Assembly (NCBI GenBank): GCA_003228955.1
Contig: QIGN01000114.1
Coordinates: 1-32,280 of the forward strand
Length of the DNA stretch: 32,280 nucleotides
Reading direction: 5' to 3'
Source of the DNA: Hyphomicrobiales bacterium
GTDB lineage: Bacteria > Pseudomonadota > Alphaproteobacteria > Rhizobiales > Methyloligellaceae
The translations under genes and the position numbers were made by a program. Positions 1-32,280 of the stretch are shown here, piece by piece (within the stretch, counting starts at the first letter, position 1; each line of letters starts with the position of its first letter). The notes under the pieces are model-generated. The model ran no database searches. It saw nothing but the letters and a program-made list of their open reading frames with translations, and had not been told where the DNA came from.

Positions 1-2
1 TG

Positions 3-3000
3 GTCAATGACGGCGGCATCATGGATCTTTGGGTGCGCGAGGCCAGATTGTTCAAATATGGCTCGGGTACGGGCTCCAACTTTTCCCATATTCGCGGAGA
101 AGGCGAGAGGCTGGCCGGGGGGGGGCGGTCTTCGGGGCTGATGAGCTTCCTGAAGATCGGCGACCGGGCGGCCGGGGCCATCAAATCGGGCGGTACCACC
201 CGGCGGGCGGCCAAAATGGTGAGCGTCGATGTGGACCATCCCGACATCGAGACTTTTATCGATTGGAAGGTCACGGAAGAGCAAAAAGTCGCCGCACTGG
301 TTGCCGGGTCGAAGATGTGCCGGAAGCATTTGAGCGCGGTAATGGAGGCGTGCGGCGAGCGCTCCGGCATGACACCGGACAGGGCCGACGATGACCGGTT
401 CGAGGCGCGGCACAATGCCGCGCTGCGGCGGGCTATCCGCGCGGCGCGCGCGGCGATGGTGCCCGAGAACTATGTGCAGCGGGTGATCGCGCTGGCGCGC
501 CAAGGGTTAAACGACTTTCATTTTCCTGAGTTCGATACCGATTGGGATTCGGAAGCCTATTTCACGGTTTCGGGGCAGAATTCGAACAACTCCATTCGGC
601 TGAGCAACGGCTTCATGGCGGCGGTGGCCAATGACAAACCGTGGCATCTGACCCGGCGGACGGATGGCGCGGTCGCAAAAACGCTGCCGGCGCGGGAATT
701 GTGGGAGAAGATCGGCCATGCCGCCTGGGCCAGCGCCGACCCGGGACTGCAATTCGATACGACGATCAATGAGTGGCATACCTGCCCAAATTCAGGGCGG
801 ATCAATGCTTCGAACCCCTGTTCGGAATATATGTTCCTGGACGATACGGCGTGTAATCTGGCCTCGCTGAATCTGATGGCTTTCCGGCCCGCCGACGGCG
901 GGGCGGACGGTTCGCTGATCGATATCGCGGCATTCGAGCATGCGGTCCGGCTGTGGACGATGACGCTGGAGATTTCGGTGCTGATGGCGCAATACCCGTC
1001 ACGCCAAATTGCCCAACTGAGCTACGAATACCGCACACTGGGACTGGGTTACGCCAATTTGGGCGGGCTGCTGATGGCGGCCGGGCTCGGTTACGACAGC
1101 GATGAAGGCCGGGCCTTTTGCGGCGCGATCACAGCCTTGATGACGGGTGCCGCTTACACCACATCGGCGGAGATGGCCGAGGAACACGGCGCCTTCCCGG
1201 GCTATGCCAAGAACCGCGAGCCGATGCTGGGGGTGATGAGAAACCACCGGCGCGCGGCCCATGGCGAAACCGGCTATGAAGGTCTGTCGGTGGACCCGGT
1301 GGTGCTGGATGCAGAGATATGTCCCGACAAGTTACTCGTCGCTGCGGCCAGGCGGGCTTGGGACAAAGCGGTCGAGGACGGGGAGAAACACGGCTTCCGC
1401 AATGCCCAGGTCTCAGTGATCGCCCCGACCGGGACCATCGGGCTGGTCATGGATTGCGATACCACCGGCATCGAACCCGACTTCTCCATTGTCAAATTCA
1501 AGCAACTGGCCGGTGGCGGCTATTTCAAGATTATTAACCGGATGGTGCCGCTGGCGCTGCGGACGCTTGGTTATGGCGAGGCGGAGATCGCGGAAATATC
1601 CCGCTACGGGGGCGGCCACGGCAGCTTGGACGGAGCGCCTGGCGTCAGTGAAAAAACGTTGCGTGCCAAAGGCTTCAACGATGAGGTTCTGGCGCGCATA
1701 GAAGAAGGACTGGGCGGCTGCTTCGATATTCGTTTTGTGTTCAATAAATGGACGCTGGGGGTGGAGTTCTGCACCCAGACCCTTGGCCTGCCGGCGGACC
1801 AGCTGGATGCTTTGGATTTCGATCTGCTGGCGGCCATTGGTTTTTCGAAACAGGATATCGACGCGGCGAACGCTTATGTTTGCGGCGCCATGACATTGGA
1901 GGGCGCACCGCATCTGCGGGATGAAGATTTACCGGTATTCGACTGCGCCAACAAGTGCGGCATGACCGGCAAACGCTACTTGTCGGCGGAAAGTCACATC
2001 AGAATGATGGCGGCGGCGCAGCCGTTCATTTCCGGCGCGATCTCGAAGACCATCAACATGCCCAATGAGGCGCTGATCACCGACTGCATGGATGCCTATA
2101 TGCTGTCCTGGGGATTAGGTCTGAAGGCCAACGCCCTCTATCGGGATGGCTCAAAGCTGAGCCAGCCGCTGCAGTCGCAGTTGCTCAGCAGTGAGGATGA
2201 CGAGGAAGAGCTGGACGGCCTTGACGCGATCATCGATGCGCCGGACGGGCGGCGGGCGCAAATCGTCGCCGAAAGAGTGATCGAGCGGGTCATATACAAT
2301 AGTGCCGAACGGCATCGCTTGCCCCATCGGCGCAAAGGCTACACCCAGAAGGCGGCGGTCGGCGGACACAAAGTCTATATCCGCACCGGCGAGTATGAAG
2401 ATGGCGCCCTGGGTGAGATATTCATCGATATGCACAAAGAAGGCGCTGCCTTCCGCTCGCTGATGAATAATTTTGCCATCGCGATCTCCATCGGCCTGCA
2501 ATATGGCGTGCCCCTGGACGAGTTCGTCGATGCCTTTACTTTCACCCGGTTCGAGCCGTCGGGTATTGTCGAGGGTAACGAGGCGATCAAGATGTCGAGT
2601 TCGGTGCTCGACTATATCTTCCGGGAATTGGCGATCAGCTATCTTGACCGCAGCGACCTTGCCCATGTGGTGCCAGATGATCTGAGACCGGATAGCGTTG
2701 GCCGCAGCGAACGGGAGCAGGCCCTTCCCGATGTCGCCAGGCGGGCCATCAGTACGGGCTTTTTGCGCCGCAAGGGCCTGGTGGTGCTACCGGGCGGGGC
2801 CGACCGGGGCAATGATCGGCCGAATGAACGGGAGCGGGCAGGCGCGACGCTTGAAGCAGCGACGGCCGAAAGTGCTATTTCGATGGGCTCGGGTTCGTCA
2901 GTGCAGATGCAGGCGGTGGTGAGCGTGGGTCCTCAAGCCGTCAGCCAGCTCCGCGATGCCCGGATGCGGGGCTATGAGGGCGATGCGTGCGGCGAGTGCG

Positions 3001-3074
3001 GCAATTTTACGCTGGTTCGCAACGGCACTTGCCTGAAATGCATGACATGCGGCGGTACCAGCGGGTGTAGCTAA
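3..3074 (+). CDS. nrdJ: Vitamin B12-dependent (class II) ribonucleoside-diphosphate reductase, 5'-truncated
   Basis: Adenosylcobalamin-dependent reductase that makes deoxyribonucleotides without needing oxygen. The frame is already open at base 3 and reads [10 protein letters not shown] before the first Met at 21, so the real start lies upstream of the window; 1023 residues are visible, against about 1200 expected for this subfamily. Seen: the active-site region [11 protein letters not shown] (about 810-845), the phosphate-binding PTGTIG segment (about 1425-1445), and a cysteine-rich C-terminus with CGECG near 2990 and CLKC...CGG...C near 3030-3070, the zinc-ribbon/redox tail typical of long alphaproteobacterial NrdJ. 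Cysteines and the catalytic Glu are intact. A hairpin follows the stop. Very secure call; only the N-terminus is missing. Confidence 0.96.
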
Positions 3075-3108
3075 CCTGGCGCCGGCCGCGCTGCCATCAA
3101 ATCCAGGT

Positions 3109-3140
3109 CTTTGAGGGGGTGCTGCGGTGCGCCCTCAAAG
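3109..3140 (+). terminator. Candidate hairpin terminator after nrdJ
   Basis: Perfect 9-bp inverted repeat CTTTGAGGG / CCCTCAAAG with a 14-nt loop, 35 nt after the nrdJ stop and 110 nt before the next start. No clear U-run follows, so it may be a Rho-independent terminator of weak type or only an mRNA 3'-end hairpin. Confidence 0.4.
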
Positions 3141-3250
3141 TGTTCAAAAGCGCGTTACGGGCTTGGCGATCACGGGGGGTGCGGCCTGGCACCGGCCGGC
3201 GGCGGGGGCTATCATGGCGGTCAAACAGCCCTGGAATTGGAGAAAATCAT

Positions 3251-3724
3251 ATGACGGGTGAGATCGACGCCAGGCTGGCGGATCTCGGCATTACCTTGCC
3301 GCATGCGGCTGCCCCGGCGGCCAATTATGTGCCGTGGGTGATCAGCGGCAATCTGGTGTTTATTTCCGGGCAATTGCCCATGGTGGATGGCAAACCCGGT
3401 TACATCGGCAAGATTGGGGTCGATTTCGATACAACGGCCGGCGCGGAGGCGGCGAAGGCCTGCGCCATCGGTATTCTGGCGCAGCTGAAGTCGGCCCTGG
3501 ATGGCGATTTGGACCGGGTCGCGCGCTGCGTGAAACTGGGCGGTTTCGTCAACGCCATACCGGATTTCTTCGAACATCCGATGGTCATCAATGGTGCCTC
3601 GGACCTGATGGTGGCCGCGTTGGGCGAGGCTGGACGCCACTCACGCTTCGCTGTCGGTGTGGGCAGCCTGCCCTTTGGCGTCGCGGTGGAAATAGATGCC
3701 ATATTCGAGATTGGCCAGAAATGA
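3251..3724 (+). CDS. RidA/YjgF/UK114 family protein, copy 1
   Basis: Small 157-residue RidA-family protein. Characterised RidA proteins hydrolyse reactive enamine/imine intermediates released by PLP enzymes; this longer subfamily (LGI.LP...APAANYVP start) is of uncertain substrate. Seen: the ISGQLP segment, NGASDLMV, and C-terminal SRFAVGVGSLPFGVAVEI, in which Arg132 and Glu147 line up with the catalytic Arg and Glu of E. coli RidA. Start chosen at the ATG at 3251 because GGAG lies 8 nt upstream (3239-3242) and the family begins there; a longer frame from 3119 has no family similarity. Its stop overlaps the start of the second paralogue (ATGA), implying translational coupling. Confidence 0.88.
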   Translation: MTGEIDARLADLGITLPHAAAPAANYVPWVISGNLVFISGQLPMVDGKPGYIGKIGVDFDTTAGAEAAKACAIGILAQLKSALDGDLDRVARCVKLGGFVNAIPDFFEHPMVINGASDLMVAALGEAGRHSRFAVGVGSLPFGVAVEIDAIFEIGQK

Positions 3725-4197
3725 CGCTACGTGACGGGCCGATAGCGCGGCGGTTGGCGGCGCTGGGAATCGTGCTTCCCGAGGCGCCGGCGCCGGCGGC
3801 GAATTATGTCGCCGTGGTGCGCATGGGCAATTTGCTTTCGGTCTCGGGTCAGGGGCCGGTGGACGGCCGGGAAAAATTGTCGACCGGACGGGTGGGGCAA
3901 GATTTGAGCCTGGAGCAAGGCAAATACGCGGCCCGGCTAACCTGTCTGAATGTGCTGGCGCAAGTGGCGGCGGCGCTGGACGGGGACCTGGACCGGGTCA
4001 AACGTGTGGTCAAGCTGTTCGGGCTGGTCAACAGCGCGCCGGATTTCGTTCAACAGGCCCAGGTGATGAATGGTGCCTCCGATCTGATGGTGGAGATTTT
4101 CGGCGATCGTGGGCGCCATGCCCGCGCCGCTATCGGGTCCCCTGCCCTACCGTTCAATATTTCGGTGGAAATCGATGGGATTTTCGAGGTCGCTTGA
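3721..4197 (+). CDS. RidA/YjgF/UK114 family protein, copy 2
   Basis: Second, diverged RidA paralogue of 158 residues, sharing the same plan as its upstream neighbour (APAANYV, SGQGP, LDGDLDRV, NGASDLMV, LPFNISVEIDGIF). Arg135 in HARAAIG aligns with the substrate-carboxylate-binding Arg of RidA. The ATG overlaps the preceding TGA by four bases, so the pair is one transcript and probably arose by tandem duplication. The two differ enough (for example KLSTGRVGQDLS against GYIGKIGVDFDT) that they may have different substrates or form a hetero-oligomer; that is inference. Nine bases separate it from the acetyltransferase gene. Confidence 0.87.
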   Translation: MTLRDGPIARRLAALGIVLPEAPAPAANYVAVVRMGNLLSVSGQGPVDGREKLSTGRVGQDLSLEQGKYAARLTCLNVLAQVAAALDGDLDRVKRVVKLFGLVNSAPDFVQQAQVMNGASDLMVEIFGDRGRHARAAIGSPALPFNISVEIDGIFEVA

Positions 4198-4206
4198 GCC
4201 GACCTC

Positions 4207-5391
4207 ATGGTTGCATGGGGGAAGCGGCCGGTGACCTGTGAGCCCCCGGCCGAGGTCACCGCACGCACGGTGGAGCGGATCGGCGATATCGAGGCGAGCC
4301 AGTGGGACGCCTGTGCCGGATCGGAAAGCCCTTTTGTCAGTCATGCCTTTCTAGACGTGCTGGAAATCAGCGGTTCGGTATGCGCGGAAAGTGGCTGGTT
4401 GCCGCGCCATCTGATCCTGGAGAATGGATCGGGCGAGCTGATCGGTGCGGTGCCGCTCTATGTGAAAGGTCACTCCCAGGGCGAGTATGTTTTCGATTGG
4501 GGGTGGGCGGATGCGTTCGAGCGGGCCGGTGGCCGCTATTACCCAAAACTGCAAGCGGCGGTTCCCTTCTCGCCGGTGACAGGTCCAAGGCTGCTGGTAC
4601 ACGCTGGTAGTGGGACGGATGTGCAAGAGGCGCTGATCGGCACATTGGAGACGGTGGCGAACCAGCTTGGGGTGTCCTCGGTCCATGCGACTTTCACGAC
4701 GCAGCATGAGCATGAATTGTTCGAGGCGGCCGGATGGGTGACGCGGCTGGGCCAGCAATTTCACTGGTTCAATCGGGGTTATGAGACATTCGACGATTTT
4801 TTGGCGACTTTGATCAGCCGCAAACGCAAAGCCATTCGCAAAGAAAGGCGGGCGGTGGCCGAGAGCGGGCTGACGCTGGAAACGCTCAGCGGCAGTGCCA
4901 TCCGGCCAGAGCATTGGGACGCCTTTTATCAGTTCTACGTGGACACCTACGACCGCAAGTGGGGCGCCCCCTATCTGACGCGCGGTTTTTTCGAAGAATT
5001 ACAGATGCGGATGGGCGAGAATGTGGTGCTGGTGATGGCGTTCGATGGCGATCACGCGGTGGCCGGGGCGCTCAATCTCAAAGGCAGCGACGCGCTCTAT
5101 GGCCGCAACTGGGGCAGCGTGGCGGATTTTCCGTTTCTGCATTTCGAGGCCTGTTATTATCAAGCGATCGATTATGCGATCCGCCATGGACTGGCCCGGG
5201 TCGAAGCCGGAACGCAAGGGCCGCACAAAATCCAGCGTGGCTATCTGCCAGTGCCGACCTACAGCGCTCATTATATTCGCAATTCGAGCTTTCGCGACGC
5301 GGTGGCCAATTTCTGCGCCCAGGAGCGGCGGGCGATGGCGTTCGAGATTTCGGCGCTAACAGAGCATTCGCCCTACAAGTCCGAAAAATAG
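4207..5391 (+). CDS. GNAT-fold acyltransferase of the DUF482/COG3146 (FemAB-like) family
   Basis: Predicted cytosolic acyltransferase of 394 residues. Seen: the family's N-terminal WDACAGSESPFVSHAFLDVLE block, VPLYVKGHSQGEYVFDWGWADAFERAG, and the C-terminal GRNWGS...LHFEACYYQAIDYAI...EAGTQGPHKIQRGYLP block, which I recognise as COG3146. Substrate is unknown; FemAB relatives transfer amino acids in cell-wall synthesis, but this family has no firm function. Start uncertain: ATG at 4207 has little ribosome-binding sequence, while the in-frame GTG at 4231 has GGGGGAAG 6 nt upstream and may be the true start. It follows the two RidA genes by 9 nt, probably same operon. A two-hairpin repeat begins about 10 nt after the stop. 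Confidence 0.88.
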   Translation: MVAWGKRPVTCEPPAEVTARTVERIGDIEASQWDACAGSESPFVSHAFLDVLEISGSVCAESGWLPRHLILENGSGELIGAVPLYVKGHSQGEYVFDWGWADAFERAGGRYYPKLQAAVPFSPVTGPRLLVHAGSGTDVQEALIGTLETVANQLGVSSVHATFTTQHEHELFEAAGWVTRLGQQFHWFNRGYETFDDFLATLISRKRKAIRKERRAVAESGLTLETLSGSAIRPEHWDAFYQFYVDTYDRKWGAPYLTRGFFEELQMRMGENVVLVMAFDGDHAVAGALNLKGSDALYGRNWGSVADFPFLHFEACYYQAIDYAIRHGLARVEAGTQGPHKIQRGYLPVPTYSAHYIRNSSFRDAVANFCAQERRAMAFEISALTEHSPYKSEK

Positions 5392-5400
5392 CGTCGCCCA

Positions 5401-5503
5401 GAGTGTTTCCAGGAAAAGCGGACACCGCTCTTTCGCCAGCAAACACGCCAAAACAAGACTCTAGGGGCTCGTTTTGATCCCATCAAAACGAGAAAGACCC
5501 TAG
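5401..5503. repeat. Intergenic two-hairpin palindromic repeat, copy A
   Basis: About 103 bp between the convergent acetyltransferase and clpA genes. First hairpin: GTGTTT (5403-5408) pairs with AAACAC (5441-5446), with inner GCGG/CCGC pairing. Second hairpin: 5461-5503, CTAGGG...CCCTAG with a long inner stem around CGTTTTGAT/ATCAAAACG. A copy about 88% identical by eye lies in reverse orientation at 17340-17445. Its last CTAG contains the TAG stop codon of clpA (5500-5502, minus strand). It probably also forms the 3' end of transcripts from both sides. No transposase gene is associated. Confidence 0.85.
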
Positions 5504-7839
5504 TCAACGAGTTCGGTCTTGTCCGAGCCTGATTTGCCTTTCGACTTCTTTTTCGACTTCGCCGATTTGGCGGCGCGCTTGTCCTCTTTGCACACGAAGG
5601 AAAGCTTCTTGTCGACAACGGTAACCTTTACGGTACCGCCCTTGGCCAGGTCACCGAACAGAAGTTCCTCGGCCAGGGGTTTCTTGATGTGCTCCTGGAT
5701 AGCGCGGGCCAAGGGGCGGGCGCCAAAGGCGATGTCGTAACCGCGCTTGGCAAGCCAATTTCTCGCCGCGTCGTCAAGCTCGATAACGACGTTACGATCG
5801 CTTAGCTGGGCCTCCAGCTGCATGACAAATTTGTCGACAACCAAGGCAACGATATCTTCGGTCAGGGCGGCGAACGGAATCACCGCGTCCAGGCGGTTGC
5901 GGAATTCGGGCGTGAACAGCCTGTTGATGGCCTCCTCGTCGTCACCGGTCCGGCGCTCACGGCCAAAACCGATGGCCTGTTTGGCGAGTTCGGATGCGCC
6001 GGCGTTGGTGGTCATGATGAGAATGACGTTGCGGAAATCCACCGCCTTGCCGTTGTGGTCGGTGAGCTTGCCGTAATCCATGATCTGCAACAGGATGTTG
6101 AACAAATCGGGATGGGCTTTCTCGATCTCATCAAGCAGCAGCACACTATGGGGGTGCTGATCCACGGCGTCGGTCAGCAGACCGCCCTGATCAAAACCGA
6201 CATAGCCCGGCGGGGCGCCGATAAGGCGGGATACGGAATGGCGCTCCATATATTCGGACATATCGAAGCGGGTGAGCTGGACGCCCAGGGACATGGCGAG
6301 CTGGCGCGCCACCTCGGTCTTGCCGACACCGGTCGGGCCGGAAAACAGATAACTGCCAATGGGCTTTTCAGGCTCGCGCAAACCGGCGCGGGCCAGTTTG
6401 ATGGCGCTGGAAAGTGCCTCTATGGCTTTGTCCTGGCCGAAGACCATGGTCCTGAGGTCGCGCTCGAGATTGCGCAGGGACTTCTTGTCGTCGCGGCTGA
6501 TGGATTTGGGCGGAATGCGCGCGATCTTGGCGACCACTACCTCGACATCGCGCACGGAGATCGTCTTCTTGCGTTTGGACGGCGGCAGCAGCTGCTGGGA
6601 CGCGCCGACCTCGTCAATGATGTCAATGGCCTTATCGGGCAGTTTGCGGTCGTTAATATAGCGTGCCGATAGCTCTACCGCAGTGCGGATGGCGTCTTCG
6701 GTATAACGAACGCCGTGATGGCGCTCGTAATAGGGCTTGAGGCCGCGCAATATCTTTACCGCGTCAGCGATGGACGGCTCGACAATATCGATCTTCTGGA
6801 AGCGGCGGACGAGGGCGCGGTCCTTCTCGAAATAGTTGCGGTATTCCTTGTAGGTGGTGGAGCCAATGCAGCGCAGCCGGCCGCCGGCCAATGCGGGTTT
6901 TAGCAAATTGGACGCATCCATGGCGCCGCCCGAGGTGGCGCCGGCGCCGATCACGGTGTGGATTTCGTCAATAAAGAGGATGCTGTCGTCGAGGGCTTCC
7001 AATTCCGAGACAACGGCCTTGAGACGCTCCTCAAAATCGCCGCGGTAGCGGGTACCGGCGAGAAGGGCGCCCATGTCGAGGGCAAAGATCGTGGCTTCGT
7101 CGAGTACCTCGGGCACATCGTGCTTGACGATGCGGCGGGCAAGACCCTCGGCGATGGCGGTCTTGCCGACCCCGGAATCGCCAACAAAAAGCGGGTTGTT
7201 CTTCTGGCGGCGACAAAGAACCTGGATCGTCCGCTCGACTTCCTGCTCACGGCCGATGAGGGGATCGATCAAGCCGTCGCTGGCCTTCTTGTTGAGGTCG
7301 ACGCAATAGGCGGTTAGCGCCTCGCGGCCCTTCTTGGCAACCTCCTCGCCTTCGCCGGCCTCGTCAGTGCCAGTGAATGGCGGCGAGGCCTCCTGGCCCG
7401 GCACCTTGGCTATGCCGTGGGAAATGTAGTTGACGGCATCAAGCCGGGTCATGTCCTGCTGCTGGAGATAATAGACGGCGTGGCTCTCGCGCTCGGAGAA
7501 CATGGCGACCAGGACATTGGCGCCGGTGACCTCCTCACGGCCGGAGGATTGGACGTGAATGGCGGCGCGCTGCAAGACGCGCTGGAACCCGGCGGTGGGC
7601 TTGGCGTCATCCAGCCGGTTGGTCATCAGGCCGGAGAGCTCATTGTCGATATAGTCGGTTACCTCCTGGCGGAGCTTGCCGACTTCGACACCACAGGCGC
7701 GCAGGACGGCTATCGAGTCCTGATCCTCGATCAGCGCCAGGAGCAGATGCTCCAAAGTGGCGAACTCGTGACGGCGCTCATTGGCGAAAGCCAAAGCGCG
7801 GTGGAGGGTTTGTTCAAGGTTCTGCGACAACATACCCAC
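5500..7839 (-). CDS. clpA: ATP-dependent Clp protease ATP-binding subunit ClpA
   Basis: Hsp100 unfoldase that feeds substrates to ClpP, here with its adaptor ClpS encoded just upstream. 779 residues, normal for ClpA. Seen: N-terminal Clp repeats (about 1-145), first AAA+ domain with Walker A GDSGVGKT (220-227) and Walker B ILFIDEIH (287-294), second AAA+ domain with GPTGVGKT (501-508), an IGFGRE loop matching the ClpP-docking IGL/F motif near residue 640, and a lysine/serine-rich tail. Start: GTG at 7839 sits 12 nt after AGGAG; an ATG two codons later (7833) is an alternative 18 nt away. The GGAG overlaps the clpS stop region, so clpS-clpA is one operon. The stop codon lies inside repeat copy A. 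Confidence 0.97.
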   Translation of the reverse strand: MGMLSQNLEQTLHRALAFANERRHEFATLEHLLLALIEDQDSIAVLRACGVEVGKLRQEVTDYIDNELSGLMTNRLDDAKPTAGFQRVLQRAAIHVQSSGREEVTGANVLVAMFSERESHAVYYLQQQDMTRLDAVNYISHGIAKVPGQEASPPFTGTDEAGEGEEVAKKGREALTAYCVDLNKKASDGLIDPLIGREQEVERTIQVLCRRQKNNPLFVGDSGVGKTAIAEGLARRIVKHDVPEVLDEATIFALDMGALLAGTRYRGDFEERLKAVVSELEALDDSILFIDEIHTVIGAGATSGGAMDASNLLKPALAGGRLRCIGSTTYKEYRNYFEKDRALVRRFQKIDIVEPSIADAVKILRGLKPYYERHHGVRYTEDAIRTAVELSARYINDRKLPDKAIDIIDEVGASQQLLPPSKRKKTISVRDVEVVVAKIARIPPKSISRDDKKSLRNLERDLRTMVFGQDKAIEALSSAIKLARAGLREPEKPIGSYLFSGPTGVGKTEVARQLAMSLGVQLTRFDMSEYMERHSVSRLIGAPPGYVGFDQGGLLTDAVDQHPHSVLLLDEIEKAHPDLFNILLQIMDYGKLTDHNGKAVDFRNVILIMTTNAGASELAKQAIGFGRERRTGDDEEAINRLFTPEFRNRLDAVIPFAALTEDIVALVVDKFVMQLEAQLSDRNVVIELDDAARNWLAKRGYDIAFGARPLARAIQEHIKKPLAEELLFGDLAKGGTVKVTVVDKKLSFVCKEDKRAAKSAKSKKKSKGKSGSDKTELVD

Positions 7840-7848
7840 GGGGTTCGC

Positions 7849-8184
7849 TTACTCCTTTTCCAGAGTGCACTGCAACGGGTGTTGGTTCTTGCGCGCGAAA
7901 TCTATCACTTGGGTGACCTTGGTCTCAGCCACCTCATAGGTAAACACACCACAGATGCCGACACCACGCTGATGTACGTGTAACATGATGCGGACCGCCT
8001 CTTCATTCTGCAAATTGAAGAAGCGCTGCAGAACCTGGACGACGAACTCCATGGGCGTGTAGTCGTCATTTAACATCAAGACCTTGTACATAGACGGCTT
8101 CTTGGTCTTCGGCTTGGTCTGGGTGACTACGCCCGTCTGCCCCTGATTGCCGCCGTCGTCACCGCCATCGTGGTTCTCGCTCAT
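7849..8184 (-). CDS. clpS: ATP-dependent Clp protease adaptor ClpS
   Basis: N-end-rule adaptor of 111 residues that delivers substrates with bulky N-terminal residues to ClpA(P). Seen: a flexible Gly/Gln-rich N-terminus, then [20 protein letters not shown] (the pocket-forming [11 protein letters not shown] motif), and [19 protein letters not shown] containing the conserved histidine and Gly residues. Start chosen at the ATG at 8184 (MSENHDGG) because the canonical ClpS N-terminal extension begins there; upstream in-frame Met codons to 8301 add sequence with no family resemblance. The stop is 9 nt before the clpA start, with the clpA ribosome-binding site in between. Confidence 0.95.
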
Positions 8185-8368
8185 GAGCCTGACACATGTG
8201 CGCAACATCGGGTAGCTTGACCCTGAAAATGATATTGGATCGAATTGGGTTAGTGAAAGCTCTCGTTGCATGACAGTTGTGTGATTTGCCGCGACCATCA
8301 AGCTGTAACCGAATACCCTTACTGCTTTCCATACAACAGACCGGGGCCAGGGAAAACAACCCGCACAT

Positions 8369-8400
8369 TAAAAAAGCCCGGCGAAAATTTCGCCGGGCTC
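8369..8400 (-). terminator. Rho-independent terminator of the phasin gene
   Basis: Near-perfect palindrome AGCCCGGCGAAA / TTTCGCCGGGCT (8375-8399) followed on the minus strand by a run of six T (8370-8375). It lies about 37 nt beyond the phasin stop, in the classical position and orientation, and separates it from clpS transcription. Confidence 0.9.
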
Positions 8401-8436
8401 CCAAATGCCGCAATATCGGGCAAATATGGTTCTCGC

Positions 8437-8940
8437 TTACCGGGCGAAGGGCTTGCCGAATTTCTCAAAAGCCGCCGTGGCACCGGTGTTGAACGGCGCA
8501 GCCGCTGCCGAAGCGGCCTGCACGGAACGCTCTTGAATCTTGGCGCTCTCGGCGGCAAAACGCTCGAAACTGGCCCGCGCCCAATCGGTCTGGACGCTCA
8601 GGACGTCCTGAAAAGTCCTGGCGGTGAATAGACGATTGGCCATGGACAGGGTCTCCTCGACAGAGTCCTTGGCGTATTCGGTCAAGGCCGCGGTGGTGTC
8701 CTCGACATTGCGGGTCAAGGCACTGGACGAAGCCTGGAGCGCGTTGGCGAGTTCCTTGTTGTAGTCGGCGACGCCCTCGTAGCTGTTCTTGGCGATGGCG
8801 CCAACTTGTTCCAGACCCTCGCGGGTCATATTGGCAACTTCTTCGTAACCCTTGGCCGCCTGCTCGGTGGCATACTCAAACTCAGTCTCGCCGGCCGGCC
8901 TTGCGGTACCCTTGCCGGCTGTCTTCTTGCTAACGCCCAT
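8437..8940 (-). CDS. Phasin family protein (PHA granule-associated)
   Basis: 167-residue, alanine-rich, fully helical protein lacking cysteine, of the phasin type that coats polyhydroxyalkanoate granules in the cytoplasm. Seen: EQAAKGYEEVANMTREGLEQ and a C-terminal segment FQDVLSVQTDWARASFERFAAES, the usual phasin_2 signature. Start at 8940 (MGVSKKTAG) is supported by GGGAG 7-8 nt upstream; the frame remains open upstream but without family resemblance. It is monocistronic, with a strong terminator downstream and a promoter/operator-like region upstream carrying TGCTGCA repeats. PHA synthase genes are not in the window. Phasins are divergent, so the exact subtype is not assigned. Confidence 0.88.
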   Translation of the reverse strand: MGVSKKTAGKGTARPAGETEFEYATEQAAKGYEEVANMTREGLEQVGAIAKNSYEGVADYNKELANALQASSSALTRNVEDTTAALTEYAKDSVEETLSMANRLFTARTFQDVLSVQTDWARASFERFAAESAKIQERSVQAASAAAAPFNTGATAAFEKFGKPFAR

Positions 8941-9011
8941 TGGAATGCTCCCAATCTGAAAATAACTTCGGCTTACCCGCCTGCGATGATCAAAACCCGC
9001 ACCGTCGGGCC

Positions 9012-9104
9012 GCAGCTTTTGCTGCATTGCAACATGCCCTATCTGGGGCCCTTTTGTGCCGGTGTCAAGAATTTATTGTGCGTCGCACCAATTTCTTTGC
9101 TGCA
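9012..9104 (-). promoter_or_regulatory. Predicted phasin promoter with TGC-rich PhaR-like operators
   Basis: On the minus strand TTGACA (plus-strand TGTCAA, 9063-9068) is followed at about 18 nt by AGATAG, a plausible -35/-10 pair. TGCTGCA occurs at 9020-9026, within inverted repeat GCAGC-TTTT-GCTGC (9012-9025) running into TGCATTGCAA, and again at 9098-9104. PhaR repressors of alphaproteobacteria are known to bind TGC-rich sites at phasin promoters, so this is a reasonable PhaR operator prediction; phaR itself is not in view. Confidence 0.45.
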
Positions 9105-9128
9105 CCGCCAAAGCAACGTTTTTCGGCC

Positions 9129-9803
9129 CTAGAATGACAGCAAAGGAGCCACCAGGCCGTCGCCGGATTGGTTAATACGGAGCTGAAATTCCCCGTCGCC
9201 GCCGCGTTGCCCTTCGATTTTCCGTGCCGCCTTGAAGGGCACGCCGGTGCCATCCAGGGCCAGCAAAAGGGGCGGAAAGGCGAGATCACGATGGGGCGTT
9301 TTGGCATCGCGGAAGGCGGCCAGGGAGAACTCACCGTTCTCGCAAGCGCTCACCAGCCAGTAAAATTCGCTACTGTCGAGCCGCTGGCCGGCGGGCGGCG
9401 GGGCGCCGGCACGGTCCTGGGCGAAAGCGGCGAGAAGTCGGTTAACGCCGGCGGTGTCGACCCGGACATCGTCACGGGTGAGCTGCCAGGGGCCAAAGGG
9501 CCCGTCCTCACTCAATCGTGCCAGATTGCCGCTGGCGCCGCGGGCGCGGACCACCAAGTCCGCTCCGTCCGGGCCCTGGGTGAGATCATAGGTGCGGATC
9601 TGACGGTCGTAGATGCCGTTGTAAATAAAACGATGGCGGTCCGGGGTGCCCGGGCGGCAGGCAGCCTTGATATCGGCGCCCGGGGCATAGTTAAACCAAC
9701 TGAGATTGCGGGCCACGGTATTGTCAACGGGACCACTGGCGGCGCAAGCGGCCAGTATGGCCGCCGTTGCGGCAACTAACGCGATCTTCCCGGCGCGCAG
9801 CAT
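9129..9803 (-). CDS. Putative lipoprotein of unknown function
   Basis: 224-residue protein that I do not recognise. It starts with a lipoprotein signal: MLRAGKIALV, a hydrophobic stretch and lipobox L-A-A-C (ILAAC at about 17-21), predicting a lipidated periplasmic or outer-membrane-anchored protein. The mature part has few cysteines (a C in ADIKAACRPGTPDRHRF, another in VSACENGEF) and mixed beta-type sequence such as RFIYNGIYDRQIRTYDL. Start at 9803 is supported by GGGAG 7 nt upstream and by the signal peptide; the frame extends to 9875 without a sensible start. It is divergent from the carboxypeptidase gene, sharing a 232-bp AT-rich promoter region. Confidence 0.78.
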   Translation of the reverse strand: MLRAGKIALVAATAAILAACAASGPVDNTVARNLSWFNYAPGADIKAACRPGTPDRHRFIYNGIYDRQIRTYDLTQGPDGADLVVRARGASGNLARLSEDGPFGPWQLTRDDVRVDTAGVNRLLAAFAQDRAGAPPPAGQRLDSSEFYWLVSACENGEFSLAAFRDAKTPHRDLAFPPLLLALDGTGVPFKAARKIEGQRGGDGEFQLRINQSGDGLVAPLLSF

Positions 9804-9949
9804 AATCAACTCCCAAGACCTCTCTATTAGGTGGCTGCGGTCACAGGAAAATGCAAATTGCAATGGAAAACTCAATATATTTCGCGATTATTCGATTCGA
9901 ATACTCCGCCCTATACCAACGCCGGGCCTGGTTAATCATTTTTCCTTGA

Positions 9950-9964
9950 TTAATCGAGTATTAA
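9950..9964. promoter_or_regulatory. CtrA-type binding box
   Basis: TTAATCGAGTATTAA matches the full CtrA consensus TTAA-N7-TTAA exactly. It lies 71 nt upstream of the carboxypeptidase start and within an AT-rich divergent intergenic region. A TTAATCA / TGATTAA inverted repeat (9932-9938 and 9947-9953) overlaps it, and TATTCGA-T-TCGAATA (9889-9903) is another palindrome close by. Confidence 0.55.
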
Positions 9965-10035
9965 CGCAAGAAGTGTATAGACATAAAAAGGTCATATTAA
10001 CTAGACTCTTGTCCGAGTCGTTGGGTTGTTGTTAG

Positions 10036-11304
10036 GTGAGTGGGCTAGTCTTGAGAAAGCTTGATCGAGAGGTAGCTGGGCGCCAGGTCGGGGGACTTAG
10101 TTGGCGCCTGGTATCACACGGCGCGAAGTATTTTCTCGCCGCGGTCGTGGTGGTGCTGCTGTCCGTGGCCGGCACCGGGCCGGCGCTGGCAAAATACGCC
10201 TCCATAGTCGTGGATGCCGATACTGGGCGCGTTTTGTATTCCGCCAATGCGGATACTCGCAACTATCCGGCATCGCTGACGAAGATGATGACGCTGTATT
10301 TGCTGTTCGAGGCGCTGGAGAAAGGCGACTTGAAAATGGACACCAAACTTAAGGTGTCGCGGCGGGCGGCAGGACAGGCGCCCACACGATTGGGCCTGAA
10401 AGCGGGCTCGACCATCGCGGTGCGCGATGTGATCGGCGCGCTGGTGGTGAAGTCGGCGAATGATGTCGCCACGGTCGCGGCGGAGGCGATGGGCGGGACC
10501 GAAGTCAAATTCGCGCAGAAAATGACAAAAAAAGCACGCGAACTGGGCATGAAACGCACGACATTCCGCAATGCGTCCGGATTGCCCAACCGCGGCCAGC
10601 TCAGCACCGCGCGGGACATGGCTAAATTGGCGCGCGCGCTGATGGACGACTTTCCGGATCAATATGCGGTGTTCTCTAAACCGACCTTTGTCTATAAAGG
10701 CCGCACCTACCGCAGCTATAACAATCTGCTGAAGGATGGCGCGGACGGCATCAAAACCGGCTATACGCGGGCGTCGGGATTCAATCTGGTTACTTCGGTG
10801 GAACGCGACGGAAAGCGGCTCATCGGCGTGGTGTTCGGCGGCAAAACGGCGAAGTCGCGTGACAGGCACATGGTGTCGCTGATCAACAGAGCGTTTGTGC
10901 TGGCACAGAAAACGCCTTCAACGGCGACGGCGCGGCCGGTACCGAAGCCGACCATGCCGGCACGGGGACCGCAGTTGGCGCAGAAGCAGGTGAGCGTCGT
11001 CATCGATCCGCGCAAAATCCCGGCGAGTGCCGTGCTGCCAGAGCCGGGGGCCTGGGGTATTCAGGTCGGGGCCTTTGCCAAATTCGCGCAAGCCAGGCGG
11101 GCGGCGGACCTCGCCGCCGACAAGCTGCCGGCGCTCAATGCCTCGATCGAGATCCAGCCGGTGAATACGCGCGGACGTACCCTCTACCGGGCACGGCTCA
11201 TGGGGGTCACGCGTACCGATGCACAGAGTTCTTGCGGCACGTTGCAGCAGCGGGGCGGTGATTGTGCGCTGGTGACGCCAGAGGGCGCCATACGCTCAGG
11301 CTAG
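10036..11304 (+). CDS. D-alanyl-D-alanine carboxypeptidase (PBP5/DacA family) with C-terminal SPOR domain
   Basis: Periplasmic peptidoglycan-trimming enzyme that removes the terminal D-Ala from pentapeptides. 422 residues. Seen: hydrophobic export segment (about 32-52, ending GPALA), catalytic SLTK (Ser80-Lys83), SAN (140-142) and KTG (240-242), the three S11 peptidase motifs; then a Pro/Ala linker and a SPOR-like domain from about residue 345 (AWGIQVGAFAKFAQARRAADL to the end), which in other proteins binds denuded septal glycan. That fusion is common in alphaproteobacteria and suggests action at the division site. Start uncertain: GTG at 10036 has a poor ribosome-binding site; TTG at 10051, preceded by AGGTGAG, is possible. 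A CtrA-type box lies upstream. Confidence 0.92.
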   Translation: MSGLVLRKLDREVAGRQVGGLSWRLVSHGAKYFLAAVVVVLLSVAGTGPALAKYASIVVDADTGRVLYSANADTRNYPASLTKMMTLYLLFEALEKGDLKMDTKLKVSRRAAGQAPTRLGLKAGSTIAVRDVIGALVVKSANDVATVAAEAMGGTEVKFAQKMTKKARELGMKRTTFRNASGLPNRGQLSTARDMAKLARALMDDFPDQYAVFSKPTFVYKGRTYRSYNNLLKDGADGIKTGYTRASGFNLVTSVERDGKRLIGVVFGGKTAKSRDRHMVSLINRAFVLAQKTPSTATARPVPKPTMPARGPQLAQKQVSVVIDPRKIPASAVLPEPGAWGIQVGAFAKFAQARRAADLAADKLPALNASIEIQPVNTRGRTLYRARLMGVTRTDAQSSCGTLQQRGGDCALVTPEGAIRSG

Positions 11305-11373
11305 CCGATCTCGGGCGAACTTCGTTCACGCCATGGGCGTTTCGGGCGTCACCTCTTGTCAGTACTATTCAGA

Positions 11374-12093
11374 TCAACCCGTTAGGCTGTCGGCGAGGAT
11401 GGCGCCGCGCGAGGCCATGAAGTAGAGGCCGAGATGGTGGGTCGCCGCCTGGGGGTGGGCCGCGGTTGCCGGCAGGCTCAAGCTGGCCGCGACATCGGAC
11501 GGCAGGTCATAGGTGGCGCAGGCCGGTTCATAGACGACTATGTCCCGGAGGGTTGGCATGAGCGAGTGATTGCGCGCCGACAGCAGGGTCAGGACAAAAT
11601 CCATCACACAGATATCGGTACAAATGCCGACCGCTATCAATGAGTCCAAATGATGCTCGTTGACCCAGTCGACGACGGCGTTGCTGCCGTCGGCCCGGAT
11701 GGCGCCGACGAAGCCGTTGATACAGTCCTTGCGGACCAGGGTCGCGGCGGGGCTATCGTCGAGCCAAGCGAGTTCGGGAACCAGGTTCTCCTCGCCCGTC
11801 CCGGCCTCGCAGTGGGGCGGATAGGGCGGTTCTGGTTTGCCGGGCTCGTGGGTATCGAGGAAAGCCAAAAGCGGCCGCCCGGCGTCGGCGAAGGCGCGCG
11901 CCAGACGGTCGGTCTCGGTGACCATCTGGCTGACCTGGCTGTTGGGGGCGGGCGGGGCCAGGTTTCCCGCGCCCACCGTGGCAAAGCCGTTGACCTCATC
12001 GACAATAACCAGACCCGGCGCGCGGCCGGCGAGATCATAGGTGCCGGGGGCGATGGGCATCTGTTGGCTAAGGTCGGCGAGCAAGTCGCGCAT
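11374..12093 (-). CDS. Isochorismatase-superfamily cysteine hydrolase, nicotinamidase-like
   Basis: 239-residue cytosolic hydrolase; best guess is nicotinamidase (nicotinamide to nicotinate, NAD salvage). Seen: catalytic triad Asp32 (VIVDEVNGF), Lys122 (RKDCINGF) and Cys162 in GICTDICV, plus Asp80-x-His82 and His94, which match the metal-binding set of PncA. The substrate is not fixed by these motifs and other amidases of the family remain possible. The start lies 11 nt after the stop of the upstream phosphomutase gene, so it is the last gene of a minus-strand run that begins with UDP-glucose dehydrogenase; no functional link to sugar nucleotides is obvious. Confidence 0.85.
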   Translation of the reverse strand: MRDLLADLSQQMPIAPGTYDLAGRAPGLVIVDEVNGFATVGAGNLAPPAPNSQVSQMVTETDRLARAFADAGRPLLAFLDTHEPGKPEPPYPPHCEAGTGEENLVPELAWLDDSPAATLVRKDCINGFVGAIRADGSNAVVDWVNEHHLDSLIAVGICTDICVMDFVLTLLSARNHSLMPTLRDIVVYEPACATYDLPSDVAASLSLPATAAHPQAATHHLGLYFMASRGAILADSLTG

Positions 12094-12104
12094 GAGAGGG
12101 ATCC

Positions 12105-13496
12105 TTAGATTAGATCGGCTGGCGCCTCTATCCCGCTGGCCTTTAGCTGGTCGAGGATCTGGCCTTTGAGGCGGGTCAAGCCCGCTTCATCGGCGGCTTC
12201 GCAGCGGGCGACCAGCACATCCTGGGTGTTGGAGGCCCGCAGCAGCCACCAGCCATCCGCGGTCTTGACGCGGACGCCGTCGATATCGATGACGTCGGCC
12301 CCGGATGCGGCCAGGCGGGCCTGCAACTCCTTGACGACTTCGAATTTGCGTTCCTCGGAACAGGGGAAACGAAGCTCCGGCGTGTTCACGGCGGCGGGGA
12401 TGGCGTCGTAAAGCTCGGTCAAGGGGGCGCCGCGACGGTCGAGAAACGAAAGCAAACGGACGCCGGCATAAAGCGCATCGTCGAAGCCGTAATAACGGTC
12501 GGAGAAGAAGATATGGCCGCTCATTTCGCCGGCAAGGGGGGATTTCTCCTCAACCATCTTGGCCTTGATGACCGAATGGCCGGTGTTCCACATCAGCGGC
12601 TTGCCGCCGAGGCGGGCGATTTCATCGAACAATACCTGGCTGGATTTGACGTCGGAGATGATGGTGGCGCCGGGGTTATCCATCAAGACGTCCTCGGCCA
12701 GCAGCATCATCAATTGATCGGCCCAAAGGATGCGCCCCTTGCCATCGATGACACCAATGCGGTCGGCGTCGCCATCCAAGGCAATGCCGACGTCGCAACT
12801 GTTGGCCGCCACATGGTCCTGTAGCTGGACCAGGTTCTCGGCGACCGTGGGGTCGGGATGGTGGTTGGGGAAGGTGCCGTCGATTTCGCCGTTGATGATG
12901 AGGTGGCGGCCAGGCAGCTTCTTACAGAGACGGTTGAGGATCTCGGCGCCGGAACCGTTGCCCGGGTCCCAGGCCACGGTCAGGGGCTTGGCCGGCTTAT
13001 ATTCGCTGGCCAAACGGTCGACATAGACATCCTGGATGTCGTGCTCGGTGACTTCGCCGGTGCCGCTGGCATAGGCGCCGCTGCCGGCAATGCGCGCCAG
13101 GCGCGGGATGTCGGGACCGAAAAAAGGCTTGCCCAGCAGCGTCATCTTGAAACCGTTATAGTCGGGCGGGTTGTGGCTGCCGGTAACCATCACGCCGGCA
13201 TCGGTGGGCAGATGCTTGGTGGCGAAGGACAACATCGGGGTCGGGCCGATGCCGATGCGGCGGACGGCCAGGCCACAGCTTAACAGACCCTGGACCAGGG
13301 CCTGTTCGAGTGCCGGCGAGGACAGGCGGCCGTCGTAACCGGTGGCGACCGTGGTGCCGCCGGCCTCAATTAAGCAAGTGCCGAAAGCCGCACCGAGGGC
13401 GCCGGCGTCGGTGGGACTCAGGGTCTCGCCGACGATACCGCGGACATCGTATTCGCGCAGAATTGTGGGGTTGAATTTGTGCGCTTGGATTGTCAT
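12105..13496 (-). CDS. Phosphomannomutase/phosphoglucomutase (AlgC/ManB type)
   Basis: Interconverts hexose 6-phosphate and hexose 1-phosphate, supplying glucose-1-P or mannose-1-P for envelope polysaccharides. 463 residues, normal for the family. Seen in order: phosphoserine loop VTGSHNPPDYNGFK (Ser107), metal loop LDGDADR (Asp241-Arg246), sugar-binding GEMSGH and phosphate-binding RASNTQ near the C-terminus. All four active-site loops are intact. Its ATG overlaps the ugd stop by four bases (ATGA), so the two are translationally coupled; together with galU they form a route glucose-6-P, glucose-1-P, UDP-glucose, UDP-glucuronate. Sugar preference cannot be read from the sequence. Confidence 0.93.
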   Translation of the reverse strand: MTIQAHKFNPTILREYDVRGIVGETLSPTDAGALGAAFGTCLIEAGGTTVATGYDGRLSSPALEQALVQGLLSCGLAVRRIGIGPTPMLSFATKHLPTDAGVMVTGSHNPPDYNGFKMTLLGKPFFGPDIPRLARIAGSGAYASGTGEVTEHDIQDVYVDRLASEYKPAKPLTVAWDPGNGSGAEILNRLCKKLPGRHLIINGEIDGTFPNHHPDPTVAENLVQLQDHVAANSCDVGIALDGDADRIGVIDGKGRILWADQLMMLLAEDVLMDNPGATIISDVKSSQVLFDEIARLGGKPLMWNTGHSVIKAKMVEEKSPLAGEMSGHIFFSDRYYGFDDALYAGVRLLSFLDRRGAPLTELYDAIPAAVNTPELRFPCSEERKFEVVKELQARLAASGADVIDIDGVRVKTADGWWLLRASNTQDVLVARCEAADEAGLTRLKGQILDQLKASGIEAPADLI

Positions 13497-14848
13497 CGGC
13501 TGGCAGTCCTTACCGGGTTCACACTCGCGCCCTCGGGACGCACGGCAGGCCGGCCAATGCTGTTGTAATAGAAGCCCCTGGCCGCCATTTCCCGGGGCTC
13601 ATAGATGTTGCGGAGGTCGACCAGAACCGGTGCGCGCAGTGTCTTTTTGACCCGCTCCAAATTGAGCGCGCGAAATTCGTTCCATTCGGTGAGAATGGCC
13701 AAAGCGTCGGCGCCGGTCATGGCGGTAAAGGCATCTTTGCACCATTCGACATCAGGCAATAATGTGTTGGCCTCGGCCATGCCGGCGGGATCGAAGGCGC
13801 GTATGGTGGCGCCTTGTTCCTGCAAGCGCGGGATAATCGCCAGACTTGGCGCGTCGCGCATGTCGTCGGTGTTGGGCTTAAAGGTAACACCCAGCACGGC
13901 AATGGTCTTGCCTTCGACAGAGCCACCGCAGGCGGCGACGATCTTGTCGGCCATACGGTCCTTGCGCTCGTCATTGACCTGAATAACACGCTCGACAATA
14001 GTCAGGGGCGAGCCGGCGTCGGTTGCGGAGCGCACGACCGCCAACGTATCCTTGGGGAAACAAGAACCGCCGTAACCGGGGCCGGCGTGGAGAAACTTGC
14101 CGCCGATACGGCCGTCGAGGCCGATCCCTTTGGCGACATCCTGGATATTGGCACCGACATTCTCGCACAGATCGGCAAACTCGTTGATGAAAGTGATCTT
14201 TGTCGCCAGGAAAGAGTTGGCAGCGTATTTGATCAATTCCGCGGTTTCCAACGATGTGAAGATCATCGGCGTTTCGATGAGAAAAAGCGGGCGGTAGAGC
14301 TGGCGCATCTGTTCGCGCGCGCGTTCGCCGTCGGCGCCGATGACAACGCGGTCGGGGCGCATGAAGTCGCCGATGGCCGAACCCTCACGCAAGAATTCCG
14401 GGTTGGAGACAACGTCAAAATCGGCGTCCGGCCGGGCTTCGCGGATGACGCGTTCAACCTCGCGGCTGCTGCCAACCGGGACGGTCGATTTGGTGACAAC
14501 CACCGTGTAGCCGGTGAGTGCGGCGGCGATTTCGCGGGCGGCATCAAATACATATGAGAGGTCGGCATGGCCATCGCCGCGACGCGACGGCGTGCCGACG
14601 GCAATAAACACCGCGTCGGCGTCGGCCACGGCTTCGGCCAGCTCGGTGGTAAAGGACAGACGGCCGCCGGCCCCGTTGTTGCGAACAAGGGAGGTCAAGC
14701 CCGGCTCATAGATGGGAACCTCGCCGGCTTGCAGTCGGGCGATCTTGGCCTCGTCCTTATCGACGCAAGTGACGTCCCAGCCGAATTCCGAAAAACATGT
14801 CCCGGACACGAGCCCGACATAGCCGGTGCCAACCATCGCGATACGCAT
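13493..14848 (-). CDS. UDP-glucose 6-dehydrogenase
   Basis: NAD-dependent four-electron oxidation of UDP-glucose to UDP-glucuronate in the cytosol, precursor for acidic exopolysaccharide or lipid A/LPS sugars. 451 residues. Seen: Rossmann motif GTGYVGL (7-13), the STVPVGSS segment, SNPEFLREG, the KYAANSFLATKI helix, and catalytic Cys263 in GPGYGGSCFPKD; C-terminal UDP-binding domain with GVTFKPNTDD. Start ATG at 14848 has a strong AGGAGGG about 9 nt upstream. A C-terminal tail (about 15 residues, PAVRPEGASVNPVRT) exceeds the shortest family members. The neighbouring galU and phosphomutase genes support this over GDP-mannose dehydrogenase, which shares the fold. Confidence 0.94.
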   Translation of the reverse strand: MRIAMVGTGYVGLVSGTCFSEFGWDVTCVDKDEAKIARLQAGEVPIYEPGLTSLVRNNGAGGRLSFTTELAEAVADADAVFIAVGTPSRRGDGHADLSYVFDAAREIAAALTGYTVVVTKSTVPVGSSREVERVIREARPDADFDVVSNPEFLREGSAIGDFMRPDRVVIGADGERAREQMRQLYRPLFLIETPMIFTSLETAELIKYAANSFLATKITFINEFADLCENVGANIQDVAKGIGLDGRIGGKFLHAGPGYGGSCFPKDTLAVVRSATDAGSPLTIVERVIQVNDERKDRMADKIVAACGGSVEGKTIAVLGVTFKPNTDDMRDAPSLAIIPRLQEQGATIRAFDPAGMAEANTLLPDVEWCKDAFTAMTGADALAILTEWNEFRALNLERVKKTLRAPVLVDLRNIYEPREMAARGFYYNSIGRPAVRPEGASVNPVRTASR

Positions 14849-14917
14849 CGCTCATACCCTCCTGCCGCGAAACCGTTGCGCCGGTCCGCCGTCAAAATAT
14901 TGTTCTGCCAACGCACC

Positions 14918-15787
14918 TTAACGTGGGTTGGTATATCCGCCTAGCCGCTCAGCAAAGGCGGCGCCAAGATCATCGCGGGCCAGCGCGAAGGCGACATTCG
15001 CCTCCAGAAAGCCGAGTTTGTCGCCGCAATCGAAGCGGACGCCCTCGAACTTAAGACCATGGAAGGGTTGGTCGGCAATCAGCTTGGCCATCGCATCGGT
15101 GAGTTGGATTTCGCCGCCGGCGCCGGTCTCCTTGCGGTCAAGATGGGTAAATACCTCGGGCTGGAGAATGTAGCGGCCAATTACGGCAAGATTCGAGGGC
15201 GCCTGATCAGGGGCCGGTTTCTCGACCAGAGCGCGTACCGGGACCGGATTGGCCTCGACCCCGCCGGCGTCGATGACGCCATATCGGGCGGTCTGCTCCT
15301 GGGGTACGGCCATGGTGGCTATGACGTTACCGCCATGGCGCTCATAGACATCGATCATCTGCTTGAGGCAGGGGGTATCCGCCATGATCAAATCGTCAGC
15401 CAAGATAACCGCGAAAGGCTCGTCGCCGACGAGGTTGCGGGCGCACCAAACGGCGTGCCCGAGGCCCAAGGGCTGCTGCTGACGGGTGTAGGAAAAGCGC
15501 CCTTCCTCGGGCATGGTTGCCTGGAGAGCGCGAAGTTCAGCTTCCTTGCCGCGTGATACCAGGGCATCCTCGAGCTGATGGTGGCGGTCGAAATGATCCT
15601 CAAGGGCGACTTTGCCGGCGCTGGTGACAAAAATGAACTCCTCGATGCCGGCGGCGCGCGCCTCCTCCACGGCATATTGAATCAAGGGCTTGTCAACAAC
15701 CGGCAGCATCTCCTTGGGCACCGCCTTGGTGACGGGAAGAAAACCACCAACCGGGAAAACAACCTTACGAACTGGTGATTTCATCAT
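14918..15787 (-). CDS. galU: UTP-glucose-1-phosphate uridylyltransferase homologue lacking the GxGTR motif
   Basis: By family, makes UDP-glucose from UTP and glucose-1-P. 289 residues. Seen: PKEMLPVVDKPLIQYAVEEA, LGLGHAVWCA, ILADDLI, LVEKP, GRYIL, and GEIQLTDA, all standard for GalU. Odd: the N-terminus reads FPVGGFLPVTKA (11-22) where the family has FPVAGLGTRFLPATKA; four residues (LGTR) of the nucleotide-binding loop are missing, exactly 12 bp in frame, at about 15742/15743. Everything else looks intact, so this may be an inactive allele or a sequence error. Start at 15787 (or 15784) follows family length; an upstream ATG at 15829 sits in a hairpin loop. Confidence 0.85.
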   Translation of the reverse strand: MMKSPVRKVVFPVGGFLPVTKAVPKEMLPVVDKPLIQYAVEEARAAGIEEFIFVTSAGKVALEDHFDRHHQLEDALVSRGKEAELRALQATMPEEGRFSYTRQQQPLGLGHAVWCARNLVGDEPFAVILADDLIMADTPCLKQMIDVYERHGGNVIATMAVPQEQTARYGVIDAGGVEANPVPVRALVEKPAPDQAPSNLAVIGRYILQPEVFTHLDRKETGAGGEIQLTDAMAKLIADQPFHGLKFEGVRFDCGDKLGFLEANVAFALARDDLGAAFAERLGGYTNPR

Positions 15788-15814
15788 GCGCCCAGTGATG
15801 TGGGGAGAATGCTC

Positions 15815-15845
15815 GCCGTCTTGTGCCATAGCCGCACAAGACGGC
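15815..15845 (-). terminator. Strong hairpin between the J-domain gene and galU
   Basis: Perfect 12-bp arms GCCGTCTTGTGC / GCACAAGACGGC with a 7-nt loop, 26 nt after the J-domain stop and 28 nt before the galU start on the minus strand. No U-run follows, so it is either an mRNA 3' stabiliser/Rho-type end or a leader hairpin for galU. Confidence 0.45.
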
Positions 15846-15871
15846 GCAAGGGTCCGGCACCTAGCAACCTG

Positions 15872-16576
15872 CTAGCGGCGGCCGAGCAATAGATCCTTGG
15901 CCTGGTTGATTTGCGCCGCCAGATAGTCGCTGCCGCCGTGGTCGGGGTGCATCTTCTGCATGAGCCGGCGGTAGGCGCTCTCGATCTCGCTGTTATCGGC
16001 GCCGGGCTTGAGGCCGAGGATCTCGTATGCCTCGTCGAGGGTCATGCTGCCGGACTGGGAACGCGCGGCGCCGCCGCCACGACTGGCCGAATCCCATCCG
16101 TCCGGGCCAAATTGGCGGTCAAGATAGGTCTCCAGCACAGATCGAGATTGCCGGTCGGCGGCGCATTCGGCAAACAGATCCTGCAGCTCAGGGACCGACA
16201 TGGCGTTCAGGTCACGGCCGGCATATTGACCTTCGAGAACCTCGCCGGTCATATCGCCGGTGTCGTGATCCAGCGCCATTCTGAGAAAGCGGGTCTCTAT
16301 GGTTGAACTCTGACCCGAGGACGGGCCGCGGGCGTTCTTGGAAAAGGTGCGCATAGTGCGCATACCCCGGAGCCAAGGCAGTGCCACGATGGCCATGGCA
16401 GGCAGCCAAGCCCAGCGGCCAGAAATGGCAATAAAGACGACGAACAGAACACCTAGCCCGATGGCCAGGGCGCGGATGAATTTTATCAGAGTCCTAGGTT
16501 CCGCGGAGACAACCCAGCGTCCCAGAAGAACAAATCCGGCGAGCAACGCCACCCCGAGGATAAGAGCGGGCAGCAT
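15872..16576 (-). CDS. Membrane-anchored J-domain (DnaJ-like) protein
   Basis: 234-residue co-chaperone-like protein. Seen: N-terminal membrane segment (1-22), a second hydrophobic region of one or two spans (about 33-69), a soluble middle part, and a C-terminal J domain (about 178-234, TLDEAYEILGLKPGADNSEIESAYR) with the essential HPD at 210-212. The truncated C-terminal J domain resembles Tim14/Pam18-type proteins. J domains stimulate the ATPase of an Hsp70 such as DnaK, so it likely recruits the chaperone to the inner membrane. It begins 2 nt after the VWA gene stop: a co-translated pair. The client is unknown. Confidence 0.87.
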   Translation of the reverse strand: MLPALILGVALLAGFVLLGRWVVSAEPRTLIKFIRALAIGLGVLFVVFIAISGRWAWLPAMAIVALPWLRGMRTMRTFSKNARGPSSGQSSTIETRFLRMALDHDTGDMTGEVLEGQYAGRDLNAMSVPELQDLFAECAADRQSRSVLETYLDRQFGPDGWDSASRGGGAARSQSGSMTLDEAYEILGLKPGADNSEIESAYRRLMQKMHPDHGGSDYLAAQINQAKDLLLGRR

Positions 16577-16578
16577 GA

Positions 16579-17298
16579 CTAACGACGGCCGCCAATTTGG
16601 CTGGTGAGCTGAAGCACCTTACCTCCTTTTCGGTTGCTGTAATTCTCCAGGGCGCGGCGGCCGCCGGCAGAATAGACAGCCACAGCGGCCAGCAAATCGC
16701 GCAGCTGTTTGGCGCTGCCGGTGTCAAAGCTGCAGTAGGCGCCGCCCGACAGTTTGGCCACCTGCATGAATGCGCGCCTGGATATGGGCTCGCCCCCTTC
16801 GTGGAAAATAAAGGCCGGCGTCCCCTGAAGGCCAAGTTCACCAGCCAAATGGCCGAGTTCGTCGATATCCTCCTCAACCACATCGCCGACAAAGACGACC
16901 GCGTTGACCTTGCGCTGCTTGGACTCCTTCGCCGCATGGCGCAGGACCTTGCGGATCTGGGTCTGGCCGGCGAGGCAGCGGACGCGATTCATGCGCCCGA
17001 TCAGCTCGGCGGAACTGGTAAGCCATTTGGTCGCCCGAAACTCGCCAAAACCGCGGTAGAAGCAGAGTTGAACCTCCAAACCGCCCAAAGTCTCGGTCTG
17101 GGAGAACATTTCGGCCTGAATCTGGCTCGCCATATCCCAGGTAGGCTCGCGGCTGGCGGTGGCGTCGATGGCAAACATGAGCCGGCCCGGTTGACCGGAA
17201 GCGCTGGCCGGCGGGGTCATCGCCACCTTTTGCAGAAACTTATCAACCTGGTCCTGTTGCGCCCGTTCTGTCGGTAGTTTCCTGTCGCGGCTGCCCAT
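16579..17298 (-). CDS. VWA-domain protein paired with a J-domain gene
   Basis: 239-residue soluble protein with a von Willebrand A fold and no signal peptide. Seen: LMFAIDATASREPTWD, a MIDAS motif D-x-T-x-S at 45-49, then AGQTQIRKVLRHA and VVFVGDVVEEDID supplying the further metal-ligand loops, and EGGEPISRRAFMQVAKLSGGAY. Such domains mediate metal-dependent protein-protein contacts; the specific role is unknown. It lies directly upstream of the membrane J-domain gene (2-nt gap), suggesting the two act together. The 249-bp gap upstream holds repeat copy B. Confidence 0.82.
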   Translation of the reverse strand: MGSRDRKLPTERAQQDQVDKFLQKVAMTPPASASGQPGRLMFAIDATASREPTWDMASQIQAEMFSQTETLGGLEVQLCFYRGFGEFRATKWLTSSAELIGRMNRVRCLAGQTQIRKVLRHAAKESKQRKVNAVVFVGDVVEEDIDELGHLAGELGLQGTPAFIFHEGGEPISRRAFMQVAKLSGGAYCSFDTGSAKQLRDLLAAVAVYSAGGRRALENYSNRKGGKVLQLTSQIGGRR

Positions 17299-17339
17299 AA
17301 CTCCTCAAACGTCCCTTGTATACCGGGGTTCGCCCTGCC

Positions 17340-17445
17340 CTAGGGTCTTTGCGGTTTTGTTGGACTCAAAACCAGACCCTAGAGTCTTGCTTTGCCGTGT
17401 TTGCTGGCGGAAAAGCGGTGGCCGCTTTTCCCGGAAACACTCTAG
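17340..17445. repeat. Intergenic two-hairpin palindromic repeat, copy B
   Basis: Reverse-oriented relative of the repeat at 5401-5503. CTAG occurs at both ends (17340-17343 and 17442-17445) and between the two hairpins (17379-17382). Hairpin 1 has GTGTTT/AAACAC and AAAAGCGG/CCGCTTTT; hairpin 2 (17340-17382) has CTAGGGTCT/AGACCCTAG and GGTTTTG/CAAAACC. Relative to copy A, the inner stem pair C:G has become G:C, a compensatory change. It lies about 100 nt beyond the mipZ stop. Confidence 0.85.
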
Positions 17446-17547
17446 CAGACCTGTTACTTGCTCCATTATGTGCTGTCTTGGTGGCAAATTGCCAAGGCTT
17501 CGTGGTTCAAACTCACCACAGCTGCGTGTTCTAGAGGATAATAGGGG

Positions 17548-18459
17548 CTAGCGGCCGGCGGCAACCAGGAGTTCAGCGCCCGGGGGGGCGGTGAGGCCAG
17601 GGGCTGGGGCGGCTGGGGCCTCGTCAGGGGGGGGCTGGCGGGTTTCAGGCTCATCGGGGACCTCGGTGAAGCCGATGGCCGCGAGGAGCGTGCGGACCTC
17701 CTGCCGGGCGGCAACGTGAGAAAGGGTCAAAGGCACATCGGCGCCATTCTCACGTAAATCCAACAAAGTCAGCCCTTTCAAGAATAATTCGCGGAAAATC
17801 ACCCGCTCACCAAATCCGGGAGCCGAGCGAAAGCCGATGCGGCCAGCCAGGGCCTTGAGGACCTGGCCGACATTGCGCTGATTGCGCGATGCCAGAGACG
17901 CGATACGGTTGCGGATGACGATCCAGTCAATGGGGCGGCCATTATGGACCGCGCGGGCCTGTTTCTGCTGCCATACCATTTCGCTGTAACGGCTGGGGCG
18001 GACCACTTGCAGCGTATCGGGATCGACGACCGCCAGCAGATCGAGGTCAACGAAGCTGTCATTCATCGGGGTGATCAATGTGTCCGCGTAGGTGTGGCCA
18101 AGGCGCGAGAGGGTGCTGTCAGCGCCGGGCGTATCGATAACGATATATTCGCAGGCGGAGAGGTCATGCAGGGCGGCGGCGAGGTCGCGGCGTTCTTCAT
18201 CGATAGCATCGGTGCGGCTTTCCAGCTCGCTGGCATGGACGGCGCGCAACTCTGGGTGCTCGAGCGCCAACTGGCGACGTTGGGCATAGTCGCGCCGGTT
18301 TTCCAGATAACGGGACAAGGTGCCCTGTCTGGCATCGAGGTCGATGGCGCCGACCGCATGGCCATGGCGCAACAGACTGACGATCAAGTGCATGGCAGTC
18401 GTGGATTTGCCCGTGCCGCCCTTCTGGTTGCCAATGACGATGATGTAGGGGCCACTCAT
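17548..18459 (-). CDS. mipZ: Division-plane positioning ATPase MipZ
   Basis: ParA/MinD-type ATPase that in Caulobacter forms a gradient from the chromosome origin and inhibits FtsZ away from midcell. 303 residues. Seen: deviant Walker A GNQKGGTGKST (10-20), DLDARQGTLSRYLENR, IDTPGADSTLSRLGHTYAD, and the family hallmark ITPMNDSFVDLDLL, then VIFRELFLKGLTLLDL. The last 45 or so residues are a Pro/Ala-rich tail without recognisable fold. Start: MSGPYIIV at 18459 fits the family; in-frame ATGs at 18468 and farther upstream to 18525 are possible, and no start has a strong ribosome-binding site. It follows the DUF3179 operon by about 190 nt and may have its own promoter. Confidence 0.9.
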   Translation of the reverse strand: MSGPYIIVIGNQKGGTGKSTTAMHLIVSLLRHGHAVGAIDLDARQGTLSRYLENRRDYAQRRQLALEHPELRAVHASELESRTDAIDEERRDLAAALHDLSACEYIVIDTPGADSTLSRLGHTYADTLITPMNDSFVDLDLLAVVDPDTLQVVRPSRYSEMVWQQKQARAVHNGRPIDWIVIRNRIASLASRNQRNVGQVLKALAGRIGFRSAPGFGERVIFRELFLKGLTLLDLRENGADVPLTLSHVAARQEVRTLLAAIGFTEVPDEPETRQPPPDEAPAAPAPGLTAPPGAELLVAAGR

Positions 18460-18648
18460 CGGGCGCATCCACATTGTAATTGTGCGCGGCGTCGCGGTTC
18501 CCTTATGGCGCGGGACGGGCGGCAACGCAACCCGGTCCGGACGGCGGCGAAAATCGCCAGAAACCGCGCGCCTCGGTGGCGAAAAAACGACCCCGGTTCA
18601 AGCTGTTGGCCGACTCACTTCGGTAGTCGAATCAGGCGACTCGGGCGG

Positions 18649-19680
18649 CTATTGGTAGAGTGTCCCTTCGGGGCGGAAAGCGTTGAAGGAGAAAGCGAAT
18701 GTGACGTCATGCACAGCGTCGATCAGTTCACCATCGACGAGGCGCTGAACCGTTACATTACCAATATCCTGGCTCTGGGAGATCACCCGGCTACTCATGG
18801 CGGCGTTCTGACCGGGCTCCCAAGTAATTACCAAATCACCGCTTTCAATTCGGCCTTCGCGGCGCAGAAGATTGAGTGACCAGGCTTCGTCGCCGACCGC
18901 CACGACATAAGCAAGAGGTGCTATTTCGTCCGACAGCTCGCCAAAAAACAAAGGCGGCCGCGTGGAACTGTCATAGTCCGCATAGGGGTTTTCGAGATAC
19001 GCCGGGGTGAAACCACCCAAGCTTTCCGACCCGGCGTTAATGGTGCCGTCAGGGAAGCGCTCCTTAAAGCTGGCGTAACCCTCTGTTCGGACGGGAATAA
19101 TCTCCAGCAGGGTGCCGGTCATCTCGCCGACGATGGCCTCGCCAATGAATTGCTGCCACCAGGTTTCCGTCTGCCGATCCCACATGATGAGGTCGGAAAA
19201 GCGCAGGAAACCGCTGACACCAAAGTCGAGCACCCGGTCGCCGACACGGCGATCAAAGACCACGGCAGAGTTGCAGAGCGGACAGAAGGTGACCGAGATG
19301 GGTACGCCGCCGAGTTCATCATTGACGATCTCGTGGCGGATCAGCAATCCGAGCGGATAGGCGCGGGCCTCGCCGTTCAGGCTGAGGCTGACGACCGGTG
19401 CGGTGTCGTTAAATACCTCGTCGGCCTCGGCGAAGCTCATTTCTATGGGATCATCGATGGCCCGAATGCAGTCGCGCTGCGGGCAGCCGGCGAATATCTC
19501 GCCATAATCGACGCTAAATTTGGAGAAATCGGTGGTCCAGATACTGCTATCGGTCGCCGGATCGAAGCTGCGTTGGGCCTGGGCCGCGCCGGCCGCAAAA
19601 AGAGAGGCAAGACCCGCGACCATGGCGATTTTTGCAAATTGCGCCAAGGAATGGCGGGCCGGTTGGGTCGAAAGGGTCAT
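18649..19680 (-). CDS. DUF3179 protein, paralogue 1 (last of four)
   Basis: 343-residue exported protein of unknown function. Seen: an N-terminal signal peptide ending about AAGAAQAQ (residues 30-36), then the family core: RAYP, RHEIVND, FCPLCNSAVVFDRR with Cys133 and Cys136, WWQQFIGEAIVGEMTGT, and AWSL...RIE..DLVITWEPG. Unlike the other three copies it has an additional pair Cys66 and Cys71 (GCPQRDC) where they read G-P-x-R-D-x-I. The conserved CPLC pair suggests metal binding or thiol chemistry in the periplasm, but no activity is established. The start is 38 nt after the stop of paralogue 2, so it is the 3' gene of the operon. Confidence 0.9.
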   Translation of the reverse strand: MTLSTQPARHSLAQFAKIAMVAGLASLFAAGAAQAQRSFDPATDSSIWTTDFSKFSVDYGEIFAGCPQRDCIRAIDDPIEMSFAEADEVFNDTAPVVSLSLNGEARAYPLGLLIRHEIVNDELGGVPISVTFCPLCNSAVVFDRRVGDRVLDFGVSGFLRFSDLIMWDRQTETWWQQFIGEAIVGEMTGTLLEIIPVRTEGYASFKERFPDGTINAGSESLGGFTPAYLENPYADYDSSTRPPLFFGELSDEIAPLAYVVAVGDEAWSLNLLRREGRIESGDLVITWEPGQNAAMSSRVISQSQDIGNVTVQRLVDGELIDAVHDVTFAFSFNAFRPEGTLYQ

Positions 19681-19718
19681 GGCGGTCCTCTGAAAGTGTG
19701 TGGAAATGCCGGAGCAGG

Positions 19719-20726
19719 CTAGTAGTTGAGCTTGCCGTCGGGCACGAAGGCGCTGAAAGCAAATGCGAAGGACACGTCATAGGGCACGTCCTCAAGACTA
19801 TCGCCGGTGCGGCGCTGGACGACGACGTTGCCGACATCGCGGCCGGAGGAGATCTTGCCGGTATCGTGGATGGAGTTCTGGCCGGGCTCCCAGGTGATGA
19901 TCAGATCGTTCTGCTCGATCCGCCGCTGGTCGCGAACAAGGGCCAACGACCAAGCTTGCTCGCCGACGACGACGACGCGGGCGATGGGCTCGATATCGTC
20001 GGGCAGGTTGAAGCCGAACCGGCTGCGCGGCAGACTGGCGCTGTCCATGCGGACATAGGGCGTGTTGCCGTAAGGCCTGGAACGCTCATCATCGGGTATG
20101 AGCAATTTGCCGTTCGGCGCCCGCTGGCGAAATTTCTGCAGAGACTCCAAACGCGCCGGCAAGACTTTCAAGCGCGTGCCCGTCGCCGCGCCCATGATCG
20201 CCTCGCCAAGGAATTGCTGCCACCAACTCTCCGTCGTCTTGTCATACATCACCATGTTGAAGAAACGAAGGCGCCCGGTGTTGCCAAATTCGATCACCTC
20301 GCCATCAACGCGGCGGTCGAAAACAACGCCGGAGTTGCACAGAGGGCAATAGCTGATCAAGACGGGAACGCCGCCGACAACATCGTTGACGATCTCATTC
20401 CATAACAAAATACGCAGGGGGTAGGCGCGGAAGTCGCCGTTGATGCCGATGCTGACGACAGGTTCGAGGATGCCGATGCCGGTCGCGTCAGCCGCCGGAA
20501 TGAATTTGGGATCGTCGATGGGCGGGATCTGGTCGCGCAGCGGGCCGTCGGTGACGATCTCGTCATATTCGATCGATCGCTGGGTGAAGTCGGTGAGGGG
20601 AAATTCGCCGGCCCAGTCCTGATGGCCGTTGGCACTGGCGGTTAACGGGGCCAGCGAGATGATGGCGGCCAGGGATGCGGCGCTGGCGAGCCGACGGAGT
20701 GAGGTTCGCACCATTTCTGGCCTCAT
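19719..20726 (-). CDS. DUF3179 protein, paralogue 2
   Basis: 335-residue exported DUF3179 protein with an N-terminal signal sequence (cleavage likely after LTASA, about residue 32). Core motifs present: RAYP, SYCPLCNSGVVFDRR (Cys127, Cys130), ESWWQQFLGEAIMG, DLIITWEPGQNS. It is the most divergent of the four: WNEIVND has Asn110 where the others have His, and MGAATGTRLKV replaces GE(F/L/M)TGT. Its ATG overlaps the TGA of paralogue 3 (tetranucleotide ATGA), showing translational coupling. An in-frame ATG four codons later is an alternative start. Function unknown. Confidence 0.9.
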   Translation of the reverse strand: MRPEMVRTSLRRLASAASLAAIISLAPLTASANGHQDWAGEFPLTDFTQRSIEYDEIVTDGPLRDQIPPIDDPKFIPAADATGIGILEPVVSIGINGDFRAYPLRILLWNEIVNDVVGGVPVLISYCPLCNSGVVFDRRVDGEVIEFGNTGRLRFFNMVMYDKTTESWWQQFLGEAIMGAATGTRLKVLPARLESLQKFRQRAPNGKLLIPDDERSRPYGNTPYVRMDSASLPRSRFGFNLPDDIEPIARVVVVGEQAWSLALVRDQRRIEQNDLIITWEPGQNSIHDTGKISSGRDVGNVVVQRRTGDSLEDVPYDVSFAFAFSAFVPDGKLNY

Positions 20727-21793
20727 TGATTGATCGTGGCGCCCGGGTTAAACGCGTTGAAGGCGAAGGCGAAGGTGAAGTCATAAACCGCGTCGACGAG
20801 CTGGCCCTCCTGGCGGCGCTGAACGACGACGTTGCCGATGTCGCGGCCGTTGGCAATTTGACGGGCGTCAAGAGCCGAATTCTGTCCCGGCTCCCAGGTG
20901 ATCACAAGATCGCCCTTTTCTATGCGCCGCTCCGTGCGCAGCAAATCGAGGGACCAGGCTTCGTCGCCGACGGCGACGACATAGGCTAAAGGCGCGATGC
21001 CGTCGGGGCTGTCGCCGCGGAACAGGAAAGGGCGCTTGGCGGTGTCGTAACCCTTGTAAGGATTGCGGCCATAACCGCGGCGAAAGCTAAAGGGGCGTTT
21101 TTGGACCAGCCCCTCGGGAAAGCGCTCCCGGTACCGGGCAAAGGACTCGACTCGCGCCGGCAAACTCTCAAGCCAGGTGCCGGTAAATTCGCCGACAATG
21201 CCCTCGCCAAGGAATTGCTGCCACCAGCTCTCGGTTTGGCGGTCGTACATCACCAGGCCCGATTTTCGAAGCTTGCCGGTGGTGCCAAATTCAAGTACCC
21301 GGCCGTCGACACGGCGGTCGAAAACAACCGCCGAGCTGCATAACGGGCAATAGGTCACGGCGATGGGCACGCCGGCGATCTCATCATTGACGATCTCGTG
21401 CCACATCAAAATGGCCAGGGGATAGGCGCGGGCCTCGCCATTTATCTGGATCGAGACGACCGGCTCGGTGGCGGCGATATCGTCAGCGGCCTCGGCGATG
21501 GTGGAGAAACTCGGATTTTCGATGGAAGGGATGCCATCCCTTGGCGGCCCGCCAGACATGATTTCAGCGAAATCAACACTGCTCTTGGAGAAGTCGGTCT
21601 TACTGAAGGCACGGGTCCAGCCGGCGGGAACGGGCTGGGATGGGGTCGCGCGATCCTCCAAGGCCGCAACGTTTTCACCGCCACTGGCAACCGGGGTGCC
21701 GGAGCGGCTCTGGAACAGGAGGAAGCCAATCGCCAACGCAGCGATACCAACTACCAGGCCAAGGCGCATCGGGTAGGAAGATAAGGAAGCCAT
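20723..21793 (-). CDS. DUF3179 protein, paralogue 3
   Basis: 356-residue DUF3179 protein. Its N-terminus (MRLGLVVGIAALAIGFLLF, about 9-27) looks more like an uncleaved membrane anchor than a cleavable signal, followed by a Gly/Ala/Pro linker, so this copy may stay tethered to the inner membrane facing the periplasm while the others are released. Core motifs: RAYP, WHEIVND, TYCPLCSSAVVFDRR (Cys149, Cys152), ESWWQQFLGEGIVGEFTGT, DLVITWEPGQNS. It starts 24 nt after paralogue 4 stops and overlaps the start of paralogue 2. Function unknown. Confidence 0.9.
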   Translation of the reverse strand: MASLSSYPMRLGLVVGIAALAIGFLLFQSRSGTPVASGGENVAALEDRATPSQPVPAGWTRAFSKTDFSKSSVDFAEIMSGGPPRDGIPSIENPSFSTIAEAADDIAATEPVVSIQINGEARAYPLAILMWHEIVNDEIAGVPIAVTYCPLCSSAVVFDRRVDGRVLEFGTTGKLRKSGLVMYDRQTESWWQQFLGEGIVGEFTGTWLESLPARVESFARYRERFPEGLVQKRPFSFRRGYGRNPYKGYDTAKRPFLFRGDSPDGIAPLAYVVAVGDEAWSLDLLRTERRIEKGDLVITWEPGQNSALDARQIANGRDIGNVVVQRRQEGQLVDAVYDFTFAFAFNAFNPGATINQ

Positions 21794-21817
21794 GGCTAGT
21801 GTCCCGCGGGCAGGGCG

Positions 21818-22822
21818 CTATTGGTTGATGGTCGCGCCCGGGTTGAAGGCGTTGAAGTTGAAGGCGAAAGTGAGGTCGTGGACAACATCCACCAGACCAT
21901 CGCCGGTCCGGCGCTGGACGACCACATTGCCGAGATCCTGGCCCTGGGGAATGGCGCGCGCGTCGAGCGCGGACGTCATGCCAGGCTCCCAAGTGATAAT
22001 GAGATCGTCTTTTTCGATGCGGCCCTCACGTCTTAGGAGATCAAGGCTCCAGGCGTCATCCTCGCCCGCGACGGCGACAACATAGGCGAGCGGTGCAATG
22101 CCTTCGGGTAACTCGCCGCGGAACAGGAAGGGCTGGGCCGAGGTGTCGTAACCATCATAAGGGTTGCGGCCATATTCGCGCACAACGTCCTGCGGGGTAA
22201 GCAGAACCTGGCCGGCGGGGAAACGCTCCTTAAAGCTGGCAAATGACTCGACCCGAATCGGCAGCATCTTGAGGAAGGTCCCCGTAAGCTCGCCGACGAT
22301 GCCTTCGCCAACAAATTGCTGCCACCAGGTCTCGGTCTGGCGGTCATACATCACCAGGTCGGAGAAGCGGAGGCCGCCGGAGGTGCCAAATTCAAGCACC
22401 TGGCCGCCGGCACGGCGGTCAAAGGCGACGGCGGAATTGCACAGGGGACAGAAGGTAACGGAAACCGGCATGCCGGCGATCTCGTCATTGACGATCTCAT
22501 GCCAGATCATGATCTGCAGCGGATAGGCGCGGGCGACGCCCTCAATCTCAAGCGTAATCACAGGCTCAACATCGGCGAGGAATGACTCACCATCGGCGAT
22601 GGTGCCAAAATCCGGCGCGTCGATAGACGGAATGCGATCGCGTGGAATGACAAATAAGATCTCGTCAAACGCGACGCTGGCCTTCTCGAAATCCGTGTTG
22701 GGCCATTGCAGCTTCCAGCTGTTGGGCACCTGGGACTGGGCCGGTGCGGCCATAACCAACGACATGGCGCCAACCGCGAGAAGAACCGCCATCGCTGATC
22801 CAGTACGCGCTATGAAACTCAT
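21818..22822 (-). CDS. DUF3179 protein, paralogue 4 (first of the operon)
   Basis: 334-residue exported DUF3179 protein, promoter-proximal in the run of four. Signal peptide ends about MAAPAQSQ (residues 24-31). Core motifs: RAYP, WHEIVNDEIAGMPV, FCPLCNSAVAFDRR (Cys125, Cys128), ETWWQQFVGEGIVGELTGT, DLIITWEPGM. Its C-terminus (FNAFNPGATINQ) is nearly identical to that of paralogue 3, suggesting a recent duplication between these two. The 215-bp gap upstream contains the pspF terminator; any operon promoter must lie in the roughly 50 bases below that hairpin or the operon reads through from pspF. Confidence 0.9.
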   Translation of the reverse strand: MSFIARTGSAMAVLLAVGAMSLVMAAPAQSQVPNSWKLQWPNTDFEKASVAFDEILFVIPRDRIPSIDAPDFGTIADGESFLADVEPVITLEIEGVARAYPLQIMIWHEIVNDEIAGMPVSVTFCPLCNSAVAFDRRAGGQVLEFGTSGGLRFSDLVMYDRQTETWWQQFVGEGIVGELTGTFLKMLPIRVESFASFKERFPAGQVLLTPQDVVREYGRNPYDGYDTSAQPFLFRGELPEGIAPLAYVVAVAGEDDAWSLDLLRREGRIEKDDLIITWEPGMTSALDARAIPQGQDLGNVVVQRRTGDGLVDVVHDLTFAFNFNAFNPGATINQ

Positions 22823-22871
22823 GGGCAGATTCCGATCTATCGGCTTGTTGAAATCAGGCGAGCGGTGCCGT

Positions 22872-22905
22872 CAAAAAATAGTGGCGGTGCCGCTGGCACC
22901 GCCAC
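22872..22905 (-). terminator. Rho-independent terminator between pspF and the DUF3179 operon
   Basis: Perfect 11-bp stem GTGGCGGTGCC / GGCACCGCCAC with a 3-nt loop (22881-22905), followed on the minus strand by TATTTTTTGA, a proper U-tract. It is about 133 nt after the pspF stop and 50 nt before the first DUF3179 start, so it could end pspF transcription or act as an attenuator for the operon below it. Confidence 0.85.
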
Positions 22906-23037
22906 AAGTTCGCTCGAAGCGTTGGTCGTTGAGGAGAGGCATAACACTCATGGACTCATATTAGCCAAGGCAGGACGGGATTAAACTCAAACCGCGTCAC
23001 GAATCCGTGACGGGAAAAGCTGGAACCCGGGGCGGAA

Positions 23038-24144
23038 TTATCGTGTTTTTTCATGCTCTTGAGGTGTTCTCTTGATCTCCGGTTCAGGCAATTTCTTGGC
23101 CAACTGCTCGCCCAGCAAGCCGTGCTTGCGCAGGGCGTTGCGGAGTTGGTGGTAACTCAGGCCCACATGGCTGGCGGTGGCGCGCTGGTTGTAGCGGTTC
23201 ACAGCCATTGCCTGGGCCAGCAGGCGGCGCTCGAAATCAGCCAGGACGGCACGAATATCAAGAGGCTCGCTGGCCTGGGGCAGTGCCTCGCCGGCTGGCT
23301 CGGGGACAGATGGTTGCGTGGCGGGGCCGGCCGCGGGCCGCGGCTGTTTCGAAGGGCGGTAGGGCGAGCCGAAGGGATCGAAGACGATCTCGCTCACGGG
23401 CTCGTCCATCTTGGCGGACCGGTAAACCGCCCGTTCGGCGACATTCTTGAGTTCACGGACATTTCCGGGCCATTGATGGGCAAGCATCGCGTCGACCGCC
23501 GAAGGCGCGAAACCGGGAAAATCCGGCCAATCGAGTTCGCGTGCCATGGTGCGGCCAAAGTGGCTCGCCAACAAGGGGATATCGTCCAAGCGCGCCCGCA
23601 GAGGCGGGATTGTGATGACGTCGAAACTGAGGCGGTCGAGCAGGTCATGGCGGAAGTCGCCCTGCGCCGCCGACGCCGGCAGGTCGATGTTGGTGGCGCC
23701 AATGACGCGGACGTCCACTGACAGGGAACGGTCGCCGCCGAGACGCTCAAACTCGCCATACTCAACAGCGCGCAAGATCTTCTCCTGCACCGCATGGCCG
23801 GCATTGGCGATTTCGTCGAGGAAGAGAGTGCCGGTGTCGGCCAACTCAAAGCGGCCAGGCCGGCGGCGCACGGCGCCGGTGAAGGCGCCGGCCTCATGGC
23901 CAAATAACTCGGATTCAAGCAAACTTTCAGCCAGGGCGGCGCAATTGAGTTTGATGAACGGGCGTTCCCAGCGCCGGGACAGGAAATGCAAACGGGCGGC
24001 GACGAGCTCCTTGCCGGTGCCGCGCTCACCGACCACCAGCACCGGCCGGGCTAGGGGCGCTACCCGCGACACATGCTCCAGCATGTCGGAAAATGCCGGA
24101 GACTCGCCGATTAGGGATGGTAAATCCGCCGGTGACGCCGCCAT
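23038..24144 (-). CDS. pspF: PspF-type sigma54-dependent activator of the phage-shock operon
   Basis: Enhancer-binding AAA+ activator of RNA polymerase-sigma54, lacking a receiver domain; in E. coli it is held inactive by PspA. 368 residues. Seen: Walker A GERGTGKE (39-46), the sigma54-contacting GAFTGA loop (86-91), Walker B LFLDEI (106-112), sensor-region GATNIDL, a Pro/Ala-rich linker of about 60 residues, and a Fis-type helix-turn-helix (about 305-345, NQRATASHVGLSYHQLRNAL). It is divergent from the psp genes across a 194-bp region bearing a sigma54 promoter, the E. coli-like arrangement. Start ATG at 24144 fits the family. Confidence 0.93.
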   Translation of the reverse strand: MAASPADLPSLIGESPAFSDMLEHVSRVAPLARPVLVVGERGTGKELVAARLHFLSRRWERPFIKLNCAALAESLLESELFGHEAGAFTGAVRRRPGRFELADTGTLFLDEIANAGHAVQEKILRAVEYGEFERLGGDRSLSVDVRVIGATNIDLPASAAQGDFRHDLLDRLSFDVITIPPLRARLDDIPLLASHFGRTMARELDWPDFPGFAPSAVDAMLAHQWPGNVRELKNVAERAVYRSAKMDEPVSEIVFDPFGSPYRPSKQPRPAAGPATQPSVPEPAGEALPQASEPLDIRAVLADFERRLLAQAMAVNRYNQRATASHVGLSYHQLRNALRKHGLLGEQLAKKLPEPEIKRTPQEHEKTR

Positions 24145-24245
24145 GGTGTGTTATCCATTTTTCCTATTATTTATTCATATGTACTAATTGTTCGTGTTTT
24201 TTGCAACCCTCACTTTCAACCGCGCCTCCCCTTTTTGCGCCCGTG

Positions 24246-24256
24246 TCAAAGACTTA
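24246..24256 (+). promoter_or_regulatory. Possible IHF site upstream of the psp promoter
   Basis: TCAA-N4-TTA matches the core of the IHF consensus (with one mismatch in the 5' part) about 16 nt upstream of the sigma54 promoter. IHF bends this region in E. coli psp. The match is short and could be chance. Confidence 0.25.
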
Positions 24257-24271
24257 ACGGCCGCAGGGCTG

Positions 24272-24288
24272 TTGGCACGCTCCGTGCT
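24272..24288 (+). promoter_or_regulatory. Sigma54 (-24/-12) promoter of the psp operon
   Basis: TTGGCACGCTCCGTGCT fits the sigma54 consensus with the invariant GG-N10-GC spacing; the only departure in the -12 element is GTGCT for TTGCW. Transcription would begin about 24299 and read the small membrane-protein ORF and pspABC. Placement opposite pspF is the expected arrangement. Confidence 0.85.
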
Positions 24289-24338
24289 GTGGTTAGGGTG
24301 ACGCAACCGGCGTCGATATGAAAAACAAGGGGATGTCG

Positions 24339-24497
24339 ATGCACATGGATGACGCGGATTTCGGACCAGACCGCAGCCGGCCTCAGGCTACGTGGCAGCG
24401 GCTGCTCAATCAGCTGGGCAAATATGTTCGCAGCCGTACAACCGACCACTGGATCATGTTTATTGCCGGGGTCGTGCTTGGCGCCTTGCTGTCCTAA
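24339..24497 (+). CDS. Small membrane protein, first gene of the psp operon
   Basis: Small ORF of 52 residues (59 from an alternative ATG at 24318). Start 24339 is preferred because AAGGGG lies 6 nt upstream (24327-24332). Sequence: an acidic N-terminus, a basic amphipathic stretch (TWQRLLNQLGKYVRSRTTDHW) broken here as TWQRLLNQLGKY then VRSRTTDHW, and a C-terminal hydrophobic tail IMFIAGVVLGALLS, so a tail-anchored inner-membrane protein is likely. It lies between the sigma54 promoter and pspA, 26 nt before the pspA start, in the same direction, so it should be co-induced with pspA. It does not resemble PspB, PspC or PspD that I can recall. Role unknown. Confidence 0.65.
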   Translation: MHMDDADFGPDRSRPQATWQRLLNQLGKYVRSRTTDHWIMFIAGVVLGALLS

Positions 24498-24523
24498 CCG
24501 CGCAGCCTTTGGGAGACGAGTAA

Positions 24524-25210
24524 ATGGGTATTTTTTCGCGATTGAGCGACATTATTAACTCCAACATCAATGCGTTGCTGGACCGTGCCGAGGAGCCAGA
24601 AAAAATGGTCCGACTTATCATTCAGGAGATGGAAGATACCTTGGTCGAGGTACGCAGCAGCGCGGCGCGAACCATCGCCGAGAAGAAGGATCTGGGACGC
24701 ACCCTGGAACGTCTTGGCGCGGCCCAGGCCGAATGGGAGAAGAAGGCGGAGCTGGCAATTAGCCGGGGCCGGGAAGATCTGGCTAAAGCCGCACTGGTGG
24801 AAAAGGCTAAACTTGGCGAGTCGGCACGGGCCTTGGGAGAGGAGCTGAGCCATCTGGATCATGCCCTGGAGCGGAGCGATGTGGATGTTTCGCGGCTTGA
24901 GAGCAAATTGAATGAAACAAAAGCCAAACAGAAGGCCCTGCTGGCGCGCCACGATACAGCCAATGCGCGCCTGAAAGTACGCCGCAAGCTGAATGACGGG
25001 CGGGTCGAGGATGCCTTCATGCGCTTCGATCTCGTGGAGAAGCGGTTGACACGTGTCGAAGGCGAGATCGAGAGTTATGATCTGGGTCAGAAACAAACTC
25101 TTGCCGAGGAGATAGATTCTCTGGCGGCGGAAAGTGCGATCGAAGAAGAACTGGCGGCGATCAAAGCGCGCATGAGTGACCAGGGTCAGGGCGGTAGCAA
25201 GAAGGGCTAG
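24524..25210 (+). CDS. pspA: Phage shock protein A
   Basis: Peripheral membrane ESCRT-III-like coiled-coil protein that binds stressed inner membrane and, in E. coli, inhibits PspF. 228 residues, normal for PspA. Seen: N-terminal amphipathic helix MGIFSRLSDIINSNINALLD, then the conserved AEEPEKMVRLIIQEMEDTL, followed by continuous charged heptad-rich coiled coil to near the C-terminus, ending in a short Gly/Lys-rich tail. The start has GGGAGACGAG 5-10 nt upstream. The stop is 2 nt before pspB. Expected to be controlled by PspF from the sigma54 promoter upstream. Confidence 0.96.
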   Translation: MGIFSRLSDIINSNINALLDRAEEPEKMVRLIIQEMEDTLVEVRSSAARTIAEKKDLGRTLERLGAAQAEWEKKAELAISRGREDLAKAALVEKAKLGESARALGEELSHLDHALERSDVDVSRLESKLNETKAKQKALLARHDTANARLKVRRKLNDGRVEDAFMRFDLVEKRLTRVEGEIESYDLGQKQTLAEEIDSLAAESAIEEELAAIKARMSDQGQGGSKKG

Positions 25211-25212
25211 AG

Positions 25213-25446
25213 ATGGGATTTTTCGAATTTCTGTTCGTCCCACTGGTCATCCTGCTGGCGGTCGTCGCGCCCCTGTGGATCGTTGTCCACTATTTCACAC
25301 GATGGCGGGGGACCAAAACGATCTCGGGCGAAGACGAGAAACTGTTGCAGGAGCTGTGGGAGAGCGCGGAGAGGATGGAGGAGCGAATCGGCACCCTCGA
25401 GCGCATTCTGAAAAGCGACGATCCGGACTGGAGGGGAGAGAAATGA
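25213..25446 (+). CDS. pspB: Phage shock protein B
   Basis: 77-residue inner-membrane protein that with PspC senses envelope stress and draws PspA from PspF. Seen: one N-terminal transmembrane helix (about 3-28, FFEFLFVPLVILLAVVAPLW), a basic stretch, then a leucine-containing helix ELWESAERMEERIGTLERIL ending DDPDW, the PspB hallmark. Normal length. Starts 2 nt after pspA and overlaps pspC by four bases (ATGA). Confidence 0.93.
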   Translation: MGFFEFLFVPLVILLAVVAPLWIVVHYFTRWRGTKTISGEDEKLLQELWESAERMEERIGTLERILKSDDPDWRGEK

Positions 25447-25835
25447 GCATTGGTGGGGCACCACGCCGCAATCGGCTCTACCGAAATCCGAAAAAAGCGA
25501 AAATCAAAGGGGTCTGTGCCGGTATCGCCGATTATATGGGTATCGATGTCCTGCTGGTCCGCGGCGCCGTCATCATCGGCGCGTTCATGGCGCTACCCTG
25601 GGTGATCATCGGCTATATTGTTGCGGCATGGGCGCTGGATGACGCGCCGGAGGATTTATTCGAATCCGACGCCGAGGCGGAGTTCTGGCGCAATGTGCGA
25701 CGCGAACCGAGCGGAACGGCCCATGATTTGCGCCACAAATTCCGTGAATTGGAGCGGCGGCTGCGGGGCATGGAGGCCCATGTGACCTCCTCCGAGTTCG
25801 AGCTGAACAAGAAATTCCGCGACCTGGACCGCTGA
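25443..25835 (+). CDS. pspC: Phage shock protein C
   Basis: 130-residue membrane protein with a PspC domain. Seen: RLYRNPKKAKIKGVCAGIADYMGIDVLLVR (the classical GVCAGIA...G.D...VR block; residues about 11-40), a transmembrane segment AVIIGAFMALPWVIIGYIVA (about 41-61) and a charged helical C-terminus. Start chosen at the ATG at 25443, which overlaps the pspB TGA; the frame is open upstream to 25176 but that part is out of family. It closes the operon; repeat copy C begins 8 nt after its stop. Confidence 0.93.
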   Translation: MSIGGAPRRNRLYRNPKKAKIKGVCAGIADYMGIDVLLVRGAVIIGAFMALPWVIIGYIVAAWALDDAPEDLFESDAEAEFWRNVRREPSGTAHDLRHKFRELERRLRGMEAHVTSSEFELNKKFRDLDR

Positions 25836-25843
25836 CCCGTAAG

Positions 25844-25948
25844 GCTAGAGCGTATTCCGTTCACTTGCGCTCACTTCATGTGCTCTAGCTTATTGTTTTG
25901 ACGCATTTTCTTATCGTTCAAACGGATCCGTTTGAGAAAATGCCCTAG
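25844..25948. repeat. Intergenic two-hairpin palindromic repeat, copy C (different sequence family)
   Basis: Two hairpins between convergent pspC and the creatininase-family gene. First: GCTAGAGC (25844-25851) / GCTCTAGC (25882-25889). Second: GCATTTTC (25903-25910) / GAAAATGC (25936-25943) enclosing the perfect palindrome CAAACGGATCCGTTTG (25919-25934), then CCCTAG. Sequence differs from copies A and B but the plan is the same. Its last CTAG contains the TAG stop of the minus-strand gene (25945-25947). Confidence 0.8.
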
Positions 25949-26682
25949 CGCCCGCCCAGGAGATCGGCGTAGTCACCGGCCACCGCTGTTGCCGCTGCCT
26001 CGAGGAGGGCGCTGCCATGTTCGGGCGTGGCCAGGGCCGAGTGTGAGCCGACGCGGCCATCGGGGAACCGGCGGCGATGCTGGTCGGGTGGGCCGTGGCG
26101 GTCGCCGGCATGTTGGCGGATGTATTCGGGAGATAATTTCTCGGGCGGTGCCGCCGCAATACCGGGAGAGACGGTTCTATGTGTCGCCTGGGTTATGGCG
26201 ATTTCGGACGGCGTGGCATGCATGCCTTCCCAGTCATCGTAATATTGCCGCCGCAGGGCATCGACCGCGGGGAAGTCCCACCAGTTGCGAATGCGGGTTT
26301 TCGCCGGCTCGAATTTGTCGGCGGCGCGCTGTAACGGGGCCAGGTTCGCGCCATGGCCGTTCAAGAAATAGATGCGATCGAAACCATGGCTGATGACGGC
26401 CTCGAGGATCTCGCAGATCAAGGCTTCAAATAACGGCTCCGAGATGGAGATGGTGCCCGGGAACGCCATGTTGAACGGTGCTGGGGTGTAGGCCAATGTC
26501 GGCGCCACACAGGCGTCGGCAATTTCGCCCGCCCCTTCCGCGACGGTTTGCGCGCAAAGGGCGTCGGTGCCAATAAGCCCCATGGGGCCGTGTTGTTCCG
26601 TCGACCCGGTGGGCAAAATGATCCCGCGCGAGCGCTTGAGATAGGCTTCGGCTTCCTGCCAGGTGATCTGGTCGAGCCTCAT
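25945..26682 (-). CDS. Creatininase-family amidohydrolase
   Basis: 245-residue metal-dependent hydrolase of the creatininase/creatinine amidohydrolase superfamily, whose members open cyclic amides or hydrolyse related amide bonds. Seen: GSTEQHGPMGLIGTDA with Glu29, His31 and Asp40 as metal ligands, NGHGAN with His110, and HATPSEIA (Glu160), all as in the family. Substrate not determinable; true creatininase is one option but many homologues act in other pathways. Start at 26682 (MRLDQITW) fits the family; an upstream ATG at 26697 is possible. It follows the binding-protein gene by 61 nt in the same direction, so it probably acts on what that transporter imports. Confidence 0.88.
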   Translation of the reverse strand: MRLDQITWQEAEAYLKRSRGIILPTGSTEQHGPMGLIGTDALCAQTVAEGAGEIADACVAPTLAYTPAPFNMAFPGTISISEPLFEALICEILEAVISHGFDRIYFLNGHGANLAPLQRAADKFEPAKTRIRNWWDFPAVDALRRQYYDDWEGMHATPSEIAITQATHRTVSPGIAAAPPEKLSPEYIRQHAGDRHGPPDQHRRRFPDGRVGSHSALATPEHGSALLEAAATAVAGDYADLLGGR

Positions 26683-26718
26683 GACACAGACCGCCATGGG
26701 TGCCGGCAATAGGGGAAA

Positions 26719-26736
26719 GGGGCACCGAAGTGCCCC
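26719..26736 (-). terminator. UUCG-capped hairpin after the binding-protein gene
   Basis: On the minus strand GGGGCAC-TTCG-GTGCCCC followed by TTTCCCC: a 7-bp stem with the extra-stable UUCG tetraloop, 7 nt after the binding-protein stop. The U-tract is short, so it may partly terminate or protect the upstream mRNA, giving more binding protein than hydrolase. Confidence 0.6.
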
Positions 26737-26743
26737 GCCCCGG

Positions 26744-27520
26744 TTAGTTGGACAATTGCCACTTCTTGCCAAGGTCGGCAAAAAAGCCGCGCTCTTCCTT
26801 AAGAGCGATCCAAGTGTTCACATAGTTGATCCAGACCTGATCGTCCTGGGGCATCAGCATCGCGATCGGCGTCGGCGCCTTGGGCGCGGATACCGGTACA
26901 ATCATCATCTGCGGGTACTTCTCCACCAGCTTGTAGGCTTCCACATTGGAGGTGATGTGGGCATCGGCGCGGCCTGACAGAACTTCCTGGAAATCGCGGG
27001 CCGGCGATTCGACGATCTTGTATTGGGCATTAGGGAAGAACTGCTTGACCTGATTTTCCTGGGTCGTGCCCAGGGTCGCCGCGACGGTTACATCGGCTTT
27101 GTTGAGATCCTCCCAGTCGGTAAACCTATCGGCGTTCTTGGACAGGATCAAAGGGACCGTCGCCAATGAGAAATAGCTTCTCGAGTAACCCGCCGCCTTG
27201 GCGCGAGCCGGGGAAATGGAAGCCGACCCGGTAAGGTGGTATTTTTTCGACGTAACGCCGCTGACCAGGGTCTTCCAGTCCGTCGGCACGAATTCCAACT
27301 CAACGCCCAAATCCGCCGCCAGTTCGGTCATAACATCGATATCGTAGCCGGTGTAGGTGTTGGTGGCCGGATCCTTCATGGTCATGGGATTCCAGTCGCC
27401 GGTCGTCCCTACCTTGAGCACGCCGTTGCTGAGAATGTCCTGCAGAGCGGACTGGGCCTGGGCCTGAGCCGCCGCCAACATGACCACCAGAGCCGCCGAA
27501 AATAGCGTGAGTCTCCTCAT
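26744..27520 (-). CDS. Polar amino-acid-type ABC transporter substrate-binding protein
   Basis: 258-residue family 3 periplasmic binding protein that captures substrate for the ABC importer encoded divergently. Seen: cleavable signal peptide ending AAAQAQA (about residue 23), then LKVGTTGDWNPMTMKDPATN, YTGYDIDVMTELAADLG, and the ATLGTTQE and GRADAHITSNVEA segments that form the ligand cleft. This set also resembles cyclohexadienyl dehydratase-like members, but the adjacent ATPase and permease favour transport. Start at 27520 has GGGGAG 8-9 nt upstream; the frame continues upstream to 27571 without a signal-like start. The ligand is unknown. Confidence 0.9.
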   Translation of the reverse strand: MRRLTLFSAALVVMLAAAQAQAQSALQDILSNGVLKVGTTGDWNPMTMKDPATNTYTGYDIDVMTELAADLGVELEFVPTDWKTLVSGVTSKKYHLTGSASISPARAKAAGYSRSYFSLATVPLILSKNADRFTDWEDLNKADVTVAATLGTTQENQVKQFFPNAQYKIVESPARDFQEVLSGRADAHITSNVEAYKLVEKYPQMMIVPVSAPKAPTPIAMLMPQDDQVWINYVNTWIALKEERGFFADLGKKWQLSN

Positions 27521-27645
27521 CGAATTTCTCCCCTGTTTGCTTGATCGGTAGGATTGCATGGAAATTGTCAAATTGCAAAATGATGAATTTGTTGCGTGAG
27601 ACTAAACACCGTGTTCAATTTACGCGATAACCCTGGGGAGGCATC
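27521..27645. promoter_or_regulatory. Divergent promoter region of the transport/catabolic genes
   Basis: 125-bp AT-rich gap between the binding-protein and ATPase starts. It holds ATTGCA twice (27553 and 27572, 19 nt apart) and inverted repeat CAAATT (27569-27574) / AATTTG (27586-27591). ATTGCA also occurs in the palindrome before the dioxygenase gene, hinting at one regulator for both sites. No clear -35/-10 pair was identified. Confidence 0.35.
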
Positions 27646-28398
27646 ATGCAGCCAGCGGCGACGCGGCCGATCATCATTATTGACAATGTTTCGAAGTATT
27701 TCGGGGCATTTCAAGCTCTAAAGGACGTGTCTCTGGAGGTGAGTCTGGGCGAGCGCGTGGTCGTTTGCGGGCCGTCGGGTTCGGGTAAATCGACCCTGAT
27801 ACGGTGTGTCTGCCAACTGGAAAGGCATGAGTCCGGGACAATCATCGTCAATGGGGTGGAACTGGATAACACCAAGAAACGTGTCAATTCCGCCAGCGCC
27901 GGCGTTGGCATGGTGTTTCAGCAATTCAACCTGTTCCCGCATTTGACGGTGCTGGAAAACCTCACCCTGGGGCCGATGCGGGCGCGGCAAATGTCGAAGG
28001 CAGATGCCCGCGACCTGGCCATGCGCTATCTGGAGCGGGTGCGGATTCCCGAGCAAGCCGGCAAATACCCGCGTCAACTCTCCGGCGGTCAGCAGCAGCG
28101 GGTGGCGATCGCGCGGTCGTTGTGCATGGAACCGCGCATTATGCTGTTCGATGAACCGACTTCGGCACTGGACCCGGAAATGATCAACGAGGTGCTCGAG
28201 GTGATGTCCGAACTGGCGAGCAGCGGCATGACCATGATTTGCGTTACCCACGAGATGGGATTCGCGCGCCGGGTCGCCGACAAAATGGTGTTCATGGACA
28301 ATGGCGAGATCGTCGAGATGGCCGAACCAGCGAAATTCTTCGAAGCTCCTGAAAGCAAACGATGCCAGGAGTTTCTTGAGAAGATACTGCAACATTAG
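27646..28398 (+). CDS. Amino-acid ABC transporter ATP-binding protein (GlnQ/HisP type)
   Basis: 250-residue cytosolic ATPase subunit of a polar amino-acid-type importer. Seen: Walker A GPSGSGKST, Q-loop VFQQFNLFPHLTV, signature LSGGQQQR, Walker B IMLFDEPTSALDPE, and H-loop CVTHEMGFAR, all intact. Start has GGGGAGG about 5 nt upstream. It is followed 10 nt later by the single permease gene and is divergent from the binding-protein gene, so the importer would be one binding protein, an ATPase dimer and a permease homodimer. Substrate not determined. Confidence 0.95.
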   Translation: MQPAATRPIIIIDNVSKYFGAFQALKDVSLEVSLGERVVVCGPSGSGKSTLIRCVCQLERHESGTIIVNGVELDNTKKRVNSASAGVGMVFQQFNLFPHLTVLENLTLGPMRARQMSKADARDLAMRYLERVRIPEQAGKYPRQLSGGQQQRVAIARSLCMEPRIMLFDEPTSALDPEMINEVLEVMSELASSGMTMICVTHEMGFARRVADKMVFMDNGEIVEMAEPAKFFEAPESKRCQEFLEKILQH

Positions 28399-28408
28399 GG
28401 AAGCGGAG

Positions 28409-29149
28409 ATGAGAAAAGCAGTTGTAGGCCTTGCTCTGGTGCTCCTGCTCTCGGGCTGTTCGGCCACTTGGGGGTGGTATGTCGTCGACCCCACGAAAAC
28501 GACGGGTATGTCCAATCTGCGGTTCCTGATCGACGGGCTTTACTACACTATCCTGTTGTCGGTGACGGCGATATTGTTCTCGGTGGTCGTGGGCCTTTTG
28601 ATCGCCCTGCCCGGCCTGTCGGAAAATCGGAAACTGCGCGCGGTTAATCGGATCTATGTGGAGATAATCCGCGCCATTCCGATACTTGTTCTCATTCTCT
28701 GGGTCTATTACGGCCTGCCACAAGTGGCCAATATTTCAATCAATGTGTTTTGGGCCGGTGTCCTTGCCTTGGCTTTGTCCGACAGTGCCTTCGAGGCGGA
28801 GATCTTCCGCGCCGGTATCCAGTCCATCGACAAAGGCCAGTATGAGGCCTCGCACTCGGTCTCGCTGACATACACGGACACCATGCGGTTCGTGATCCTG
28901 CCGCAGGCGATCCGACGCATTCTGCCAGCACTGGGAAACCAGCTCGTCTACATGCTGAAAATGTCTTCTCTGGTCTCGGTCATCGGTATGCAAGAGCTGA
29001 CACGCAAGGCCAACGAACTGGTGGTCTCGGAATACCGGCCGTTGGAGATCTACTCGGTGCTGGTGCTTGAATATCTCGCTCTCATACTCTGCGTTTCGGC
29101 CATGGTGCGCTGGTTCGAAAGGCGTCTGCAGGCAGACGAACGGTACTGA
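28409..29149 (+). CDS. Amino-acid ABC transporter permease
   Basis: 246-residue inner-membrane permease of the HisMQ/GlnP type. Seen: several hydrophobic spans, RIYVEIIRAIPILVLILW, and the EAA loop (QYEASHSVSLTYTDTMRFVILPQAIR) that docks the ATPase. Odd: the N-terminus MRKAVVGLALVLLLSGCSA is like a lipoprotein signal with lipobox L-S-G-C at 14-17; this could be chance in a first transmembrane helix, or Cys17 could be lipidated. Start at 28409 has AGGGAAG 7 nt upstream; the open frame before it lies inside the ATPase gene in another frame. No second permease gene is present. Confidence 0.92.
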   Translation: MRKAVVGLALVLLLSGCSATWGWYVVDPTKTTGMSNLRFLIDGLYYTILLSVTAILFSVVVGLLIALPGLSENRKLRAVNRIYVEIIRAIPILVLILWVYYGLPQVANISINVFWAGVLALALSDSAFEAEIFRAGIQSIDKGQYEASHSVSLTYTDTMRFVILPQAIRRILPALGNQLVYMLKMSSLVSVIGMQELTRKANELVVSEYRPLEIYSVLVLEYLALILCVSAMVRWFERRLQADERY

Positions 29150-29160
29150 GGGAGTTTTGC

Positions 29161-29739
29161 ATGGCGGCCTGGATCACGATGATAGAGGACGAAGAGGCCG
29201 ACGAGGCATTGCGCGAGGCCCTCAAACTCGCGCAGACTCCCCATGGCACGGTGGACAACGTGATGCGCGTTCATTCGCTGAGACCGAGCACCATGCGCGG
29301 CCATATCGTCCTTTACAGAGGCGTGCTGCATGACGATGCCAACACCCTGCCGCAATGGCTGCAGGAAACCATCAGTTCTTTCGTTTCCATTCTCAATGAT
29401 TGCGCCTATTCGCTGGCCAATCATTGGGCGAACGCCCGCCACTTGATCGACGATGACAAGCGCGCCGATGAAATCGAAAAGGCGCTGCGGGCGCGCCGGC
29501 CCGAAGATGCGTTCAGCGGCGCCGATCTGGCGCTACTGAATTATGCGGCAAAGCTGACGCTGCACCCGAACACCATGGTGAAGGCGGATGTGGATGCCTT
29601 GAAAGCGGCCGGTCTAGATGACGGCCAGATCCTCGAAGCGAACCAAATCATTTGCTATTTCAACTATGTCAACCGCTGCCTGAACGGCCTTGGAGTCTCA
29701 GCCCAGGGGGATATCGTGGGCTATTATGCCAAGTCGTAA
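29161..29739 (+). CDS. AhpD/carboxymuconolactone decarboxylase-like (peroxidase-related) protein
   Basis: 192-residue all-helical protein of the CMD/AhpD superfamily. Family members use a C-x-x-C pair plus His in thiol redox chemistry, or decarboxylate ring lactones. Seen: VMRVHSLRPSTMRGHIVLYRGVLHDD, typical of the peroxidase-related branch, and the active-site region ILNDCAYSLANHWA, which has Cys81 but Ser84 where AhpD has its second cysteine; His88 is present. A classical AhpD disulfide cycle is therefore not possible. Located 11 nt after the permease, in one operon with it. Substrate unknown. Confidence 0.82.
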   Translation: MAAWITMIEDEEADEALREALKLAQTPHGTVDNVMRVHSLRPSTMRGHIVLYRGVLHDDANTLPQWLQETISSFVSILNDCAYSLANHWANARHLIDDDKRADEIEKALRARRPEDAFSGADLALLNYAAKLTLHPNTMVKADVDALKAAGLDDGQILEANQIICYFNYVNRCLNGLGVSAQGDIVGYYAKS

Positions 29740-29749
29740 TTGTTGCTCT

Positions 29750-29777
29750 TTATGCATTTTATTGCATAATACGCAAT
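29750..29777. promoter_or_regulatory. Overlapping palindromes upstream of the dioxygenase gene, candidate operator
   Basis: TTATGCA (29750-29756) and TGCATAA (29763-29769) form a perfect 7-bp inverted repeat with 6-nt spacer, overlapping ATTGC-N7-GCAAT (29761-29777). The site starts 10 nt after the CMD-like stop and 27-54 nt before the dioxygenase ATG, so it may bind the XRE-cupin regulator encoded downstream. Confidence 0.4.
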
Positions 29778-29803
29778 GAACAACGATGTGAGGAGTAGAG
29801 CCC

Positions 29804-30778
29804 ATGTACGCCGAGGCGAAACGGGTCGACGCAGAGGTCATCCCAGTGGTCGACATAGCGCCCTTGCGCGACGGCAGTGACCCGAAAGGGGTGGCGCAAG
29901 CGTTACACGCGGCAAGCCAGGGGCTGGGCTTTATCTACGTCAAAGGCCATGGCATCGCCGAGGGAACCATCGAGGCGGCGCGGCTCCGTGCCTTCGATTT
30001 TTTTCGAAGCGCTGAGGCAGACAAAGTAAAAGTCGCCGCCTCGGGAGAACACCGAGGCTGGCTGGGGCGCGGCGGGGCTAAAATGGGGGACGACGCGAAG
30101 GCCGACCTCAAGGAGAGCTTTATTTGGGGATTTGAATACGCGGCCGGCAAGGCGCCCGATGATCACCCCCTGCGCGGCCCCAACAAATGGCCCGATTTCG
30201 TGCCGGCGATGGAAAAACATGCGATGGACTATTTCGGCCAAGCCCATGACGTGGCGCGCCACTTGATGCGCGGTTTCGCGCTCGGCCTCGATCTGGAACC
30301 AGGCTTTTTCCTACGCACATGCTCGGCACCGCTGAGCCGGGCATCCTTTGTCTATTATCCCGAGCAGCCCGAAGATATGGGTGAGGAACAGTTCGGCGTC
30401 GGGCCGCATACGGATTTCGGCGTGCTGACGGTTTTGTGCCAGGACTCGGTTGGCGGATTACAGGTGCAGGATGTGGATGGCGAGTGGATCCATGCACCGC
30501 CCATCGCGGGAACACTTATCGTCAATGTCGCCGACTTGCTCTCGCGCTGGACCGATGGCGCCTATAAATCGACACCGCACCGGGTCGTCAACAGCTCGGG
30601 CCGGGAGCGGCTTTCGCTGGTACTCGCCTTCGATCCCGATCCCGATACGCTGATAGACGCGCGGGAGATTTTTGGCGCGGGCCACGCCGCGAAGGAAGAA
30701 CCCATCACCTGCGGCGACTATCTTGTCTGGCGTTTTGGCAAGGCGTTCTCCTATCGTGGGGCCGGTGGCAATGAGTGA
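29804..30778 (+). CDS. Fe(II)-dependent dioxygenase of the isopenicillin N synthase / 2-oxoglutarate oxygenase family
   Basis: 324-residue non-haem iron oxygenase. Seen: the N-terminal domain typical of the family (VIPVVDIAPL, GFIYVKGHGI), then the 2-His-1-carboxylate iron site His202-x-Asp204 (GPHTDFGVLT) and His259 (STPHRVVNS), and Arg269-x-Ser271 (ERLSLVLAFDPD), which in relatives binds 2-oxoglutarate carboxylate. All iron ligands are present. Typical reactions are hydroxylation or oxidative cleavage; the substrate is not readable. The stop overlaps the XRE-cupin start by eight bases, a co-translated pair, so the regulator probably responds to this pathway. Ribosome-binding sequence GAGGAG lies about 8 nt upstream. 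Confidence 0.92.
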   Translation: MYAEAKRVDAEVIPVVDIAPLRDGSDPKGVAQALHAASQGLGFIYVKGHGIAEGTIEAARLRAFDFFRSAEADKVKVAASGEHRGWLGRGGAKMGDDAKADLKESFIWGFEYAAGKAPDDHPLRGPNKWPDFVPAMEKHAMDYFGQAHDVARHLMRGFALGLDLEPGFFLRTCSAPLSRASFVYYPEQPEDMGEEQFGVGPHTDFGVLTVLCQDSVGGLQVQDVDGEWIHAPPIAGTLIVNVADLLSRWTDGAYKSTPHRVVNSSGRERLSLVLAFDPDPDTLIDAREIFGAGHAAKEEPITCGDYLVWRFGKAFSYRGAGGNE

Positions 30779-31334
30779 GAGAAATCCGGCGGGGTCTGAC
30801 GAGTCCATCGATCTGGCCATAGGTTCGGCGTTGCGCGACCTGCGCCAAACGCGCGGTCTGACGGCGCGGCAGCTGGCCGCCAATGCCAATGTTTCGGCGG
30901 CGATGATCAGTCGGATCGAAAGCGGTCAGGTGTCGCCGTCGATCTCGACCTTGAGCGCGCTGAGCGGGGCACTCGAAGTGCCGTTGGTCAGTCTGTTCCG
31001 GGAGACCGCTTCGGGCCATGCCGACTTTACCCATGTGAAAGACGGCGGCGGGCTGTTGTCGACCCGCATGGTGGACAATCACAGCCATGACTTCAGAGAA
31101 TTGGCGTTTCATAAACGGCGCGATCTGCAGTTCGAGGCGCGCATGGTTACGCTGGTACGCCAAAGCGCGCGGCCGCCGATTTATGTCGCCCATGGGGTGG
31201 TCTTCGTTTATGCCGTCGAGGGCGAAGCCGTCTATCTCTGCGGGCAGCGGGAATTCATGCTCAAGCCCGGCGACAGTTTGAGCCTCGACGCAGAACTTAG
31301 CCACGGGTTTCAGCGGGTCATCACGCCTTTCTGA
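30771..31334 (+). CDS. XRE-family transcriptional regulator with C-terminal cupin domain
   Basis: 187-residue regulator. Seen: an N-terminal HTH (about 16-70, LRDLRQTRGLTARQLAANAN then SAAMISRIESGQVSPSISTL) and a C-terminal cupin-2-like domain (about 105-185, YVAHGVVFVYAVEGEAVYLC and MLKPGDSLSLDAELSHGF) that would sense a small molecule. Start at the ATG at 30771, overlapping the dioxygenase stop; the frame is open farther upstream but out of family. XRE-cupin proteins often regulate adjacent catabolic or transport genes. The palindromic site at 29750-29777 is a candidate target. Confidence 0.92.
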   Translation: MSERNPAGSDESIDLAIGSALRDLRQTRGLTARQLAANANVSAAMISRIESGQVSPSISTLSALSGALEVPLVSLFRETASGHADFTHVKDGGGLLSTRMVDNHSHDFRELAFHKRRDLQFEARMVTLVRQSARPPIYVAHGVVFVYAVEGEAVYLCGQREFMLKPGDSLSLDAELSHGFQRVITPF

Positions 31335-31356
31335 CCGTGCAAGCGGAGCGGCGGCG

Positions 31357-32280
31357 ATGATCGAGACGCGCGGGCCCGGCGACGGGGCGCGTAATCTGCT
31401 GGTCAATTGCGCCGGCCTGAAACCAGGGGAATCGCTGCTGCTCATCGTCGAGGATCCGAGCCTTGGCTGGTACGTGCTGCTCATCGTCGAGGATCCGAGC
31501 CTTGGCTGGTACGACGCCGATGTGGCCGAGGCCGTCGCCGAAGAAGCGCGAAATATGGGTCTGGCGCCGACCATGCTTGAGGTGGGCAAGCCCGCGAATA
31601 ACCCCGATGCACGGGTGGTGGAAGCGGTCGCGGCGCATGACTGCACGATATTCTTCGCGCGCATTGGCGACCAGGACCGGTTTGGCGAAACCGTGCCGGG
31701 CCGGAGAAGCGTGATGTGTTATGTGCGCGATACCGGGATGCTGTCCGGCGCCTTTGGCAGCACTGACCATCAGGCGTTCGTGGCGCTGAAAGGTGCCGTC
31801 AACGATGTCTTGCTGGGCGCCGAGCGGATCGAGATAAGCTGCCCGCGCGGCACGCGCTATGCCGGCGCGGTCTCGGAGGCCGTGCGCCAACAGCAGACGG
31901 ATGTATCGGTGGCGCGCTTCCCACTGGGTGTGCCCTTGCCCATGGATGCCTCGTTATTTTCGGGCCGGGTCGCGGTGGCGGACTATCTTACACCGACGGG
32001 AGCGCGGGTGTATGAGCCTGCCTATCTGGCTCTGGACACAACAATATTCGCGGAGGTGGAGCGCGGCAGGATCGTCGGGTTCAGCGGCGACACCGGTGAC
32101 GTCGGCCGCGTGCGGGATCATTACAAAAGAATATCCGACCAGTTCGGTATCGATGGGGATGCGGTGCATTAATGGCATGCCGGCATCCATCCGGGCTGCG
32201 CCTACACAAAAAAAGCCGCCGACGATCCGGACCGCTGGTCGAACACGATTTTCTGTAACCCGCGCTTTGTCCATTTTCAT
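31357..32280 (+). pseudogene. Aminopeptidase-T/NicX-like metalloenzyme gene with in-frame stop, 3' end outside window
   Basis: Starts at the ATG at 31357 and reads 271 residues to an in-frame TAA (32170-32172), but coding-like sequence continues in the same frame for 36 codons to the window edge (WHAGIHPGCAYTKKAADDPD, then DRWSNTIFCNPRFVHFH), strongly suggesting the original protein ran on. The GAA-to-TAA change is one base away. The N-terminal part also holds a perfect 13-residue duplication (27-39 and 40-52). I place it tentatively near the leucyl aminopeptidase-T/2,5-dihydroxypyridine dioxygenase (NicX) superfamily from the pattern of C-terminal His-rich motifs; not certain. It is the last gene of the catabolic-looking operon, 22 nt after the XRE-cupin gene. 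Confidence 0.65.
31436..31513 (+). repeat. Perfect 39-bp direct tandem duplication inside a gene
   Basis: Copy 1 is 31436-31474 and copy 2 is 31475-31513, identical by eye. It is in frame and repeats 13 residues (LLIVEDPSLGWY plus one), so reading continues downstream undisturbed. Looks like a replication-slippage or assembly event; only one copy is expected in the family. Confidence 0.95.

Follow-up and report, generated by a model that had tools for sequence, protein, structure and literature searches.

Four tandem DUF3179 genes of three classes: a candidate set of specialised exported redox proteins

INTRODUCTION

The window (the whole stretch of 32,280 nucleotides analysed here) carries four adjacent genes of the DUF3179 family, which raises the question of whether such copies are equivalent, build one complex, or do different jobs. 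The family occurs in many Pseudomonadota, Deinococcus, and haloarchaea. No assay or function of any DUF3179 member was found in the open-access literature, and the redox function discussed below is therefore one that we infer.

COMPOSITION AND DISTRIBUTION OF THE ARRAY

The initial annotation described four full-length tandem DUF3179 (PF11376) genes on the minus strand, and the same arrangement was recovered from the open reading frames, all four of which start with ATG and are spaced, in the order of transcription, by 24, −4, and 38 nt. The copies fall into three classes, A, B, and A'. The array and its boundaries are as follows.

23038..24144, minus strand: pspF, the upstream boundary of the locus (TIGR02974, 488.6 bits, cut-off 443.55)
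21818..22822, minus strand: DUF3179 copy 1, class A, 334 aa, with a signal-peptide-like N-terminus by eye
20723..21793, minus strand: DUF3179 copy 2, class A, 356 aa, with an N-terminal hydrophobic stretch and no obvious cleavage site by eye
19719..20726, minus strand: DUF3179 copy 3, class B, 335 aa, with Asn in place of the His of HEIVND
18649..19680, minus strand: DUF3179 copy 4, class A', 343 aa, with an extra CPQRDC cysteine pair
17548..18525, minus strand: mipZ, the downstream boundary of the locus (PF09140, 350.8 bits)
16579..17298, minus strand: gene of a VWA-like protein, a conserved downstream neighbor (PF13519, 19.4 bits, under the cut-off of 27)

Each copy covers the DUF3179 profile almost end to end and scores far above the Pfam cut-off of 27 bits (267.9, 270.5, 237, and 227.7 bits for copies 1 to 4); the profile was also matched by all 57 members of the comparison set. 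The pairwise identity among the four copies is only 46 to 63%, which indicates that they are old paralogues and not assembly duplicates. Judged by eye, the N-termini of copies 1, 3, and 4 resemble signal peptides, and all four products are presumably exported. Neither the four copies nor their relatives carry a curated NCBIfam name, a search of a phage collection, made to look for a phage origin, gave no match, and a PDB sequence search with copy 1 found no match at E values up to 1.

The contig itself probably does not belong to the genome in which it was placed. ClpA is duplicated in the MAG that holds it, and seven congeners lack a close match to the MipZ of the window; we therefore consider that the contig was probably mis-binned, and the locus shows how such a contig can make a species seem to carry genes that it lacks.

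Tandem DUF3179 arrays are rare. They were found at 9 of the 80 named DUF3179 loci; in the order-level sample (80 carriers among 297 genomes) the only array was that of the window's own genome, and in the class-level sample at least 6 of 120 carriers had one. The earlier remark that no system with this layout has been described fits our searches of the open-access literature, but tandem arrays do recur elsewhere. mipZ is found beside arrays and beside single copies alike, and the mipZ/VWA locus holds a single DUF3179 gene in other genomes, the copy number there ranging from 1 to 5.

CLASSES OF DUF3179 COPIES

Two distant alphaproteobacterial contigs share the gene order of the window, with the arrangements A-A-B-A' and A-A-B-B-A'. 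In the careful tree of 64 rows, with which a quick tree of 123 rows agreed, copy 1 groups with the first copy of the array L064 (L064_7927, 99/95) and copy 3 with the third (L064_9953, 99/89), and copy 2 lies within the clade of classes A and A' (100/98) with no finer placement. Copy 4 groups with the last copy of L064 (L064_12052, 100/97) and then with the last copy of the array L120 (L120_10561, 100/98). Judging from these groupings, copy 1 is an orthologue of the first L064 copy, and copies 1, 3, and 4 have positional orthologues in distant arrays. The array did not arise by recent local duplication, as seen from this pairing by position and from the shared order in distant contigs, and the keeping of the same order in distant relatives suggests that the copies probably do different jobs.

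The substitution rates and the class-specific residues point in the same direction. For each window copy dN is far below dS: the dN/dS ratio is about 0.15 to 0.26 against the L064 or L120 copies, where dS is near or above saturation and the partner of copy 2 is not a proven orthologue. For each of the three copies compared between the arrays L068 and L073, the ratio is 0.06 to 0.10. Ten residues separate at least one class from the others among 39 sequences, and five of these (123, 147, 148, 156, and 159) adjoin conserved motifs. The positional orthologues, the low dN relative to dS, and the diagnostic residues support the suggestion that the operon holds a set of specialised variants.

It has been proposed alternatively that the four products assemble into a single hetero-oligomer of the envelope, in which case the class-specific residues would serve contact or pairing instead of specificity. 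At least one A or A' gene and at least one B gene are indeed present in every complete short-form array seen (the window, L064, L120, L046, L047, L048/L089, L066, L068, and L073), the genes of the window overlap or are tightly spaced, and three f153 genomes keep, besides an A'-B-B array, an unlinked A copy on a separate contig. However, class B is the only DUF3179 gene within the fetched stretch at other loci, for example, L071, L075, L082, L085, L104, and L122, and the five diagnostic residues that flank invariant ones fit specificity at least as well. We regard a hetero-oligomer as possible but doubtful. A dosage amplification, in which the copies are equivalent and only their number matters, could account for the variable copy number at one locus but predicts near-identical copies, which is at odds with the identities given above and with classes that have positional orthologues and class-specific residues of their own; this explanation is highly improbable. 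It may also be dosage or targeting, and not chemistry, that distinguishes the copies.

TRANSCRIPTION OF THE ARRAY

Both the window and L120 have pspF directly upstream of the array, and L064 has it one gene further upstream, an arrangement that would suit membership of the array in the envelope-stress (Psp) response under the control of PspF. In the window, however, the two are separated by a terminator-like hairpin.

22881..22905, minus strand: terminator-like hairpin between pspF and the array, 11 pairs, 9 of them G-C, then TATTTTTT

Five terminator-like sites were observed within 17300-24600, compared with 7.5 expected in shuffles, and thus their count is not above chance; this hairpin has by far the longest stem among the five. 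A scan for sigma-54 control gave no support: between 22823 and 23037, no sequence came within two mismatches of the consensus applied, and sigma-54-like sites in the window are at the chance level (17 versus 16.05). Furthermore, pspF is missing from the stretches fetched for the three f153 arrays. Based on the hairpin and the lack of a near-consensus sigma-54 site in this interval, transcription of the array is probably independent of psp, and its membership in the Psp response seems unlikely. No sigma-70-like promoter was found, compared with 2.0 expected, and co-transcription of the array is therefore predicted from the spacing, by which the four genes would be made from one transcript.

CONSERVED MOTIFS AND PUTATIVE CHEMISTRY

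CPLC (residues 125-128 in copy 1 numbering), the EIVND block, WWQQF, and ITWEPG are kept in all four copies, as first noted, and it had been concluded that all are probably functional. The motifs are conserved as described, but the copies are not uniform: copy 3 reads WNEIVND and has lost the conserved His, which precedes the Glu of EIVND in 56/57, 122/123, and 21/22 sequences of three overlapping sets, copy 3 being the sole exception each time. By our own reading of the alignments, HEIxN is present in three of the four window copies and the first Cys of CPLC in all of them. Copy 3 may thus be altered in function. The CPQRDC pair is found only in copy 4 among 57 sequences. In 22 diverse members, C125, E109, N112, D160, T163, W167, and Q169 are invariant, H108 is kept in 21, and C128 is Cys in 20 and Thr or Ser in the other two.

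The DUF3179 family is listed as a selenoprotein with the motif UxxC/T in tables of two reviews (PMC9312934, PMC13188914), and we equate the Sec of this motif with the first Cys of CPLC. The four window genes are open at this position and encode Cys (no in-frame TGA). The only candidate with an in-frame TGA, a fragment from genome G787, has it at the place of Cys125, but the match stops there and the downstream sequence is not that of the family, so that the fragment looks like a broken gene and provides no evidence for Sec.

The suggestion that the CPLC pair binds metal or haem has been weakened by these observations. A CxxC with a conserved His (H108) 17 residues ahead would suit a site for Cu, Zn, or Fe, or for haem, and the array would then be a metal-handling set; a Deinococcus plasmid copy adjoins a chromate efflux gene and has a metal-sensitive regulator and a heavy-metal P-type ATPase about 4-5 kb away. 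On the other hand, three haloarchaeal plasmid neighborhoods hold genes for redoxin, peroxiredoxin, or flavin/dihydrolipoyl oxidoreductase instead, the second Cys is replaced in 2 of 22 members, and Sec appears in the reviews' tables as UxxC/T. We consider metal or haem binding unlikely. The variable second Cys, the invariant first Cys, and the listed Sec point to redox catalysis, and we favor the array products as specialised periplasmic Cys/Sec-type redox proteins. Among the genes of the window locus, which include psp, mipZ, and sugar-nucleotide genes, none is an evident partner in thiol redox. A molybdopterin oxidoreductase gene adjoins many relatives, but its product was dropped as a partner because it has no export signal by eye and is missing from the window locus.

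PREDICTED FOLD

The fold models were of high confidence, with a pLDDT of 94.2 for the whole protein and 93.5 for the N-domain. With VIA-align, the predicted N-domain (residues 94-194) matched Rieske structures with Z values up to 9.6, and the whole-protein model with values up to 5.7. The 50 matches listed for the N-domain are all Rieske proteins except for one unnamed complex III chain, with Z ≥8 in 33 of these 50 and an rmsd of 2.4 to 3.5 over 91 to 98 residues for the first 28. Foldseek gave the N-domain a probability of up to 1.00 but a best E of only 0.026; with the predicted models, it found no match at E below 0.001. No thioredoxin-fold entry was recognised among the structure matches listed. 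The conserved N-terminal domain of DUF3179 proteins is thus predicted to have a Rieske fold.

The Rieske ligand motif CxH/CxxH was found in none of 57, 123, and 22 DUF3179 sequences, PF00355 is not one of the 14 families that the 57 members match between them when E values as high as 10 are allowed (a search in which the HMMER filters drop most weak matches), and hhalign gave a probability of 0.8% against the Rieske profile with a shallow DUF3179 profile (Neff about 2). A degenerate Rieske site was also considered, in which H108-x16-C125xxC128 is a CxH-x(15-17)-CxxH that has lost one Cys and has Cys in place of one His; this agrees with the spacing but not with the aligned ranges. In the case of 1vck, 91 residues of the stretch 4-98 are paired with N-domain residues 12-111, equivalent to 95-194 of copy 1, so that at most nine residues of the model and four of the chain are unaligned. 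The cluster ligands of 1vck, which we take to be C46, H48, C65, and H68, would then map within residues 133-148 and 152-168 of copy 1, whereas CPLC occupies 125-128. The hhalign register, at its probability of 0.8%, differs from the structural one and places CPLC on Rieske box I. The idea of a degenerate site is therefore unsupported rather than disproved.

By eye, the C-terminal half has a strand-strand-helix-strand-strand order similar to that of the N-unit. A profile of the N-unit scored 27.7 bits against the C-terminal half of a Deinococcus protein and 16.1 bits against that of a long form, with 8 of 22 halves above 5.4 bits, the highest value among the 226 reported of 440 shuffles; against the C-terminal halves of the four window copies it scored 0.0 bits or lower. 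An internal duplication in DUF3179 is only suggested by these scores.

PROPOSED MODEL AND COMPARISON WITH KNOWN SYSTEMS

From the genes, their class structure, conserved order, and conserved motifs, we suggest with moderate confidence that the array is an old expanded single-gene locus that encodes specialised exported redox proteins of three classes. A single DUF3179 gene beside mipZ-VWA-DnaJ-galU-ugd-pgm in some Rhodospirillales-like alphaproteobacteria would have expanded into an array, in which classes A, B, and A' stayed together and diverged beside the conserved motifs; these two features suggest a set of specialised exported proteins, which would be made from one transcript. The first Cys of CPLC would be the site of thiol or selenol-type redox catalysis, assisted by the His-Glu of HEIVND, the second Cys would be a dispensable resolving residue, and the different classes would act on different envelope substrates or partners. 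It is also conceivable, though we hold it only tentatively, that DUF3179 is a Rieske-fold protein which lost its cluster and is now a Cys/Sec redox enzyme, the A, B, A' array forming a dedicated complex or redox relay in the periplasm, with differences among its members in the would-be cluster loops. If true, a cluster-free Rieske fold would be an added non-canonical use of this fold. The diverged natural copies, with class-specific residues near the motifs, provide a ready test of DUF3179 function and specificity residues.

The predicted N-domain resembles in fold the Rieske ferredoxins, NirD, and AioB. The DUF3179 sequences, however, lack the cluster ligands and gave no match to the Rieske profile, and CPLC sits elsewhere than the cluster loops, going by the aligned ranges. 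DUF3179 members annotated as '(seleno)protein' share CPLC, EIVN, and WWQQ with the window copies, which encode Cys and not Sec. Like the UxxC selenoprotein redox families, relatives of these copies are listed with Sec in UxxC/T (tables of PMC9312934 and PMC13188914), although DUF3179 has no thioredoxin-type match among the structure matches listed.

The closest counterparts are other arrays of the same classes. The three f153 arrays (G520, G609, and G686) have mipZ-VWA-DnaJ-galU-ugd-pgm as common neighbors but consist of the three genes A'-B-B, after which comes a molybdopterin oxidoreductase gene that the window does not have there. The L120 array has VWA-DnaJ-galU-ugd-pgm and pspF in common with the window, and the L064 array shares pspF but contains five genes compared with four. 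Typical DUF3179 carriers in our samples have one to three scattered copies, whereas the window has four adjacent, class-differentiated copies.

Conserved and differentiated array of DUF3179 genes

The initial annotation had described four DUF3179 genes running head to tail, and this observation of a tandem array is correct: the genes form a set that has been conserved and has differentiated, and that is rare but not unique. The four ORFs, separated by 24, −4, and 38 nt, and their flanking genes are located as follows.

23038..24144, pspF, upstream flank
21818..22822, minus strand, DUF3179 copy 1 (class A)
20723..21793, minus strand, DUF3179 copy 2 (class A)
19719..20726, minus strand, DUF3179 copy 3 (class B)
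18649..19680, minus strand, DUF3179 copy 4 (class A′)
17548..18525, mipZ, downstream flank
16579..17298, VWA-like gene, downstream flank

In a profile search, the four copies scored 227.7 to 270.5 bits against PF11376 (DUF3179; cut-off 27), and their pairwise identities are 46 to 63%. The motifs CPLC, EIVND, WWQQF, and ITWEPG, which had been ascribed to all four copies, are indeed common to them. The His preceding the Glu (of HEIVND) is present in 56/57, 122/123, and 21/22 sequences of overlapping sets, and copy 3, with an Asn in its place, is the sole exception in every set examined. Copy 4 carries an additional CPQRDC pair that is absent from its nearest relative, L064_12052, the last copy on a distant alphaproteobacterial contig (L064), and no second CPxx motif was found in L120_10561, the last copy on another such contig (L120).

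In a careful tree of 64 selected rows, with support given as value pairs, class B (31 rows) was split from the remainder at 100/100, and classes A and A′ fell inside a 19-row clade (100/98) within the non-B remainder. Copy 1 paired with the first copy of L064 at 99/95, copy 3 with the third at 99/89, and copy 4 with the last at 100/97 and then with the last copy of L120 at 100/98; copy 2 and the second copy of L064 lie within an unresolved portion of the A clade. The gene order is A-A-B-A′ in the window and L120, A-A-B-B-A′ in L064, and A′-B-B in the family f153, where an A copy is kept on a separate contig in each of three genomes. Ten sites are class diagnostic among 39 sequences, having a residue shared by at least 80% of each class and setting at least one class apart. 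Five of these (123, 147, 148, 156, and 159, copy 1 numbering) flank the invariant or nearly invariant C125, G146, G149, M158, and D160. Nei-Gojobori dN/dS is about 0.15 to 0.26 for the window copies, for which dS is near or over saturation, and 0.06 to 0.10 for L068 versus L073, two other array loci.

Distribution and gene neighborhood

DUF3179 genes are carried by 26/61 genomes of the relatives sample, 80/297 of the order sample, 120/385 of the class sample, and 48/398 of the phylum sample; the four samples overlap, and each includes the window's MAG. Judged from listed coordinates, two separate adjacent copies were found nowhere outside this MAG in the relatives, order, and phylum samples, gene pieces in G010, G053, and G904 being left out of the neighboring-copy count. 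In the class sample, at least 6 of the 120 carriers have neighboring copies, namely the MAG, G520, G609, and G686 (f153), and G339 and G470 (f77), and the pair in the f77 genomes belongs to a distant long-form clade. The f77 loci L049 and L050 hold an independent tandem pair of long-form genes, one with CxxS for CxxC.

A scan of the collection with a class-B profile yielded at least 545 loci, of which the best 80 were taken; this query biases the selection toward arrays, and the counts are not frequencies. Among these top 80, nine loci have at least two consecutive full or contig-edge copies: five copies in L064; four in L120; three in L065, L066, L068, L073, and L089 (the same contig as G686:C2); and two in L067 and L091. 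L076, with two partial ORFs, was left out. In 24 of the same best 80, the fetched stretch contains one DUF3179 copy together with mipZ, the VWA gene, or both. The simplest history is that of one gene at the locus, expanded in some lineages.

The downstream order of mipZ, VWA-like, DnaJ-domain, nucleotidyl transferase, UDP-sugar dehydrogenase, and phosphomannomutase genes is identical in the window and f153, and pspF lies upstream of the array in the window, L120, and L064. Fifteen loci have a molybdopterin oxidoreductase cluster close to DUF3179; in 13 of these, the oxidoreductase gene is on the same strand, at most 1.2 kb downstream of DUF3179 and ahead of mipZ where mipZ is present. By eye, the apparent start of the same gene follows the last DUF3179 copy of L064; it is absent at that place in the window and L120. 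The gene in L046 (5677-7782) and 12 similarly placed genes in other loci have no visible export signal. VWA-like and DnaJ-domain genes (window 15872-17298) accompany mipZ and DUF3179 in various Rhodospirillales-like loci.

Expression

A strong terminator-like hairpin (22905-22881) lies between pspF and the array. Together with the spacing and the gene overlap, this hairpin suggests that the array would be transcribed as one unit, separately from pspF. Terminator-like sites in the hairpin region are not above chance (5 observed versus 7.5 expected), and a search of 17300-24600 for sigma-70-like promoters gave none, against 2.0 expected. Sigma-54-like sites are no more frequent in the window than chance predicts, and the 215-nt gap separating pspF from the array contains none. 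A psp promoter is expected between divergent pspF and pspA; between these genes there is a sigma-54-like site with one mismatch (window 24273-24288), the number of such sites in the window being at chance level.

Origin of the contig

The MAG consists of 194 contigs with an estimated contamination of 3.01%, and its contig C57, the window, is probably mis-binned and foreign to it, as suggested by ClpA, MipZ, and the grouping and synteny of the array with f153. The MAG holds a second ClpA on C9, which is 96.8% identical to that of the congener G007, and the window's own ClpA resembles those of three f153 genomes (79 to 80% identity, versus 70% to G007). However, the congener G001, one of five searched, also has a pair of ClpA genes, on G001:C112 and G001:C85, with identities of 73% and 71% to that of the window, and therefore the genus does have some precedent for a second ClpA. 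Mis-binning is further supported by MipZ, which matches the three f153 genomes at 340 to 357 bits but lacks a close match in any of seven congeners (34 bits at most), and by the trees, which place the four array copies with f153, L064, and L120 and the C87 copy of the same MAG with its genus. The alternative is a 32-kb transfer. Tetranucleotide composition does not decide whether the contig was mis-binned: the window has a mean correlation of 0.919 with ten other MAG contigs (0.929 to 0.950 among those ten), compared with values of 0.925 for a single f153 stretch and 0.923 for L120.

Two other features of the window are a B12-dependent ribonucleotide reductase gene (21-3074), truncated by the contig start and matching from model position 215 of 1222, and a perfect 39-bp tandem duplication (31436-31513) in the ORF 31357-32172, which repeats 13 residues in frame and is either real or an assembly artifact.

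Predicted fold and likely chemistry

AlphaFold2, with a 57-row alignment, modeled copy 1 with a pLDDT of 94.2 and residues 84-207 alone with 93.5. Foldseek gave no match with E < 0.001 for either the whole model or this N-domain, for which the top matches were Rieske proteins (NirD 3c0d, E 0.026, probability 1.00). VIA-align gave a best Z of 9.6 for the N-domain, with Z ≥ 8 in 33 of the 50 matches listed, which comprise Rieske ferredoxins, oxygenases, NirD and arsenite-oxidase small subunits (the latter two also being Rieske proteins), and a single complex III chain that is unnamed. The highest Z for the whole protein was 5.7, and values below 8 may reflect a common arrangement; 45 of the 47 matches listed were of Rieske-type kinds and two were CheA. 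The Rieske cluster ligands are absent from the DUF3179 sequences searched, and sequence-profile comparisons found no DUF3179-Rieske relationship. The N-domain is therefore, by prediction, a Rieske-like fold and not a Rieske [2Fe-2S] protein.

Conservation was examined in 22 sequences: 15 alphaproteobacterial (the four window copies among them), one Thiothrix, one Deinococcus, and five haloarchaeal. C125, E109, N112, D160, T163, W167, and Q169 are invariant in 22/22, and C128 is replaced by Thr in one haloarchaeal member and by Ser in one f77 member. DUF3179 is listed in tables of two reviews as a selenoprotein family with the motif UxxC/T (PMC9312934, PMC13188914). A first Cys replaceable by Sec, combined with a dispensable second Cys, would point to a reactive thiol or selenol more than to a metal-binding pair. 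In L187 (G787:C73), the match of a DUF3179 fragment stops at an in-frame TGA at the first-Cys position, and the fragment resembles a broken gene; the C-terminal half of a DUF3179 gene in L188 (G647:C52) contains an in-frame TAG.

For plasmid copies, 6 of the 28 matches were examined as annotated neighborhoods, and a seventh carries no annotation. Three haloarchaeal plasmid copies have redoxin, peroxiredoxin, TauE/SafE, or flavin/dihydrolipoyl oxidoreductase genes within a few kilobases, and a Thiothrix copy adjoins a GDCCVxC (seleno)protein gene, with a thioredoxin-domain gene nearby; this redox-gene pattern is a poor fit in Halocatena and Deinococcus. The open-access literature searched yielded no description of DUF3179 function or of such an array. 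DUF3179 itself is known, and its class arrangement and Rieske-like fold appear, as far as searched, to be undescribed.
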